Below, piece by piece: positions 1 to 64,000 of a stretch of DNA of 64,000 bases. The stretch lies in NCBI RefSeq assembly GCF_023100945.1, contig NZ_CP064689.1, positions 8,662,001 to 8,726,000 on the forward strand, given 5' to 3'. Origin of the DNA: Bradyrhizobium sp. 200 (GTDB lineage Bacteria; Pseudomonadota; Alphaproteobacteria; Rhizobiales; Xanthobacteraceae). Every line of letters starts with the position of its first letter. The stretch's first letter is position 1. The notes under the pieces are model-generated. The model had not been told where the DNA came from. It worked only from the letters and a program-made list of their open reading frames with translations, and did no database searches. Position numbers and translations under genes: made by a program.

Positions 1-18
1 ACTCGGGTAAACCCGAGT
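1..18. repeat. Short perfect inverted repeat at window edge
   Basis: Arms 1-8 and 11-18 (ACTCGGGT / ACCCGAGT) pair perfectly around a 2-base centre. It lies just beyond the coxC terminator and probably belongs to the gene left of the window, as a hairpin or operator. The neighbouring gene is not visible, so its role cannot be told. Confidence 0.4.
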
Positions 19-43
19 TGGGTGGGAGAAGGGAAGAAAGAAA

Positions 44-70
44 AAGGGGCGGTCCTTTCGACCGCCCCTT
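44..70 (-). terminator. Rho-independent terminator of the cox operon
   Basis: An 11-bp perfect stem (AAGGGGCGGTC / GACCGCCCCTT) with a 5-base loop is followed on the minus strand by TTTTTCTTTCTT. It begins 20 bases after the coxC stop codon. This is the clearest intrinsic terminator in the window and marks the 3' end of the coxB-to-coxC transcript. Confidence 0.9.
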
Positions 71-89
71 GTAGCACGTCAAGCCTGTA

Positions 90-983
90 TCAGTGCCCGC
101 CGGCCACGGCCCCCGCGCCGCGGAACCAGACATAGATGCAGATGAACAGGAACAGCCACACCACGTCGACGAAGTGCCAGTACCAGGCGGCGAATTCGAA
201 GCCGAGATGCTGGGTGGGCGTGAAGTGGCCGGCATAGGCGCGGATCAGGCAGACCAGCAGGAACACGGTTCCGACCAGCACGTGGAAGCCGTGGAAGCCG
301 GTCGCCATGAAGAAGGTCGCCCCGTAGATGTTGCCGGAGAAGTGGAAGGTGGCGTGGGCGTATTCATAGGCCTGCACGCAGGTGAAGGCGGCCCCGAGCA
401 GCACGGTGAGGATCAGGCCGTATTTCAGGCCCTGACGGTCGTTCTCGAGCAGCGCGTGATGCGCCCAGGTGACTGTCGTGCCCGAGGTCAGCAGCAAAAG
501 CGTGTTGAGAAGCGGCAGGTGCCAGGGGTCGAAGGTCTCGATGCCCTTCGGCGGCCAAGTGCCCGGCACGCTGCAGGCGCCCATCGCCGTGCCCGGACCG
601 CAGCCGAACACGGCATCGCGGGTGGCGTGGACCGCGTCGGCGGGGAACAGCGCGGAATTGAAGAAGGCCCAGAACCAGGCGACGAAGAACATCACCTCGG
701 AGGCGATGAACAGGATCATGCCGTAGCGGTGGCTGATCTGCACCACGCGGGTGTGGTCGCCCTTGTACTGGGCTTCGCGGATCACGTCGCCCCACCAACT
801 CGCCATGGTGTAGAGCACGCCGATGGTGCCGACGCCGAAGATGATCGGGGCGGCGGCGAACATGTGATGCATCCAGGAAATGGCGCCCACGGCCATGATG
901 AAGGCCGAGATCGAGCCTACGACCGGCCACGGGCTCGGATCGACGAGGTGGTAGTCGTGGTGCTTCGCGTGCGCCGTAGCCAT
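90..983 (-). CDS. coxC: Cytochrome c oxidase subunit III
   Basis: Subunit III of the aa3-type terminal oxidase in the cytoplasmic membrane. It carries no metal centre and stabilises the catalytic core and proton uptake. The 297-residue product shows the family layout of seven membrane helices, with a helix 3-4 region around FIASEVMFFVAWFW and the C-terminal AAWYWHFVDVVWLFLF. I chose the ATG at 983 because GGAGAG lies 7 bases upstream; the frame is open further upstream with no support. It is the last gene of the operon, 118 bp after ctaG, and is followed at once by a strong terminator. Confidence 0.97.
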   Translation of the reverse strand: MATAHAKHHDYHLVDPSPWPVVGSISAFIMAVGAISWMHHMFAAAPIIFGVGTIGVLYTMASWWGDVIREAQYKGDHTRVVQISHRYGMILFIASEVMFFVAWFWAFFNSALFPADAVHATRDAVFGCGPGTAMGACSVPGTWPPKGIETFDPWHLPLLNTLLLLTSGTTVTWAHHALLENDRQGLKYGLILTVLLGAAFTCVQAYEYAHATFHFSGNIYGATFFMATGFHGFHVLVGTVFLLVCLIRAYAGHFTPTQHLGFEFAAWYWHFVDVVWLFLFICIYVWFRGAGAVAGGH

Positions 984-1101
984 TGCGGTCTCTCCGTTGG
1001 ATGCGCCGTTCCCTTCGGCGCATATTCGTCTCAAATTTCAAATCGAAATCCCGCTAGATACGGGATTCCTGGTTCACAAGTTTCCCGTCACAGGTTTCGC
1101 G

Positions 1102-1746
1102 TTACAAGTTTCCTTTGCGCCTGTCGCCGACACCGGCCGCGAGCGGCTTCGGCGCCGGATCGCGCACGGGGTAGAAGGTGTAGGACAGCGTGATGGTCTG
1201 CAGGGTGTCGTTCTCGCTGTCTTTCGCTAGCGCCGGATCGACATAGAACACCACGGGCATCTCGCGCTTCTCGCCCGGGCCCATGGTCTGTTCGGTGAAG
1301 CAGAAGCAGTTGATCTTCTGGAAATAGCTGCCGACCGTCAGCGGCGCGACGTTGTAGGCCGCCTGACCGGCGGTGGTGCGCGCGGCCTGGTTGGTCACGG
1401 TATAGAACACGGTGACGACTTCGCCGATCCGGACCGCGATCTCGTTCTGCTCGGGCTCGAATTTCCAGGGCAGGCCGGGACCGACATTGGCGTCGAACCG
1501 TACCGATATCTTGCGCGCCAGCGGCGCGTCCGACGGCGCCGAGGTCGCGACCTGGGTGGTGCCGTTGAAGCCGGTGGCGCGGCAGAACCAGTTGTAGAAG
1601 GGCACGGCGGCATAGGACGCGCCGACCATGAACACCACGACGAAACCGCAGATCGAGGCCACGACCGCATCGCGCGTCAGCGTACGGCGCGAAGCGGTCT
1701 TGCCGCTCCCCGTCGCGCCCTCGTGCATCTGCGGTTCGTTTTCCAT
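1102..1746 (-). CDS. ctaG: Cytochrome c oxidase assembly protein CtaG/Cox11
   Basis: Copper chaperone that delivers copper to the CuB site of subunit I. The 214-residue protein has a cytoplasmic N-terminus, one membrane helix at about residues 27-48 and a periplasmic immunoglobulin-like domain. The copper-binding pair CFCF is at residues 147-150 (Cys147 and Cys149), with a further Cys at 55 just outside the helix, as in the family. It lies between the small membrane-protein gene and coxC and is read with them. Confidence 0.96.
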
Positions 1747-1794
1747 CTCAGCTACATTCGAAGATCAAATTACACTCAAGATTACATCTCAAGA

Positions 1795-1959
1795 TCACAT
1801 GGGCCGGACGAGAACGGCCGGCCCCTTGACCATGGTGACGGCGAAGAACAGCACGACCAGGACGCCGAGCGCGAGCGCAATCGCGATCGAGCGCTGGCGG
1901 CGGCTTCTTTTCTGCGCCTCGGTGAGGACGATTCCATCTGGCTTGCGATTGTCGTCCAT
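1795..1959 (-). CDS. Small cytochrome oxidase-associated membrane protein (CoxF-like)
   Basis: A 54-residue frame with start ATG at 1959 and stop at 1795, filling the gap between ctaB and ctaG. The product starts MDDNRKPDGIVLTEAQKRSR, then has one membrane helix (about IAIALALGVLVVLFFAVTMV) and a short tail ending in RPM. A basic stretch just before the helix predicts a cytoplasmic N-terminus. In Bradyrhizobium a small protein of this kind occupies this place in the cox operon (often called CoxF); its function is not well defined, though a role in assembly is likely. It starts 18 bp after the ctaB stop. Confidence 0.8.
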   Translation of the reverse strand: MDDNRKPDGIVLTEAQKRSRRQRSIAIALALGVLVVLFFAVTMVKGPAVLVRPM

Positions 1960-1977
1960 GCGTTCGCCATGCGCCCC

Positions 1978-2916
1978 CTACCCGATCACAGGAGCGACGG
2001 CGCGGACGACCACTTCGAGCAAGAGGGTCGCAAACAGCGCAAAGAGATAGAGGATCGAGAAGGCAAACAGCCGGCGCGTCGCGCGCAGCGCGTGCCTGCC
2101 CTCGCGGTGCCGATAAACCTGGATGGCAAGCCACATCATGCCGGCGCCGAGCACCAGCGAAGTGACGCCGTAGACCGCGTCGAAATAGCCGAGCGGCCAA
2201 GGGGCGACGGCGGTCGCGACCAGCACGATGGTGTACAGCAGGATCTGCAGCCGCGTCGCATCGGGACCGGCGACCACGGGCAGCATCGGCACGCCGGCGC
2301 GGGCATAGTCGTCGCTGCGGAACAGCGCCAGCGCCCAGAAATGCGGCGGGGTCCAGAAGAAGATGATGAGAAATAGAAGCAGCGGCTCCATCGACAGCGA
2401 GCCGGTGGCCGCGGCCCACGCCACGACCGGGGGCAGCGCGCCCGCGGCACCGCCGATCACGATGTTCTGCGCGGTCCAGCGCTTCAGCCACATGGTGTAG
2501 ACCACCACATAGAAGAAGATCGTGAACGCCAGCAGCGCACCGGCCAGCAAGTTCACAAGGATGCCGAGCGTCAGCACCGAGAAGAACGCCAGGATCAGGC
2601 CGAACGCCATGGCCTCGCCCTGCGTGATGCGTCCGCGCGGAATCGGCCGGTTGGCGGTGCGCGACATCAATGCGTCGATATCGCCTTCATAGGCCATGTT
2701 CATCGCGCCCGAGGCGCCGGCACCGACCGCGATGCAGAGGATCGCGGTGAACGCCAGCACGGGGTGAACATGGCCGGGCGCGATCACGAGGCCGACCAGA
2801 GCCGTGAAGATCACGAGCGACATCACCCGCGGCTTCAGCAGCGCGAAGTAGTCACCGACTTCCGCCTCGGAAATCCGGGGGAGAGCATCGATGGCGTTGT
2901 GATCGACTACCGACAA
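1978..2916 (-). CDS. ctaB: Protoheme IX farnesyltransferase (heme O synthase)
   Basis: UbiA-family membrane prenyltransferase that adds farnesyl to heme B to make heme O, the precursor of the heme A in subunit I. The 312-residue protein has many hydrophobic helices and two Asp-rich regions, [15 protein letters not shown] and a second near [10 protein letters not shown], which bind the diphosphate through magnesium. The frame begins with TTG at 2916. The N-terminal residues [20 protein letters not shown] resemble the family start and no upstream or nearby ATG fits, so TTG is the probable start. It lies 57 bp after coxA. Confidence 0.95.
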
Positions 2917-2942
2917 GATCTATCTCGCTTCATCAAAGCCGC

Positions 2943-2963
2943 GGCGCGCGAATGAAGCGCGCC
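2943..2963. other. Hairpin in the coxA-ctaB spacer
   Basis: GGCGCGC / GCGCGCC arms of 7 bp flank a 7-base loop between the coxA stop and the ctaB start. There is no T-run on the minus strand, so it is not a normal terminator. It could slow decay of the coxBA part of the mRNA, so that structural subunits are made in excess of assembly factors. Confidence 0.45.
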
Positions 2964-2973
2964 GAGAAACACG

Positions 2974-4647
<1,674 letters not shown>

Positions 4648-4671
4648 TTAGCGTGTCCCTTGGCCCGCGCC

Positions 4672-5508
4672 TTACTGCGCAGCCTGACCACCAGCCGAGG
4701 CGAAGGTGTTCGCCGGGTTGGTCGCATATTTCTTCTTCGCCGCCTCAACCCAGGTTGCGAATTCCTGATCGCTCACCACCCGTACCGCGATCGGCATGAA
4801 GGCATGGTCCTTGCCGCACAGTTCCGAGCACTGGCCGTAATACATGCCGGTCTTGGTGGCCTTGAACCAAGTCTCGTTCAGGCGGCCGGGGATCGAGTCG
4901 ATCTTGATGCCGAACGACGGCACCGCGAATGCGTGAATGACGTCGGCGCCGGTGGTCTGGACCCGGATCACCTTGTTGACCGGCACCACCATCTCGTTGT
5001 CGACGCCGAGCAGGCGCGGCTGCTTGTCCTGCGCCAGCAGCGAATCGAATTCGAACTTGCCGTTATCCGGATAGGCGTAGCTCCAGTACCACTGCTTGCC
5101 GGTGGCCTTTACCGTGAGGTCGGCCTTGGGAATGTCGAGCTGCTGGAACAGGAGGCGGAACGACGGCACCGCGATGGCGACCAGGATCAGCACCGGAATC
5201 AGCGTCCAGGCCACCTCGATCAGCGTGTGGTGGGTGGTCCTGGAGGGGACCGGATTGGCCTTGGCGTTGAACTTCACCACCACGATGACCAGAAGCGCCA
5301 GCACGAACAGGGTGATGATCGTGATGATTACCAGCAGCAAATTATGGAAGCTGATGATGTTTTCCATCACGGGGGTCGCGGCTTCCTGCAGCGTCATTTC
5401 CCACGGCTTGGGCTGCGCCCCAAAAGCCGCCCCGCCGGCTGCGAGCGCCATGCCCGCCACCGTCAACCCCAGCAATCGCCGGCCCATCTGGCCACTCGAC
5501 ATCTTCAT
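4672..5508 (-). CDS. coxB: Cytochrome c oxidase subunit II
   Basis: Subunit II accepts electrons from cytochrome c at the periplasmic CuA centre. The 278-residue product has a signal sequence, two membrane helices (one around LVIITIITLFVLALLVIVVV) and a cupredoxin domain. The CuA motif CSELCGKDHAFM with its two Cys, His and Met is intact, as is the WYWSYAYPD aromatic stretch that takes electrons from cytochrome c. I prefer ATG 5508, with GGGAG 10 bases upstream, over an open frame that reaches 5544. First gene of the operon. Confidence 0.97.
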   Translation of the reverse strand: MKMSSGQMGRRLLGLTVAGMALAAGGAAFGAQPKPWEMTLQEAATPVMENIISFHNLLLVIITIITLFVLALLVIVVVKFNAKANPVPSRTTHHTLIEVAWTLIPVLILVAIAVPSFRLLFQQLDIPKADLTVKATGKQWYWSYAYPDNGKFEFDSLLAQDKQPRLLGVDNEMVVPVNKVIRVQTTGADVIHAFAVPSFGIKIDSIPGRLNETWFKATKTGMYYGQCSELCGKDHAFMPIAVRVVSDQEFATWVEAAKKKYATNPANTFASAGGQAAQ

Positions 5509-5599
5509 GCCGCTCGCGCTCCCTTGAATAAATCCCCAAAGCACTGCCGCCGAATGGCCGCGAATGCCGCACGATCCGCCCTCACAAACGGCCTACCGG

Positions 5600-5633
5600 A
5601 GGTACTTTTGGAAGTACACCTTCAAAAGTACCT
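5600..5633. promoter_or_regulatory. Long hairpin or operator upstream of coxB
   Basis: AGGTACTTTT (5600-5609) pairs with AAAAGTACCT (5624-5633). Inside it GAAG (5611-5614) pairs with CTTC (5620-5623) around loop TACAC, with one bulged G at 5610. The structure lies about 92-125 bases upstream of the coxB start. As DNA it is a palindromic protein-binding candidate; as RNA it would be a 5' leader hairpin. A GCAAC-AGC-GTTGC palindrome at 5634-5646 directly adjoins it. Confidence 0.5.
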
Positions 5634-6039
5634 GCAACAGCGTTGCGACAGTACCCCGGGCCAGATCGTTAGAACGCGTCGAAATCCAGCCTCTCAAACC
5701 ATAATTCTAAGGCTCTCGCAATGCAGTAGTAGGGCGCAACGCCATGCGTCACCTGCTATTCGCCGGATGTCGAATTTTCCTGACAAATCAGCAAAAACGC
5801 GCCATTTTGCAAGCCTGCGCCGCTTGACAGTCCGGTTACCGGATGTAGGCACAGTTGCGGCGCTGCCGAGCGGCCTGATTCGCGCGTGGCCCGGACGGCC
5901 CTCGACAGCACGGGTTGGCTCTCGGACTGCCTTCAAGGCGCCGTCATTGCGTATCAGTCCGATAAGCCCAGTCACAATGTGGTGCCTGCCTGACGGAAAA
6001 TGTCCGGCACAGGCGGAAATCGTAAGAGGATCGACCCGG
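5634..6039. other. Divergent intergenic region between coxB and the IalB-like gene
   Basis: About 400 bases without a convincing gene. Short open frames here lack ribosome sites and have no family character. TTGACA at 5824-5829 could be a -35 element for the rightward gene, but no good -10 follows at 16-18 bases. Both divergent promoters should lie here. Confidence 0.5.
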
Positions 6040-6576
6040 ATGGGGCGCTCGAAACATCAGGCGGAAGTTGGCTTGGAACCGGCCCGCTGGCTCGGCGGGC
6101 TGTTCGCCGTGGCGTTCCTGCTCGGCCTGACCCAGGCGGCCAGCGCGCAAGGCGCCGTGCGATCGGTGCATGGCGACTGGCAGATCCGCTGCGACACCCC
6201 GCCGGGCGCGCAGGGCGAGCAATGCGCCCTGATCCAGAGCGTGGTGGCCGAGGACCGCTCCAACGCCGGCCTCACCGTGATCGTGCTGAAGACGGCCGAC
6301 CAGAAGAGCAAGCTGATGCGGGTGGTGGCGCCGCTCGGCGTGCTGCTCCCCTCCGGGCTTGGCCTGAAGCTCGACAACCAGGACGTCGGCCGCGCCGGCT
6401 TTGTCCGCTGCCTGCCTAATGGCTGCGTGGCGGAAGTGGTGATGGACGAGAAGCTGCTCGGGCAGCTCCGGAACGCCAAAACCGCGACTTTTATTATTTT
6501 TGAGACGCCCGAAGAGGGCATCGGCTTTCCGCTCAGCCTGAACGGGCTCGGCGAGGGGTATGACAAGCTGCCGTGA
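6040..6576 (+). CDS. Invasion-associated locus B (IalB) family secreted protein
   Basis: A 178-residue exported protein with a signal peptide of about 36 residues (hydrophobic core LGGLFAVAFLLGLTQAASA). The mature part begins VRSVHGDWQIRC and contains three or four Cys (CDTP, CALIQ, CLPNGC), as is usual in the IalB family. IalB was named in Bartonella, but the family is common in free-living Rhizobiales, where its function is unknown; there is no reason to infer virulence. AGAGGA lies before the ATG at 6040. The frame is open far upstream, but that part is antisense to coxB. It is divergent from the cox operon. Confidence 0.85.
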   Translation: MGRSKHQAEVGLEPARWLGGLFAVAFLLGLTQAASAQGAVRSVHGDWQIRCDTPPGAQGEQCALIQSVVAEDRSNAGLTVIVLKTADQKSKLMRVVAPLGVLLPSGLGLKLDNQDVGRAGFVRCLPNGCVAEVVMDEKLLGQLRNAKTATFIIFETPEEGIGFPLSLNGLGEGYDKLP

Positions 6577-6600
6577 GGCAGTGCTAGCCTCAAAGCGAGG

Positions 6601-7206
6601 TTAGTCACCCGCACCGGCGCTGGCGTAATAATCGAACAATCGGCCCGCCTCGATGGAGAGCCAATCCGCTTCACCGGTGATGTAGCCTTCGACTTGCCCG
6701 GTGACGCCGAGCACGAAGGAAATCGGCATGCCGTAAAGCGCGAACGGCGTGTCGATGCCGTCGCTTGCGCCGGCCCGCGCCACCAGTCGGCCGGGATCGA
6801 AGCCGATCGCGAGGTGGCGAAGCTTCAGTTTTTTGACGAAGGGCGCGACCAGCGGTCGATCGCGATCGGTCGCGACGGCAACGACCGCGAGGTCGGCGCG
6901 GCCTTCTCCCGCAATCCGATCCAGTATCGGCAGTTCAGTGCGGCAGGCCGGACACCACGTCGCCCAGAAATTGACGAGCACCACCTTGCCGCGGAAGGAC
7001 GCCAGATCGAGCGCACCTCCGCCGAGGCGCGGGATCGGCACCGCCGGGACCGGGCGCGCGCCGCGCACCTCCGTGAACTGATGCCTGACGGTCGCGAATG
7101 GCGGTGGCCCGCCGGCCCCTGTGCGCGCCGGCCTCGCGAGCGAGGCGGCAGCGCCCATCATGCCGGCGACGACGGTGCGGCGGTTCGGCCTGCGATGCGA
7201 CGTCAT
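6601..7206 (-). CDS. TlpA-like periplasmic thioredoxin
   Basis: A 201-residue thiol-disulfide oxidoreductase of the TlpA/ResA type. The N-terminus has a twin-arginine-like signal (RRTVVAGMMGAAAS), so it is probably exported. The active site FWATWCPACRTELP has Cys85 and Cys88, and a cis-Pro is present in YGMPISFVLG. Proteins of this group keep thiols reduced for cytochrome c maturation or for copper insertion into CoxB. Closeness to the cox operon fits, but the gene is not co-transcribed with it. It lies 135 bp after the DsrE-like gene and may be read from its own promoter. Confidence 0.85.
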   Translation of the reverse strand: MTSHRRPNRRTVVAGMMGAAASLARPARTGAGGPPPFATVRHQFTEVRGARPVPAVPIPRLGGGALDLASFRGKVVLVNFWATWCPACRTELPILDRIAGEGRADLAVVAVATDRDRPLVAPFVKKLKLRHLAIGFDPGRLVARAGASDGIDTPFALYGMPISFVLGVTGQVEGYITGEADWLSIEAGRLFDYYASAGAGD

Positions 7207-7225
7207 ATCGGATGCTCCGTTGTGC

Positions 7226-7264
7226 AGCTCTGGCTCACCAGAGCTTCGGTGCTGATTGAATCAG
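7226..7264. other. Pair of palindromes upstream of the TlpA-like gene
   Basis: AGCTCTGG (7226-7233) pairs with CCAGAGCT (7238-7245) around CTCA. A 13-base palindrome, CTGATT-G-AATCAG (7252-7264), follows closely. They lie 20-58 bases upstream of the TlpA-like start and would form leader hairpins or operator sites on the minus strand. Confidence 0.4.
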
Positions 7265-7282
7265 AACCGCAGCTCTGGATTT

Positions 7283-7337
7283 TTGTTTTGACGCGTTTTC
7301 TTCACGCGAACCGGTATCCACTTCGCTCGAAAACGCT
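7283..7337. repeat. Intergenic repeat, TTGTTTTGACGCG family, copy 1
   Basis: A 55-bp sequence running from TTGTTTTGACGCG through CGCGAACCGGTATCCA to TCGAAAACGCT. It recurs nearly unchanged at 30405-30460 and 51230-51286. Its ends are weakly complementary (GCGTTTTC / GAAAACGC). It starts immediately beyond the DsrE-like stop at 7342. It has no coding potential of its own. Confidence 0.8.
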
Positions 7338-7341
7338 ATGG

Positions 7342-7845
7342 TCACGACCGGATGTAGGACCAGCCGGCTTCCTGCAATTCAATGATGCGCCCGGGTCCGC
7401 TCGGTACGAGATCGACATTATCGATCAGCGTGATCGGATGCCCCTCCTGACGCTCCATGCCAAGCTTGGTCGCCTCGCAGACCACGAAACGGATGTTCGA
7501 ATTGACCGCTCTCAGGACGCGCAGCATGTCCTTCACCGGTGAAGTGTCGGCGCGGAGCATGTGAACGCCGGCGTTGTAGGCAACGACCTCGATCGTGAAC
7601 GCTTCGTTCCGCTCCTGATAATATTTCGGAAGGTTGAGCGAGGTCGAGATCAGCGCCCTCATCGTGGTGGGGTCATCGGTGTTGATCGGCAGCACCAGCC
7701 GATGCACCCGAACCGTAGCGGGCTTTGCCTGCGGCTTTGAAACCGCGGCCTCTGATCCTGTCAGCAACAGGGTCACGGTCAACGGCACCACGAAGGCCAG
7801 GATCAGCCCCACGGCAATCGTCAACTCGCGGCGGGAAAAACGCAT
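7342..7845 (-). CDS. Membrane-anchored DsrE-family protein
   Basis: A 167-residue protein with one N-terminal membrane helix (about residues 9-29, GLILAFVVPLTVTLLL) and a DsrE/F-like alpha/beta domain. It has a single Cys, at 123 (FVVCEATKLG), in the strand-loop position where DsrE-type proteins carry the sulfur-accepting Cys. The family takes part in sulfur-atom relay, but many members are uncharacterised. I chose ATG 7845: it leaves a 10-bp gap to the DoxX-like gene, while an upstream ATG at 7899 would overlap it. The two form an operon divergent from the HxlR regulator. Confidence 0.75.
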   Translation of the reverse strand: MRFSRRELTIAVGLILAFVVPLTVTLLLTGSEAAVSKPQAKPATVRVHRLVLPINTDDPTTMRALISTSLNLPKYYQERNEAFTIEVVAYNAGVHMLRADTSPVKDMLRVLRAVNSNIRFVVCEATKLGMERQEGHPITLIDNVDLVPSGPGRIIELQEAGWSYIRS

Positions 7846-7855
7846 CGCAGCGGCC

Positions 7856-8248
7856 TCACGAGGTCTTGGCAAGCCATGCGATCCGGCGGCGCTCCGCATA
7901 GGCGACCACAGCGTTCAGCGCCAGCAGAACAATGGCCGGCACCGCCGAGCCGCCGATGACGAATAAATGGGTGATCACCGCGCCGATCATGATGCAGATC
8001 AGCAGCAGCGCGCCGAGGGCGGCCTTCCGCGGCAAGAGCAGCAGGATCGCACCCATGATTTCGAGACCGCCGGTGACATAGCGAAACCATTGTCCGAGCC
8101 CGATGTGCTGAAACTCCTCGACCAGCATGGGGACGCCATAGAGCTTCGCCCCGCCGGCCGCCATAAAGACGAGCGCAAGCAATCCCCTGACGACCCACAG
8201 GGAGGCAGAAGTCCAGCGCGGTCTGGTAGGCGCAACAATTGTCGACAT
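7856..8248 (-). CDS. DoxX-family membrane protein
   Basis: A 130-residue protein with four predicted membrane helices, starting at ATG 8248 with AGGAG 8 bases upstream. The sequence (VVRGLLALVFMAAGGAKL, then a four-helix bundle) is that of DoxX. Relatives include a thiosulfate:quinone oxidoreductase subunit in archaea and the MbrAD complex of mycobacteria linked to thiol stress. Here it is paired with a DsrE-like protein, which suggests a membrane step in reactive sulfur or thiol handling; this is inference. The frame is open to 8329 without support. Confidence 0.85.
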   Translation of the reverse strand: MSTIVAPTRPRWTSASLWVVRGLLALVFMAAGGAKLYGVPMLVEEFQHIGLGQWFRYVTGGLEIMGAILLLLPRKAALGALLLICIMIGAVITHLFVIGGSAVPAIVLLALNAVVAYAERRRIAWLAKTS

Positions 8249-8349
8249 CGAAAAACTCCTGGAATGGTGAAAGCGGTGGTGAACAGAAGTGCCGTCCACC
8301 GGCGAGCCCCTGGGGGGTGTCAAACCCAAAATTCGGGACTAAGATGAAA

Positions 8350-8384
8350 TTGACAAGTAGGATGATTTTTATGAGGTAGTATGA
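8350..8384 (+). promoter_or_regulatory. Control region between DoxX and HxlR genes
   Basis: TTGACA at 8350-8355 is a -35 candidate for the rightward regulator gene. Two near-identical 9-mers, GTAGGATGA (8357-8365) and GTAGTATGA (8376-8384), are 19 bp apart, about two helical turns, as expected for a dimeric winged-helix regulator binding one DNA face. The second covers the HxlR start codon, which suggests autorepression. The assignment is tentative. Confidence 0.35.
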
Positions 8385-8776
8385 AAAAGCAGACTAATGG
8401 AAATGAAGCGCACGAATGCGCCTCCGAGCGGGCCAGAGCGCAGTTCCAGCGGGCGCTTCGCGTGCTCTCGGGCAAGTGGAAGGGCGAAATCCTCTGGCAG
8501 CTTGTCGACGGCAAGCAGCGTTTTGGCCAATTGCGGCGCGCCATCCCCGACGTGACTCAGCACATGCTGACGACCCAGCTCCGCGACCTCGAAAGCGAGG
8601 GCCTAGTGAAGCGCACGGTGTTTCCCGAAGTGCCGCCACGGGTGGAATATGAGATGACCCCGGCGGCCCGGGCGTTGCGGCCGGTATTCGACGAGCTGTT
8701 CCGCTGGGCCAATGCACACGCCAGGCCGGAGCCCGGTGCGGACGCTGCCGGCAAAGGGGATGACAAGCTGCCGTGA
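8381..8776 (+). CDS. HxlR-family transcriptional regulator
   Basis: A 131-residue winged-helix regulator. The HxlR signature is clear: RVLSGKWKGEILWQL, then FGQLRRAIPDVTQHMLTTQLRDLESEGLVKRTVFPEVPPRVEYEMTPAARAL read across residues 28-95. Many HxlR proteins sense electrophiles or disulfide stress through a Cys near the N-terminus; here the only Cys (HECASE, about residue 13) sits there. It is divergent from the DsrE-DoxX operon, which it most likely controls. Confidence 0.9.
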   Translation: MKKQTNGNEAHECASERARAQFQRALRVLSGKWKGEILWQLVDGKQRFGQLRRAIPDVTQHMLTTQLRDLESEGLVKRTVFPEVPPRVEYEMTPAARALRPVFDELFRWANAHARPEPGADAAGKGDDKLP

Positions 8777-8819
8777 GGGGCCCTCCCCTTTTGCTGCGGC
8801 CATGACTATCTTCCACCCA

Positions 8820-8946
8820 CCGTCGCCCCTGCGAACGCAGGGTCCCATAACCACAGATGTCCGTGTTGTAATATGAGTTCGCCGCATCTTTGCGCTTACA
8901 ATACTGGCGCCTGTGTTTTGGGTCCCCGCGTTCGCGGGGACGACGG
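8820..8946. repeat. Long imperfect palindrome upstream of tldD
   Basis: The left part reads CCGTCGCCCCTGCGAACGCA and the right part ends GTTCGCGGGGACGACGG, forming an inverted repeat of about 127 bp. Inner parts (TGTGTTGTAATA against TTACAATACTGG) also pair partly. Each arm holds a smaller hairpin (CCCTGCGAACGCAGGG; CCCCGCGTTCGCGGGG). It has the look of a Bradyrhizobium intergenic element and ends 25 bp before tldD. Confidence 0.7.
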
Positions 8947-8970
8947 CGTTTATGCTGAATCGGAGCCTGC

Positions 8971-10395
8971 ATGACCAATCCCGCCACAACCTCCCTTCTC
9001 GACCGAGCCAATCTCGACCGCGATGCCATCAGACGCGAGATCGCGCGGGGGCTCGAGGGAGCCGACGACGGCGAGCTGTTTCTGGAATATGGCCAGACCG
9101 AAGCGCTCGGTTTCGACAATGGCCGGCTGAAGCAGGCGACCTACGACACTTCGCAAGGGTTCGGTCTGCGCGCGGTGAAGGACGATGCGGTCGGCTATGC
9201 GCATTCCTCTGACGTATCCTTGCCGGCGCTGATCCGCGCGGCGGATGCGGTGGCGGCCGTGCGCGGCGGCTATAGCGGCAATTTTTCAGCGGCGCCGGCG
9301 CATACCAATGTGCGGCTCTATGGCGACGAGAACCCGTTGGATGCGCCGGGATTTGAAACCAAGGTAAAGCTGCTGGCCGAGATCGATGCTTATGTCCGCG
9401 ACAAGGACCCGCGGGTGCGGCAGGCGTCCATCAGCCTGGGCGCCACCTGGCAGGTGGTCGAAATCCTGCGCCCCGACGGCGAGAGCTATCGCGACATCCG
9501 CCCGCTGGTGCGCGTCAATATTTCGGTGGTCGCAGGCCAGGGCGACCGGCAGGAGAGCGGCAGCAAGGGCTATGGCGGCCGCGAGGGCTATGCGCGCTTC
9601 ATCGAAACCAAGGCGTGGCGCGAGGCCGCCGATGGCGCAATCCGCGAGGCGCTGGTCAACCTGGAATCGGTCCCTGCGCCTGCCGGCGAAATGGACGTGG
9701 TGCTGGGCGCCGGCTGGCCGGGCGTGATGCTGCATGAAGCGGTCGGCCATGGCCTCGAAGGCGATTTCAACCGCAAGCAGACCTCGGCCTTTGCAGGCCT
9801 GATGGGCAAGCAGGTCGCCGCCAAGGGCGTCACCGTCGTCGACGACGGCACCATGGCCTCGCGGCGCGGCTCTCTCTCCATCGACGACGAAGGCACGCCG
9901 ACCAACCGCACCGTGCTGATCGAGGACGGCATTCTGGTCGGCTACATGCAGGACCGCCAGAACGCACGGCTGATGAATATGAAGCCGACCGGCAACGGCC
10001 GCCGCCAGAGCTACGCCCATGTGCCGATGCCGCGCATGACCAACACCTATATGCTGGCGGGCCAACGGGACCCGGCGGAAATTCTGGCGTCGGTGAAGAA
10101 CGGCATCTATGCCGCGAATTTCGGCGGCGGCCAGGTCGACATCACCTCGGGCAAATATGTGTTCCAGTGCACCGAGGCCTACAGAATAGAGAACGGCAAG
10201 CTCGGCGCGCCCTTGAAGGGCGCGATGCTGATCGGCAACGGGCCGACCGACCTGCATCGAATCACCATGGTCGGCAACGATCTGGCGCTCGATACCGGCA
10301 TCGGCACCTGCGGCAAGAACGGCCAGGGCGTGCCGGTCGGCGTCGGCCAGCCGACACTGCGGATGGAAAAGATCACGGTCGGAGGAACGGGCTAG
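8971..10395 (+). CDS. tldD: Metalloprotease TldD
   Basis: A 474-residue subunit of the TldD/TldE zinc protease, which in enterobacteria trims modified peptides such as microcin B17 and degrades CcdA antitoxin. The zinc motif HEAVGHGLEGDF begins at His255 (HExxxH). The C-terminal region with GTCGKNGQGVPVGVGQPTLR is typical. No TldE partner is seen in the window, so it must lie elsewhere. Its TAG stop overlaps the GTG start of lepB by one base. No host toxin is evident, so its substrate here is unknown. Confidence 0.95.
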   Translation: MTNPATTSLLDRANLDRDAIRREIARGLEGADDGELFLEYGQTEALGFDNGRLKQATYDTSQGFGLRAVKDDAVGYAHSSDVSLPALIRAADAVAAVRGGYSGNFSAAPAHTNVRLYGDENPLDAPGFETKVKLLAEIDAYVRDKDPRVRQASISLGATWQVVEILRPDGESYRDIRPLVRVNISVVAGQGDRQESGSKGYGGREGYARFIETKAWREAADGAIREALVNLESVPAPAGEMDVVLGAGWPGVMLHEAVGHGLEGDFNRKQTSAFAGLMGKQVAAKGVTVVDDGTMASRRGSLSIDDEGTPTNRTVLIEDGILVGYMQDRQNARLMNMKPTGNGRRQSYAHVPMPRMTNTYMLAGQRDPAEILASVKNGIYAANFGGGQVDITSGKYVFQCTEAYRIENGKLGAPLKGAMLIGNGPTDLHRITMVGNDLALDTGIGTCGKNGQGVPVGVGQPTLRMEKITVGGTG

Positions 10396-11180
10396 TGAGC
10401 GACGAGAAGATAGTGAGCAACAAGGAAGTCTCTGTCGGCAAACCGATGAGCTGGCGCGCGCAGGCCGTGCAGCTAGCTGCGATCGTGGCCGTCGTGTTCG
10501 TTGCCAAGGGCGCGCTGGCCGAACCGTTTTATGTGCCGTCCGGCTCGATGGAGCCGACGCTCCTGATCGGCGACGCGCTGCTCGCCTCGAAATTTCCTTA
10601 CGGCTACGGCGCGGCGTCGCTGCCGATCCAGATCACGCTGCCGGAAACCGGCCGTCTGTTCGGCGAAACGCCGAAGCGCGGCGACGTCGTCGTGTTCCGC
10701 TGGCCGGGCGATCGCTCGCAGGCCTGGGTCAAGCGCGTGGTGGGATTGCCGGGCGACCGCATCCAGTTGCGGGAGGGCCAGCTCTTCATCAACGACCATG
10801 CGGCTGCGTTGAAGCCGGACGGGATGGGTGAAGCGGAAGACGACCGCGGCAACACCGAACGGGCCTATCGCTTCGTCGAGACGCTGCCGAACGGCGTCAG
10901 CCACGCGATCTTCAAGATGCGCGACAATGGAAGGCTCGACAACACGCCCGAGGTGACGGTGCCGCCGGGCCAACTGTTCGTGCTCGGCGACAACAGGGAC
11001 AATTCCGCCGACAGCCGCGTCGCGGTGCGCGACGGCGGCGTGGGCCTGCTGCCGATCGACAATCTGATCGGCCGCGCCGACGCCGTGGTCGGCTCGTGGG
11101 ATCTCGGCATGCGCAGCCAGCCGGTGTGGACGTGGCTGTCCGGCTTCCGGCTGGCGCGGTTTTTTACCTCCGTGCATTGA
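10395..11180 (+). CDS. lepB: Signal peptidase I
   Basis: Membrane serine protease that removes signal peptides from exported proteins. The product of 261 residues has one N-terminal membrane helix (about residues 24-42) and the catalytic dyad Ser51 (PSGSMEPT) and Lys113 (VKRVVGLPGD), followed by GDNRDNSADSR. I chose GTG at 10395 because GGAGGA ends 8 bases upstream and the start overlaps the tldD stop (TAGTG), a sign of translational coupling. An ATG 17 codons further in would leave a shorter N-terminus. Confidence 0.95.
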   Translation: MSDEKIVSNKEVSVGKPMSWRAQAVQLAAIVAVVFVAKGALAEPFYVPSGSMEPTLLIGDALLASKFPYGYGAASLPIQITLPETGRLFGETPKRGDVVVFRWPGDRSQAWVKRVVGLPGDRIQLREGQLFINDHAAALKPDGMGEAEDDRGNTERAYRFVETLPNGVSHAIFKMRDNGRLDNTPEVTVPPGQLFVLGDNRDNSADSRVAVRDGGVGLLPIDNLIGRADAVVGSWDLGMRSQPVWTWLSGFRLARFFTSVH

Positions 11181-11191
11181 GGACGTAGCCC

Positions 11192-11223
11192 TAGCCCGGA
11201 TGAGCGCAGCGACATCCGGGCTA
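11192..11223. repeat. Short TAGCCCGGATG hairpin after lepB
   Basis: TAGCCCGGATG (11192-11202) and CATCCGGGCTA (11213-11223) form an 11-bp perfect stem with a 10-base loop. It is a minimal copy of the GTAGCCCGGATG family, found in longer form at 17042, 49568 and 54104. It lies 11 bases after the lepB stop and may act as a transcript end without a T-run. Confidence 0.75.
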
Positions 11224-11249
11224 CATTCTTCGGCGGGGCGCGCGACCGC

Positions 11250-11588
11250 ATGACCTTTGACGACGTCAGAAAAATCGCGCTGACCTGGCCTGAGGTCGAA
11301 GACGGCACCTCCTACAGCACGCCGGCACTCAAAGTGCGCAAGAAGATGCTGGCGCGGCTGAAGGAAGACGGCGACAGCCTGGTAATGCCGGGTGTGCCGC
11401 AGGACGAACGCGAGATGCTGGTGGAAAGCCAGCCGAAGGTATTTTACTTCACCGATCACTACCGTGATTATCCGATGGTGCTGATCCGCCTGTCGAAGGC
11501 TAGGCGCGCCATTGTCGAGCCGTTGCTGCGCCGGCACTGGCGCACGCTGGCGTCGAAGAAGACGGTGAAGGAATTCGACGAGCTTTAG
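11250..11588 (+). CDS. MmcQ/YjbR-family protein
   Basis: A 112-residue protein of the MmcQ/YjbR group, with the family pattern of a start (MTFDDVRKIALTWPEVEDGT) followed by a basic, compact alpha/beta domain and the end RRHWRTLASKKTVKEF. Structures of the family have a CyaY-like fold with DNA-binding suggestions, but no function is established. It stands alone between two palindromic elements. The ATG at 11250 has no strong ribosome site; the length matches the family. Confidence 0.8.
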   Translation: MTFDDVRKIALTWPEVEDGTSYSTPALKVRKKMLARLKEDGDSLVMPGVPQDEREMLVESQPKVFYFTDHYRDYPMVLIRLSKARRAIVEPLLRRHWRTLASKKTVKEFDEL

Positions 11589-11595
11589 CCTCTTC

Positions 11596-11678
11596 CGTCA
11601 TTGCGAGCGGAGCGAAGCAATCCACCTCTCCGCTTGCTGAGGTATGGATTGCTTCGCTTCGCTCCGCTCGCAATGACG
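11596..11678. repeat. Intergenic palindrome, CGTCATTGCGAGCGGAGCG family
   Basis: The left arm starts CGTCATTGCGAGCGGAGCGA at 11596 and the right arm ends TCCGCTCGCAATGACG at 11678. The arms are nearly perfectly complementary over about 28 bases (the right arm carries one extra CGCTT step). The element starts 8 bases after the YjbR-like stop and fills most of the gap to the next gene. Confidence 0.85.
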
Positions 11679-11711
11679 GCGTTAGGCGATCGTGCTACGC
11701 GACGTACGACC

Positions 11712-12287
11712 ATGAACCGAGACCAATTCCTCACCGCCGCCTTGCAAAATCCCGCCAACGAAATCATTGCCGAGGAACTGTTTCGGCTGGCGCTGCCGGA
11801 CGCGTGGCTGGTGTCCGGATGCCTGGTGCAGACGGTGTGGAACGTGCGGACCAAGCGCGCGGTCGATTACGGCATCAACGATTACGACGTGTTCTATTTC
11901 GATCCCGATACGTCGTGGGAAGCAGAGGACAAGGTCATCCGCACGCTGGCGGAGCGGTTCGCGAGCCGCGGCATCGCGGTCGAGGTGCGCAACCAGGCGC
12001 GCGTTCACCTCTGGTACCCCAAGAAACATGGCCTGCCCTATCCGGAGCTGCGTTGTTCGACGCAGGGCATCGACCGGTTTTTAACCAGGAACACCCAGAT
12101 CGGAATCCGGCGCACGCGGGATGGCTACGAGGTGTATGCGCCGAATGGCTATGAGGATGTAGCAAGGCTGATCGTGCGGCCGAACCCTGGCGCAAATTTT
12201 TCCGTTGCGAATTATCAAGCGAAGGCTGCTCGATGGAAGGCGCTGTGGCCGGAGATCACGGTGCTGCCGGCGGATTCAGCCAGCTAG
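11712..12287 (+). CDS. Nucleotidyltransferase-like protein (COG3575 type)
   Basis: A 191-residue protein. Features of the nucleotidyltransferase-like COG3575/DUF925 family are visible: VSGCLVQTVWN, then INDYDVFYFDPD, which gives the acidic pair of a polymerase-beta-like metal site, then VHLWYPKKHG and a C-terminal KAARWKALWPEI. The substrate is unknown. The frame is open upstream to 11601 but that part is the palindromic repeat, so I use ATG 11712. Its 3' end overlaps the convergent ccdA gene by four bases. Confidence 0.75.
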   Translation: MNRDQFLTAALQNPANEIIAEELFRLALPDAWLVSGCLVQTVWNVRTKRAVDYGINDYDVFYFDPDTSWEAEDKVIRTLAERFASRGIAVEVRNQARVHLWYPKKHGLPYPELRCSTQGIDRFLTRNTQIGIRRTRDGYEVYAPNGYEDVARLIVRPNPGANFSVANYQAKAARWKALWPEITVLPADSAS

Positions 12288-13000
12288 AACGAGGTCGTCA
12301 AATCCGTCAGCCATTGCGGCGAGGCTTTGACCAGCGCCGCCTCGATCCGCTTGTCCGCGCCGCTGACGATGGCGACGCCAATCAGGATGAATGCCGCGCC
12401 GAGCAAGCCCTTGCCGAGCTTGCCGGCCGACATCAGGCTGGAGCGCACGCGCATCAGCGTGGCGCGCGACAGCAGTCCCAGCAGGACCAGCGGCACCGCG
12501 GCGCCGATGCCGAAGACCGCCATGGTGAATGCGACCTGCGGTAGGTCGCGGCCCTGCGAAGCCAGCAGCGACGCCGCGCCAAGCGTCGGCCCGACGCAGG
12601 GCGACCAGACGGCGCCGAGCAGAAGGCCGATGGCGAACTGTCCGGCGAGCCCCGAGGAGGCAAAACCGCCGAGGCGCTGATCGGCCCAACCTGCCACCGG
12701 GCCGCCGGCCGCCGCGAGCCTTGCTTGCCAGGCGGGAACGAGCAGGACGGCCCCCAGCGCGATCATGATCACCGCGGCAGCCATGCGGAAGACACCGGCA
12801 TCGATGCCGAGGCCGAACCCGACCAGCGCGAGCAGCAAGCCAAGCAGGGTGAAAGAGACTGCAAGACCCCCAGCCAGCGCAAACGCGCCGAATGCGTGCG
12901 CGGCGACGGCGGCGCCGAGCACGACCGGCACCAGCGGCAAGACACAGGGCGACAGGATCGAAAGCAGTCCGGCCAGGAAGGCCAGCGCGAGCGTGCTCAC
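12284..13000 (-). CDS. ccdA: CcdA/DsbD-like thiol electron transporter
   Basis: A 238-residue polytopic membrane protein with six or seven helices. Two conserved Cys lie near the N-terminus (LSILSPCVLPLVPV, about residue 19) and mid-protein (GAVWSPCVGPTLGAA, about residue 135), the CcdA redox pair. It carries electrons from cytoplasmic thioredoxin to periplasmic thiol proteins. The start is four bases after the stop of the exported thioredoxin gene, so the two form one unit; the thioredoxin is the probable acceptor. Confidence 0.88.
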   Translation of the reverse strand: MSTLALAFLAGLLSILSPCVLPLVPVVLGAAVAAHAFGAFALAGGLAVSFTLLGLLLALVGFGLGIDAGVFRMAAAVIMIALGAVLLVPAWQARLAAAGGPVAGWADQRLGGFASSGLAGQFAIGLLLGAVWSPCVGPTLGAASLLASQGRDLPQVAFTMAVFGIGAAVPLVLLGLLSRATLMRVRSSLMSAGKLGKGLLGAAFILIGVAIVSGADKRIEAALVKASPQWLTDLTTSF

Positions 13001-13004
13001 GGGA

Positions 13005-13409
13005 TCAGAGGCTCTTGTCGAGCAGCGCCGCGATCGAGGACTGCTTGGTATCGCCGACGGAACGGCCCTTCTCGGCGGATCCCTTGAATACTATCAGCGT
13101 CGACTGCATCTGGGCGCCGAGTTGCTTCACCACGGGCTTCATGGAATCGAAATCGACACGAAAAATCTTCATATCCTTGAACTTCGGGTCCGCCGTCAGC
13201 TTGTCGAGAATGGGTCCCTGCGCCTTGCAGGTCGGGCACCAGTCGGCGTGGATTGCGACCAGGATCGGCCCGCCCGCGGCCTGCGCCGCCTTGAAGGCTT
13301 CCGCCGAGAACGGAACCGGTGTGGCGGCCAGGGCCGGCGACAGCAAACCGGCAAGTCCCAACCCGGCCGCGGCAACGGCGCCGCCAAAGAACCTTCGCGA
13401 GAATTTCAT
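13005..13409 (-). CDS. Exported thioredoxin-like protein
   Basis: A 134-residue protein with a twin-arginine-like signal (FSRRFFGGAVAAAGLGLAGL) and a thioredoxin active site, HADWCPTCKAQ, with Cys58 and Cys61. A TLIVFKG strand follows; the usual cis-Pro before it is replaced by Ser-Thr, so substrate binding may differ from a classic thioredoxin. I chose ATG 13409 with GGGAG upstream; the frame is open to 13451. It is co-transcribed with ccdA and is probably its periplasmic partner. Confidence 0.85.
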   Translation of the reverse strand: MKFSRRFFGGAVAAAGLGLAGLLSPALAATPVPFSAEAFKAAQAAGGPILVAIHADWCPTCKAQGPILDKLTADPKFKDMKIFRVDFDSMKPVVKQLGAQMQSTLIVFKGSAEKGRSVGDTKQSSIAALLDKSL

Positions 13410-13447
13410 CGTGATCTCCCTGAATACGCGCAGCCAGACGCGCTCGA

Positions 13448-13466
13448 CCAAAACGAATCGTTTTGG
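13448..13466. promoter_or_regulatory. Perfect 19-bp palindrome upstream of the thioredoxin-ccdA operon
   Basis: CCAAAACGA (13448-13456) and TCGTTTTGG (13458-13466) are exact complements around one A. The site is 38 bases upstream of the thioredoxin ATG and 37 bases past the end of the PAN-domain gene. The length and symmetry fit the operator of a dimeric regulator. No T-run follows, so it is not a terminator. Confidence 0.5.
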
Positions 13467-13503
13467 GTGCGCATGCCAAAATTACGTCGCAGGGCCTGAA
13501 ATG

Positions 13504-14082
13504 TTACCGCACCACCCCGGAAATAAATCCGGCCTTCCTTCGCGGCGGCTTGATGTCCTTCTTCAGGAAGCAGTGCGCCTCCTTGCCGGCATAGCCCGGC
13601 CGCGCATAGGTCCAGGCGCGGCATTTGTTGTCGGCGGCGCAGGCGGCCTTGCAGGCGTCGTCGCCGTCGCCGCTCTTGAGATCGAAGCTCTTGTAGTCGC
13701 CGCCGAAGCGGTCGATCGAGGTTTCGATGGCATCGTTGCGCCGCTCGACCACGCCGGCGCCGCGCACGCCGGAGACGCAGCAATCGCTGTGCACCCGCGC
13801 CGGCACGTTGCTCTTGAGCCAGCATACCGCGCCTTTGACCAGGTCGGTCGGATAGGCGAAGGTCCAGGCCCGGCAGCGGCGGTCGCGTTCGCACACCAGC
13901 GCGCATTCTGCCGGATCGCCTGAAGTTACCGGCGAACTGAGATAGTCGCCGCCGGGACGGTCGAAATTGGCCTGCGCCAGCGCCGGGCGCACGCCTGCGG
14001 CCGCCGCCAGGAAGGCGAGCATCACCACACACGCCCTGAGCAGGCGAATAGTCCCCATCCGCAGTTGCTTTCGAGTACGCAT
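13504..14082 (-). CDS. Exported protein with two PAN/Apple-like domains
   Basis: About 192 residues: a signal peptide (core LRACVVMLAFLAAAAGVRPALA) then two similar Cys-rich units. The first reads FDRPGGDYLSSPVTSGDPAE with CALVCERDRRCRAWTF; the second reads DRFGGDYKSFDLKSGDGDDA with CKAACAADNKCRAWTY. PAN domains bind proteins or sugars; the role here is unknown. The start is uncertain: ATG 14082 keeps a basic n-region, ATG 14058 gives a shorter signal, and neither has a strong ribosome site. The frame runs to 14214 through a repeat. Confidence 0.75.
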   Translation of the reverse strand: MRTRKQLRMGTIRLLRACVVMLAFLAAAAGVRPALAQANFDRPGGDYLSSPVTSGDPAECALVCERDRRCRAWTFAYPTDLVKGAVCWLKSNVPARVHSDCCVSGVRGAGVVERRNDAIETSIDRFGGDYKSFDLKSGDGDDACKAACAADNKCRAWTYARPGYAGKEAHCFLKKDIKPPRRKAGFISGVVR

Positions 14083-14133
14083 TTCCAACGCGGGATGGCT
14101 TTTCTTCGAAAAGCCGTCCCGCCCCAGCCCTTT

Positions 14134-14202
14134 GATCTGAGCATGATCTCTTCGGAAAACCGGCATCGGCTTTCCCTCGCGACAAACGCGAAAACGCGTT
14201 TG
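14134..14202. repeat. Palindromic repeat upstream of the PAN-domain gene
   Basis: It starts GATCTGAGCATGATC, has GGAAA and TTTCC arms around ACCGGCATCGGC, and ends with a perfect hairpin, CAAACGCG-AAAA-CGCGTTTG at 14183-14202. It resembles the GAGCATGATC palindromes common in Bradyrhizobium intergenic DNA. It falsely extends the upstream frame of the PAN-domain gene. Confidence 0.6.
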
Positions 14203-14291
14203 CGCGGACATCACGCTTCATCCGGCTGTCATTTGAGCGCCATCAACCTGTACGGTGGATGAACGGCCCAAAAGCGATGCAACCCGTTTAA

Positions 14292-15662
14292 TTAAAAAGC
14301 GTATTCCTGGTAGGCGGGCTCCACGGAACCGCCCCATTCGCCGTTGAACTTGTCCAGCATCTCTTCCGCCGGCGAGCGGCCCGATTCGAGGATCCGCTCC
14401 AGCGGCTCGAGGTACCGGCTCTCGTCGCGGCCGGAATGATCGACACGGTTGCGCCGCCGCAAGCCCGCATGCGACAGCTTCAGGCATTCCCGGGCGATCT
14501 CGAACAGATAACGGTCCTTGATCCTGGCCTTGAAGCCGAAACGCGGCACGTCGTCGCGCAACGCCTGACGCTCCTGCGCGGTCCAGTGACGGACCAGATT
14601 CCAGGCCGCGTCGAGGCTGTCATTGTCGTACAACAGGCCGACCCAGAACGCCGGCAACGCCGGCAGCCGGCCCCACGGCACGCCGTCGGCGCCGCGCATT
14701 TCCAGGTAACGCTTCAGGCGCACTTCCGGGAAAATCGTCGACAAATGGTTGGCCCAGTCCGACAGGGTCGGACGCTCGCCGGGAAGCGAGTTGTTGCGGC
14801 CCTCGAAGAAGGCGCGGAACGAGGACCCGGCGACGTCGATATAGTTCTCGCCGCGCTTGACGAAATACATGGGCACGTCGAGGGCGTAGTCGACCCAGCG
14901 CTCGAACCCCATGCCGTCCTCGAACACCCACGGCAACATGCCTGATCGCGCATTATCCGTGTCGCGCCAGATCTCGGAGCGGAACGAGAGGAAGCCATTG
15001 GGCTTACCCTCGGTGAAGGGCGAGTTGGCAAACAGGGCGGTCGCCACCGGCTGCAGCGCGATCGACACGCGCAGCTTCTTGACCATGTCGGCTTCGGAAG
15101 AGAAGTCGAGATTGGTCTGCACCGTACAGGTCCGGTACATCATGTCGATGCCGTACTGGCCGACCTTCGGCATGTAATTGCTCATGATCTTGTAGCGGCC
15201 CTTGGGCATCACCGGGATCTGCGACCGCGACCAGGACGGCGTCATGCCGAGCCCGAGAAAGCCTATCCCCAAGGGCGTCGCGATCTCGCGCACCTGCGCC
15301 AGATGCGCCATCAGTTCGGCCTGGGTCTGGTGCACGGTCTCGACCGGCGCGCCCGACAATTCGAACTGGCCGCCCGGCTCCAGCGAAATCGCGCCGCCCC
15401 CGGTGACGTCATAAAGCCCGATGATGTTGCCGCGCTCCATGATCGGCTCCCAGCCAAGCAATAGCTGCATGCCTTCAAGCAGCGCGCCGATGCCGCGCGC
15501 GCCCTCGTATGGCACGGGCTGACGGCTCTCCAGCGTGAACGGGGTCTTCTCGTGCTCGGTGCCGATGCGAAACTCGGACGGCGGCTTGCTGCCGGCTTCG
15601 AACCACGTGACGAGTTCGTCACGCGATTGCAGCGGCGTCATATCGATCTGGTCACGCGCCAT
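14292..15662 (-). CDS. gshA: Glutamate-cysteine ligase, plant/alphaproteobacterial type
   Basis: First enzyme of glutathione synthesis, joining glutamate and cysteine with ATP. The 456-residue length and the motifs RIGTEHEKTPF, GGGAISLEPGGQFELSGAP, GRYKIMSNYMPKVG and the CTVQTNLDFSSEADM region match the plant-type GshA found in alphaproteobacteria, not the enterobacterial type. Starts with ATG 15662. It stands alone on the minus strand, 96 bp after the MarR gene. The nearby GST would use its end product, glutathione. Confidence 0.96.
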   Translation of the reverse strand: MARDQIDMTPLQSRDELVTWFEAGSKPPSEFRIGTEHEKTPFTLESRQPVPYEGARGIGALLEGMQLLLGWEPIMERGNIIGLYDVTGGGAISLEPGGQFELSGAPVETVHQTQAELMAHLAQVREIATPLGIGFLGLGMTPSWSRSQIPVMPKGRYKIMSNYMPKVGQYGIDMMYRTCTVQTNLDFSSEADMVKKLRVSIALQPVATALFANSPFTEGKPNGFLSFRSEIWRDTDNARSGMLPWVFEDGMGFERWVDYALDVPMYFVKRGENYIDVAGSSFRAFFEGRNNSLPGERPTLSDWANHLSTIFPEVRLKRYLEMRGADGVPWGRLPALPAFWVGLLYDNDSLDAAWNLVRHWTAQERQALRDDVPRFGFKARIKDRYLFEIARECLKLSHAGLRRRNRVDHSGRDESRYLEPLERILESGRSPAEEMLDKFNGEWGGSVEPAYQEYAF

Positions 15663-15758
15663 GAAAAAATCCGGATATCTGGCGATTCGACCGAACGCGC
15701 CTTATGGCCAAGGGAATGCGGACGGCGTCGTCCGCATCAACGAAACGTATCAGGGTCA

Positions 15759-16250
15759 TCATCGCGCCGGCACGCCGTCGCGGGCAGCGGCCGCCTTGAC
15801 GTCGGAGCAGGAGCAGCCCAGCCGGTCGAGCAGACCGCAAAGCTTCATGGCATCGGCATCGGACAGTTTGGAGCCGACGTGCTTTTCGATCGCCGCCGAA
15901 TAGGCGCTCCACATTTTCTTCTGCAGCTCACGCCCGGCCTCGGTGATCTCCACGAACTGGCCGCGCTTGTCGATCTTGCATTCGCGCCGCGCCGCCAGGC
16001 CCTCGTCCACCAGGCGGTCGATCAGCCGCGAGGTGGAATATTGCGGGATCAGCATCTGCTTTTCCAGCTCCACCGGGCGCATCTCGCCGGAGGGGGCGCG
16101 CGACAGTTCCAAAAGCGCGTCATACCAGGCCAGCGGCGGGAAGCCGGCTTTCTTCAAATCCTGCTCGACGGCATCCAGCACCCGGCTCTGCACCCGCATC
16201 AGGCGGATCCAGGCGGCAGTCGCCTCGGTCGATGGTTTGCGTTTCATCAT
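15759..16250 (-). CDS. MarR-family transcriptional regulator
   Basis: A 163-residue winged-helix regulator. The helix-turn-helix region is VELEKQMLIPQYSTSRLIDRLVDEGLAARR read over about residues 59-88, followed by the wing KIDKRGQFVEITEAG. A C-terminal CSCSDVKAA holds two Cys that could sense oxidants. I use ATG 16250 because the likely transcription start is near 16267, which argues against GTG 16268. It is divergent from a glutathione S-transferase gene and the two ATGCANNTGCAT sites between them are its probable operators. Confidence 0.9.
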   Translation of the reverse strand: MMKRKPSTEATAAWIRLMRVQSRVLDAVEQDLKKAGFPPLAWYDALLELSRAPSGEMRPVELEKQMLIPQYSTSRLIDRLVDEGLAARRECKIDKRGQFVEITEAGRELQKKMWSAYSAAIEKHVGSKLSDADAMKLCGLLDRLGCSCSDVKAAAARDGVPAR

Positions 16251-16283
16251 CCAGTCCGTATCTGTCACAGATCAGTGTACCGC

Positions 16284-16333
16284 ACTAAATGCAGGTGCAT
16301 CAATCTTGACTATTTCATGCACATGCATTTAGT
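16284..16333. promoter_or_regulatory. Twin MarR operators in the marR-gst divergent promoter
   Basis: Two palindromes of form ATGCA-NN-TGCAT lie at 16289-16300 and 16317-16328, 28 bp apart centre to centre. The flanks extend the symmetry: 16284-16300 and 16317-16333 are inverted copies with one mismatch in 17. For the regulator gene, -35 TTGATG (16298-16303) and -10 TACACT (16274-16279) on the minus strand are 18 bases apart and the -35 overlaps the first operator. The second operator lies just downstream of TTGACT (16306-16311), a -35 candidate for gst. Confidence 0.75.
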
Positions 16334-16369
16334 CAGTCCGCCAATAAATGCGAGGGAAGGAAAAATCCA

Positions 16370-16984
16370 ATGAAACTGTATTATTCCCCAGGCGCCTGCT
16401 CGTTGTCCCCCCATATCGCGCTTCTCGAGGCCGGTCTGCCCTATGACCTGGTCAAGGTCGACTTGCGCGCCAAGAAGCTGGAAAACGGTGACGACTTTTT
16501 GAAGGTCAACCCGAAGGGCCAGGTGCCGGCGCTGGTGCTCGATTCGGGCGAACTGGTCACTGAGGGCCCGGTCATCGTCCAGATGATCGCCGACAAGGCC
16601 GCAGCGAAGAATCTGGCGCCCGCCCGCGACAGCACCGACCGCTACAAGCTGCTGGAGTGGCTCAACTTCATCACCACGGAGGTGCACAAGAGTTTCGGCC
16701 CGATGTTCTCGCCGGTGCTGGCCGACGAGGCCAAGGCGTTCTTCAAGGACCGCGTGATGGGCAAGTTCAGATATGTCGACAGCCAGCTTGCCGGGCGCGA
16801 CTATCTGATGGGCAGCCAGTTCACCGTCGCCGACGGCTATCTGTTCACGATGCTGTCCTGGGCGGACCGGATGAAATTCGATCTTTCCGAGATGCCGAAC
16901 CTCCTTGCCTACAAGGCCCGCGTCGCGGCGCGCCCGAAGGTGCAGGAGGCGCTGACCAAGGAAGGCCTGATGAAGGCGGCGTGA
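16370..16984 (+). CDS. gstA: Glutathione S-transferase, beta class
   Basis: A 204-residue cytoplasmic GST. The N-terminal thioredoxin-like domain begins KLYYSPGACSLSPHIAL, with the beta-class Cys10, and has NPKGQVPALVLDSGELVTEG, which binds glutathione. The all-helical C-terminal domain starts near residue 88 and contains FTVADGYLFTMLSWAD. Such enzymes conjugate or reduce electrophiles with glutathione. Control by the divergent MarR regulator suggests induction by an aromatic or oxidising compound. GGAAGG precedes the ATG. A strong terminator follows. Confidence 0.95.
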   Translation: MKLYYSPGACSLSPHIALLEAGLPYDLVKVDLRAKKLENGDDFLKVNPKGQVPALVLDSGELVTEGPVIVQMIADKAAAKNLAPARDSTDRYKLLEWLNFITTEVHKSFGPMFSPVLADEAKAFFKDRVMGKFRYVDSQLAGRDYLMGSQFTVADGYLFTMLSWADRMKFDLSEMPNLLAYKARVAARPKVQEALTKEGLMKAA

Positions 16985-17006
16985 GTTCTTGCGAATAGCG
17001 AATACG

Positions 17007-17040
17007 AAGGGCCGGATCGATGATCCGGCCCTTTTTCTTT
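17007..17040 (+). terminator. Rho-independent terminator of gst
   Basis: AAGGGCCGGATC (17007-17018) pairs perfectly with GATCCGGCCCTT (17022-17033) around GAT. A T-rich run, TTTTTCTTT, follows on the plus strand. It begins 23 bases after the gst stop codon. Confidence 0.9.
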
Positions 17041-17041
17041 T

Positions 17042-17128
17042 CGTAGCCCGGATGGAGCGGAGCGCAATCCGGGAAAGTGCAGCAAGTGGCGAGATCCCCG
17101 AATTTCGCTTCGCTCCATCCGGGCTACG
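17042..17128. repeat. GTAGCCCGGATGGAGCG palindrome between gst and the fad operon
   Basis: CGTAGCCCGGATGGAGCG at 17042 and CGCTCCATCCGGGCTACG ending at 17128 are exact complements, and the inner parts also pair (GCGCAATCCGGG with CCCGAATTTCGC, imperfect). It occupies the gap between two convergent genes and so can fold in both transcripts. Other copies are at 49568-49652, 54104-54190 and, shortened, 11192-11223. Confidence 0.9.
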
Positions 17129-17140
17129 AGTTCGCGCCCC

Positions 17141-19351
17141 TTACGCCGCCTTCTTCGGCGGGAAGCGGCCGTAGAAGGTCTCGCCCCGCGCCGCCATGTC
17201 TTCCAGGAGTTTCGGCGGGGTGAAGCGGGAGCCGTATTTGGCTTCCAGCTTGTGGCAGAGCTCGACGAACTTCCGCGCGCCCATGAAGTCGATATAGGAC
17301 AGTGTGCCGCCGGTGAACGGCGCGAAGCCAAAGCCGAGGATCGAGCCGACATCGGCCTCGCGCGGATCGGTGATGACGTGATCCTCGACCGTGCGCGCGG
17401 CTTCGACCGCCTGCACCACCAGGAAGCGCTGCTTCAATTCCTCGATGTCGAGGGTGTCAGGATCGAGTTGCTTGGGCTGCAGCGCCGGCAGGCCCGGCCA
17501 CAGGCTCTTCTGGCCTTTGCCCTTCTCGGGATAGTCGTAAAAGCCCTTGCTGTTCTTGCGCCCCAAGCGGCCCTGCTTCTCGACCATCTCCACCATCAGC
17601 TTCTTCTGATCCGGGTTGATGGAGTTGGGACCGAGATCGGCTTCCGTCGCCTTGATGACCTTCAGGCCGAGATCGAGGGCGACTTCGTCCGACAGCGACA
17701 GCGGACCGACCGGCATGCCGGCCATCTTGGCGCAGTTCTCGATCATCGCCGGCGGCACGCCTTCGAGGAACATCTCGTTGCCTTCGGCGATGTAACGGCC
17801 GACGCAGCGGTTGGCATAGAAGCCGCGGGAGTCATTGACGACGATCGGCGTCTTGCCGATCACCCGCACATAGTCGAGCGCGGCGGCGAGCGCGACGTCG
17901 CCGGTGTTCTTGCCGAGGATGATTTCGACCAGCATCATCTTCTCGACCGGCGAGAAGAAATGGATGCCGATGAACTTGCCCTGCTCCTTGAAGCCTTCGG
18001 CAAGCGAGGTGATCGGCAGCGTCGAGGTGTTGGACGCAAAGATTGCGTCCGGCCTCAGATATTCCTGCGCCTTGGCGAAGGTGTCAGCCTTGACCTTGCG
18101 GTCCTCGAACACGGCCTCGATGACAAGGTCGCAATCCCCGAGCGCGGCATAGTCGGCGGTGGGCGTGATGCGCGCCAGCAGCGCGTCGCGATCGCCGGCC
18201 TTGGCCCGGCCCTTGGCGACCTGCTCGTCGATCACCTTCTGCGCATGCGCCTTGCCCTTGTCGGCGCTTTCCTGGTCGCGGTCGATCAGCACGACATCGA
18301 GGCCGCCGCGGGCCGAGACGTAGCCGACGCTGGCGCCCATGAAGCCGGCGCCGATCACGGCGATCTTCTTGATCCTGGTCGGCGGCACGTCCTGCGGACG
18401 CCGCGCGCCCTTGTTCAGCTCCTGCATCGACAGGAACAGGCTGCGGATCATCGCCGCGGCTTCCTTGGAGCGCAGCACCTTGGTGAAGTAACGCGACTCG
18501 ACACGCAGCGCGGCGTCGATCGGCAACTGCAGGCCCTCATAGACGCAGCTCATGATGGCGCGCGCCGCCGGATAATTGTCGTAAGTCTCGCGGCGGTAGA
18601 TGGCGTTGCCGGCCGGGAACATCATCATGCCGGCCTTGGAGAACACCGGGCCGCCCGGCAGCTTGAAGCCCTTTTCGTCCCAGGGTGCGACCGCCTTGCC
18701 GCCGCCCTTGATCCAGTCCTTGGCCGCCTTGATCAGGTCGGAAGCCGGCACGATGGCGTGGATCAGATTGAGCGCCTTGGCCTTGTCGACCGTGACCGGA
18801 TCGCCCTTGAGCAGGATCGTCATCGCATCCTGCGGCGGCACGAGGCGCGGCACGCGCTGGGTGCCGCCGGCGCCGGGGAACAGGCCGACCTTGACCTCGG
18901 GCAGGCCGAGGCGAGTCTTGGGATTTTCAGCCGCGACACGGTAGTGGCAGGACAGCGTCACCTCGAAGCCGCCGCCGAGCGCCAGCCCGTTGATCGCGGC
19001 CGCCCACGGCTTGCCGCAGGTTTCGATGCCGCGCAGCACCAGCGAGAAGCGCCGGCTCTGATCAAACAGCATCTGGTTGGCGGCGACCTCGCCCTTTTCC
19101 TTCAGGACCTTGGCGTATTCCTGGTTCATGCCTTCGAGCATCGAGAGATCGGCGCCGGCGCAGAACGCTTCCTTGCTCGAGGTGATGACGACGCCCTTCA
19201 CCGCGGCGTCCGCCGTGGTCTGCTTCAATATCTCTTCGAGTTCGGTGGTCGAGGTCTCGTCCAGCACATTCATCGAACGTCCGGGGATGTCCCAGGTGGC
19301 GAGCGCAATGCCGTCGGCGTCGGTCTCTAGCTTGAAATTCTTGAAGGCCAT
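17141..19351 (-). CDS. fadJ: Fatty-acid oxidation bifunctional protein: enoyl-CoA hydratase / 3-hydroxyacyl-CoA dehydrogenase
   Basis: A 736-residue fusion for steps two and three of beta-oxidation. The N-terminal hydratase part (about residues 1-200) has [21 protein letters not shown], the oxyanion-hole loop, and [18 protein letters not shown] with its catalytic Glu. The NAD-binding dehydrogenase part starts near residue 328 with [15 protein letters not shown], and includes ASNTSTLPI and [16 protein letters not shown] with the catalytic His. GGGAG lies before ATG 19351. It is last in the operon after acyl-CoA dehydrogenase and thiolase, separated from the thiolase by a palindromic element. 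The symbol could equally be fadB. Confidence 0.93.
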
Positions 19352-19410
19352 GTTGGTTGCTCCCTCGATGCCGGCAGCCGATGTCAGGCGCGGCGGTTAA
19401 ATTGTGATCC

Positions 19411-19493
19411 CGTAGGGTGGGCAAAGCGCAGCGTGCCCACCATTCCCAGCGGAGTTCGTGATGGTGGGCACGCTTCGCTTTGCCCACCCTACG
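19411..19493. repeat. GTAGGGTGGGCAAAGCG palindrome inside the fad operon
   Basis: CGTAGGGTGGGCAAAGCG (19411-19428) pairs with CGCTTTGCCCACCCTACG (19476-19493), and the inner GCGTGCCCACCAT pairs with ATGGTGGGCACGC. It fills the spacer between thiolase and the FadJ-like gene. A decayed copy is at 53044-53142. Such a hairpin in an operon could change the ratio of the flanking gene products. Confidence 0.9.
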
Positions 19494-19505
19494 AATTGCG
19501 TCGCG

Positions 19506-20714
<1,209 letters not shown>

Positions 20715-20778
20715 GACGCCCTCCTGGTATGAGGATCATAATATTATAGGCGAAAGGGCAGAGAAGCGGCGGAAAATC

Positions 20779-22569
20779 TCAGAACGCTTCCGCCGCCAGT
20801 TCCATGGTGGTCGCGCAGCCGGTCTGGATCCGCGCAAGATGGACGTGGGTTTCCGGCAACATCCGCTCCATGAAGAAGCGGCCGGTCACCAGCTTGGTCG
20901 AGAGATAGGGCGTGGCGCCGGAGGCCGCAATCTTGTCCTGAGCTACCTTGGCCATCCGCGCCCACATATAGGCGAAGGTGACCAGGCCAAACAATTGCAT
21001 GTAGTCGGTGGCGGCGGCGCCGGCATTGTCGGGTTTTGTGAGCGCGTTCTGCATCAGCCAGCCGGTGGCCTGCTGCAGGTGGCCGAGGGCTGCCGAGAGC
21101 GGGGTGACGAACGGCTTCATCGCCTCATCGCCGCCGTGCTCCTTGGCGAAGGCGCCGACTTCGGCAAAGAACGCCATCACCGCACGGCCGCCGTCGCGCG
21201 GCAGCTTGCGCCCCACAAGATCGAGCGCCTGGATGCCGTTGGCACCCTCGTAGAGCATGGCAATGCGCGCATCGCGCACGAACTGCTCCATGCCGTGTTC
21301 GGCGATATAGCCGTGGCCGCCATACATCTGCTGCGCCAGCACTGCGTTGGAGAATCCGACGTCGGTCATCACGCCCTTCATGACCGGGGTCATCAGGCCC
21401 ATGTGGTCGTCGGCCTCCTGGCGATCCTTCGGGTCGGACGAGCGGTGAGCGACGTCGCTCTTCAGCGCCGTCCACACCACCATGGCGCGCGCCGCCTCGT
21501 TGAAGGCGCGGATGGTCAGCAGCACGCGGCGAACATCCGGATGCACGATGATCGGGTCGGCCGGCTTGTCCGCTTCCTTTGCGCCCGTGAGCGAACGGCC
21601 CTGCAGCCGCTCGCGCGCGTAATTGGCAGCGTTCTGATAGGCGACCTCGGACTGCGCCAGGCCCTGCACGGCGACGCCGAGGCGGGCCTCGTTCATCATC
21701 ACGAACATGCCCTGCATGCCCTTGTTCTCTTCGCCGATCAGCCAGCCGGTGGCGTTGTCGTAGTTCATCACGCAGGTGGAATTGCCGTGGATGCCCATCT
21801 TGTGCTCGATCGAGCCGCAGGACACGCCGTTGCGCGCGCCGAGCGAACCGTCGGCATTGACCAGCACCTTCGGCACCACGAACAGCGACACGCCCTTGAT
21901 GCCGGCGGGTGCGCCTTCGATGCGCGCCAGCACCAGATGGATGATGTTCTCGACCATGTCGTGCTCGCCGGCCGAGATGAAGATCTTGGTGCCCGAAATC
22001 TTGTAGCTGCCGTCGGCCTGCTTCACGGCCTTGGTGCGCAACAGGCCGAGATCGGTGCCGCATTGCGGCTCGGTGAGGTTCATCGTGCCGGTCCACTCGC
22101 CCGCCACCATCTTCGGCACGAACATCTTCTTCTGCTCGGGCTTGCCGTGCACCAGCAGCGCCGCGGTCGCGCCCATGGTGAGGCCGCCATACATCGAAAA
22201 CGCCATGTTGGCCGCGCTCTGGAATTCGGTGACGACCTGGCTCAGCGTCACCGGCAGCCCCTGCCCGCCATATTCCGTCGGCGCCGACAGACCGAGCCAG
22301 CCGCCCTCGGCCACCTGCTTGAAAGCTGCCTTGAAGCCCTTCGGCGTCGTCACCGAAGCGTCGTCATTTCGCTTGCAGCCCTCGAGATCGCCGACGCGGT
22401 TGAGCGGCTGCAGCACCTCTTCGGAGAGCTTTGCGGCCTCGCCCAAAATCGCCTCGCGCACATCGGCCGAGGCGTCGGTGAAGCCGGGCAGATTGTCGTA
22501 GCGATCGATCTGGAACACGTCGTTGAGCAGGAAGGTGACGTCTTCCACGGGGGCTTTGTAGATCGGCAT
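20779..22569 (-). CDS. Acyl-CoA dehydrogenase with C-terminal extension
   Basis: A 596-residue FAD enzyme for the first step of fatty-acid beta-oxidation. It is longer than the usual 380 residues because it has the extra N- and C-terminal domains of the bacterial long form. MNLTEPQCGTDLGLLRTKAV and KIFISAGEHDM mark the FAD and substrate site. YEGANGIQALDLVGRKL carries the catalytic Glu of this subgroup. First gene of a three-gene operon with thiolase and the hydratase/dehydrogenase, which together cover the complete cycle. Confidence 0.92.
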   Translation of the reverse strand: MPIYKAPVEDVTFLLNDVFQIDRYDNLPGFTDASADVREAILGEAAKLSEEVLQPLNRVGDLEGCKRNDDASVTTPKGFKAAFKQVAEGGWLGLSAPTEYGGQGLPVTLSQVVTEFQSAANMAFSMYGGLTMGATAALLVHGKPEQKKMFVPKMVAGEWTGTMNLTEPQCGTDLGLLRTKAVKQADGSYKISGTKIFISAGEHDMVENIIHLVLARIEGAPAGIKGVSLFVVPKVLVNADGSLGARNGVSCGSIEHKMGIHGNSTCVMNYDNATGWLIGEENKGMQGMFVMMNEARLGVAVQGLAQSEVAYQNAANYARERLQGRSLTGAKEADKPADPIIVHPDVRRVLLTIRAFNEAARAMVVWTALKSDVAHRSSDPKDRQEADDHMGLMTPVMKGVMTDVGFSNAVLAQQMYGGHGYIAEHGMEQFVRDARIAMLYEGANGIQALDLVGRKLPRDGGRAVMAFFAEVGAFAKEHGGDEAMKPFVTPLSAALGHLQQATGWLMQNALTKPDNAGAAATDYMQLFGLVTFAYMWARMAKVAQDKIAASGATPYLSTKLVTGRFFMERMLPETHVHLARIQTGCATTMELAAEAF

Positions 22570-22757
22570 GGTGTTCTCCCGGCAGCGGCGAAAAGGTGAC
22601 GAAGGCGTTTGAAATGAAATTCGTGGTGGCGATCCGAAAACCAGACCTTATCCGGTTCGGGCAGTCCTAGGGAGTGAGCAGGTGAGCGAAATTATCCGGA
22701 CAGGCTTTGCGACATAAACGGCGCCGGACATCGTTCCGGCCTTTGCTCCCTCACCCC

Positions 22758-23144
22758 TCACTGCTTGGCGAGTTGCTCCCCCATCAAGCGGTGCAGCAGA
22801 TTGATTCCCTTCAGCGGGCGCGCCATCACCTTGAAATGCGTGATCCTGCCGTCATCGCTGAAGGTGATGATGTCGACGCCATTGATCTTGATGCCCTCGA
22901 TCTCGTTTTCGAATTCGAGGACCGCGCCGTTCGCGTTGCGCCATTCGCCGATGTATTTGAAGCCGGGGCCGCCAAGGGCCTTCTCGGCGCTCGCCAGATA
23001 TTTGAAGGTGATGTCGCGCCCGCGCTGCGGCGTGTGGACGACGGGGCTTTCGAACACCGCATCCGGGTGCAACAGGTCCCACAACGCCGCCGTGTCATGG
23101 GATTTCATGTAGCCGTACCACTTGTCGAGGCCGCTCATGGTCAT
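22758..23144 (-). CDS. SnoaL/NTF2-like protein
   Basis: A small 128-residue protein with the cone-shaped NTF2-like fold as judged from sequence: an N-terminal helix (WYGYMKSHDTAALWDLLHPD), then strands such as VLEFENEIEGIKINGVDIITF and RITHFKVMARPL. Such proteins may be isomerases, hydrolases or binding proteins, and the substrate cannot be inferred. Two ATG codons follow AGGAG; the one at 23144 has the better 5-base spacing. It is divergent from a PadR regulator, which probably controls it. Confidence 0.8.
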   Translation of the reverse strand: MTMSGLDKWYGYMKSHDTAALWDLLHPDAVFESPVVHTPQRGRDITFKYLASAEKALGGPGFKYIGEWRNANGAVLEFENEIEGIKINGVDIITFSDDGRITHFKVMARPLKGINLLHRLMGEQLAKQ

Positions 23145-23213
23145 CATGTCTCCTCTGGCAGGCGATGACGGGCTGACGCCGGAGATAAGACCTCCCTCCG
23201 GAGCTTATGCGCA

Positions 23214-23246
23214 TTGACGCATATGCAACTTTATGCATAATGTCAA
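23214..23246. promoter_or_regulatory. Inverted repeat in the PadR divergent region
   Basis: TTGACGCATATGCA (23214-23227) and TGCATAATGTCAA (23234-23246) form an imperfect inverted repeat in a locally AT-rich stretch. A further TTATGCGCAT lies just left of it. The site is 28 bases upstream of the PadR start and 70 upstream of the SnoaL-like gene, a natural place for a shared operator. Confidence 0.5.
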
Positions 23247-23273
23247 TCACTGTTCAATCCGGAGGCCGGCGTC

Positions 23274-23879
23274 GTGGCGCTTGGTGACGCGATCCTTGCC
23301 TGCCTGACCGAACGTCCGATGACGGGCTATGAGCTCGCCAAGACGTTCGACAACTCCATTGGATTCTTCTGGAAGGCCGACCACCAGCAAATTTATCGCG
23401 AGCTCACCAAGCTTCGCGGCCGCGGCCATATCCAGGGCCGCGAGGTGGTGCAGTCCGGCAAGCCGAACAAGCTGGTCTATACGCTGACGCCGGAGGGGCG
23501 CGCCGCGCTCCGGCATTGGGCCGCGCGCCCGAGCGTGCCGGCCTCGATCAAGGACGACCTTCTGGTCCGGCTCTATGCGCTCGACAGCGTCGACGTCGAA
23601 CCGTTGCGCACCGACCTGATGGCGCGGCTGGAACACCACCGCGACCGGTTCGCCCGCTACGAGCGCCTGCTCAACAAACGCTTCCCGGATGGCACGGCGC
23701 CGCCGGCTGATGTCGGCAAGCTGCTCGGACTTCGCATCGGCCTCGCCCATGAGCGCGCCGTGGCGGAGTGGTGCGAAGAGGCGATCGAGGCGTTGTCTGC
23801 GCTGTCTGTCGGCGCGGAGCGGACCAATGTCGTGCCGCTCGACGACGGCTCTCGCGAAAATCGCGAAAATAACGGCTAG
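23274..23879 (+). CDS. PadR-family transcriptional regulator
   Basis: A 201-residue regulator of the PadR group with the N-terminal winged helix (GDAILACLTERPMTGYELAK, then GFFWKADHQQIYRELTKLRGRGHI) and a helical C-terminal dimer domain (PF10400 type) with HHRDRFARYERLLN. The GTG start at 23274 is fixed by GGAGG 8 bases upstream. PadR proteins often respond to phenolic acids, but the ligand here is unknown. It is divergent from a SnoaL-like gene. The end of the gene, RENRENNG, shows a short coding duplication. Confidence 0.9.
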   Translation: MALGDAILACLTERPMTGYELAKTFDNSIGFFWKADHQQIYRELTKLRGRGHIQGREVVQSGKPNKLVYTLTPEGRAALRHWAARPSVPASIKDDLLVRLYALDSVDVEPLRTDLMARLEHHRDRFARYERLLNKRFPDGTAPPADVGKLLGLRIGLAHERAVAEWCEEAIEALSALSVGAERTNVVPLDDGSRENRENNG

Positions 23880-24067
23880 AACCGGCCAATTTTGCGCCGG
23901 TAACTTTTAAGGCCGTCCGTCCAATTCCTTAACCCGTTATTTACCGTAAGGAACAAAAGTCAGGTTCTGAGGCAGACGACCTGCGCGAAATTCGATTGTC
24001 TCCTCACGGGGACGCGCGGGGAGGCTGATGGCGCTGGCGGAGCGCCAGAGCGGAACCGGACGAGAGC

Positions 24068-27000
24068 ATGAATTCGCGCGTATCGTGGAGTGTTGACGGC
24101 ATCGATCCATCCGTCCGCGACAGGGCGGAGGCGGCCGCGCGGCGCGCCGGCATGTCGCTGAGCGAATGGCTCAATTCCACCATCGGCGAACCGGCCCCAC
24201 CCAGTTTCAGCGCGCCTTCCCATCAGCGGCCGGCGGTGCCGAGCCGGGAAAGCCGCGACGTTGCCGACATTCACCAGCGGCTGGATTCGATCACACGACA
24301 GATCGAACAGATTTCGCGGCCTGCGCCGCGCGGCGACGCGCCCCGTGGCGAAGCCCCCCGCGGCGAGCCGACGGTAGCGCGCCAGCTCAACGAGGCCATT
24401 TCGCGCCTCGATGCGCGGCTGTCGCAGATTTCCAACCCCGCGCCGACCCGGCAGGTCCAGATGCAGGAAAAGCAGCGTCAGACCGAGGTGGTCGAGCGGG
24501 CCGCAGCCCAGGTCTATCGTCCCGCGCCGCCGCTCAGTCCGGCGTCGATGGATTTTGCGATTGCCGAAATCGCCGCGCGCCAGAACGAACTCGACAGCCC
24601 GCCGCCGCGCCAGATGCCGCCGCGCAATGGCGTGCCGATGGCCTCGCCCGCCCAGCCCAGTTTCGCAGCGCCGGCCGGTCCGGACTTTTCTTCGCTCGAA
24701 CGGCACCTGATCCAGATCACGAGCCAGATCGAGGCGCTGCAGCGTCCCGATCACGTCGAGCAGTCGATCGCCGCCTTCCGCAGCGAACTCGCCGAAATCC
24801 GCCAGGCCATTACCGAGGCGGTGCCGCGCCGGGAGATCGAATCGCTCGAGAACGAAATCCGCTCGCTGTCCCGCCGCATCGACGACAGCCGCCAGCACGG
24901 CACCGACGGCCAGACGCTGGCCGGCATCGAACGCGCGCTCGGCGAAATCCGCGAAGCGTTGCGTTCGCTGACGCCGGCCGAGCAGCTCACCGGCTACGAC
25001 GAGGCGATCCGCAACCTCGGCGCCAAGCTCGATCTGATCCTGCGTTCGAACGACGATCCGTCGACCGTGCAACAGCTCGAAAGCGCGATCGCAGCGCTGC
25101 GCGCAATCGTCTCCAACATCGCCTCCAACGACGCCCTGTCCCGGCTCGCCGAGGACGTCCACACGCTGTCGGCCAAGGTCGACCAGCTTTCCCGCTTCGA
25201 CGGCAACAGCGATGCCTTCGGCATGCTCGAGCAGCGCCTGGCCGCGCTGACTTCGACGCTGGAAACCCGGCAAGCGCCGGCCGCCAGCGATAATTCGGAA
25301 TATATCGAGAACGCGCTGCGCTCGCTGTCGGAGCGGCTCGACCGTATCCCGGCCGGCAACGACAATGCGTCGGCGTTTGCCCATCTCGAACAGCGCGTGT
25401 CCTATCTGCTGGAGCGCCTGGAAGCTTCCAACGACCGTTCCGCCGCGCCTGCCATCGATCTCGGACGGGTCGAGGAAGGGCTGCACGATATTCTGCGCTC
25501 CCTCGAACGCCAGCACGCCAGCCTGGTCGCGCTCGCCGAGTCCAACCGCAATTCCGCCGACACCGCCCAGCCGATGGACTCCGGCATCGTCGATCTGGTC
25601 AAGCGCGAACTGTCGGACATCCGCTTCAGCCAGTCGGAAACCGACCGCCGCACGCAAGACTCGCTGGAGACCGTTCACAATACGCTCGGCCACGTGGTCG
25701 ATCGCCTGTCGACGATCGAAGGCGATCTGCGCGAGGTTCGCGCGGCACCGGCCGCGCCCCAGCCCAGCCGGGCACCGTTCGAAATGCGCGACGAGGCCCC
25801 GCGTGCGGCGCCGCAGCCGCAGGCCTTTGCGCCGCCGCCCGTGATGCAGCCTGCGGCGCCACCGCTGAAACCGGAATTGCCCAATCCCGCCGCGTTGCAA
25901 GGGCATCCCAAAGAACATTTCGAAGCCGCGCCGCGCGAATTCCACGCCGTGCAGCCGGCCGCGCCAGCCGCCCCTATCGCCCCGCCTTTGCCGCCGCGGG
26001 CGATCAGCGAAATCCTGGAGCCGCATGCCGCAGCCCCGCGTACCGCGATCGCGCCGGAATTGCCGCCGGATCACCCCCTTGAGCCGGGCACGCGGCCGAC
26101 CGCGCGCATGTCCTCGCCGTCGGAACGGATCGCGGCTTCCGAAAGCGCGATCAGCGAGATTGCTTCCGGGCCGAAGGAGCCGGTGAGTTCGTCGAGCTTC
26201 ATCGCCGCCGCCCGCCGCGCCGCGCAGGCCGCAGCCGCCGCGCCGCCTCCCGAGAAGGCGGGACGTTCGGCAAAGGCCGCGCCCAAGGACAAGGGCGGCG
26301 ACAAGGCCAAGGCGGACGACAAGAACCCCTCGAACATTTCCTCCAGGATCCGCTCGCTGCTGGTCGGCGCGAGCGTGGTCGTGATCGTGCTCGGCACTTT
26401 CAAGATGGCGATGACGCTGCTCGATACCGGCAGCGTGCTGCAACTTCCGATGATGGAGCAGCCCAGCGAGCCGGCCGCTCCAGCGCAGGCCCCCGCGCCG
26501 CCGGAGAGCAGCGCCAAGCCCGCAATGCCCGCGGCGCCGGCGCCCATGATGATCTCGCCGACGCCGGTCGAGAAGCAGTCGAACAATTCTTCCTCACCGA
26601 ACACGCTGGATAGCGCGCGGATCGTGGTCCCGCCGCCGGCCGCGCCAGCGCCCGCTCCAGCCAGCGACATCACCGGCGCGATCACGACGATGCCGCCCAC
26701 CGGCGGCAAGCTTGCCATGATCACGGTGCCGCCGACCGAGCGGCTGCCCGACGGCATCGGCGGCCCGGTATTGCGCGCCGCCGCGCTGAAGGGCGATGCG
26801 GCCGCGGCCTACGAGATCGGCACGCGCTTTGCCGAAGGCAAAGGCGTTGCCCCGAACCTCGACGAGGCCGCCAAATGGTACGACCGCGCGGCGCAGGCCG
26901 GCCTGGTGCCGGCGATCTTCCGGCTCGGGACCTTCTACGAGAAGGGCCTCAGCGTGAAAAAGGACGTCGATGTCGCGCGGCGTTATTATGCGCAGGCGGC

Positions 27001-27451
27001 CGAGCGCGGCAGCGCCAAGGCGATGCATAATCTGGCCGTGCTCGACGCCGATGGCGGCGGCAAGGGCGCCAATTACAAGAGCGCGTCGATCTGGTTCCGC
27101 AAGGCCGCCGATCGCGGCGTCGCCGACAGCCAGTTCAACCTCGGCATCCTCTATGCCCGCGGCATCGGCGTCGATCAGAACCTCGCCGAATCCTTCAAAT
27201 GGTTCAGCCTCGCCGCGGCCCAGGGCGACGCCGACGCCGGCCGCAAGCGCGACGACATCGCCAAGCGCCTCGACGTCCAGTCGCTGGCGGCCGCCAGGCT
27301 CGCGATCCAGACCTTTACGCCGGAGCCGCAACCCGACGACGCCGTCAACGTGGCATCACCTGCCGGCGGCTGGGATTCGGCGCCGGCACCGGCCGCCGCC
27401 AAGCCCGGCGCCAAGCCGGCGGCGACCAAGCGCACCGCCGCCATTCACTAA
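24068..27451 (+). CDS. PodJ-like polar localisation protein with Sel1 repeats
   Basis: A 1127-residue protein. It starts with a short conserved head (MNSRVSWSVDGIDPSVRDRA, then SLSEWLNSTI). Residues 60-590 contain long coiled-coil stretches with many heptad-like Leu, Glu and Arg. Residues 590-750 are Pro/Ala-rich. One membrane helix is near residue 764-785 (LLVGASVVVIVLGTFKMAM). The periplasmic part has a Pro-rich linker and four Sel1 repeats at about residues 898-1080 (for example AAYEIGTRFAEGKGV, AKWYDRAAQAG). This matches PodJ of Caulobacter and Rhizobiales, which places polar organelles, except that no C-terminal peptidoglycan-binding domain is seen. Confidence 0.78.
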   Translation: MNSRVSWSVDGIDPSVRDRAEAAARRAGMSLSEWLNSTIGEPAPPSFSAPSHQRPAVPSRESRDVADIHQRLDSITRQIEQISRPAPRGDAPRGEAPRGEPTVARQLNEAISRLDARLSQISNPAPTRQVQMQEKQRQTEVVERAAAQVYRPAPPLSPASMDFAIAEIAARQNELDSPPPRQMPPRNGVPMASPAQPSFAAPAGPDFSSLERHLIQITSQIEALQRPDHVEQSIAAFRSELAEIRQAITEAVPRREIESLENEIRSLSRRIDDSRQHGTDGQTLAGIERALGEIREALRSLTPAEQLTGYDEAIRNLGAKLDLILRSNDDPSTVQQLESAIAALRAIVSNIASNDALSRLAEDVHTLSAKVDQLSRFDGNSDAFGMLEQRLAALTSTLETRQAPAASDNSEYIENALRSLSERLDRIPAGNDNASAFAHLEQRVSYLLERLEASNDRSAAPAIDLGRVEEGLHDILRSLERQHASLVALAESNRNSADTAQPMDSGIVDLVKRELSDIRFSQSETDRRTQDSLETVHNTLGHVVDRLSTIEGDLREVRAAPAAPQPSRAPFEMRDEAPRAAPQPQAFAPPPVMQPAAPPLKPELPNPAALQGHPKEHFEAAPREFHAVQPAAPAAPIAPPLPPRAISEILEPHAAAPRTAIAPELPPDHPLEPGTRPTARMSSPSERIAASESAISEIASGPKEPVSSSSFIAAARRAAQAAAAAPPPEKAGRSAKAAPKDKGGDKAKADDKNPSNISSRIRSLLVGASVVVIVLGTFKMAMTLLDTGSVLQLPMMEQPSEPAAPAQAPAPPESSAKPAMPAAPAPMMISPTPVEKQSNNSSSPNTLDSARIVVPPPAAPAPAPASDITGAITTMPPTGGKLAMITVPPTERLPDGIGGPVLRAAALKGDAAAAYEIGTRFAEGKGVAPNLDEAAKWYDRAAQAGLVPAIFRLGTFYEKGLSVKKDVDVARRYYAQAAERGSAKAMHNLAVLDADGGGKGANYKSASIWFRKAADRGVADSQFNLGILYARGIGVDQNLAESFKWFSLAAAQGDADAGRKRDDIAKRLDVQSLAAARLAIQTFTPEPQPDDAVNVASPAGGWDSAPAPAAAKPGAKPAATKRTAAIH

Positions 27452-27530
27452 CGCTCACCAAGACAAGGCCGAGATGCCGCCGTTCATTTGGACAGGTCGC
27501 ATCGCCGCCATATCCTCGGCCATAAATTCG

Positions 27531-27536
27531 TATAAT
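27531..27536 (+). promoter_or_regulatory. TATAAT -10 element before the ClpP-like gene
   Basis: A perfect TATAAT occurs at 27531-27536 in a small AT-rich patch. No clear -35 is seen 17 bases upstream. An ATG at 27535 overlaps it and so cannot be a start for a transcript from this promoter; this supports the downstream TTG start. Confidence 0.4.
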
Positions 27537-27585
27537 GCTTCGGACCAGCCGGCCCCGGAACGGGTCCGCCTGCAACGAGGACCGA

Positions 27586-28386
27586 TTGTCGACCGAAGAC
27601 AGCCAGGACGGGGAAAATCGCTTCCGCAGGTCGCCGACAGGCCCTGCGGTCGCAGCGCCGCGCATACCGCCCGGTCAGGCCCCGCCGCCGGTCCAACCGC
27701 CCCGGCGCCGACGGCATTTCTGGACGGTCGCCATCTTCATCCTGCTGGTTTCCGGCGTCGCCATTCGCGCCTACCGCGACCTGTCGCAACCGGACGCCTG
27801 GGACTACTGGAAGGACCAGTACGTCTCGCCAAGCCTGACATCCCAGGTCATCGACACGCTCTATCTCGATGGTTCGAGCCGGGGCCGGCGTGCACTGTTC
27901 GTCAACGGGACGATCGGCCCTGCCGCCGCCAACTGGTTTCGCAGCAGGCTTGACCAGGCCAATCTCGCAGCGGGCGACATCGTCCTGCTGGCCTCCCCCG
28001 GCGGCGATCTGAACCAGGCCACGATCATGGGCGAGATCATCCGGCAGCGCTCGCTCGCGACCGCGGTCGGCAGCGCCGACGTCTCGGGCCGCATCAAGCC
28101 GGCCTATTGCGCCAGCGCCTGCGTGCTCGTCTATGCCGGGGGCAAGACCCGCTTCGGCGTGTTGGGCTCGGCCTTGGGTGTTCACCGGTTTGTCACAACC
28201 AGTCCCGTGGACGACCCTGTTGCCGAGACCCAGCGGATTGCCGGGGCCGTGCTGGGCTACATGACCAAGATGGGGGTGTCGTCCTCCATCGTGGAAGCAA
28301 TGTCCGAGACCCGGGAGATTCGCTGGCTCAGCCCCAAGCAGGCGCTGGCGATGAACCTCGTCACCGACGCGCTCGGAAAGCCCTGA
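27586..28386 (+). CDS. Membrane-anchored ClpP-like protein with CASAC motif
   Basis: A 266-residue protein read from TTG 27586, which has GAGG upstream; an ATG at 27535 is less likely. After a Pro/Arg-rich cytoplasmic segment there is one membrane helix (FWTVAIFILLVSGVAIRAY) and an extracytoplasmic domain of the ClpP/crotonase type (COG3904-like). It has SPGGDL, like the ClpP oxyanion loop, then CASACVLVYAGG with a Ser in the nucleophile place, and a His 23 residues later (GVHRF). It may be a periplasmic serine peptidase. A related protein lies at 58057-58521. Confidence 0.7.
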   Translation: MSTEDSQDGENRFRRSPTGPAVAAPRIPPGQAPPPVQPPRRRRHFWTVAIFILLVSGVAIRAYRDLSQPDAWDYWKDQYVSPSLTSQVIDTLYLDGSSRGRRALFVNGTIGPAAANWFRSRLDQANLAAGDIVLLASPGGDLNQATIMGEIIRQRSLATAVGSADVSGRIKPAYCASACVLVYAGGKTRFGVLGSALGVHRFVTTSPVDDPVAETQRIAGAVLGYMTKMGVSSSIVEAMSETREIRWLSPKQALAMNLVTDALGKP

Positions 28387-28486
28387 ACCGACCAGGCGCC
28401 GAGCTTGCGCACGGACCTGCCTTGAGCTGACCTGTCTCGCGGATTTGTAACGCGTTTCAACGTCTGACGGACGCACGGGCGCGTAC

Positions 28487-28500
28487 GGCAAAAATTTGCC
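28487..28500. promoter_or_regulatory. 14-bp palindrome upstream of the TauE/SafE gene
   Basis: GGCAAA-AA-TTTGCC is an exact palindrome in the 297-bp gap between the ClpP-like gene and the exporter gene. The gap otherwise shows no gene or recognised repeat. It might be an operator, though it lies nearly 190 bases from the likely GTG start. Confidence 0.35.
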
Positions 28501-28683
28501 TTCCCGGGCATTTTTAGTCCCTCATCCCTCCGAATTCAGTTATGCAAAGACGCGGGAACCGGCCCTGCGCACGCAAAGGTGCATGCGCGAACCGGATCCA
28601 CTGCCCGGCAAATACAACAGAAACCATGCCCTGAGCGGCCGCCCGGCCGCCTCTTGCGGCAAAGCCACAAAAAGCAGACGCGC

Positions 28684-29610
28684 GTGCAGCTCTACCTCCC
28701 GATCGCCGACATTCCAGTCAATGTTTTCCTCATCCTGGCGATGGGCGCGGCGGTCGGCTTCGTCTCCGGCATGTTCGGGATCGGGGGCGGCTTCCTGATG
28801 ACGCCGCTGTTGATCTTTGTCGGCATTGCGCCCGCGGTTGCGGTCGCCTCGGTCGCCAGCCACATCGCCGCCTCCTCGTTCTCCGGCGCGCTGTCCTATT
28901 GGCGACGGCGCGCCATCGATCCGCTGCTGGCGGCCGTGCTGCTGACCGGCGGCAGTATGGGCACCGCGCTTGGGGTTTGGACCTTCACGCTGCTGCGTGC
29001 GCTGGGTCAACTCGATCTCATGATCGCGACGTCCTACGTGATCCTGCTGACCACCGTCGGCGGCCTGATGTTCTGGGAAGGCCTGCGGGCGCTGCTCAGG
29101 GCCCGCCGCGGCGGGCCCGTCACCACGCGCCGGCCGGGCAGCCACGTCTGGATCCACGGATTGCCGCTGAAGATGCGCTTCAAGCGCTCGAAGATCTATC
29201 TGTCCGTCATTCCCGTCGTGGTGATCGGCCTGGTCATCGGCTTCATCGGCGCCGTGATGGGCATCGGCGGCGGCTTCATCCTGGTGCCGCTGTTGATCTA
29301 CGTGCTGCGGGTGCCGACCTCGACCGTGATCGGCACCTCGATGGTGCTGACCCTGGTCACGATGGTGTTCGCCACCATGCTGCACGCCGTCACCAACCAT
29401 CTGGTCGATGCCGTGCTGGCGCTGATCCTGATGATCGGCGGCGTCACCGGCGCGCAGTTCGGCGCGCGCGCCGGGCAGAAGATCCGCGGCGAACATTTGC
29501 GGCTGCTGCTCGGGCTCCTCGTGCTCGCCGTCGGCATCCGTTTTGCCGTCGAACTGGTGATCCGGCCCGAGGATCTCTTCACCATCCGCGAAACCGGGGT
29601 GACGGGATGA
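28684..29610 (+). CDS. TauE/SafE-family anion exporter
   Basis: A 308-residue membrane protein with eight or nine helices in two repeats. Each repeat begins with a Gly-rich motif: GFVSGMFGIGGGFLMTPLL near the N-terminus and GFIGAVMGIGGGFILVPLL in the second half, the TauE/SafE signature. The family exports sulfite, sulfoacetate and similar organosulfur anions. I set the start at GTG 28684 (VQLYLPIADIPVNVF), where similarity to family N-termini begins; the ribosome site is weak. It shares an ATGA overlap with the TIGR02186 gene, so the two are coupled. Confidence 0.85.
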   Translation: MQLYLPIADIPVNVFLILAMGAAVGFVSGMFGIGGGFLMTPLLIFVGIAPAVAVASVASHIAASSFSGALSYWRRRAIDPLLAAVLLTGGSMGTALGVWTFTLLRALGQLDLMIATSYVILLTTVGGLMFWEGLRALLRARRGGPVTTRRPGSHVWIHGLPLKMRFKRSKIYLSVIPVVVIGLVIGFIGAVMGIGGGFILVPLLIYVLRVPTSTVIGTSMVLTLVTMVFATMLHAVTNHLVDAVLALILMIGGVTGAQFGARAGQKIRGEHLRLLLGLLVLAVGIRFAVELVIRPEDLFTIRETGVTG

Positions 29611-30389
29611 CCCCGCGCCTCATCCTCATGATCGGATGGCTTGCGCTGGGCGCCGCGCTCGCGGCCTCGCCCGCGCACGCCGAACGGCTGATCGTGTCGG
29701 TGTCGAACCACCGCGTCACCGTGACGCCGAATTACTCCGGCGAGGAACTGGTGCTGTTCGGCTCGGTGGAGAAGGACGCCAATACGCCGGCCAATCGCAC
29801 TTACGATCTGGTGGTGACGGTTGCCGGCCCGCGCGCCGACATGGTGACGCGGCGCAAGGAGCGCAAATTCGGGATCTGGATCAACACCGACTCCCGGCAA
29901 TTCCTGAAAGTGCCGTCCTATCTGGCCCTGTTCTCCAACCGGCCGTTCGACGCCATCGCCTCCCCCGAGGTGCAGCGGCGGCAGCAGCTCGGGCTGAACA
30001 ACGTATTGCTGACCCAGCGCGTCGGCCCCGATTATGCCGACGTCGTGCCCGACGACGCGTTCCGCAGCGCCTTCGTGCGCCTGCGCAAACAGCACGGCCT
30101 CTATCGCGAGGAGACCTCGGCGGTGACGTTCCTGACGCCGACGCTGTTCCGCACCGGCATTCCGCTGCCGGCCGAGGTGCCGATCGGTCTCTATAACGTC
30201 GAGATCAAGCTGTTCGCCGACGGCGCGCTGGTGGCCAAGACCGAGACCGCGTTCGAAATCGTCAAGGTCGGCTTCGAGCAATTCGTCGCCACCACCGCGC
30301 AGCAGCACGGCTTCGTCTACGGGCTGATCACCGCCTTCATGGCGCTGATGACGGGCTGGATGGCGTCGATCGTGTTCCGGAAGGATTGA
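29607..30389 (+). CDS. TIGR02186-family periplasmic/membrane protein
   Basis: A 260-residue protein with a signal peptide (LILMIGWLALGAALAASPAHA), a beta-rich extracytoplasmic domain (VSNHRVTVTPNYSGEELVLF) and a C-terminal membrane anchor (LITAFMALMTGWMASIVF). This is the uncharacterised TIGR02186 family of alphaproteobacteria, usually placed next to a TauE/SafE exporter as here. The start ATG overlaps the exporter stop by four bases. It may be an accessory subunit of the exporter. Confidence 0.82.
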   Translation: MTPRLILMIGWLALGAALAASPAHAERLIVSVSNHRVTVTPNYSGEELVLFGSVEKDANTPANRTYDLVVTVAGPRADMVTRRKERKFGIWINTDSRQFLKVPSYLALFSNRPFDAIASPEVQRRQQLGLNNVLLTQRVGPDYADVVPDDAFRSAFVRLRKQHGLYREETSAVTFLTPTLFRTGIPLPAEVPIGLYNVEIKLFADGALVAKTETAFEIVKVGFEQFVATTAQQHGFVYGLITAFMALMTGWMASIVFRKD

Positions 30390-30404
30390 GCGAAATCTTA
30401 GATT

Positions 30405-30460
30405 CTTGTTTTGGCGCGCTTTCTTCACGCGAACCGGTATCCACTTCGCTCGAAAACGCT
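30405..30460. repeat. TTGTTTTGACGCG-family repeat, copy 2
   Basis: A 56-bp near-copy of the repeat at 7283-7337, from CTTGTTTTGGCGCGCTTTC to TCGAAAACGCT. It fills the gap between two convergent genes, the TIGR02186 gene and the sensor kinase, ending 4 bases before the latter's stop. Confidence 0.85.
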
Positions 30461-30464
30461 ACCG

Positions 30465-31826
30465 TCAGGCGCTCGGACGGAACACCGGCAATCCGATGCG
30501 CACGCGCGTGCCGCCGCCCGGCGCCTCCGCAATTCCGATCGTCCCGTCATGCGCTTCCACCAGGCTGCGCGCGACCGCGAGGCCAAGCCCCGCGCCGCCG
30601 GTTGCGCGATTGCGCGACGTCTCGAGACGATTGAACGGCTCCAGCATGGCCTGGCGCCGGTCCGCAGGAATCCCCGGCCCCTCGTCATCGACGGTCAGGA
30701 CGATGACGCGATTTTCCAGTTGAAGCCGCAGGCGGGCAACGCGACCGTATTTGATGGCATTGTCGACGATGTTGGCGACGATGCGCCGGAGCGCCAGGCG
30801 GTCGCCGAGCACAATGACGCCGCGCGCGGCCTCATCTGCCAAGAGCTCGACGCGACTTCCCTGAGCGCGGCGATCATCGGCCTCCGTGCGCACCAACGCT
30901 GCGAACCCCACCATCTCCTGCGAGAGTTGCCCGGCGCCGACGCGGCTCGACAGCAGCGCGTCATCGAGCAGGCGGATCATGTCGTCGATGTCGGCGATGG
31001 CGCGCTGCTGTTCGACCGCGTCTGGAATTTTCTCGACGCGCAGTCGCAGACGCGTCGCGAACGTCCTGACGTCATGGGCGATGCCGCCGATCAGCGTCAT
31101 GCGCGACAGCATCATCTCGCTCAGCCGCGTCTGCAGGCGGTTGAATGCGGCGATGACGGCGCGAATTTCCGGCGCACTGCGGCGCGCCTCCGGCAGTGGC
31201 GGTGGATCGGTGGAGAGGTCGACGCGATCGACGGCGGCGGCAAGCTGTGCCAGCGGCCGGGTTTCGCGCTGCATGACCAGCAAGGCCAGCAGCGCGACGA
31301 TGGTGCCGAACAATCCGGCGCCGAGGCCGACCGGCAGACCGAACGGCGTCACCGGCAAGCGGGTCGTCGCGTCGACAACCAGCGTTTCCCCGGTATGCAA
31401 CCCGATCCTGAACTCGACCGCGTTCGACATCGCTCGCGCCAGCCGCGGAAACCATCGGTCGTGGGTCGCAGCCGTTGTCGGCAGCACCGTAACCTCGCGC
31501 CCGAGAAGCGCGGTGGAATAAATCTCATCAAGCCTGGCTTGCTGATTTCGCTGGATGCGCGGTCGCAGAACCTGCGGTGCGCCGGCGGCCTCGACACGGA
31601 CCGAAAATTGCGGCGATGAGACGGCCTCAAGCAGCACGCCGCGCTTGCCCGGATCAGATTGCTCGACCATTTCCGCAATGGCCGCGAGCCGGCCCGGCGA
31701 AGGGCGCGCCAGTTCGTTTTCCCGGACCGACGTTCGATAGAACACCGCGACGATGGTGATGCTGATCGCGGAAAACGCGACGATCACGATCAGGGCAAGG
31801 CGGGTTGCCAGCGTCACGCGCAGCAT
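30465..31826 (-). CDS. Sensor histidine kinase (EnvZ type)
   Basis: A 453-residue membrane kinase partnered with the OmpR-type regulator encoded just upstream. It has two membrane helices (about residues 10-31 and 165-187) around a periplasmic sensor region of about 130 residues, a HAMP linker, and the phospho-accepting His in GGIAHDVRTFATRLRLR (about residue 251). The usual Pro after the His (HDLRTP) is replaced by Phe. ATP-binding boxes are VDNAIKYG (N box), DEGPGIP (G1) and GGAGLGLAVAR (G2). ATG 31826 overlaps the regulator stop (TGATG); a GTG just before it is also possible. Confidence 0.93.
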   Translation of the reverse strand: MLRVTLATRLALIVIVAFSAISITIVAVFYRTSVRENELARPSPGRLAAIAEMVEQSDPGKRGVLLEAVSSPQFSVRVEAAGAPQVLRPRIQRNQQARLDEIYSTALLGREVTVLPTTAATHDRWFPRLARAMSNAVEFRIGLHTGETLVVDATTRLPVTPFGLPVGLGAGLFGTIVALLALLVMQRETRPLAQLAAAVDRVDLSTDPPPLPEARRSAPEIRAVIAAFNRLQTRLSEMMLSRMTLIGGIAHDVRTFATRLRLRVEKIPDAVEQQRAIADIDDMIRLLDDALLSSRVGAGQLSQEMVGFAALVRTEADDRRAQGSRVELLADEAARGVIVLGDRLALRRIVANIVDNAIKYGRVARLRLQLENRVIVLTVDDEGPGIPADRRQAMLEPFNRLETSRNRATGGAGLGLAVARSLVEAHDGTIGIAEAPGGGTRVRIGLPVFRPSA

Positions 31827-32548
31827 CACGACACCTGCTTCACCGATGGCGTGAACAGATAGCCACCGTTGCGTACGGTGGTGATCAGGCCGGATCCCGG
31901 GCTCGCGGCATCGAGCTTCTTGCGCAGCCGCGAGATCAGCATGTCGACGGTGCGGTCAAACGGCTCGGCCGAACGTCCGCGCGTCCAGTCGAGGATCTGG
32001 TCGCGCGTCAGCACCCGGCGCGGCCGCAGCACGAAGCAGCCGAGCAGGTCGAATTCCGCGCTGGTGAGCTGCAGGGAATCGTCGCCGGAATCGCCGAACT
32101 GGATGCTGCGCGAATCGAGATCGACCACAAACCGGTCGAACGCGTAGCGCCGGACCGGAAGTTTTGCCGGCGCCGCCTTGACGCGGCGAAGGATGGCGCG
32201 AACCCGCGCCAGCAGTTCGCGCGGCGCGAACGGCTTGGTCAGATAGTCGTCGGCACCCATTTCCAGACCGACCACGCGATCGATCTCGTCGCTCTTCGCC
32301 GTCAGCATCAAAATCGGAATATTGTCGTCCGCGCGCAGCCGCCGGCAAATCGAAAGCCCATCCTCGCCCGGCAGCATCAGATCCAGCACCAATAGATCCG
32401 GGCGCATCCGCTGCAGCACGGCGTCCATCGCCTTGCCGCTGTCGGCGCACGCGACTTCAAATCCCTCCCGCTGCAGAAAGTCGGCAAGCAGCCGGCTGAT
32501 TTCGGGGTCGTCTTCCACGATCAAGAGCGAGGCCGGGGGCGCAGTCAT
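31826..32548 (-). CDS. OmpR-family response regulator
   Basis: A 240-residue regulator with an N-terminal receiver domain and a C-terminal winged helix. The phospho-acceptor is Asp56 (LLVLDLMLPGEDG); the acidic pair is VEDD near residue 11 and the Lys switch is KPFAPRELLAR. The effector domain includes LTSAEFDLLGCFV and RTVDMLISRLRKKLD. It is co-transcribed with the sensor kinase. GTTACA direct repeats 50 bp upstream of the start are probably its own binding site. The signal is unknown; neighbouring secreted proteins suggest envelope conditions. Confidence 0.94.
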   Translation of the reverse strand: MTAPPASLLIVEDDPEISRLLADFLQREGFEVACADSGKAMDAVLQRMRPDLLVLDLMLPGEDGLSICRRLRADDNIPILMLTAKSDEIDRVVGLEMGADDYLTKPFAPRELLARVRAILRRVKAAPAKLPVRRYAFDRFVVDLDSRSIQFGDSGDDSLQLTSAEFDLLGCFVLRPRRVLTRDQILDWTRGRSAEPFDRTVDMLISRLRKKLDAASPGSGLITTVRNGGYLFTPSVKQVS

Positions 32549-32597
32549 GGCCGCATTCTGGACAAGGTCGCGCGCCGTGCAAGGCCGAAGGCGCCGT

Positions 32598-32614
32598 TGT
32601 TACACACTGTTACA
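32598..32614. promoter_or_regulatory. Direct-repeat box for an OmpR-type regulator
   Basis: TGTTACA occurs at 32598-32604 and again at 32608-32614, exactly 10 bp apart, so both half-sites face the same side of the helix as OmpR/PhoB-type dimers require. It lies between the response regulator gene (50 bp away) and the small secreted protein gene (124 bp away), and could control both directions. Confidence 0.6.
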
Positions 32615-32737
32615 TTCCATCGACAAAACGATATCAGCCGTTTCTCCGCAGCAATATCGGGCCGACACGGCGCCGCCAGTCTCCCCGCATGGCTACCGCA
32701 ACGGCAGCCTTTTTCATCCATCAAGGAGACCGCGACC

Positions 32738-32962
32738 ATGAAGAAACTCATCGCCATGTCCACGCTTGCCGGCGCTCTTTCAATCGCTGCCGTCGCCGAC
32801 GCCAGTGCGTGGACCCGCTCCGGGACCTCGACCGGGCCGCGCGGGACGTCGAGCGTGCAGGCCTCGGGCTCTTGCGCGAACGGCTCCTGCTCGCGCTCCG
32901 TGACCCGCACCGGCCCGGCCGGCAACACCTACACCCGCCAGGGCACGGTCACCCGCTACTGA
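32738..32962 (+). CDS. Small secreted Ser/Thr/Gly-rich basic protein
   Basis: A 74-residue protein with a signal peptide (KKLIAMSTLAGALSIAAVADASA). The mature 50 residues are rich in Ser, Thr, Gly and Arg and hold two imperfect repeats centred on GTSTGPRGTSS and VTRTGPAGNTYTR, separated by CANGSC, which probably forms a disulfide. AAGGAG lies 9 bases before ATG 32738, so expression is well supported. I know no function for such proteins. It is divergent from the response regulator and may be its target. Confidence 0.7.
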   Translation: MKKLIAMSTLAGALSIAAVADASAWTRSGTSTGPRGTSSVQASGSCANGSCSRSVTRTGPAGNTYTRQGTVTRY

Positions 32963-33050
32963 CGGCAGTGGCGACCGCTCGGGGCCCCGGTTGCCCCGAG
33001 CGATCGCACCTCCAGCCACCAATTCCCCCCGTTACTCTCAGGAGATCACC

Positions 33051-33365
33051 ATGCCCAGGTTTTCCATATCTTCGGTACCGGCTCTCGCGCTGGCCGGCTT
33101 GGCTTCTGTATCAGCCGCGCTCCCCGTGGCTGCTTCAGCGCAGGCGCAGGTATCGCCGCAAATGCGCGGCGAAGCGATCGCGCTGATGCAGGTTTGCCGC
33201 GGCGATTACGACCGCCTGTGCGCCGGCGTGCAGCCCGGCGGCGGACGGGTGCTCGCCTGTCTCCAGAACCATGCGAACCAACTCAGCGCCGCCTGCGGAC
33301 AAGCCATGCCGCGCGCCCAATCGCTCAAGGACAGTGCGGCCGCCGCCGGCGTGATGCCGAAATAG
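33051..33365 (+). CDS. Secreted Cys-rich repeat protein (GLG1-like)
   Basis: A 104-residue protein with a signal peptide cut near ASAQAQ. The mature part, MRGEAIALMQVCRGDYDRLC and GGGRVLACLQNHANQLSAACGQAM, carries four Cys in the pattern of a single cysteine-rich GLG1-type repeat, common in small exported proteins of Bradyrhizobium. Function unknown. AGGAG lies before the ATG. It follows the small secreted gene by 88 bp and is probably in the same unit with the hydroxylase gene downstream. Confidence 0.8.
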   Translation: MPRFSISSVPALALAGLASVSAALPVAASAQAQVSPQMRGEAIALMQVCRGDYDRLCAGVQPGGGRVLACLQNHANQLSAACGQAMPRAQSLKDSAAAAGVMPK

Positions 33366-33381
33366 CAGGAGCGTGGACGCC

Positions 33382-34215
33382 ATGGAGCCGTTATTCCCCA
33401 GCCCCTACTTCCGCGGCCTGATCCTGGTGACGGCGCTCGGCTTCATGGCGCTCGAATATGGGCTCGGCCGCCTCGTGCATCGCGAGACGCATGATTGGCG
33501 TGAGAGTGCAGCGACGCTGGGCGTCGCGGTCGTGCAGAACCTCATCCGCCTCGTCGAGGCCGGCATTGTCGCCGTACCGTTCGCATTCGTCTATCAGCAC
33601 AGGCTCTTCGATTTTTCCGCGACAAGCGCGCCGGCCATGCTCGGGCTGTTTCTCGGCAGTGAGTTCCTTTATTACTGGCAGCACCGCGCTTCGCACCGGA
33701 TCCGCTGGATGTGGGCGACGCACCGGGTCCATCATTCGCCGACCAAATTCAACCTGACGGCGGCCATCCGATTAGGCTGGACCGGCAATATTTCCGGCAA
33801 TTTCCTGTTCTTCCTGCCGCTGGTCTGGATCGGATTTCATCCGTTCGCCGTCGTCGCGATGCTCGGCGTCAACCTGACCTATCAATTCTTCATCCACACC
33901 GAGCTTGCGCCGCGGCTTGGTCCGCTCGAGTTCGCGCTCAACACGCCGACACACCATCGCGTGCATCACGCGTCGAACGAGCCCTGCCTCGACAAGAATT
34001 ACGGCGGCATACTGATTATATTCGATCGCCTGTTCGGTACGTTCGCACATGCGCCGGCGCAGGAGCCGCTTCGTTATGGACTGGTCGGCGGCAAACGATC
34101 CTTCAACCCGGTGCGGATCGCGCTCGGCGAATGGATCGCGATGCTCCATGACGTCCGAAAGGCCGTAGGCGCGCGGGCAAAGTTTCGCGCGCTGTTCGGG
34201 CCACCCGGCGCCTGA
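33382..34215 (+). CDS. Sterol desaturase / fatty acid hydroxylase family protein
   Basis: A 277-residue di-iron membrane oxidase. Histidine clusters typical of the family are present: HRASH, then HRVHHS about ten residues later, and THHRVHH near the C-terminal end, which bind two irons. Four or so membrane helices are predicted. The substrate is a lipid, perhaps a fatty acid, hopanoid or carotenoid, but cannot be told from sequence. I prefer ATG 33382 (AGGAG 10 bases upstream) to GTG 33373, which is too close to the ribosome site. Confidence 0.85.
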   Translation: MEPLFPSPYFRGLILVTALGFMALEYGLGRLVHRETHDWRESAATLGVAVVQNLIRLVEAGIVAVPFAFVYQHRLFDFSATSAPAMLGLFLGSEFLYYWQHRASHRIRWMWATHRVHHSPTKFNLTAAIRLGWTGNISGNFLFFLPLVWIGFHPFAVVAMLGVNLTYQFFIHTELAPRLGPLEFALNTPTHHRVHHASNEPCLDKNYGGILIIFDRLFGTFAHAPAQEPLRYGLVGGKRSFNPVRIALGEWIAMLHDVRKAVGARAKFRALFGPPGA

Positions 34216-34246
34216 GCCGTGCACTTGGAGAGGCGGCCGCTACTCT

Positions 34247-35602
34247 TCAGTGCCCGGCAAAGAATCCCGCCCCCATTGCGAGCACGCTCAGCATCATCGC
34301 TGCTGTCGACAGCCAGCCCAGCCAATAGAGCGGGCCCGTGACGACGAAACGACCCATCACGTCCCTCCGGCGCGCCATGAACATCAGCAGCACCATCACG
34401 GGCACGGCGAGAACGCCGTTGATGACGGCGCTCCAGTACAGCGCCGAGATCGGGTTGATCGGCGTGAAGTTTAGCGCGATGCCTATCCCTGCCGACAGCG
34501 CCAGAACGGCGTAGAAGGCGGCGGCTTCCTTCGGCTTGCGCGCAAGGCCGACCGGCCACTGCCGCCCCTCGCCGACGGCGTACGCCGTGGCGCCGGCGAG
34601 CACCGGGATTGCCAGTAGTCCGGTGCCAACGATGCCGAGTGCAAAAATCACTTCTGCGAACGCGCCGGCAATCGGACGCAAAGCTTCGGCCGCCTCCGCC
34701 GAGGTCTGGATGTCGGTCTTGCCGGTAGCATGCAGCGTCGCGGCCGCGGTAACGATGATCGACAGCGCGATCAAATTGGAGAACGCCATGCCGATGATGG
34801 TGTCGGCGCGGATGCGGCTAAATTCCCGCCGCGCGCCGTAGTGTTTTTCGATCAGGGGACGCTTGGCCGCGTCGACGCGCTGGTCCTCGGCCTCCTGCGA
34901 AGCCTGCCAGAAGAACAGATAGGGCGAGATCGTGGTGCCGAGGATCGCGACGATGGTGGTGAAATAGTCGATGCTCCAGGTCAGGCGCGGCACGAGGATG
35001 CCGGCGAGCGCGTCACCCCAGGAAACCTTGGCGAAGGCGAGCGCCGCGACATAGGCGAACAGGCTGAGCGTCAGCCATTTCAGCACCATGACGTAGCGCT
35101 TGTAGTCGAGGAATATCTGCGCCGCCACCGAAGTCACGCCGAACAGCAACACATAGACGATGCTGTGGCCGCCGATCAGCAGCTTGCTGGCGTCCGCCAT
35201 CGCGCCGAGGTCGGCGCCGATGTTGATGGTGTTGGCGATGAACAGCAGCGTCACCACCAGATTGAGCAATCCCGATGAATAGTGCCGGCAGACATTTCCC
35301 GAAATGCCATGCCCGGTGACGCGACCGACGCGCGCGGAAATTTCCTGGATCGCCGCCATCAGCGGAAAGGTCAACAGCATGGTCCAGCCGATGCCGTAAC
35401 CGAGCTGCGCGCCGGCCTGGCTGTAGGTGCCGATCCCCGACGGATCGTCGTCGGACGCACCAGTGATCAGGCCGGGGCCGAGCGCCTTCAGCGCGTCGCG
35501 GAAGCGAAACGGCCGGGCGGGTTCCGCCGGCTTACCGGCCGCCTTGGTGTGGACCGCGCCCGGATGCTTGATATGCCCAAAATTCGATTTACGATCTGCC
35601 AT
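34247..35602 (-). CDS. Nramp-related divalent metal transporter, non-canonical
   Basis: A 451-residue membrane protein with eleven predicted helices and the Nramp fold (FRFRDALKALGPGLITGASD). Canonical Nramp proteins have DPGN in helix 1 and a Met-Pro-His motif in helix 6. Here helix 1 reads DDDPSGIGTYSQ, so the Asp stays but Asn becomes Gly, and helix 6 reads GTTISPYLFFW, losing both Met and His. This places it outside MntH manganese transporters, in a divergent clade whose ion may not be a transition metal. It is preceded by an EcfG-type promoter. Confidence 0.85.
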   Translation of the reverse strand: MADRKSNFGHIKHPGAVHTKAAGKPAEPARPFRFRDALKALGPGLITGASDDDPSGIGTYSQAGAQLGYGIGWTMLLTFPLMAAIQEISARVGRVTGHGISGNVCRHYSSGLLNLVVTLLFIANTINIGADLGAMADASKLLIGGHSIVYVLLFGVTSVAAQIFLDYKRYVMVLKWLTLSLFAYVAALAFAKVSWGDALAGILVPRLTWSIDYFTTIVAILGTTISPYLFFWQASQEAEDQRVDAAKRPLIEKHYGARREFSRIRADTIIGMAFSNLIALSIIVTAAATLHATGKTDIQTSAEAAEALRPIAGAFAEVIFALGIVGTGLLAIPVLAGATAYAVGEGRQWPVGLARKPKEAAAFYAVLALSAGIGIALNFTPINPISALYWSAVINGVLAVPVMVLLMFMARRRDVMGRFVVTGPLYWLGWLSTAAMMLSVLAMGAGFFAGH

Positions 35603-35625
35603 GCCAGGAGTCCAGCCGCAGCGAC

Positions 35626-35650
35626 AACGGCGCTGACGGGCACAGGTTCC
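35626..35650 (-). promoter_or_regulatory. EcfG-type general stress promoter of the Nramp-like gene
   Basis: On the minus strand GGAAC (35650-35646) is followed after exactly 16 bases by CGTT (35629-35626), the canonical alphaproteobacterial EcfG promoter. The start codon is at 35602, which leaves a leader of about 16 bases. I looked for the same spacing before other genes in the window and found none. Confidence 0.75.
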
Positions 35651-35665
35651 TGCTAAGGAACCTGT
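35642..35665. repeat. Perfect 24-base palindrome over the -35 of the Nramp-like promoter
   Basis: ACAGGTTCCT pairs with AGGAACCTGT around GCTA. It includes the GGAAC -35 box on both strands. It may be a hairpin ending the MBL/EamA transcript, or an operator that controls access of the sigma factor. Confidence 0.6.
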
Positions 35666-35698
35666 CTGAGAGCCCCTGGAGAGACAAGCGAGCTAGGA

Positions 35699-36478
35699 TC
35701 ATGCGGGATGCGCCGGCTCGATCGCCGTCGCCACCCCCGGCTCCAAAATTCGCAAGCGCGATCCAAAACCGAGTGTGTCGAAGGCGGCGCGCAAATCGGC
35801 GGCGTTCTGGCGGAAATGCGCCCAGCCGTCGGTATGCACGGGTACGATCACCGCGTCCGCAAAGGCCCGCGCGGTCTCGATCGTATCGTTGGTATCCATG
35901 GTGAGATGGAACGGACCGCGGGTCTGGGCGGCGCCGGCGAACGGCAACACCACGCCGCATTTGAAGCGCTTTGCGACTTCGGCGACGCCATCGAACCAGG
36001 TGGTGTCGCCGCTGATATAGATCGGGCGGCTGCCCGCCTTGCTCGATTCCACCACGAAGCCGATGACGTCGCCTGACAGCGGCTCGATGCCGGCCGGTCC
36101 GTGACGGGCGGGCGTCGCGGTAATCATCAACGACTGGCCGCCCTTCTTCAGCTCGGTCGATGCCCAGGGCGCAAAACCCTCGGTCTTGCCGCCGAGCCGC
36201 TTTGCGCCCGCCTCCGTCGTTAGCACGCGCTTCGCTTCACCGAGAAAGTCACGGCCGGAATGGTCGAGATTGTCCGAGTGCTGGTCATGGCTCAGCAGCA
36301 CCGCGTCGATCGCGCCGACATCGCGCACGCTCATTGCGGGTCCGGTCAATTTCTCCAGCTTCACATGCGGCAGTTGATAGGCGCCGGGCTGGTCGAAGGT
36401 CGGATCGGTGACGAGGCGGAAGCCGTCGATCTCGATCAGGGCGGTGGGCCCGCCGATCAGGGTGATGGTGAGAGTCAT
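35699..36478 (-). CDS. MBL-fold metal-dependent hydrolase (UlaG-like)
   Basis: A 259-residue metallo-beta-lactamase-fold enzyme. The metal site includes LLSHDQHSDNLDHSG, where the usual HxHxDH reads HDQHSDN, ATPARHGPAG, and ISGDTTWFDG; VHTDGWAHF supplies the last His. The group includes UlaG-type lactonases and N-acyl phosphatidylethanolamine hydrolases; the substrate is unknown. The start ATG at 36478 overlaps the EamA transporter stop by four bases, so the two are co-translated. Confidence 0.85.
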   Translation of the reverse strand: MTLTITLIGGPTALIEIDGFRLVTDPTFDQPGAYQLPHVKLEKLTGPAMSVRDVGAIDAVLLSHDQHSDNLDHSGRDFLGEAKRVLTTEAGAKRLGGKTEGFAPWASTELKKGGQSLMITATPARHGPAGIEPLSGDVIGFVVESSKAGSRPIYISGDTTWFDGVAEVAKRFKCGVVLPFAGAAQTRGPFHLTMDTNDTIETARAFADAVIVPVHTDGWAHFRQNAADLRAAFDTLGFGSRLRILEPGVATAIEPAHPA

Positions 36479-37407
36479 GTCGCGCTCCTCTTGGCCGAGG
36501 CTGATGCCGCCGGGCGGGTCACCAGATAAATGCCGAGCGCCACCGGGACGATGCCGAGCAGATCGCGAAACTCGACATGTTCGCCGAGCACGAGGAAGGC
36601 GAACAGCATGCCGAGCGGCGGCATCAGGAAATGATAGGCACTTGCAGCGGTCGCGCCACACACTTTCAGGAGATGAAACCAGAGCAGATACGCAAGGATC
36701 GAGCCGCCGAGCACGAGGAACGCGAACGCGCCAAGCAGGCGTGTGCTGGGCACGATGTCGCCGACATCGGACAGCGTGAACGCAAACGGCAGCAGCACGA
36801 TGCCGGCTGAGAGATTCTGCACGCCGTTGCCGACCCAGAGGCTACCCTTCGGCGCCAGCACCTTGAACAGGATGGTGCCGAGCACGATGGAAGCCAATGA
36901 CGCCAGCGTGAACAGGATGCCGTGCCAGTCATCCGTACCGACCGACATGCGGTGCCAGACGATGAAGCCGACGCCGGCGATGCCGAGCAAGAGCCCCATC
37001 ACCTTGCGCCAGGTCAGTGCCTCGCCGAGAAAGGCCGCCGCAAGCACCGCGGTGAACACCGGATTGGCGCTGACGATCAGGCCACCAAGGCCGGCCGACA
37101 CCGTCTGCAAACCGGTGTAGCCGAGGCCGAGATAAAGCGCGTTGTTGGCGATGCCGAGGATCGCGAAAATGGCTGCATCGCGCCAGGTGAGCGAGGACCA
37201 TGCCTCACCGCGCAGCGCGGTAATGCCGAGGATCAGGACGCCGGCCAGCGAGAACCGCGCGGCAAGCAGGATCAGCGGCGGACAGTCGGTGACGCCGATC
37301 TTGCCAGCGACGAAGGCGAAGCTCCAGAGCAGGCAGAACAGCGCGATATAGAGCGGGAGCGTATTGAAGCCGGCGCGGGGAACCGCGATCGAGGGGGCGA
37401 GTGACAT
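36475..37407 (-). CDS. EamA/DMT-family permease
   Basis: A 310-residue transporter with ten membrane helices in two EamA repeats (first around LLWSFAFVAGKIGVTDCPPL, second around LASIVLGTILFKVLAPKG). The family exports metabolites such as amino acids or their derivatives. ATG 37407 is chosen for AGGAGA upstream; the open frame extends to 37476. It is coupled to the MBL hydrolase and divergent from a LysR regulator, which probably controls both. Confidence 0.88.
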   Translation of the reverse strand: MSLAPSIAVPRAGFNTLPLYIALFCLLWSFAFVAGKIGVTDCPPLILLAARFSLAGVLILGITALRGEAWSSLTWRDAAIFAILGIANNALYLGLGYTGLQTVSAGLGGLIVSANPVFTAVLAAAFLGEALTWRKVMGLLLGIAGVGFIVWHRMSVGTDDWHGILFTLASLASIVLGTILFKVLAPKGSLWVGNGVQNLSAGIVLLPFAFTLSDVGDIVPSTRLLGAFAFLVLGGSILAYLLWFHLLKVCGATAASAYHFLMPPLGMLFAFLVLGEHVEFRDLLGIVPVALGIYLVTRPAASASAKRSAT

Positions 37408-37448
37408 GGGAAGTCTCCTTTCCCAATCAGGTAGGCCCTCGCCTTGAT

Positions 37449-37493
37449 ATTTGGAAATTAAATGATAAACTGACATCCAGTGGATTTATAAAT
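37449..37493. promoter_or_regulatory. AT-rich LysR-type control region
   Basis: Two dyads, ATTT-N7-AAAT at 37449-37463 and ATTTATAAAT at 37484-37493, sit in an AT-rich island between the divergent LysR and EamA genes. Spacing of about 33 bp between centres suits the recognition and activation sites of a LysR regulator. Confidence 0.4.
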
Positions 37494-37504
37494 GGAGCAT
37501 TGCC

Positions 37505-38368
37505 ATGCTCGATCTGGAGCTCTTGCGCAGTTTCGTTTCCGTCGTCGATGCCGGCGGCTTCACCCGCGCCGGCGAACGCGTCCACCGCACGCAATCGACC
37601 GTCAGCCAGCAGATCAAGCGGCTGGAAGACGATTTCGGCCAGCCGCTGCTCAACCGCAACGGCAAGGATGTGACGCCGACGGAAGCCGGCGAGCGGCTGT
37701 TGTCCTATGCACGGCGGCTGCTGGCGCTTGCCGAAGAAGCCCGCGACGTGGTGGCGCGCCCCGAGAGCGAGGGCGCGGTGCGGCTCGGCGTGCCCGAAGA
37801 TTTCGCCGCCTATCGCCTGACGAAACTGCTGGCGGCATTCTCGCGCTCGCATCCCGGCCTGCGGCTTGACGTCCGCGCCGACCAGAGCGCCAACCTAAAG
37901 CGGGAGCTGGAGCGCGGCGAACTCGATCTCGCATTGTTCAAGCGTGCCGCGGGGGAAAAGGGCGGCATCGCGGTGTGGCCGGAACGCGTGCACTGGGTCA
38001 CCAGCAAAAGCCATCCGCGCGATACCCGCACCGGCTCGGTGCCGCTGATCGGCTTTCCCACCGGCTGCCTCTATCGCGCGGGCGCGATTCACGCGCTGGA
38101 AAGCGCCGGGCGCAACTGGCACATGGCTTATACCTCTTCCAACCTCTCAGGCATCCAGGCCGCAGTGGCTGCCGGCATGGGCCTCAGCATCTTGTCCGAG
38201 ATGGCGATCCAGGCCGACCATCGCGTGCTGACCGCAAGGGATGGATTCGCACCGATCGACCGGACCGAAGTGGCATTGGTGCCGGCCCCCGATGCCAGCC
38301 CCGCGACATTGCGGCTGGCGGATCGGCTGGCCGAGTTCTGCAGCACAGTGCAGGCGAAGGCGGCGTGA
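37505..38368 (+). CDS. LysR-family transcriptional regulator
   Basis: A 287-residue regulator with the N-terminal helix-turn-helix (ELLRSFVSVVDAGGFTRAGE, HRTQSTVSQQIKRLED) and a periplasmic-binding-like effector domain from about residue 92 (VRLGVPEDFAAYRLTKLL). ATG 37505 has GGAG upstream. It is divergent from the EamA-MBL operon. The effector is unknown; exporters of this arrangement are often induced by the metabolite they export. Confidence 0.93.
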   Translation: MLDLELLRSFVSVVDAGGFTRAGERVHRTQSTVSQQIKRLEDDFGQPLLNRNGKDVTPTEAGERLLSYARRLLALAEEARDVVARPESEGAVRLGVPEDFAAYRLTKLLAAFSRSHPGLRLDVRADQSANLKRELERGELDLALFKRAAGEKGGIAVWPERVHWVTSKSHPRDTRTGSVPLIGFPTGCLYRAGAIHALESAGRNWHMAYTSSNLSGIQAAVAAGMGLSILSEMAIQADHRVLTARDGFAPIDRTEVALVPAPDASPATLRLADRLAEFCSTVQAKAA

Positions 38369-38400
38369 TCATACGACTGCAGGGCGCAGGCGCCAATTGC

Positions 38401-39072
38401 TCAATAACAGCGCGAGGCCGCAATCGCGTGCACGCGGTTGTCACCGAGCACATGCGCCATGAAGCCGGGTGCGCCGAAGATTTTCGCGAATGCGACGTCG
38501 CGGATGCTCAAGCCGCCGGTATAGGCGCCGAACGCGGGCATCACGGCGCGCTCGCCGTCGGAAGCAAAGCACCGCCGCTCCATCGATCGTCCCCGGGTCG
38601 CAACGCGCGCCTTGGGATGGAGGTGGCCGGCGATTTCACCCGCCGCCCCTGTCGGCTCATGGCGGAATACAATCGGGCCGATCGCGACTTCACTCGCCAC
38701 CACGCCGCCGAGATCGGACGGCAGGGCGGGATCGTGATTGCCCGAGATCCAGATCCAGTCGCGCCGCGCCTGCATCGCCGCGAGCGCGTCGCGATCGGGC
38801 GCTGACAGCCGCTCATGCGCGGCGCGGTCATGAAAACTGTCGCCGAGCGCAATCACCATGCGCGGGTCGTGCCGCGCGATGACGGCGGCGAGACGGCCGA
38901 GCGTCGCGACGGTGTCATAAGGTGGCAGCAGTACGCCGCGTGTGGCGAAGCTGGAGCCTTTTTCCAAATGCAAATCGGAAACGACGAGCAGGCATTGCTC
39001 CTGCCAGAACAGTGCGCCGGACAGATCGGCAACGAACGTCACGTCTGATATTGTGACCTTCGAGGCGCGCAT
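38401..39072 (-). CDS. pdeM: Ligase-associated DNA damage response endonuclease PdeM
   Basis: A 223-residue calcineurin-like phosphoesterase. Metal motifs are in order: VVSDLHLEKG, ALGDSFHD, SGNHDPALP, and AGHLHPKA, enough to bind two metal ions. PdeM is one of four proteins (helicase, exonuclease, ligase, endonuclease) encoded together in many bacteria and linked to DNA repair. I use ATG 39072 with GGGAGA upstream; GTG 39111 is also possible. It follows the helicase gene on the minus strand. Confidence 0.9.
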   Translation of the reverse strand: MRASKVTISDVTFVADLSGALFWQEQCLLVVSDLHLEKGSSFATRGVLLPPYDTVATLGRLAAVIARHDPRMVIALGDSFHDRAAHERLSAPDRDALAAMQARRDWIWISGNHDPALPSDLGGVVASEVAIGPIVFRHEPTGAAGEIAGHLHPKARVATRGRSMERRCFASDGERAVMPAFGAYTGGLSIRDVAFAKIFGAPGFMAHVLGDNRVHAIAASRCY

Positions 39073-39123
39073 CTGTTGATCGTCTCCCGAAGATTGCGCC
39101 CCTGCCGTCACGTGCCTTCCCGT

Positions 39124-41706
39124 CTATCCCATCGCCTCTTTAACGAGTTCATCGGCGGCTTCCGCCAGCAACTCGTCCCCCGCTTCGCCATAAACTGACT
39201 CGCGGCCGATTTCCAGCATTACGGGCACTGCGAGCGGCGAAACATGTTCGAGTTCCCGATGGGTGATTCGCCCCTGAATGCGCGAGAGCATATCACCCAG
39301 ACGCTTGAGATCGAGCAGGCCGGCGGCGGCGTCCGCGCGCGCTGCGCGGAGCAGCACATGGTCCGCCTGGTGCTTGCGCAGCACATCATACACAAGGTCG
39401 GTCGAGAACAGCACCTGGCGGCGGCTTTTCTCCTCGCCGGTGAAGCGGCGCGGGATCAAGCCCGAGATCAGCGCGCAATTGCGGAAGGTGCGCTTCATCA
39501 GCGCGGATTCCGCAAGCCACGCCTCGAGATCGTCGCCGAGCATGTCCGGCGCAAACAAGGCAGCGAAATCGAGCTTGCCGTGGCGAACCATGAAGGAAAC
39601 GTCGCCGAGCCCCCAGATCGCCAGCGCATATTCATTGGCGACAAAGCCGAGCGGCCGGGCGCGGGCACGCTCCAGCCGGCGCGTCAGCAGCATGCCGAGC
39701 GTCTGGTGCGCGAGACGGCCCTCGAACGGATAGCACACCATGTAATGCTTGCCGCCGCGCGGGAAAGTTTCGATCAGTAGCTCGCGCACGGCTGGAACGC
39801 TGGAAAAATCCCGCTGCAGCAACAGCCAGTCGCGCACCTGTTCCGGCAGCGCGTTCCACTGCCGCCGGTCGTCCAGCAGTTTCCGCACCCGTTCGGCCAG
39901 ATAGGTCGAGAGCGGAAACTTGCCGCCCATGTAGGAAGGCACCTTGGCATCCCTGTCATTGGCGCGTGAGACATAAACCTGGTCCTCGACCAATGCCTCG
40001 TAACGCACGATCTCGCCGCCGAATACAAAAGTGTCGCCGGCGACCAGCCCCTCGATGAAATATTCCTCGATCTCGCCGAGCATCCTGCCGCCGCGGCCAA
40101 TCATGCCGGTGGCGCCGGCGCCGCCACCGCGTCCACGCACCAGCTTCACCTTGAGCATCGCCTCTTCGACGATGGTGCCGACATTGAGGCGATAGCTCTG
40201 CCGCACTTTTGGATTGGCGACGCGCCAGCGCCCCTGCTTGTCCTGCCTGATGCGGGCGAAGCGCTCGTAGGTTTTTAGCGCGTAGCCGCCGGTGGCGACG
40301 AAATCGACCACGTCGTCGAAATCGGTTCGTGTCAACGCTGAGTAAGGCGCCGAGGTCAGCACCTCCGCATAGAGTTCGTCTGATAGAAACGGCTCGCCGC
40401 AGGCACAGCCGAGCACGTGCTGCGCCAGCACGTCGAGCGCGCCGGTGCGCAAGGGCGGCGTATCCTGTGCATTCTCCGCGATCGCATCGATCGCGACGCG
40501 GCACTCCAGCACCTCGAAACGGTTGGCGGGAATGAGTACGGCGCGCGAAGGCTCGTCGAGCCGGTGGTTGGCGCGGCCGATTCTTTGCATCAGGCGCGAA
40601 GCGCCCTTGGGCGCGCCGACATTGACGACGAGATCGATGTCGCCCCAATCGATGCCGAGGTCGAGCGAGGACGTGCAGACCACGCCGCGCAGTTTGCCGG
40701 CCGCCATCGCGTCTTCGACCTTGCGGCGCTGAGCGACGTCGAGCGAGCCGTGATGCAGGGCAATAGCGAGGCCGTCGTCGTTCATGCGCCAGAAATCCTG
40801 GAACAGCATTTCGGCCTGGCTGCGGGTATTGACGAAGATCAGCGTGGTCTTGTTGCGCTTGATCAGCTCATACATTTCGCCGAGCGCATGGCGCGCGGTG
40901 TGGCCGGCCCAGGGCAGGCGCTCCTTGGTGTCGAGCATCTCGACGACGGGTGCCGCCGCGCCGCCGGCCACGACGATATCGGCGGAGATTTCCCTGCCGC
41001 CCTGCTGCGGCACCAGAAAGCGCGCCAGCGATTCCGGCTCGGCCACGGTCGCCGACAGACCGATCGCGCGCATTTCGGGCGCCAGCCGCCACAGCCGCGC
41101 CAGTCCAAGCGACAGCAAATCGCCGCGCTTGGAGGTGACGAGCGCATGCAGTTCGTCGAGCACGATCCGCCTGAGCGAGGAGAACAGGAACGGCGCGTCG
41201 TCCGACGACAACAGCAGCGCCAGTTGCTCGGGGGTGGTGAGCAGGATGTCCGGCGGATAGCGCCGCTGCCGCTGCCGCCGCGACACCGGCGTGTCGCCGG
41301 TGCGGGTCTCGACCTTGATCGGCAGCCCCATCTCGGCGATCGGCGTTTCCAGATTGCGCGCGATGTCGACGGCGAGCGCTTTCAGCGGCGAGATGTAGAG
41401 GGTGTGGAGACCGCCGGTGCGCTTCACGCTGCGGCCGGTGGAGATGAGGTTCTTCTTCTCGCCTCCCCCCTTCGGAACGGCCGGAGACGAAAGCTCCACC
41501 AGCGTCGGCAGAAAGCCAGCCAGCGTCTTGCCGGCGCCGGTCGGCGCGATCAGCAGCGCGGATGCGTCATCGCTGGCTTTTGCGAGCAGCGCGAGCTGGT
41601 GCTCACGCGGCGACCAGCCGCGCGCGGCGAACCAGCGCCGGAAGCGGTCGGGCAGCAACGCAGCCGTTTCGAGCGGCGTGAAAGGCAATGGATCGGGCGA
41701 CGGCAC
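39124..41706 (-). CDS. Ligase-associated DNA damage response DEXH helicase (Lhr-like)
   Basis: An 860-residue superfamily 2 helicase. The Walker A motif is APTGAGKT near residue 54; the Walker B is DELH (VLDELHALV); motif III is SATV and motif VI includes QRIGRANHRL. The C-terminal half holds the winged-helix and DUF4145/Lhr-type domains, as in the Lhr family, which unwinds DNA-RNA or DNA duplexes. GTG 41706 is the apparent start. It forms one unit with pdeM, 51 bp apart. Confidence 0.92.
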   Translation of the reverse strand: MPSPDPLPFTPLETAALLPDRFRRWFAARGWSPREHQLALLAKASDDASALLIAPTGAGKTLAGFLPTLVELSSPAVPKGGGEKKNLISTGRSVKRTGGLHTLYISPLKALAVDIARNLETPIAEMGLPIKVETRTGDTPVSRRQRQRRYPPDILLTTPEQLALLLSSDDAPFLFSSLRRIVLDELHALVTSKRGDLLSLGLARLWRLAPEMRAIGLSATVAEPESLARFLVPQQGGREISADIVVAGGAAAPVVEMLDTKERLPWAGHTARHALGEMYELIKRNKTTLIFVNTRSQAEMLFQDFWRMNDDGLAIALHHGSLDVAQRRKVEDAMAAGKLRGVVCTSSLDLGIDWGDIDLVVNVGAPKGASRLMQRIGRANHRLDEPSRAVLIPANRFEVLECRVAIDAIAENAQDTPPLRTGALDVLAQHVLGCACGEPFLSDELYAEVLTSAPYSALTRTDFDDVVDFVATGGYALKTYERFARIRQDKQGRWRVANPKVRQSYRLNVGTIVEEAMLKVKLVRGRGGGAGATGMIGRGGRMLGEIEEYFIEGLVAGDTFVFGGEIVRYEALVEDQVYVSRANDRDAKVPSYMGGKFPLSTYLAERVRKLLDDRRQWNALPEQVRDWLLLQRDFSSVPAVRELLIETFPRGGKHYMVCYPFEGRLAHQTLGMLLTRRLERARARPLGFVANEYALAIWGLGDVSFMVRHGKLDFAALFAPDMLGDDLEAWLAESALMKRTFRNCALISGLIPRRFTGEEKSRRQVLFSTDLVYDVLRKHQADHVLLRAARADAAAGLLDLKRLGDMLSRIQGRITHRELEHVSPLAVPVMLEIGRESVYGEAGDELLAEAADELVKEAMG

Positions 41707-41752
41707 GGCAAAGAGGTAAGCCGTCGGAGCGGGTTCGTCGAGGTGGCTTGCG

Positions 41753-41833
41753 CGTCATTCCGGGGCGATGCGCAGCATCGAACCCGGAATCTCGAGGTTC
41801 CGGGTTCGCGCTTTCGCGCGCCCCGGAACGACG
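41753..41833. repeat. CGTCATTCCGGGGCG palindrome between helicase and binding-protein genes
   Basis: CGTCATTCCGGGGCG (41753-41767) pairs with CGCCCCGGAACGACG (41819-41833), with one mismatch. Inside are smaller hairpins, GATGCGCAGCATC and CCCGGAATCTCGAGGTTCCGGG (imperfect). It ends 5 bases before the stop codon of the binding-protein gene, so it could also act as its transcript end. A related copy is at 55936-56055. Confidence 0.85.
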
Positions 41834-41837
41834 GCCC

Positions 41838-43067
41838 CTACTCCGTCACCGGCTTGTCGGAGATGTCCCAGTCCTTGCCGTTGAAGATGGAGATGTAGAG
41901 TGTCTTCATCGGCGTATAATCCTCAGGCGTGTAGCTGAAATTCACGCCGTCGAGGAAATAGGGCGAGTGGAAGCCCGCCAGCGTCGTCGCGTGCTTCAGC
42001 ACGTTGGCGCGGGTGAGTTCGTCGCCGCAGCGGCGCAGGATTTCCGCCATGCTCGCGACCTGGCCATAGCCGGCAAAGGCGATGGTGTTATCGGGGTCGA
42101 CGTTGGGGAGATATTTCTTGCGCAGCTCCTCGAACGCCATCACGTCGGGGTCTTTCTCGAAGCGCGGCACGCCGACTTCCTTGGCATAGCGGATCGCGAC
42201 GATACCGTTGCAGTTCTCGAGGCCGGCGGCGCTGAGGATCGAACGTCCTGTCGATCCCGCGGACAGCAGATGCAGCGGCTTCCAGCCGAGCTCCGCCACC
42301 TTGCGAATCGACTGCGACGACGCCTTGCCGGTGGAGATGTTGTAAAACACGTCAGCGCCGGACTTGGAGAGGTTGATGAGCTGCGAATCGACCGTCGGCT
42401 CGGTCAGGTCGTAGCTCTGCTCCATGATCACCTTGGCGGTGCCGCCGGCATCGGCCAGCACCTTCTTGAAGGGGCCGAGGAAGTCACGGCCGAAATCGTC
42501 GTTCTGGTAGAGAATGCCGACCTTGGCGTTCGGATTCGCATTCACGACATGCTTGGCGAGGATGCGCGCTTCGGTCGGATACAGCGGCAGGCCCGCCATG
42601 GTCCATTTGAAGTTCTTGGGATCGTTCCATTTCGACGCGCCGGTGTTGAGCAGGAGCTGCGGCACGCCCTTCGAGTTGAGATATTTGTGCACGGCGGTCT
42701 GCGGCGCGGTGCCGAGCGAGCCGTACAGCGCCAGCACTTCCTCCTGCTCCACGAGCCGCCGCGTCGCCTCGACGCATTTCGGCGCGCTGTAGGCGTCGTC
42801 CATGCTGAAGAATTTCACCTTGCGTCCGTTGATGCCGCCCTTTTCGTTCAGCATCTGGAAGTAGGCCTCGCCGACCCGCCCCAGCACGCCATAGAGCGAG
42901 CCGGGACCGGAATGCGGCACGGTCTGTCCGAGCTTGATTTCGGTGTCGCTGGCGCCCGGATCGTATTTCTTCGCCGCCGCCCAGACTGATGGCGCAGGCA
43001 TTGCGGATGCGAGTGCGGTAGCAAGCACGGTGGCGCCGAATTCGCGGCGCGTTTGTTTGTTCTTCAT
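41838..43067 (-). CDS. ABC transporter substrate-binding protein, LivK type
   Basis: A 409-residue periplasmic binding protein with a twin-arginine signal (TRREFGATVLATALASAM). The mature part begins SDTEIKLGQTVPHSGPGSLY, typical of Peripla_BP_6 proteins that bind branched-chain amino acids or aromatic acids. GGGAG lies 8 bases before ATG 43067; the frame is open to 43178. No permease or ATPase gene is nearby, so it must work with a remote transporter. Confidence 0.9.
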   Translation of the reverse strand: MKNKQTRREFGATVLATALASAMPAPSVWAAAKKYDPGASDTEIKLGQTVPHSGPGSLYGVLGRVGEAYFQMLNEKGGINGRKVKFFSMDDAYSAPKCVEATRRLVEQEEVLALYGSLGTAPQTAVHKYLNSKGVPQLLLNTGASKWNDPKNFKWTMAGLPLYPTEARILAKHVVNANPNAKVGILYQNDDFGRDFLGPFKKVLADAGGTAKVIMEQSYDLTEPTVDSQLINLSKSGADVFYNISTGKASSQSIRKVAELGWKPLHLLSAGSTGRSILSAAGLENCNGIVAIRYAKEVGVPRFEKDPDVMAFEELRKKYLPNVDPDNTIAFAGYGQVASMAEILRRCGDELTRANVLKHATTLAGFHSPYFLDGVNFSYTPEDYTPMKTLYISIFNGKDWDISDKPVTE

Positions 43068-43174
43068 TGTTGTTTCTCCCTTATGGGAGCCTTGATCCGG
43101 CATTCCGGCGTCACTGGCAATAGCTGACATGTCGCACGCAATGCCGCCATTCGGCCATCGCGTAGCGTCTAGAC

Positions 43175-44101
43175 TCAAGTTTTCGCGGCGACGGCAACCA
43201 GGCCCGGAACCGGCGCCTCGTCCTCATTGCGGGCGGAGCGATCTTCCAGCAGGGACAATTCGAGGCCTGCGGATTCGACCTCGGCGCGCACGTAAGCTGC
43301 CGCATGGGCGTAGCGCAGACCCTTGCCGATGACCACGCCCTCGCCATCGTGGGTTTCGGTGGTGAACGCAAGCAGCCCGCCGGAGGCCAGCACGCGAGCG
43401 GCTTCCTTCAGCACAGGTGCGAGATCGGCAACGTACACCATGGCATCCGCCGCGAGAATGAGATCGGCGCTGGCATCCACCCTCGCCCGCAGACCCTGCA
43501 GCATGTCGGCGACTTCGAGCTCGGCGTAGAGGCCCGTGGCGCGGGCCCGCTCGATCATGCGCGGCGACAGGTCGACGCCGATGAAATGATCGACCGACCT
43601 GGCGAAGGCTGACGCCGCTAGCCCGGTGCCACAGCCGAGATCGATCGCGCGCTTGAAAAACGCCGGCTTGCGCACCGCCGATCGCACCGACAGCACGGCC
43701 TTGAACAACAGCGCCGGACCGCGATAGCCGAGATCGCCCACGAGCGACGATTCAAAGCGTGGCGCATATTGGTCGAACAAGGTTTGCACGTAGGCCTGCG
43801 GCATGCCGGCCAATGGTTCGGCGCCGAGCCGCATCAATCGGAGCCCGGCGCCGTGACGGTCATTGGAATCGCTGATCTGGGCCTGCCGAAACGCCGCGAC
43901 TGCCGCGTCATGTTCGCCGAGTTCTTCGCGGATGCCGGCGAGCGTGAACCAGGCCGACGTGAAATTCGGCGCCAGTTCGATCGCCTGCATCAGCAGATCG
44001 GCGGCGGCAGGCAGATCGCCCTTCAATTGCAGGTCGCGGGCAAATTCGAACCGGCGGTCGGCCATCAGGTCGCCGGAAGACAGAAAAAAACGGGCAGGCA
44101 T
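43175..44101 (-). CDS. TPR-containing class I methyltransferase
   Basis: About 308 residues from ATG 44101. The N-terminal part has two TPR-like repeats (RDLQLKGDLPAAADLLMQAI and LGEHDAAVAAFRQAQ). The methyltransferase domain has motif I in AIDLGCGTGLAASAF and acidic motif II in HFIGVDLSPRMIERA. This is the COG4976-like methyltransferase group. The upstream ATG at 44122 lies within a palindromic repeat, so I reject it. The substrate is unknown. Confidence 0.82.
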   Translation of the reverse strand: MPARFFLSSGDLMADRRFEFARDLQLKGDLPAAADLLMQAIELAPNFTSAWFTLAGIREELGEHDAAVAAFRQAQISDSNDRHGAGLRLMRLGAEPLAGMPQAYVQTLFDQYAPRFESSLVGDLGYRGPALLFKAVLSVRSAVRKPAFFKRAIDLGCGTGLAASAFARSVDHFIGVDLSPRMIERARATGLYAELEVADMLQGLRARVDASADLILAADAMVYVADLAPVLKEAARVLASGGLLAFTTETHDGEGVVIGKGLRYAHAAAYVRAEVESAGLELSLLEDRSARNEDEAPVPGLVAVAAKT

Positions 44102-44116
44102 TTCAGTAACCGGTTT

Positions 44117-44201
44117 CGTCATTGCCGGGCTTGCCCCGGCAATCCATCAAAGCAGGGACTTTTCAAAAGATGGATGCGCGGGTCAAGCCCGCGCATGACG
44201 G
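44117..44201. repeat. CGTCATTGCCGGGCTTGCCC palindrome
   Basis: CGTCATTGCCGGGCTTG at 44117 and CAAGCCCGCGCATGACGG ending at 44201 form an imperfect inverted repeat of 85 bp, and CCATC/GATGG pair at the inner edge. The left arm has its own hairpin (GCCGGGCTTGCCCCGGC), the right arm GCGCGGGTCAAGCCCGCGC. It lies between the divergent methyltransferase and exonuclease genes and must hold or adjoin both promoters. Confidence 0.85.
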
Positions 44202-44236
44202 CTAAACATCGCAAGCGGACCGCCTATATAGAAGGC

Positions 44237-45274
44237 ATGCGTCCGCAGGACATCCTGATCCCCGCTCCCGCCGGCCTCTGCTGCAAGCCGGGCGGCTTCC
44301 ACATCGACCCGGTCCGCCCGGTGGATCGGGCCGTGATTACCCACGGCCATTCCGACCATGCCCGATCCGGCCATGGCGCCGTGCTCGCCACGCAGGAAAC
44401 GCTCGACATGATGCGGCTGCGCTATGGCGACAATTTCGCTGCGACCACACAGGCCGTACGTTATGGCGAAGAAATCCGGCTTGGCGACGTCACTATCAAA
44501 TTCCATCCCGCGGGCCACGTCCTCGGCTCGGCGCAGATCGCCGTGACCTGCAAGGACACCTGCATCGTTGCGTCCGGCGACTACAAGGACGCCGCCGACC
44601 CGACGTGCACGCCGTTCGAGGTGGTGCCCTGCGACGTCTTCATCACCGAGGCGACGTTCGGCCTGCCGGTCTTTCGCCATGGCGATGCGGCCGATGAGGT
44701 GAAGAAGCTGCTGGCATCGGTGGCGCTGTTTCCGGAGCGCGCCCATCTGGTCGGGGCCTATTCGCTCGGCAAGGCGCAGCGCGTGATCGCGCTGCTGCGC
44801 GAGGCCGGCTACGACGCGCCGATCTATCTGCACGGCGCGATGGAGGAGATTACGCGCTATTATGAAGGCCGCGGCATCGCGCTCGGCGAACTACGCCCGG
44901 TCAAGGGCGTGAAGAAGGCCGATCTCGCCGGCACCATCGCGCTGGCGCCGCCGTCGGCGACATCAGACATCTGGACGCGGCGTTTCCCCGATCCGGTCAC
45001 GGCATTTGCCTCGGGCTGGATGAGGGTGCGGGCGCGCGCCCGCCAGCGCGGCGTCGAACTGCCGCTGGTGATCTCGGACCACGCCGACTGGGACGGCCTG
45101 ACCGCGACCATCGCAGCCACCGGCGCCGGCGAGATCTGGGTCACCCACGGGCAGGAAGACGCACTGGTGCATTGGTGCAAGTCGCGCGGGCTTGCCGCGC
45201 GGCCGCTCGATCTCGTCGGTTACGGCGACGAGGAAGAGCATGAGGTCATCGCGGCCGGCGAGGCCGAGGCATGA
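44237..45274 (+). CDS. Ligase-associated DNA exonuclease (MBL fold)
   Basis: A 345-residue metallo-beta-lactamase/beta-CASP enzyme. Motifs: ITHGHSDHARSGHG (HxHxDH), FHPAGHVLGSAQI, VASGDYKD, and the beta-CASP end VISDHADWDG. It belongs to the SNM1-related exonuclease family encoded with ATP-dependent DNA ligases. The ATG at 44237 lies after AGAAGG. Its stop overlaps the ligase start by four bases (ATGA), so the two are made together and likely act on the same DNA ends. Confidence 0.93.
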   Translation: MRPQDILIPAPAGLCCKPGGFHIDPVRPVDRAVITHGHSDHARSGHGAVLATQETLDMMRLRYGDNFAATTQAVRYGEEIRLGDVTIKFHPAGHVLGSAQIAVTCKDTCIVASGDYKDAADPTCTPFEVVPCDVFITEATFGLPVFRHGDAADEVKKLLASVALFPERAHLVGAYSLGKAQRVIALLREAGYDAPIYLHGAMEEITRYYEGRGIALGELRPVKGVKKADLAGTIALAPPSATSDIWTRRFPDPVTAFASGWMRVRARARQRGVELPLVISDHADWDGLTATIAATGAGEIWVTHGQEDALVHWCKSRGLAARPLDLVGYGDEEEHEVIAAGEAEA

Positions 45275-47082
45275 ACCGTTTCGCCGAACTTTTGGATCGC
45301 CTCGCCTATGAGCCCGGCCGCAACAACAAGCTGCGGCTGATTACGGCCTATTTTCGCGACACGTCCGATCCCGACCGCGGCTATGCGCTGGCCGCGCTGA
45401 CCGGCGCGCTGTCGTTCAAGCACGCCAAGCCGGGGCTGATCCGCGATCTGATCGCCGATCGCACCGACCCGGTGCTGTTCGGGCTGTCGTATGATTACGT
45501 CGGCGATCTATCCGAGACGGTTGCACTGATGTGGCCGAAATCCTCTCCCTCTCCCGCTTGCGGGGGAGGGTCGGGGTGGGGGTCTGGCCGCTTGCTTGGC
45601 GGAGAGAAAGAGCCCCCACCCGTATCGCCCGACAGCGCTAGCGCGCCGTCAGACGATCCGACCTCCCCCGCAAGCGGGAGAGGTAAGAAAGCGCCGGGGC
45701 ACGTATCAAGCCGCCACAACAACCCGCCTCCCCCCACCCTCTCTGAAGTTGTCACCACCCTTCGCACCCTCGGCAAGACTGAGCTGCCAAGACAGCTCGC
45801 GCGCTGGCTCGACGAACTCGACGAGACCGGCCGCTGGGCGCTGCTGAAGCTCGTAACCGGCGCGATGCGGATCGGGATTTCAGCGCGGCTGGCGAAGACC
45901 GCGGCGGCCGCGCTCGGCGACAAGGACCCGCACGAGATCGAACTGATCTGGCCGGGGCTTTCGCCGCCCTACCTTGACTTGTTCGCATGGCTGGAGGGCC
46001 GTGGCGAAAAGCCTGTCAATCGCGATCCCGCACCGTTCCGTCCTGTCATGCTGGCGCACGCGATCGAGGACACCGATTTCGCCAGTCTCGATCCTGCGGA
46101 CTTCATTGCGGAATGGAAATGGGACGGCATTCGCGTGCAGGCGGTCTCAGGCCGCGACGAGCGCGGCCACATGCAGGCGCGGCTCTATTCGCGCACCGGC
46201 GAGGACATCACCAAAAGCTTTCCCGACCTCGTGCTGTCGCTGCATCTGCCCGGCGCCATCGATGGCGAGCTGCTGGTGCTGCGCGAGGGCCGCGTGCAGA
46301 CCTTCAACGTGCTGCAGCAGCGGCTGAACAGAAAAGTCGTCTCGCCGAAGCTGATCAAGGATTTTCCGATTCATCTGCGCGCCTACGATCTGCTCGGCGA
46401 CGATGAGAACGATCTGCGCGAACTGCCGTTCGTCGAGCGCCGCGCGCATCTCGAGGCATTCGTGCGGAAGCTCGACGACCCGCGCATCGACCTGTCGCCG
46501 ACGATTGCCTTCGATAGCTGGGAAGCGCTGATGGCGGCACGTGCCGATCCCTCCAGCGCCGGCGCCGGCGAGGATGCCGATGCGGTCGAGGGCGTGATGC
46601 TGAAGCGCCGCGACGCACCGTATCTGCCGGGCCGCCCGAGAGGCCAGTGGTGGAAATGGAAGCGCGACCCGCACATCATCGATGCCGTGCTGATGTATGC
46701 GCAGCGCGGCCACGGCAAGCGTTCGTCCTATTATTCGGACTACACGTTTGGCGTCTGGACCTCGGGCGATGACGGCGAGCAACTGGTGCCGGTCGGAAAA
46801 GCTTATTTCGGCTTCACCGACGAGGAATTGCTGCAGATCGACCGTTTCGTCCGTCGCAACACGACGGAAAAATTCGGGCCCGTGCGGCACGTCGTGCACG
46901 AGCCGGACCAGGGCCTGGTGCTGGAAGTTGCCTTCGAGGGGCTGGCGCGCTCGCCGCGGCACAAATCCGGCGTCGCGATGCGGTTTCCGCGCATCAGCCG
47001 GCTGCGCTGGGACAAGCCGCCGCGCGAGGCCGACCGGCTGGAGACGCTGGAGCGGATGCTCAAAGACGTGACCGCAAATTAA
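45271..47082 (+). CDS. ATP-dependent DNA ligase carrying an in-frame repeat insertion
   Basis: A 603-residue ligase; members are usually about 530-550 residues. The N-terminal DNA-binding domain comes first. The adenylation domain has Lys283 in EWKWDGIR (motif I), then DGELLVL (motif III), EGVMLKRRDAPY (motif IV) and WWKWKRDP (motif V). Residues about 90-140 (starting SSPSPACGGGSGWGSG) are Gly/Pro/Ser-rich and foreign to the family; they come from a 136-bp palindromic repeat at 45548-45683. The frame stays open, so the protein is probably made. It shares a four-base overlap with the exonuclease gene. Confidence 0.92.
   Translation: MNRFAELLDRLAYEPGRNNKLRLITAYFRDTSDPDRGYALAALTGALSFKHAKPGLIRDLIADRTDPVLFGLSYDYVGDLSETVALMWPKSSPSPACGGGSGWGSGRLLGGEKEPPPVSPDSASAPSDDPTSPASGRGKKAPGHVSSRHNNPPPPTLSEVVTTLRTLGKTELPRQLARWLDELDETGRWALLKLVTGAMRIGISARLAKTAAAALGDKDPHEIELIWPGLSPPYLDLFAWLEGRGEKPVNRDPAPFRPVMLAHAIEDTDFASLDPADFIAEWKWDGIRVQAVSGRDERGHMQARLYSRTGEDITKSFPDLVLSLHLPGAIDGELLVLREGRVQTFNVLQQRLNRKVVSPKLIKDFPIHLRAYDLLGDDENDLRELPFVERRAHLEAFVRKLDDPRIDLSPTIAFDSWEALMAARADPSSAGAGEDADAVEGVMLKRRDAPYLPGRPRGQWWKWKRDPHIIDAVLMYAQRGHGKRSSYYSDYTFGVWTSGDDGEQLVPVGKAYFGFTDEELLQIDRFVRRNTTEKFGPVRHVVHEPDQGLVLEVAFEGLARSPRHKSGVAMRFPRISRLRWDKPPREADRLETLERMLKDVTAN
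45548..45683. repeat. Palindromic repeat inserted in the ligase coding sequence
   Basis: The left end reads CCTCTCCCGCTTGCGGGGGA and goes on GGGTCGG to 45574; the right end, 45658-45683, is its complement with one base fewer. Inner pieces GGGTGGGGG and CCCCCACCC also pair. Within each arm CCCGCTTGCGGG is itself a hairpin. The whole has no stop in the ligase frame. The style matches Bradyrhizobium intergenic repeats, but this one is inside a gene. Confidence 0.88.
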
Positions 47083-47181
47083 CATTCCGAGGACGCATAG
47101 CGGCCATTGACTGGGACGAGCGGGTTCCCCATGTGCCTCGCCGTGTCGTATACTATGCGGGACCTTCCGCGGGAGAAACCG

Positions 47182-47484
47182 ATGCCAAACGACGTCAGAG
47201 ACCTGCCGGCCAGCAATGACGGCCTGTACCGCTTCCTCGGCGGCTCGCCGCTGTCGGTGGCGTTCCGGCTGATCCTGCTGTCGATCCTGGTCGGCGTGGT
47301 GCTCGCCGCCATCGGCTTCGATCCTTGGAATATCCTGCATAGCATCCAGACCCTGTTCCGGCGGCTGTGGGATCTCGGCTTCGACGCCGTCAACTGGCTG
47401 TGGCGCTACTTCCTGCTCGGTGCTGTTATCGTGATCCCGATCTGGCTGCTGTCGCGGCTGTTCGGCAGCCCCCGCGGGCGATAA
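47182..47484 (+). CDS. Small membrane protein, DUF6460 type
   Basis: A 100-residue protein with two membrane segments (FRLILLSILVGVVLAAIGF and YFLLGAVIVIPIWLLSRLF) joined by an amphipathic region FDPWNILHSIQTLFRRLWDL. I believe this is the DUF6460 family, but its function is unknown. ATG 47182 is chosen for GGGAG upstream; the frame is open to 47107. It lies 99 bp after the ligase and 24 bp before an MBL hydrolase gene. Confidence 0.7.
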   Translation: MPNDVRDLPASNDGLYRFLGGSPLSVAFRLILLSILVGVVLAAIGFDPWNILHSIQTLFRRLWDLGFDAVNWLWRYFLLGAVIVIPIWLLSRLFGSPRGR

Positions 47485-47508
47485 ATCCTCACAGGCGGTG
47501 AGCAGCCG

Positions 47509-48243
47509 ATGCAATTGCGATTTGTCGGCTGCGGCGACGCCCTCGGTTCCGGCGGCAGGTTCAACACCTGCTTCCACGTCACGGGTGCGTCCGTCAATTT
47601 CCTGATCGATTGCGGCGCGTCGTCGCTGCCCGCGCTGAAGCGCCTCGGCATCGCACGCGACGCCATCGACCTCGTCCTGATCACGCATTTCCACGGCGAC
47701 CATTTTGCCGGCCTGCCGTTCCTGCTGCTGGATGCGCAGTTCACGCGCCGTTCCCGCCCGCTCGTCATCGCCGGGCCGCAGGGCATCGAGACGAAACTAG
47801 CCAACCTGATGGAAGCGCTGTTCGAGCATTCCTCCAAGACCAAACAGCGCTTCGATCTCTCGGTCGTTGCGCTCGAACCGGAGCAGAGCCGGGCGTTCGG
47901 CGAGGTCAAGGTGACGCCCTATCCCGTGGTCCATGGCGAATCCGGTGGGCCGTTCCTGGCCTATCGCATCGAGGCCGAGGGACGCGTCATCGCCTACAGC
48001 GCCGATACCGAATGGACCGATACGCTGATCCCGGCGGCGCGCGGCGCGGACCTGTTCATTGCCGAGGCCTATTACTACGACAAGATCGTCAAGAACCATC
48101 TCAGCCTGAAGACGCTGGAAGCGCACCTGCCTGAGATCAACGCCAAACGGCTGGTGCTGACGCATATGAGCGAGGACATGCTCGCCCGGCTGGGCGAACT
48201 GCCCTACACGGCCGCCCATGACGGCATGGCCGTCGAGCTCTAG
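47509..48243 (+). CDS. MBL-fold hydrolase, RNase Z-like
   Basis: A 244-residue metallo-beta-lactamase-fold protein. The metal motif is ITHFHGDHFAGLPF, and YSADTEW and LTHMSEDM provide further ligands. The overall layout (MQLRFVGCGDALGSGGRFNT) resembles RNase Z and related phosphodiesterases, but at 244 residues it lacks the exosite arm needed for tRNA maturation, so its substrate is uncertain. It is two bases from the MATE gene start, so they form one operon. Confidence 0.85.
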   Translation: MQLRFVGCGDALGSGGRFNTCFHVTGASVNFLIDCGASSLPALKRLGIARDAIDLVLITHFHGDHFAGLPFLLLDAQFTRRSRPLVIAGPQGIETKLANLMEALFEHSSKTKQRFDLSVVALEPEQSRAFGEVKVTPYPVVHGESGGPFLAYRIEAEGRVIAYSADTEWTDTLIPAARGADLFIAEAYYYDKIVKNHLSLKTLEAHLPEINAKRLVLTHMSEDMLARLGELPYTAAHDGMAVEL

Positions 48244-48245
48244 GC

Positions 48246-49571
48246 ATGCATTCACCCGTAACGCCATCCAGGGTCACAACGGCGCAAGTGTTCGCCATCG
48301 CAGGTCCAGCGATGGTCGCGAACCTGACCACGCCCTTGATCGGCATCGTCTCGACCACGGCGATCGGCCGGCTCGGCGATGCCGCGATGCTCGGCGGCGT
48401 AGCGATGGCGTCAGTTTTGTTCGACTGCATATTCTGGCTGTTCGGATTCCTGCGCATGAGCACGGTGGCCTTTACGGCGCAGTCGCTCGGATCAGGCGAG
48501 ACCTCGGAATTGCGGGCGATCCTGCTACGCGGGTTGATCGTCGCGGCACTGGTTGGCGCGGCGCTGATCGCCCTACAGATTCCGCTCGCCACTATTCTGC
48601 TCAACGCGATGGGCGGCAGCGAGGGGGTCACGCGCGCAGCCAAGACCTATTTCATCATCCGGATCTGGTCTTCGCCGCTGGCGCTCGGCAATTATGTCAT
48701 GCTCGGATGGTTGATCGGGCAGGCCCGCGCCAAACTGGCGCTCGGCATGCAGATCAGCATCAATCTCATCAACGTGGCGGCAACGGTCATGCTGGTGCTG
48801 GTGTTCGACTTCGGAATTGCCGGCGCTGCAATCGCGGCGCTGATCGCGGAGGCCGCGGGCCTCGTGCTTGGCTTGCTGATCGCGCGCTACCTTTCGAACG
48901 GACAATTCGCGGCTTCGCGCGCGCTGCTGTTCGACCGCACCAAGCTGATGCGCATGCTCGCGGTCAACCGCGACATCATGATCCGCACTGCGTCGCTGAT
49001 CGCGGCGTTCCTGTTCTTCACCGCGCAAGGCGCACGCGCCGGCGACATGACACTCGCCGCCAATGCCGTACTCAACAATTTTCTGCTGTTCGGCGCCTTC
49101 TTTCTCGACGGCCTCGCCAACGCCGCCGAGCAGCTCTGCGGGCGCGCCTATGGCGCACGCGACAAGGCGGCCTTTGCCGGGGCCGTGAAGCTGGTTGTCA
49201 TGTGGGGCTTTGGCTTTGCGCTCGCCGTCGCCGCCTGTTTCCTGCTGTTCGGCCCGCCGCTGATCGACATCATGACCGCGAGCGTGGACGTGCGCGGTAT
49301 CGCGCGCGATTATTTGCCGTTCGTGATCTTTGCGCCGCTGCTCGGCGTGTTCGCCTTTGCCTTTGACGGCGTCTATATCGGCGCGACCTGGGCGCGCGAC
49401 ATGCGCAACCTGATGGTGCTCGCGCTCTTAATCTTTCTCGGCGCGTGGTTTGCGTTGCGTTCGTTCGGAAATGCCGGACTGTGGGCCGCATTCCTGGTGC
49501 ACTATGCGGCGCGCGGCGGGCTCGAGGCGCTGCGGTATCCAGCGTTGTTGAAGAAGTCGTTCGGTCTGTAG
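48246..49571 (+). CDS. MATE-family efflux transporter
   Basis: A 441-residue membrane protein with twelve predicted helices in two halves, of the MATE/DinF group (FAIAGPAMVANLTTPLIGIVSTTAIG). It carries organic cations, drugs or metabolites out with sodium or proton exchange. It is in an operon with an MBL hydrolase and ends just before a palindromic element. DinF-like relatives are sometimes part of the SOS response, but no LexA box is seen here. Confidence 0.9.
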   Translation: MHSPVTPSRVTTAQVFAIAGPAMVANLTTPLIGIVSTTAIGRLGDAAMLGGVAMASVLFDCIFWLFGFLRMSTVAFTAQSLGSGETSELRAILLRGLIVAALVGAALIALQIPLATILLNAMGGSEGVTRAAKTYFIIRIWSSPLALGNYVMLGWLIGQARAKLALGMQISINLINVAATVMLVLVFDFGIAGAAIAALIAEAAGLVLGLLIARYLSNGQFAASRALLFDRTKLMRMLAVNRDIMIRTASLIAAFLFFTAQGARAGDMTLAANAVLNNFLLFGAFFLDGLANAAEQLCGRAYGARDKAAFAGAVKLVVMWGFGFALAVAACFLLFGPPLIDIMTASVDVRGIARDYLPFVIFAPLLGVFAFAFDGVYIGATWARDMRNLMVLALLIFLGAWFALRSFGNAGLWAAFLVHYAARGGLEALRYPALLKKSFGL

Positions 49572-49652
49572 CCCGGATGCAGCGAAGCGAAATCCGGGGC
49601 CGGCGCCGCGGTGAGATTGTCCCGGATTGTGCTTCGCTCCATCCGGGCTACG
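49568..49652. repeat. GTAGCCCGGATG palindrome between MATE and pyrD
   Basis: GTAGCCCGGATG at 49568-49579 pairs with CATCCGGGCTAC at 49640-49651, and GAAGCGAAATCCGGG pairs imperfectly with CCCGGATTGTGCTTC. It shares the MATE stop region and lies between two convergent genes, where it can fold in both transcripts. Confidence 0.9.
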
Positions 49653-49666
49653 AGCCGTTGTCGTAA

Positions 49667-50764
49667 CTACACCACCGGCCAATCCTCGGCCGTGATCGTC
49701 GCGGCATCGGCGCCGACGATTTCGGACAGCGAGTCGCGACCGGTCCGCAATAACGTCGAGGCCAGATCGTTCTTGATGTCGTCCACCAGCCCCAGCCCCT
49801 TGTAGACCAGCGACGAGTAGAGCTGGATCAGGCTGGCGCCGGCGCGAATCTTCGTCAGTGCCGCGCCGCCGGTATCGATGCCGCCGACGCCGATCAGCGG
49901 AAACGCGCCTTCGGTGCGGACATAGGTCTCGGCCACCATGCGCGTCGACAGCCGGAACAGCGGCCGTCCGGATAATCCGCCCTGCTCTTTCGCTCGCGCC
50001 TGTTCGCGCAAGCTCGAGGGGCGCGCCAGCGTGGTGTTGGCGACGATCATGCCGTCGACCCGGCGCGAGCGCGCGATGTGCACGACGTCGTCGAGTTCGG
50101 GCAAACTCAGATCGGGCGCGATCTTCAGCAGCACCGGGGAATCGCCGGCATTCCTGCGCACCCGTTCGCGCGCATCGATCACCTTGGCGAGCAGTTCGTC
50201 GAGCGCTGCGGATTGCTGCAGATTGCGCAGGCCCGGCGTGTTCGGCGAGGAGACATTGACGGTGAAATAGCTCGCGACCGGCGCGAACGTCTCGATCAGC
50301 TTGACGTAGTCGGCGACGCGGTCGGTCGAATCCTTGTTGGCCCCGACATTGACGCCGACGATGCCGCCATGGTGGGCGCGCGCCGCAAGCCGGCGCAGCA
50401 CGGCCTCGGCGCCGTCATTGTTGAAGCCCATGCGGTTGATCACGGCTTCATCCCGCTCCAGCCGAAACAGCCGCGGCCGCGGATTGCCGCCCTGCGGCTT
50501 CGGCGTCACCGTGCCGATCTCGACAAAGCCGAAACCGAGCCGCAGCAGCGCGTCGGGCACCTCCGCGCTCTTGTCGAAGCCCGCGGCCATGCCGATCGGA
50601 TTGGGAAAGTTCAGGCCGAAGGCGCGCACCGCCAGCTTGTGGTCGTCCGCCCGCGGCTTGACCGGCGGCAGCAGCCGCAGGCCCTGGATCGCCATGCGAT
50701 GCGCGTCTTCCGGATCGAACCAGCGCAGCAGCGGCAGCGAAAAGGCATCGAAGGCGCGGATCAC
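49667..50764 (-). CDS. pyrD: Dihydroorotate dehydrogenase (quinone), class 2
   Basis: A 365-residue FMN enzyme that oxidises dihydroorotate to orotate in pyrimidine synthesis and passes electrons to membrane quinone. The N-terminal helix FDAFSLPLLRWFDPEDAHRM anchors it. The class 2 catalytic Ser lies in VNVSSPNTPGLRNLQ; NRMGFNNDGAEAV and GVGGIDTGGAALTKI are phosphate/FMN contacts. It begins with GTG at 50764, and the DUF952 gene stop overlaps it by four bases. Confidence 0.96.
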   Translation of the reverse strand: MIRAFDAFSLPLLRWFDPEDAHRMAIQGLRLLPPVKPRADDHKLAVRAFGLNFPNPIGMAAGFDKSAEVPDALLRLGFGFVEIGTVTPKPQGGNPRPRLFRLERDEAVINRMGFNNDGAEAVLRRLAARAHHGGIVGVNVGANKDSTDRVADYVKLIETFAPVASYFTVNVSSPNTPGLRNLQQSAALDELLAKVIDARERVRRNAGDSPVLLKIAPDLSLPELDDVVHIARSRRVDGMIVANTTLARPSSLREQARAKEQGGLSGRPLFRLSTRMVAETYVRTEGAFPLIGVGGIDTGGAALTKIRAGASLIQLYSSLVYKGLGLVDDIKNDLASTLLRTGRDSLSEIVGADAATITAEDWPVV

Positions 50765-51105
50765 GGGGTGAGCTCCGGGATGTCGTGATAGCCGTCGGAC
50801 CGCGCGCGCATGTCGAGGATGGCGGTCACCGCACCGAGATCGAGTTCGCCGTAGAGGTGCGGGAACAGTTCATCGTTGCGCGAGGCCTCCCAGCGCAGCG
50901 CGTCACCCAGCGCGTCGGCATCGACCGCGACCAGGAACAGGCCGGTCTGGCCGAAATAATGCTTTCGCGCCGTCTCGGCGACCTGGGATGCCGTGGAAAA
51001 ATGAATGTAGCCGTCGCGCAGATCGTCTGCGCTGCCCCGGTAAACGCCCTGCCGTTCGGCCTCGCGCCAGGCCGAGGCGGGAGTGATTTTGTAAATGGTC
51101 CGCAC
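50761..51105 (-). CDS. DUF952-family protein
   Basis: A 114-residue protein with the DUF952 pattern (IYKITPASAWREAERQGVY, DGYIHFSTASQVAETARKHY, and HLYGELDLGAVT). The family is uncharacterised and resembles small glutathione- or NAD-dependent enzymes in fold. The start is probably GTG 51105 (residues VRTIYKIT), since the upstream part has no family similarity. It is coupled to pyrD by overlap, which is frequent in Bradyrhizobium. Confidence 0.85.
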   Translation of the reverse strand: MRTIYKITPASAWREAERQGVYRGSADDLRDGYIHFSTASQVAETARKHYFGQTGLFLVAVDADALGDALRWEASRNDELFPHLYGELDLGAVTAILDMRARSDGYHDIPELTP

Positions 51106-51229
51106 GGCCTTTCCCGGGGCTTGTCGTTGAGTTGCTTGGGATTTTCCCGGAAATGGCCGGGGTGGCGGCCGACCGTAAAGGCGGCAGGCCGCCAACTCAA
51201 GCGCTGCCGCGCCGGCGTGGCGCCAATTT

Positions 51230-51286
51230 CTTGTTTTGACGCGTTTTCTTCACGCGAACCGGTATCCACCTCGTCGGAAAACGCTA
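51230..51286. repeat. TTGTTTTGACGCG-family repeat, copy 3
   Basis: A 57-bp near-copy of the repeats at 7283 and 30405, with a changed 3' half (CCACCTCGTCGGAAAACGCT). It lies between the divergent DUF952 and S24 regulator genes, about 64 bases before the regulator start. Confidence 0.85.
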
Positions 51287-51349
51287 CGCAAGATTTGCGC
51301 AAAGGGGCCGAATGAGGCAATAATTCCTAGGCGATTCCAGAGATTTTCG

Positions 51350-52003
51350 ATGGCCAGGCATTCCAAGGCGCAGCGTATTCTGACCCACAGCCAGGTCTGG
51401 ACCGCGCTCGACCGGCTGGCCGAACGCGCCGGGATGTCGCCCTCGGGCCTCGCCAAACGCTCGGGCCTCGACCCCACCACCTTCAACAAATCCAAGCGCA
51501 TCACTGCCGACGGCCGCGAACGCTGGCCCTCGACCGAATCGGTTTCCAAGGCGCTGGCCGCGACCAATTCGTCGATCGACACCTTTGTGCAGTTGATCGG
51601 CGACGGCGCCCGCGGCCTGCAATCGGTGCCGCTGCTCGCGCTGGCGCAAGCCGGCAGCGGCGGCCATTTCGACGAGAGCGGCTTTCCCGCCGGCAAGGGC
51701 TGGGACGAGGTGGCGTTGCCACAGGCCTCTGACGAGCATGCCTATGCGCTCGAGATCTCCGGCGATTCGATGAAGCCCGCCTATCGCGACGGCGACATCA
51801 TCGTGGTGTCGCCGGGCATGCCGATCCGGCGCGGCGACCGCGTGGTGCTCAAGACGTCAGGCGGCGAAGTGATGGTCAGGGAACTGAAGCGCCGCACCAC
51901 CAAGACGCTGGAGCTGCAGTCGCTCAACCCGGCCCAGGCCGACCGCACGCTCGACGCTGACGACGTGGCGTGGATCGCAAGGATCGTGTGGGCGAGCCAG
52001 TAG
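51350..52003 (+). CDS. Helix-turn-helix regulator with S24 (LexA-like) domain
   Basis: A 217-residue regulator: an N-terminal helix-turn-helix (about residues 15-70, with MSPSGLAKRSGLDPTTFNKS) and a LexA/CI-like C-terminal domain. Ser140 in ISGDSMKPAYRDGD is the catalytic nucleophile and AQAGSGG (Ala101-Gly102) is a possible self-cleavage site. The residue that aligns with LexA Lys156 is Arg177 (EVMVRELK), so cleavage may be lost or altered. Start ATG 51350; earlier codons derive from the repeat. It lies 12 bp before mug. Confidence 0.88.
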   Translation: MARHSKAQRILTHSQVWTALDRLAERAGMSPSGLAKRSGLDPTTFNKSKRITADGRERWPSTESVSKALAATNSSIDTFVQLIGDGARGLQSVPLLALAQAGSGGHFDESGFPAGKGWDEVALPQASDEHAYALEISGDSMKPAYRDGDIIVVSPGMPIRRGDRVVLKTSGGEVMVRELKRRTTKTLELQSLNPAQADRTLDADDVAWIARIVWASQ

Positions 52004-52015
52004 GGTTGCCGCGCC

Positions 52016-52519
52016 GTGACGGACGTGCTGAGCGACCTGCTGCAACATTCCCTTCGCATCGTGTTGTGCGGGACCGCCGCCGGGACCACGTCCGCTGCCG
52101 AGAGGGCCTACTATGCGCACCGGCAAAACAAGTTCTGGAAAATTTTGCACGAGACGAGGCTCACGCCGGAGCTGCTGCAGCCGCATCAATATCGCAGCCT
52201 GCTGCAGCATGGGATCGGCCTGACTGACCTCGTGAAAGCGGGCGCCGGGATGGACCGTGCCACGCTTCCCAGATTGACGGCGGCGGATCGAGCCCGGCTG
52301 AGCCACGCCATCACAACATTTCGTCCGCAGTTCCTGGCCTTCACCAGCAAGACGGCCGGGCAGAAATTCTTCGACGACACGCGGGACTATGGCGAGCAGT
52401 TTGAGCTGATCGGCGATACCAGGGTTTGGATACTGCCGTCCACGTCGGGCGCGGCCAATGGAAGCTGGCGGCCGGAGATCTGGCACCGGTTTGCGCATGA
52501 GGTGCGGGCGACGCGCTGA
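52016..52519 (+). CDS. mug: Mismatch-specific uracil/thymine-DNA glycosylase (Mug/TDG)
   Basis: A 167-residue DNA glycosylase that removes uracil or thymine from mispairs with guanine. Motif 1 is FCGTAAGTTSA-like (VLCGTAAGTTSA, near residue 17) and motif 2 is PSTSGAANGSW near residue 138; in E. coli Mug these are GINPG and NPSGLN, so both are changed but recognisable. Begins with GTG 52016. It follows the S24 regulator and is presumably controlled with it. Confidence 0.85.
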   Translation: MTDVLSDLLQHSLRIVLCGTAAGTTSAAERAYYAHRQNKFWKILHETRLTPELLQPHQYRSLLQHGIGLTDLVKAGAGMDRATLPRLTAADRARLSHAITTFRPQFLAFTSKTAGQKFFDDTRDYGEQFELIGDTRVWILPSTSGAANGSWRPEIWHRFAHEVRATR

Positions 52520-52690
52520 TGGAGTCGCGCGCAAGGGGGACGCTATACGGACACCAATTTCTGTTTCATGCGCCTTTTCGTGCGCTGACACGCTGCTCGC
52601 ACGCGATGTCCTCCAACGCTTGCGATAGGCTCTACTTCATTTATAATGAGAGGCATTCTTAGAGACGTGCCGCGTTGGCGAGTTTTAACA

Positions 52691-52957
52691 ATGCGACTGA
52701 CGTTCCCTGCCGTTTGCATGATCGTGCTCTATAACGGGTTTCCGGTAGCTGCGCACGCATGGGATTATCCGTGGTGTGTGGGCACCCGCGAAGGTCGAAC
52801 CGACTGTAGCTTTTACACGTACGAGCAATGTCTCGCGACCGCGTCCGGCATCGGTGGCTGCTATCGAAATAAACGCACATTGTGGAGTGACGGGGCAACG
52901 CCGTCACCACCATCGACGCGCCGTCCTTGGAGAGCACATCATCGAAGGACCCGGTAG
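52691..52957 (+). CDS. Small secreted DUF3551 protein
   Basis: An 88-residue protein with a signal peptide (LTFPAVCMIVLYNGFPVAAHA) and the DUF3551 pattern YPWCVGTREGRTDCSFYTYEQCLATASGIGGCYRN, in which Cys pairs form disulfides (pieces at residues 25-60). The family is very frequent in Bradyrhizobium and of unknown function. The C-terminal end after residue 65 (SPPSTRRPWRAHHRRTR) does not look like the family and may come from a decayed downstream sequence or repeat. Confidence 0.75.
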   Translation: MRLTFPAVCMIVLYNGFPVAAHAWDYPWCVGTREGRTDCSFYTYEQCLATASGIGGCYRNKRTLWSDGATPSPPSTRRPWRAHHRRTR

Positions 52958-53043
52958 CGCTCGCTCTGCATCCGTGGTCGTGACCGTGCCTTGGCTGTCC
53001 GTCGCTGAGCGGCCGACGACATTGCCGCGCGAGTCGTAGGTAG

Positions 53044-53142
53044 CCGTAGAGTGGGCAAAGCGAAGCGTGCCCACCATCTGCAATACCAATCCGGAGTGAG
53101 CTGGTAGGCACGACGCGAAGCGCGCGCCTTTGGCCACCCCAT
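53044..53142. repeat. Degenerate GTGGGCAAAGCG palindrome
   Basis: The left half, AGAGTGGGCAAAGCGAAGCG then TGCCCACCAT, matches the element at 19411-19493. The right half (TGGTAGGCACGACGCG to TTTGGCCACCCCAT) has several changes. It lies between the DUF3551 gene and the aldolase gene, in a 208-bp stretch with no other gene. Confidence 0.65.
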
Positions 53143-53165
53143 GGCTCTATTCCCTTCGAAGCAAC

Positions 53166-53951
53166 TTACGTCGCATAGTCGGGCTCCTTGCGATCCAGCA
53201 TGCGCTTCAGCGCATCGAAATGCCGCTGGGCAGGCGTGGGGCCCTTGTAGAGATGATCGTCCCGGTAATCGCGCTGGGTCTTTTCCACCACGGCGGTCGG
53301 AAGCTGCTTCAGTTTCTGTCCCGTCCACATGGCGTAAATCTGCACCTGCGCGGCACGCTCGACGTAGTAGAGCATGTCGTAGGCTGCCGCGACGGTCTGC
53401 CCGACCGTGGAGATGCCGTGATTGGCCATGAACAGCACGGTCTTGTCGCCGATGACTTTTGCGAGCCGCGCGCCTTCGGCAGGATCGAGCGCCGGGCCGG
53501 TATATTCGTCGTCATAGGCGATGGCGCCCGACAGCCCGACCTCGGTCTGGCCGATCTCCTTGATGCGGGGGTCTTCGAGCCGCGTCAGCGCGCTGGCGTG
53601 CGGCATGTGGGTGTGAAACACCGCCTTCGCCTGCGGCAGCGCCTTGTGGATCGGCGCATGGATGCAATAGCAGGAGCGCTCCACCTCGCCTTCGCCGCGC
53701 TTGACCTCACCGTCGTCGATGCCGACTTCCATGAAGCAGGAAGCCGTGACCTCGGACCAGTGCGTGCCGAACGGGATCTGGTAGTAGCGATCCGTGCTAT
53801 CAGGCACCACGAAGGTCAGATGGTTGAAGATGCCTTCGGAAAATCCCTGGATGAAGGCCAGCCGGTGCGCGGCCGCGAGGTCGACCCGCGCCTGCCATTG
53901 CTCGGCGCTGACATTGTCCTGAAGCGATTTTGGCGAAACCCTGAACTGCAT
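53166..53951 (-). CDS. Class II aldolase/adducin family protein
   Basis: A 261-residue zinc-dependent enzyme of the aldolase II fold. The metal site HTHMPHASALTR and GNHGISTVGQTV is clear; the Glu-containing first part GIFNHLTFVVP is the substrate phosphate-binding region. Members include fuculose and ribulose phosphate aldolases, but this long form is often an uncharacterised 3-hydroxy acid enzyme. ATG 53951 has GGGAGA upstream; codons before are open but unsupported. Confidence 0.88.
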   Translation of the reverse strand: MQFRVSPKSLQDNVSAEQWQARVDLAAAHRLAFIQGFSEGIFNHLTFVVPDSTDRYYQIPFGTHWSEVTASCFMEVGIDDGEVKRGEGEVERSCYCIHAPIHKALPQAKAVFHTHMPHASALTRLEDPRIKEIGQTEVGLSGAIAYDDEYTGPALDPAEGARLAKVIGDKTVLFMANHGISTVGQTVAAAYDMLYYVERAAQVQIYAMWTGQKLKQLPTAVVEKTQRDYRDDHLYKGPTPAQRHFDALKRMLDRKEPDYAT

Positions 53952-54103
53952 CAGCTTTCTCCCTGATCCGCTATGATGCCTGCCCCTCGGCGGAGGCATT
54001 GACGGCTGTTATGCCGGGCATTGTAGCGCAATCCGGCGCTGGCGGCGGCTGAAATTGCGGCGGGCCTGCCATCCCACTTTGCGGGCTCTAATTTGCACGG
54101 ATA

Positions 54104-54190
54104 CGTAGCCCGGATGGAGCGAAGCGCAATCCGGGATCGCTCACGCCGCGTGCACTTTCCCGGATTTCGCTGCGCTCCATCCGGGCTACG
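54104..54190. repeat. GTAGCCCGGATGGAGC palindrome before the aldolase gene
   Basis: CGTAGCCCGGATGGAGC (54104-54120) pairs exactly with GCTCCATCCGGGCTACG (54174-54190), while the inner segments GAAGCGCAATCCGGG and CCCGGATTTCGCTGC pair with mismatches. It lies between lysK and the aldolase gene, both read leftward. Confidence 0.9.
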
Positions 54191-54230
54191 AACTGGGTCC
54201 CTGCGCACTAGGCAGGGACGACGGAGAGAG

Positions 54231-56055
<1,825 letters not shown>

Positions 56056-56060
56056 CCGCG

Positions 56061-56972
56061 TCAGAACGGACTGATGGAAAAATACCGCAGCCACAGATCG
56101 GTGAAGCGGCCTTTTTCCCAGAGCCGGAACAGCGCCCAGTTCAGCGACGTCCGCAGCAGATCGTTGCCCTTGCGGACCGCGATGCCGATGCCCTCGCCGA
56201 AATAGCGGCTCTCGACAAAGGGTCCGCCCGAGAAGGCGCAGCATTCGGCCGAATCGGTGCCGTTGATCCAGAACGCCAGCGAGATCGCGTCGCCGAAGAT
56301 GAAGTCGACCTCGTTCCGCCGCAGCGCCAGCCGCAGCGCATCGTCGTTCGGGTAGGACTTGATCTCGGCGTCGGTGAACATCGCCTTCAGATAGGCCTCG
56401 TGCGAGGTGCCGGCGATGGCGCCGACCTTCTTGCCTTCGAGATATTCCGGGCGGATCTCCGGCATGACAGCGTCGCGCCGCGACACGAAGCGCGCCGGCG
56501 CGCGGTAATAGGGATCAGTGAAATCGAGCCTGGCGCGCAGGGCCGGTGTCACCGCCATCGAGGCGATGATGGCGTCGCCGCGATTGCTCGATATCGCATC
56601 GACCAGCGTCTCGAACCGGCGCATCTGGATGGTGCAGGAAATCTTGATCTCGTCGCAGAGCGCGCGCGCCAGATCGACATTGAAGCCGGCGGGATTGCCG
56701 TCGGCACCGGTGAAGTTGAACGGTGGGTAGTCGGTTTCGGTCAGGAACCGGATCACGGTGAGGCGCGACATGTCCGGCCGGTCCGGACGCCGCCGCGGGT
56801 CCCAGAACCCAGGCACCGCCTGCGGGGCCGCCTCGACCGCCGGGCGGGGCTGGGTTTGCGCCGCGGCACCGCCAACCGCTATCAATGCGGACACGATCGA
56901 CAACCCGGCCAGCCAGGCGCTGATGGTGCGATGCAGTCTTGCATTGGTTAACGCGGCGGTAAGATATGGCAT
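56061..56972 (-). CDS. ABC transporter substrate-binding protein, family 3
   Basis: A 303-residue periplasmic binding protein with a signal peptide ending near AAAQTQ and a Pro-rich linker. The SBP_bac_3 domain starts IRFLTETDYPPFNFTGADGN, has GFNVDLARALCDEI and ends before RLWEKGRFTDLWLRYF; it binds polar amino acids. Two Cys pairs (CDEIKISC and ECCAF) may form disulfides. Start: ATG 56972; a TTG at 56981 is less likely. No transporter genes are nearby. It stands alone upstream of a palindrome. Confidence 0.88.
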   Translation of the reverse strand: MPYLTAALTNARLHRTISAWLAGLSIVSALIAVGGAAAQTQPRPAVEAAPQAVPGFWDPRRRPDRPDMSRLTVIRFLTETDYPPFNFTGADGNPAGFNVDLARALCDEIKISCTIQMRRFETLVDAISSNRGDAIIASMAVTPALRARLDFTDPYYRAPARFVSRRDAVMPEIRPEYLEGKKVGAIAGTSHEAYLKAMFTDAEIKSYPNDDALRLALRRNEVDFIFGDAISLAFWINGTDSAECCAFSGGPFVESRYFGEGIGIAVRKGNDLLRTSLNWALFRLWEKGRFTDLWLRYFSISPF

Positions 56973-57063
56973 CTTCGGCAATGCTTGCGGAATTTCATGG
57001 CCTTATAGACCATCCGGCCCGCGATGCGAGGGCCGTTTTACAGCTTTTGGCGTGCCTGGCCGC

Positions 57064-57657
57064 TCAGAGATAGCGCTTCAAATCCTTGGCGGCTTCCTCC
57101 GGCGTCCGTTTCAGGTTGAAGGGCGCTACGAAATGGCCGTCGCGATCCATCAGGTAGATCAGCGCGGTATGGTCCATGGTGTAATCGCCGTCCTTGAGCG
57201 GGACCTTCCTGGCATAGACCCGGTAAGCCGAAATCACCTTGGCCACCGCCGCAGGCTCGCCGGTCAGCCCCTTCAAATGCGGGTCGAAGCTGGAGAGATA
57301 ATCCTTCATCGCGGCGGCCGTGTCGCGCTCGGGATCGACGGATACGAACCAGGCGTTGACCTTGTCGGCGTCCGCGCCCATCGCCTTCAAGACCTCTGAA
57401 ATCTCGAACAGCGAGGTCGGGCAAACATCCGGGCAATGGGTGAAGCCGAAGAAGATCAGCGTCGGCTTGCCCTTCAAATTCTGCTCGGTGACGGTCTGGC
57501 CAGCCTGGTCGGTCAGTTGAAAGGGCCCGCCGATCGCCGCCGGCGCGGTCACGGTGCGCAGGCCGCCCAGCGCCCACAGCATGATCACCAGCCCGACCAC
57601 GAGGCTTGTGGCGAAGGCAGCGATAATCACCAGCGGGCGGATCGTCCGGTCCATCAT
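57064..57657 (-). CDS. SCO1/SenC copper chaperone
   Basis: A 197-residue protein with one N-terminal membrane helix (IIAAFATSLVVGLVIMLWAL) and a thioredoxin-like periplasmic domain. GFTHCPDVCPTSLFEI carries the CxxxC copper site, and the His ligand is in YTMDHTALIYLM. SCO1 takes copper to the CuA site in CoxB. It lies far from the cox operon at the other end of the window, on the same strand, and follows a small membrane protein gene by 19 bp. Confidence 0.95.
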   Translation of the reverse strand: MMDRTIRPLVIIAAFATSLVVGLVIMLWALGGLRTVTAPAAIGGPFQLTDQAGQTVTEQNLKGKPTLIFFGFTHCPDVCPTSLFEISEVLKAMGADADKVNAWFVSVDPERDTAAAMKDYLSSFDPHLKGLTGEPAAVAKVISAYRVYARKVPLKDGDYTMDHTALIYLMDRDGHFVAPFNLKRTPEEAAKDLKRYL

Positions 57658-57676
57658 CGATTTCCTTTTCGCCGTA

Positions 57677-57871
57677 TCAGAAGCAGGCCGAGATGCCGGC
57701 GGCGATCATCTCGAAAAACACCGCAGTGCCGTAATGGAACCACAATGCCGCCGCGCCGAGCACGGCCAGCGCGCCGAGGCCGGCGGCGCTCCAGACGATC
57801 ATGGACGCCACCCTGCCCTGCGGCCGAGCGGCCGTCATCGTGCCTTGGTGGGTGGAAATCGGCTGAGCCAT
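57677..57871 (-). CDS. Small single-span membrane protein upstream of SCO1
   Basis: A 64-residue protein ending in one long hydrophobic helix (MIVWSAAGLGALAVLGAAAL and WFHYGTAVFFEMIAAGISACF beyond). Two starts are possible: ATG 57871 (MAQPISTHQG) or ATG 57838, which has AAGG before it and gives 53 residues. Not recognised with certainty; a similar small protein precedes SCO1 in related genomes as I recall. It is presumably co-transcribed with SCO1 and may join copper or oxidase assembly. Confidence 0.6.
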   Translation of the reverse strand: MAQPISTHQGTMTAARPQGRVASMIVWSAAGLGALAVLGAAALWFHYGTAVFFEMIAAGISACF

Positions 57872-58056
57872 GCGTTTCAGATAGGGCCAGTTCCCGGAGC
57901 AGGCAAGCGGAATGGCCGCGCCCGACATCACGTCATGCGGAGGGGCAAGCTGGGCGGGAGGCGTACGAAAAGCAAATGGCCGGGACATCTGCGCGAGGAC
58001 GCGCTTCGCTTTTGCCCGGCCACGACGTCACTTTTCGCCGAAACGGCCGCCCTGGT

Positions 58057-58521
58057 TCAGCGCGGCTTATTGGAGGAGGCTTGCGCGTCGAGGTAGCAGG
58101 GCTTGTACATCGCCTGCAACTGCTTGCCGCGCAGAAAGATCATGTTCCGGGTCAGGCCGCCGCGCGCGGCAATCCACTTCCGGACCGGCGGCGGATACAT
58201 CGAATACAGCATGTGGGTTGCTTCAGCGTTGGTGACGGCGCGGCCGTTGGCGCCGAAGTCCCAGGCGGCATGGAAGCCGAGATTGGCGTGCGAGGTCACG
58301 CAGATCCGGTCATGGGGAACCGCGCCGAGGACGATGGTGCAGGCCGAGGCGCACAGGCCATCGATGATGACGGTTTCGCCCGAGGTGCGCAGGCCCTGGT
58401 ACTTGTCGACATAGGTGCCGATCCGGCCGCCACGATCATCGGCTATCCGCACTACGGCCTGGCTCGCCCCTACTCCCGCCAGCAGCAGCACCGCGGCAAG
58501 CAACCCCGTCAGCAGCTTCAT
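58057..58521 (-). CDS. Exported ClpP-like protein with CASAC motif
   Basis: A 154-residue protein with a signal peptide (LLTGLLAAVLLLAGVGASQA). The mature part has IDGLCASACTIVLGAV and, 25 residues after the Ser, a His in NLGFHAAWD. This spacing equals the Ser-His distance of ClpP, and the motif is shared with the protein at 27586-28386. It lacks SPGG. It is probably a periplasmic member of the COG3904-like group. Function unknown. Stands alone on the minus strand. Confidence 0.7.
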   Translation of the reverse strand: MKLLTGLLAAVLLLAGVGASQAVVRIADDRGGRIGTYVDKYQGLRTSGETVIIDGLCASACTIVLGAVPHDRICVTSHANLGFHAAWDFGANGRAVTNAEATHMLYSMYPPPVRKWIAARGGLTRNMIFLRGKQLQAMYKPCYLDAQASSNKPR

Positions 58522-58809
58522 ATCCCAGCCCCAGTCGAAGAAATGTCGAAACCGAATCTGATCGTCTCAGTGATGCAAGACAGGATGTAGCGTCGTTTGA
58601 GATCGTGATTTTGTCTAGGCAGCGAACGCTGTTCAAATCAAATTCAAATTAAGTGTTGCCGGGCCGCTGCACCCTCCACGCGCATAGGTCCCAAACTGGA
58701 ACAAACAACCTTTCCGAAGTGTCGACGCGGTCACAGACAGGAACCCATTTGTCGTTGACCGCGCGCGAGGACGCGGGCTTGAATCAAAAATAACACGGGG
58801 GAGGAAACG
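58522..58809. other. Intergenic region of 288 bp, no gene seen
   Basis: The stretch between the exported ClpP-like gene and the FAD-dependent dehydrogenase holds an AT-rich patch (TCAAATCAAATTCAAATTAAG at about 58634-58653, given here for orientation as TCAAA repeats) and no recognisable repeat or operator. It must include divergent promoters. Confidence 0.4.
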
Positions 58810-60468
58810 ATGGCTGATGACGCAGACGTAATCGTGGTCGGCGGTGGCCTGGCCGGGCTGGTCGCGGCAACCGAAATCGCAGATGCCGGCAAGCGCGTCA
58901 TCGTCGTCGACCAGGAGGGTGAGCAAAGCCTTGGCGGACAAGCCTTTTGGTCGTTCGGCGGGCTCTTCCTGGTGGACTCGCCCGAACAGCGCCGGCTCGG
59001 CATCAAGGATTCCTACGATCTCGCACTGCAGGACTGGATGGGGACCGCGGGCTTCGACCGCGACGACGATCATTGGCCGAAGCGTTGGGCGGAAGCCTAT
59101 GTGGCGTTCGCGGCCGGCGAAAAGCGCGACTGGCTGCGCGCCATGGGACACCGTATCTTTCCGGTGGTCGGCTGGGCCGAGCGCGGCGGCTATGACGCGA
59201 TGGGCCACGGCAATTCAGTGCCGCGCTTTCACGTCACCTGGGGCACCGGCCCCGGCATTGTCGAGCCGTTCGAGCGCCGCGCGCGCGAGGCCGAGAAGAG
59301 CGGCCGGCTAATGTTCAAGTTCCGCCACCGCGTCGACACACTTGTGATGACGAACGGCGCAATCGAGGGCGTCGGCGGTTCGATCCTCGAGCCCGATGCC
59401 GTCGAACGCGGCAAGAGCTCCTCGCGCAAGATCGTCGGCGACTTTACGCTGCGCGCGCCGGCGGTGATCGTTGCTTCCGGCGGCATCGGCGGCAATCACG
59501 AGATGGTCCGGCAAAACTGGCCGAAGCGCCTGGGCGAGCCACCGAAATTCATGATCTCCGGCGTGCCTGAACATGTCGACGGACGCATGATCGGAATTAC
59601 GGAAGCCGCCGGCGCGCGGCTGATCAACCGCGACCGGATGTGGCATTACGTCGAAGGCATCCGAAACTGGAATCCGATCTGGCCACGGCACGGCATCCGC
59701 ATCCTGCCCGGCCCATCCTCGATGTGGTTCGACGCCACGGGCAAGCGGCTGCCCGCGCCGCTGTTCCCGGGCTCCGACACGCTCGGCCAACTGCACTACA
59801 TCATGTCGACCGGCTACGATTATTCCTGGTTCATCCTGACCCAGAGCATCATCAAGAAGGAGTTTGCGCTCTCCGGCTCCGAGCAGAACCCCGACCTCAC
59901 CGGCAAGAGCTGGCGCATGACGATCAAGCGCGCCACCAACAAGGGCGCCCCCGCACCGGTGGAAGCGTTCAAGCAGAACGGTGCCGACTTCATTGTGCGC
60001 GACAATCTCGCCGACCTCGTCAGCGCGATGAACGCGCTTTCAGGACATGACCTGCTCCAGCACGATCGCATCAAGTCACAGATCGAGGCGCGCGACCGTG
60101 AGATCACAAATCCTTACGTCAAGGATGCGCAGGTGATGAACCTGCACAATGCGCGCCGCTATATAGGCGACAAGCTGATCCGCACCGCCAGGCCGCATCG
60201 CATTCTCGACCCCGAGCACGGCCCGCTGATCGCAGTCAAGCTCAACATCCTGACGCGGAAGACGCTGGGCGGCTTCGAGACCGATCTCGACTCGCGCGTG
60301 TTCGGCAGGGGCGGCGAGATCATCCGGGGACTTTATGCCGCAGGCGAAGCCGCCGGCTTCGGCGGCGGCGGCGTGCACGGCTACCGTTCGCTGGAAGGCA
60401 CCTTCCTTGGCGGCTGTCTGTTCTCGGGGCGAAATGCGGGACGCGCGGCGGCGAAGGCCGCTGGCTAG
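58810..60468 (+). CDS. FAD-dependent dehydrogenase (KstD/FrdA-like)
   Basis: A 552-residue flavoprotein. The N-terminal Rossmann motif is VIVVGGGLAGLVAATEIADA, followed by an acidic residue near 35; the C-terminal GEAAGFGGGGVHGYRSLEGT closes the FAD site. This is the fumarate reductase/3-ketosteroid dehydrogenase type, with many substrates possible; no signal peptide, so it is cytoplasmic. GGAGG precedes the ATG at 58810. It is 91 bp before a RidA gene, perhaps in one unit, where imine by-products could be cleared. Confidence 0.85.
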   Translation: MADDADVIVVGGGLAGLVAATEIADAGKRVIVVDQEGEQSLGGQAFWSFGGLFLVDSPEQRRLGIKDSYDLALQDWMGTAGFDRDDDHWPKRWAEAYVAFAAGEKRDWLRAMGHRIFPVVGWAERGGYDAMGHGNSVPRFHVTWGTGPGIVEPFERRAREAEKSGRLMFKFRHRVDTLVMTNGAIEGVGGSILEPDAVERGKSSSRKIVGDFTLRAPAVIVASGGIGGNHEMVRQNWPKRLGEPPKFMISGVPEHVDGRMIGITEAAGARLINRDRMWHYVEGIRNWNPIWPRHGIRILPGPSSMWFDATGKRLPAPLFPGSDTLGQLHYIMSTGYDYSWFILTQSIIKKEFALSGSEQNPDLTGKSWRMTIKRATNKGAPAPVEAFKQNGADFIVRDNLADLVSAMNALSGHDLLQHDRIKSQIEARDREITNPYVKDAQVMNLHNARRYIGDKLIRTARPHRILDPEHGPLIAVKLNILTRKTLGGFETDLDSRVFGRGGEIIRGLYAAGEAAGFGGGGVHGYRSLEGTFLGGCLFSGRNAGRAAAKAAG

Positions 60469-60559
60469 TAGCTGCATCGGTGCAATCGATGCAAATAACG
60501 CAGTGGCGCATAAGGCATGAGCGCGCTAAGAAACCGCCGCCCCTCATCAGGAGAACAAC

Positions 60560-60910
60560 ATGACCATCCAGCGCTTCGAAACCGGACCTCGCATGAGCCA
60601 GGTCGTCGTCCACGGCAACACCGTCTATCTGGCGGGCGTCGTCGCCGGCAAGGCTGCCGGCAAGAGCGTGACCGAACAGACGCAGGACATCCTTTCGATC
60701 ATCGACGGCCATCTCGCCAAGGCAGGCACCGACAAGTCGAAGCTGCTGTCGGCCACGATCTACATCACCGACATGAAGACGTTCCCCGAGATGAACGCGG
60801 TGTGGGACGGTTGGGTGTCGGCCGGCAACACGCCGGCGCGCGCCACCGTCGAGGCCAAGCTCGCGGCGCCGCAATACAATGTCGAGATCATGGTGGTCGC
60901 GGCGAAGTAA
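60560..60910 (+). CDS. RidA-family protein
   Basis: A 116-residue member of the YjgF/YER057c/UK114 group. RidA hydrolyses reactive enamine/imine intermediates; the catalytic Arg is expected in the ARATVEAKLAAP segment near residue 96, where the family has RxxVxVxxLP. Sequence VVVHGNTVYLAGVVAGKAAG and QTQDILSIIDGHLAKAG fit well. CAGGAG is upstream. It follows the FAD-dependent dehydrogenase, which suggests that enzyme makes an unstable imine, but this is inference. Confidence 0.9.
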   Translation: MTIQRFETGPRMSQVVVHGNTVYLAGVVAGKAAGKSVTEQTQDILSIIDGHLAKAGTDKSKLLSATIYITDMKTFPEMNAVWDGWVSAGNTPARATVEAKLAAPQYNVEIMVVAAK

Positions 60911-60978
60911 GCCGTCCGCCGCACGGCGTCTCGTTGCCCCGGATTGCACGCGCAGTCCGGGGCATTTTCATGCGCATC

Positions 60979-62142
60979 TCACGCGCGGATCCTTGCGCCG
61001 CCGACATCGCCGACATCGGCCTGAAGCCACCGGGCGATCCGGCGCCAGGAATGGCCCAGGGCGTTGCGCCCCATGAAAAGACTGAGGTGACCGCACGGCT
61101 CGCAGGCCCGTTCCAGCCACGCCGGCCGCGTGCCTAGCAGTCCCGCGGTGGCGAACGCCTGATCGCGCGGGACGACGATGTCGTCCGCTCCGGCCAGCAG
61201 GAAGACCGGGACGCCTACCTCGGCGAGATCGATCCTGCGGCCGAGCGCGACGAAGCGGCCTCCAGCGATCAGGTTCTGCCGGAACACCTGGTCGGTCACC
61301 TCGAGATAATAGGTCCCCGGCAGGTCCAGCGTGGCACGATCCCAGCGCTCGAAACGATCCAGCAGCATCTGCGCCTCGTCCGATCCATCGCCGAGATTCC
61401 GTTGCAGCACGGCTTCCACGTCGCGCCGGCTGAACGGAATGTTCCAGAACCTGAGCATGTGCTCGCCGCTGACGATGCCGTCGCCCTGCTGCACCATCTG
61501 CTCGAAAGCCTGATGCGGAAGTGCGGCGACCATCTTCGAGAGCTCTGACGGCGTGGAGATGTCGACGGGGGCGCCGGCGAGCACGAGCCGCCGCACCTTG
61601 CCGGGAAAACGCGCGGCATAGACCAGCGACAGCCATCCGCCCTGACACAGGCCGACCAGATCGACCGGCGCGCCGATCTCATCGATCGCCACGTTGAGAT
61701 CGGCCAGATAATTATCGATCGACAGATAGCGCATCTCCGGCGTGGCTGAGCGCCAGTCGGGAACATAGATCCGGTTCACGCCGTCTTTCTGCAGCGCCTC
61801 GACCAGGCTATGGCCCGGCGCGAAGTCCGCGATCAGCGCACCGTGCAGCGCATAGGGCGCGCAGACGACAACCGGCTGCTGCGCTGAATCACCGCGCGAA
61901 AACTCCCGCAGCCGCATCGACGGAAGCTCCAGCATCACCGCATTTGGCGTGGTCCAGGCCAGCGGCTCCTGCTCCGGCGCAGGCGAAGGCGCGGGCTTCG
62001 GATCGGCGAACCATTGCGCGTAAGAGTGCAGCGCCAATCGCGTGGCTTCCAGCGGCCACAGCCAGACCTGTTGCGCCCAGTCGGCGCTTGCATGCTGCTC
62101 CGGTGTCTTGTTTTTCTCTGCCACCGATTGATCGCCCCACAT
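60979..62142 (-). CDS. PhaC-like alpha/beta hydrolase with nucleophilic Cys
   Basis: About 387 residues from ATG 62142 (a TTG at 62202 is also open). The fold is alpha/beta hydrolase with the nucleophile box VGLCQGGWLSL, in which Cys replaces Ser as in PHA synthases. Asp and His follow in LLAGADDIVVP and EPCGHLSLFMG. Class I PhaC proteins are near 600 residues, so this is a short relative that lacks most of the N-terminal domain. It may be a PHA-related transferase or depolymerase. Stands alone on the minus strand. Confidence 0.72.
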   Translation of the reverse strand: MWGDQSVAEKNKTPEQHASADWAQQVWLWPLEATRLALHSYAQWFADPKPAPSPAPEQEPLAWTTPNAVMLELPSMRLREFSRGDSAQQPVVVCAPYALHGALIADFAPGHSLVEALQKDGVNRIYVPDWRSATPEMRYLSIDNYLADLNVAIDEIGAPVDLVGLCQGGWLSLVYAARFPGKVRRLVLAGAPVDISTPSELSKMVAALPHQAFEQMVQQGDGIVSGEHMLRFWNIPFSRRDVEAVLQRNLGDGSDEAQMLLDRFERWDRATLDLPGTYYLEVTDQVFRQNLIAGGRFVALGRRIDLAEVGVPVFLLAGADDIVVPRDQAFATAGLLGTRPAWLERACEPCGHLSLFMGRNALGHSWRRIARWLQADVGDVGGARIRA

Positions 62143-62261
62143 GACAAGGACGTCGAGATCATGCTTGTACGCCAAATCCGGCGCAGGCCCCAGCCCGATC
62201 AATGGTCACGCTCGCGCGATTGCGGAGCGGCGGACCCGCAAAATCGAAATCCGTGATCTCC

Positions 62262-62281
62262 GAGGTCAAATCCTTGACCTC
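62262..62281. promoter_or_regulatory. Palindrome between the PhaC-like and SnoaL-like genes
   Basis: GAGGTCAA-ATCC-TTGACCTC is an exact dyad, and CTCCGAGGT occurs twice at 21-bp spacing (62258-62266 and 62279-62287). It lies 120 bp upstream of the leftward ATG and 79 bp upstream of the rightward one. The combination suggests an operator or a leader hairpin. Confidence 0.45.
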
Positions 62282-62359
62282 CGAGGTAATCGATCGGCCC
62301 GGGCGAACCTTCGATAGTGCGTTCAGCCGATCCATCCGGCACCATCGAAGGAGAGCAAC

Positions 62360-62722
62360 ATGACCGATCACAAGACCGTCGCGAGCCGCTATATCGATCT
62401 GTGGAACGAGCGCGCGCCCGCCCGCCGCCGCGAGATGCTGGCGGCGAACTGGACGGCAGACGCAAGATACATCGACCCCCTGATGAGCGGCGATGGCCAT
62501 GACGGCGTCGACGCGCTGATTGCAGGCGTGCAGCAGCGCTTTCCGGATTTCAGGTTCACGCTGATCGGCGAGCCCAATGGCTTTGGGGACCACGTCCGCT
62601 TCTCCTGGGGACTTGGTCCCGAAGGCGGCGACAGCCCGATCAAGGGCACGGATTTCGCCGTGCTCAGCGACGGCCGCATCCGCAGTATCACCGGGTTCCT
62701 GGATCAGGTACCGGCGGCGTAA
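62360..62722 (+). CDS. SnoaL-like (NTF2 superfamily) protein
   Basis: A 120-residue small protein with the SnoaL pattern: VASRYIDLWNERAPARRREM, ANWTADARYIDPLM, GVDALIAGVQQRFPDF, then ADS-like strands and VLSDGRIRSITGFLD. Members are polyketide cyclases, isomerases or binding proteins; the substrate is unknown. AGGAG lies before the ATG at 62360. It is divergent from the PhaC-like gene and precedes the sigma factor. Confidence 0.85.
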   Translation: MTDHKTVASRYIDLWNERAPARRREMLAANWTADARYIDPLMSGDGHDGVDALIAGVQQRFPDFRFTLIGEPNGFGDHVRFSWGLGPEGGDSPIKGTDFAVLSDGRIRSITGFLDQVPAA

Positions 62723-62734
62723 TCGAAATATTTC

Positions 62735-62764
62735 GGGAACCTCTTTTCCCTTGCCGCATCCAAC
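62735..62764 (+). promoter_or_regulatory. ECF-type promoter of the sigma factor gene
   Basis: The 30-base region starts GGGAACCT and ends CATCCAAC, 27 bases before the ATG at 62792. The same two end blocks, in a 30-base frame, occur at 63486-63515 before the next gene. The first block contains the GGAAC typical of ECF -35 elements. Confidence 0.65.
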
Positions 62765-62791
62765 CCCAATACCCTGTTATTGGTGGACATC

Positions 62792-63478
62792 ATGCGTCAG
62801 GCACACATACCGCAAATCGCGCCCGTCGGATCCGGCGATGCCGAGCTGGTGCGGCGGGCGCTGGCCCGCGACGAGGCTGCGATCCGCACCATCATGCAGG
62901 CGAACAACCGCAGGCTCTATCGCCTCGCCCGCGGCATCCTGCGCAATGATGGCGAGGCCGAGGACGTGGTGCAGGAAGCCTACGTCCGCGCCTTCACGCA
63001 TCTGGAAAACTTTCGCGGCGATTCCAGCCTGTCGACCTGGCTGTCGCGGATTGCGATGAACGAGGCGCTGGGGCGTCTTCGCCGCCAGCGGCCGGGCGTC
63101 GACATCGACTCATTGCCGCAGGGCGCGCTCGAAGCCCAAATCATTCAGTTTCCTCTCGCCGCCGGCGATGATCCGGAAAAATCCATGGCCCAGCGTGAAA
63201 TCCAGCATGTCGTCGAGCATGCCATCGACGAATTGCCGGAGGCGTTTCGTCTCGTCTTCATCACCCGAATCATCGAAGGCATGAATGTGGAAGAGACCGC
63301 CGAAATTCTTGAGCTGAAGCCGGAGACGGTGAAGAGCCGGCTGCACCGCGCCCGCAGCATGCTGCGCGACATCGTCGAGAAGAAGATCGGCCCCGTGGTG
63401 ATGGAAGCATTTCCCTTTGCCGGCCGGCGCTGCGAGCGGCTGACGGACGCGGTGTTGAAGCGGCTGGGGTTCAATTAA
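62792..63478 (+). CDS. ECF-type RNA polymerase sigma factor
   Basis: A 228-residue sigma factor with region 2 (RRLYRLARGILRNDGEAEDV, then VQEAYVRAFTHLENFRG) and region 4 (DELPEAFRLVFITRIIEGMN and ILELKPETVKSRLHRARSML), joined by a linker; region 3 is absent, as in ECF sigmas. The basic tail after residue 205 is longer than usual. ATG 62792 is used; a TTG at 62780 is possible. No anti-sigma gene adjoins it. The promoter motif it shares with the DUF4142 gene points to self-control. Confidence 0.92.
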   Translation: MRQAHIPQIAPVGSGDAELVRRALARDEAAIRTIMQANNRRLYRLARGILRNDGEAEDVVQEAYVRAFTHLENFRGDSSLSTWLSRIAMNEALGRLRRQRPGVDIDSLPQGALEAQIIQFPLAAGDDPEKSMAQREIQHVVEHAIDELPEAFRLVFITRIIEGMNVEETAEILELKPETVKSRLHRARSMLRDIVEKKIGPVVMEAFPFAGRRCERLTDAVLKRLGFN

Positions 63479-63485
63479 CTTTTTC

Positions 63486-63515
63486 GGGGACCTTTGCCCG
63501 CTCCCGTCATCCAAC
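63486..63515 (+). promoter_or_regulatory. ECF-type promoter of the DUF4142 gene
   Basis: A 30-base region starting GGGGACCT and ending CATCCAAC, identical to the sigma gene motif at 20 of 30 positions, with the matches packed in the two end blocks (7 of 8 and 8 of 8). It lies 54 bases before the ATG of the DUF4142 gene, just 8 bases past the sigma stop. Confidence 0.65.
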
Positions 63516-63569
63516 TCCTGTGTATCAACAACGCGCGGCCTTAAGCGCCGCGCCACAGGAGTGTCAGAC

Positions 63570-64000
63570 ATGTTCATTCGACTGAGCGCGGCGATCGCCG
63601 CATTGAGCATCCTGGGCAGTGCCGCGCTGGCGCAGGGCGCAAAGCCCACCGATCCCCAGATCGCGCATATCGCCTACACCGCAGGGGTCATCGACATCGC
63701 CGCCGCCAAGCAGGCGATCGAGAAGGCTGGCAACAAGGACGTGAAAGCATTCGCGCAGGACATGGTGCGCGACCATGAGGCCGTGAACAAGCAGGCGCTC
63801 GACCTCGTCAAGAAGCTCAAGGTGACGCCGGAGGACAACGACACCAGCAAAACGCTGTCGAAGCAGGCCGCCGACAAGCTTGCCGAACTCGCCAAGCTGA
63901 AAGGCGCCGATTACGACAAGGCCTATGTCGCCAACGAGGTCGCCTACCACAAGGCGGTCAACGGCGCGCTGGAGACGCAGTTAATTCCGTCAGCCAGCAA
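63570..64000 (+). CDS. DUF4142 exported protein, cut by window end
   Basis: At least 143 residues; the end lies beyond the window. A signal peptide (RLSAAIAALSILGSAALA) precedes the DUF4142 helical bundle (IAYTAGVIDIAAAKQAIEKA, VKAFAQDMVRDHEAVNKQAL), a ferritin-like fold with Glu and His residues, for example HEAVNKQ and VAYHKAVN, that may bind metal. Such proteins are often induced by oxidative or nutrient stress in alphaproteobacteria. The ATG at 63570 is preceded by CAGGAG. The shared promoter motif suggests it is a direct target of the sigma factor upstream. Confidence 0.88.
   Translation, partial: MFIRLSAAIAALSILGSAALAQGAKPTDPQIAHIAYTAGVIDIAAAKQAIEKAGNKDVKAFAQDMVRDHEAVNKQALDLVKKLKVTPEDNDTSKTLSKQAADKLAELAKLKGADYDKAYVANEVAYHKAVNGALETQLIPSAS

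Follow-up and report, generated by a model that had tools for sequence, protein, structure and literature searches.

How does a palindromic repeat come to lie in frame within the gene of a DNA repair enzyme, and is such an element a one-off accident or one of a series? This question is raised by a 64,000-nucleotide stretch of the genome of Bradyrhizobium sp. 200 (the window), in which the ligase gene of a ligase-associated gene cassette contains a 136-bp palindrome that we refer to as element A. In-frame palindromes have mostly been told as curiosities of single genomes. The loop in which element A resides provides a natural series over 190 orthologues, with empty states, several occupants, doubles and remnants, and this series makes the frequency of gene entry, the retention of frame and neutrality testable. 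The features concerned are as follows (coordinates of the window).

38401 to 39111, minus strand: ligase-associated endonuclease PdeM (TIGR04123), by profile match.
39124 to 41706, minus strand: ligase-associated DEXH helicase (TIGR04121), by profile match, with its variable loop read directly.
43769 to 45274, plus strand: ligase-associated exonuclease ORF (TIGR04122), by ORF and profile match; the family match runs from residue 163 on.
45271 to 47082, plus strand: cisplatin damage response ATP-dependent DNA ligase (TIGR04120), 603 residues, by ORF and profile match.
45538 to 45714, plus strand: variable loop of the ligase, codons 90-148, between the conserved P89 and the HNNPPPP stretch, by orthologue alignment.
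45548 to 45683, plus strand: palindromic element A, 136 bp, by inverted-repeat search, genome blastn and RNA fold.
45548 to 45569, plus strand: left arm of the inverted repeat, 22 nt, forming a hairpin of its own, by inverted-repeat search.
45573 to 45582, plus strand: G-rich tail, paired in the fold prediction with 45613-45621, by sequence and RNA fold.
45613 to 45621, plus strand: C-rich partner of the G-rich tail, by sequence and RNA fold.
45662 to 45683, plus strand: right arm of the inverted repeat, 22 nt, fully complementary to the left one, by inverted-repeat search.
46117 to 46119, plus strand: codon of the invariant K283 within EWKWDG, by alignment.

The ligase scored 812 bits against TIGR04120 (cut-off 400, residues 3-597) and 810 bits against PRK09247, and proteins 95-96% identical to it include one from Bradyrhizobium algeriense. 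As had been predicted from the sequence, its ORF reads through element A without a stop. The loop that contains the insert spans 59 residues (90-148) vs. the 5-10 residues found in empty orthologues, so that the earlier estimate of about 50 added residues stands. The length of 603 residues was correctly called; the full-length empty orthologues of the genus have 550-563 residues (530-550 expected). Between P89 and P155 there are no conserved columns among 42 aligned sequences, whereas K283, which we take to be the adenylation lysine, is invariant in the same 42 and is C-terminal to the insert, as proposed. From the kept frame, we infer that the ligase tolerates the insert. Codons 1 to ~162 (43769-44254) of the adjacent exonuclease ORF are outside the TIGR04122 match, and its true start is probably near 44255. 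No palindrome was seen in the variable loop of the window's DEXH helicase when this loop was read directly.

Structure prediction likewise bore out that the site belongs to a loop, within the DNA-binding domain at the N-terminus, although the model of the window ligase is weak (mean pLDDT 53.8, with the helices of the DNA-binding domain mostly at 55-89). In this model residues 92-151 are unstructured (pLDDT ~30) and flanked by helices 80-87 and 157-166; in the model of an empty orthologue (L184, mean pLDDT 47.4) the corresponding helices, 80-87 and 104-113, are joined by a short linker. The top Foldseek matches of the ligase model were archaeal and human ATP-dependent ligases, at low TM-scores.

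The original prediction had described a 136-bp palindrome with nearly perfect arms of about 26 bases; the element has that length, and its arms are 22 nt, 100% complementary and 92 nt apart. Each arm is a near-palindrome on its own by direct inspection. When up to three mismatches were allowed, the arm occurred at just these two sites in the window (mean of 100 shuffles, 0), and the predicted RNA fold of the 136 nt has an energy of -100.4 kcal/mol (z -9.4), which none of 200 shuffles equaled. A search of the 9.49-Mb single-contig genome for the repeat found the further copies that had been anticipated, with at least 73 blastn pieces, a lower bound as 40 of 53 first-look candidates were scored; grouped by hand, the pieces represent at least 32 loci. 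A search of a plasmid collection produced a single partial match, in an unannotated Azospirillum record. A known Rfam family was rejected as an identity for element A, since an Rfam search returned two matches, both under the gathering score and taken as chance.

A ligase match was found in all 195 genomes of the genus, though that in G035 was weak, and the loop could be read in 190 (left out were L116, L132, L188 and L194, which are without the N-terminal part, and G035, whose ligase was unusable). Eighty-eight loops are empty (15-30 nt, a linker of 5-10 residues) and 102 are inserted (57-333 nt), the latter having 40 distinct lengths, of which 99/102 are a multiple of three. The out-of-frame inserted loci are L137, L151 and L243. 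After eight loci were relabeled by hand (L044, L068, L137, L042, L093, L191, L104 and L162), the inserts were classed as A (8), A remnants (2), B (79), B remnants (3), C (5), B+C (2), C+B (1) and other (2). The genus therefore does not share the same 50 residues, in keeping with the original prediction: element A is present in eight of 190 orthologues, that of the window included, plus the two remnants. That relatives have other palindromes or none in the same loop indicates a recurrent landing place rather than a one-off accident. The original prediction missed that the loop is a recurrent site of several families and that other repair genes carry copies.

By eye, A and B share a common arm core and are apparently inside-out relative to each other, with the hairpin outside in A and the G/C tail outside in B. 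Matches elsewhere in further genomes were found for A in 7/7 cases, for B in 8/8 and for C in 2/8. Some B inserts, L036 among them, have a further, smaller hairpin (the GGCGAACGAAGCTCGC region) nested within the right arm. A search at the level of the family matched 48 of 61 genomes (46 of 59 from other genera, two of the 61 being from the genus itself). Of 33 other-genus loci that were read, 21 are empty and 12 inserted; eight of the 12 inserts were inspected and had best inverted repeats scoring 9 to 27 (raw scores with no shuffle control), and their sequences depart in detail from those of A, B and C.

Our preferred reading, to which we assign a probability of roughly 0.78, is that the inserts are near-neutral, tolerated spacers. 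Element A would belong to a REP/MITE-like palindrome family, present in many copies and composed of two hairpin-plus-tail units placed face to face. It would have entered the short linker that joins two helices of the ligase DNA-binding domain, and its translation would give a disordered spacer, rich in Gly, Pro and Ser, to which the enzyme is tolerant. Different palindromes would have entered this linker repeatedly, been inherited and drifted under almost no amino acid constraint, and subsequently been lost or exchanged between relatives; loops of other repair proteins would undergo the same. The alternative that survives best, which we nonetheless consider unlikely, is that the inserts are functional, either because the flexible segment alters repair or because the mRNA hairpin tunes expression, such that selection keeps or swaps alleles. 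The strong RNA fold of element A is compatible with this alternative, but 88 of the 190 orthologues manage without an insert and the loop is filled by many unrelated sequences.

The evolution of the inserts bears on both readings. For B inserts (n = 77, 2926 pairs) dN/dS was 0.72-0.90 vs. 0.04-0.12 in the flanks, which suggests that their amino acids drift almost freely, in a near-neutral manner, and argues against function. B inserts and flanks had similar synonymous divergence, with median dS (insert/flank) of 0.191/0.182, 0.295/0.275, 0.343/0.362 and 0.517/0.520 at successive levels and 0.529/0.657 at the deepest; an exception is the close pair L077/L097 (insert dS 0.307, flank dS 0.141). 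The gene frame of B contains a stop in 1 of 82 inserts; the two remaining forward frames contain one in 35 and 78. For C inserts (10 pairs) dN/dS was 0.51-0.67. Judged by the same estimates, A does not fit plain neutrality, as its dN/dS (28 pairs) was 1.07-1.49 and its insert dS was well below flank dS; the ratio above 1 is a point in favor of functional inserts. In A inserts the second forward frame is likewise stop-free (0/10 with a stop), so an open gene frame alone proves little for A.

The tree used to assess changes of loop state was built from the flanks, with 194 rows and 567 columns. At least 26 changes between empty and inserted were required on branches with both supports high, vs. 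a mean of 33.0 and a minimum of 24 with shuffled labels, and the Mantel signal kept by inserts and empty loops was 0.50 and 0.44, respectively. Loop state is thus nearly independent of flank kinship, with some signal kept, a pattern that the functional alternative would also accommodate. Well-supported pairs that differ in state include L082/L146, L085/L180, L092/L246 and L096/L161. Across the compared kilobases such pairs mostly share ~90-97% identity. When sister pairs were profiled at 500-bp and 60-bp resolution, identity had no clear drop beside the site, for which reason local recombination tracts at the loop were rejected. A second in-frame palindromic insert, of 24 residues replacing 2, was observed in the ligases L253, L254 and L255 (genomes G108, G004 and G119), in the catalytic part immediately before DGELL, with ends AAGCATGATG/CATCATGCTT by eye. 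Its carriers differ in the loop, that of G004 being B and those of G108 and G119 empty; if the second insert arose once, the loop state switched later.

Copies of the elements are not confined to intergenic positions. Among 20 ORFs spanning own-genome copies, six had a Pfam domain: DnaE2, an IMS (ImuB-like) protein, MutS, UvrD/PcrA, ArfB and UrtC (the element being at its very start). At other loci and in other genomes the figure was 5/10 (DEXH helicase, UvrB twice, ImuB and DUF1007), and with a B-type element from DnaE2 as query, for which 30 loci were read out of 209 pieces, it was 2/10 (ImuB and DEXH helicase). With the query genes set aside, 13 copies in all lie in ORFs that have a Pfam domain, and 10 of these are in repair or mutagenesis genes. 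The background share of repair genes is probably a few percent at most. Domain evidence flanks the element on both sides in five of the 13 (DnaE2, MutS, UvrD and two helicases), all of them repair genes; in the remaining eight (five repair) the domain is on one side only, and some of these elements may therefore sit in a mis-annotated extension. Alignment to solved structures placed 85 residues between aligned positions 278 and 364 of the UvrD-like protein, compared with 4 in E. coli UvrD, and 16 additional residues ahead of the P-loop of MutS. Similar elements interrupt DnaE2, MutS, the ligase-associated helicase and UvrD/PcrA; ORFs resembling ImuB and UvrB are touched by them.

The DnaE2 segment between two anchors (L387-L416) was 63-210 nt and in frame in 30/30 loci, a biased choice comprising the 30 best-scoring of 60 genomes. 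Its best inverted repeat scored at least 11 in 25/30 (raw scores with no shuffle control), and by eye the segments were of A (5), B-like (7), TSPQRGEV (2) and PESI/RND (16) kinds; no empty state was seen in the 30. Two different inserts were observed in the loop inside the DEAD domain of the DEXH helicase (L312 and L438, from G032 and G010).

The lean toward repair genes, which the functional alternative would explain as selection on repair or on mutation rate, invites a broader conjecture, one that we offer with considerable doubt: loops of repair and mutagenesis enzymes may be a preferred, self-renewing niche for palindromes, in which many families would settle, stay in frame and replace one another as interchangeable spacer cassettes, since altered repair or mutation helps the element or the host.

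A separate site-specific transposition in every carrier would also yield carriers scattered over the flank tree and several families at the same site, and a TAC duplication at B points in this direction. L191 has the 27-residue linker of B but lacks the element, and its single TAC corresponds to one TAC on each side in L060. This pattern fits either target duplication of 3 bp or loss of the DNA between the two TACs; the border of element A at the ligase loop is ambiguous as to target-site duplication. Separate transpositions are nevertheless improbable. Ligase A copies are nearer each other (90% between that of the window and that of G177) than other complete own-genome copies are (68-74%), from which ligase A alleles appear to share descent; moreover, B insert dS tracks flank dS and the outer linker of B is outside the genomic B match stretch among the matches listed. 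Least probable of all is an ordinary hypervariable, low-complexity linker that only seems repetitive through its GC-richness, since, Gly/Pro/Ser-rich and fast-changing as the loop is, it has perfect 22-nt arms where none are expected, same-sequence multicopy elements elsewhere in the genome, and clean empty and inserted states.

The proposal that this locus is a second setting for protein-coding palindromes, after Rickettsia, has to be given up, because Wolbachia and REP-bearing genomes are also known settings in the available text of the sources (PMC2229807, PMC3733652, PMC4224334, PMC2759123). In-frame palindromes or MITE-like repeats are described there for Rickettsia, Neisseria and enterobacteria (PMC2229807, PMC2759123). 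Element A resembles the Rickettsia palindromic elements (RPEs) in length (105-146 bp there, 136 bp here), inverted ends, multiple copies and location, in frame within conserved genes and also intergenic (PMC2229807), and falls within the 100-150 bp of that type; its arms are within the 15-30 bp of MITE terminal repeats. However, this likeness is drawn from features, the genus is another, and Bradyrhizobium has several families in one loop across many species. The RU/ERIC elements of enterobacteria and Correia MITEs of Neisseria are likewise short, have inverted repeats and contribute open frames that are fused to genes, but differ in sequence and host, and repair genes are not singled out in the parts of the sources available (PMC2229807, PMC2759123). 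Wolbachia addA, addB and priA contain in-frame, stop-free palindromes in recombination and repair genes; their host, in contrast, is an endosymbiont, their positions are fixed within one group, and family swapping is not described in the portion of the article seen (PMC4224334).

A further parallel is with GTAG/CGTC REPs, for which the accessible sections of Di Nocera (2013, PMC3733652) report intragenic copies in many species, in frame and with repair genes prominent, including DnaE2 genes and the O. terrae DNA ligase, and, for two species of Xanthomonas, different REPs at nearly one and the same position of recB; REPs of Bradyrhizobium were already described there. That lean toward repair genes recurs here in non-pathogenic soil bacteria, with elements from the ligase and DnaE2 loops. 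A GTAG/CGTC REP is defined by an unpaired GTAG or CGTC tag beside the hairpin, a stem of 8-9 bp (CGTC) and a CCA tail, whereas element A appears to have no unpaired tag of this kind: it starts with CCTC, a permitted variant, but as read from the sequence this would pair within the arm. A many-species allele series at one loop was also not met in those sections. Br-REP1 and Br-REP2 are REP elements of Bradyrhizobium too, but are intergenic and their printed consensus is unlike element A by eye, in the part of PMC5082802 available. The DnaE2 segments of L396, L402 and L405 have a GGAATC core and look related to Br-REP1/2, again by eye. A literature search covering titles and abstract openings, with few subscription journals, found no paper on this ligase loop.

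Y1 tyrosine transposases (RAYT/TIRYT) were considered as movers, with a PF01797 match found in 60 of 98 genomes of the genus. They were rejected in this role because the element arms were absent at all 31 PF01797 loci inspected (L181, L183 and L263-L291). Other inverted repeats, e.g., of the ATTACGGTGACAGTGCACT or CGTAGGGTGGGCAAAG types, flank the Y1 genes at many of the loci L183, L270-L277, L286, L289 and L291.
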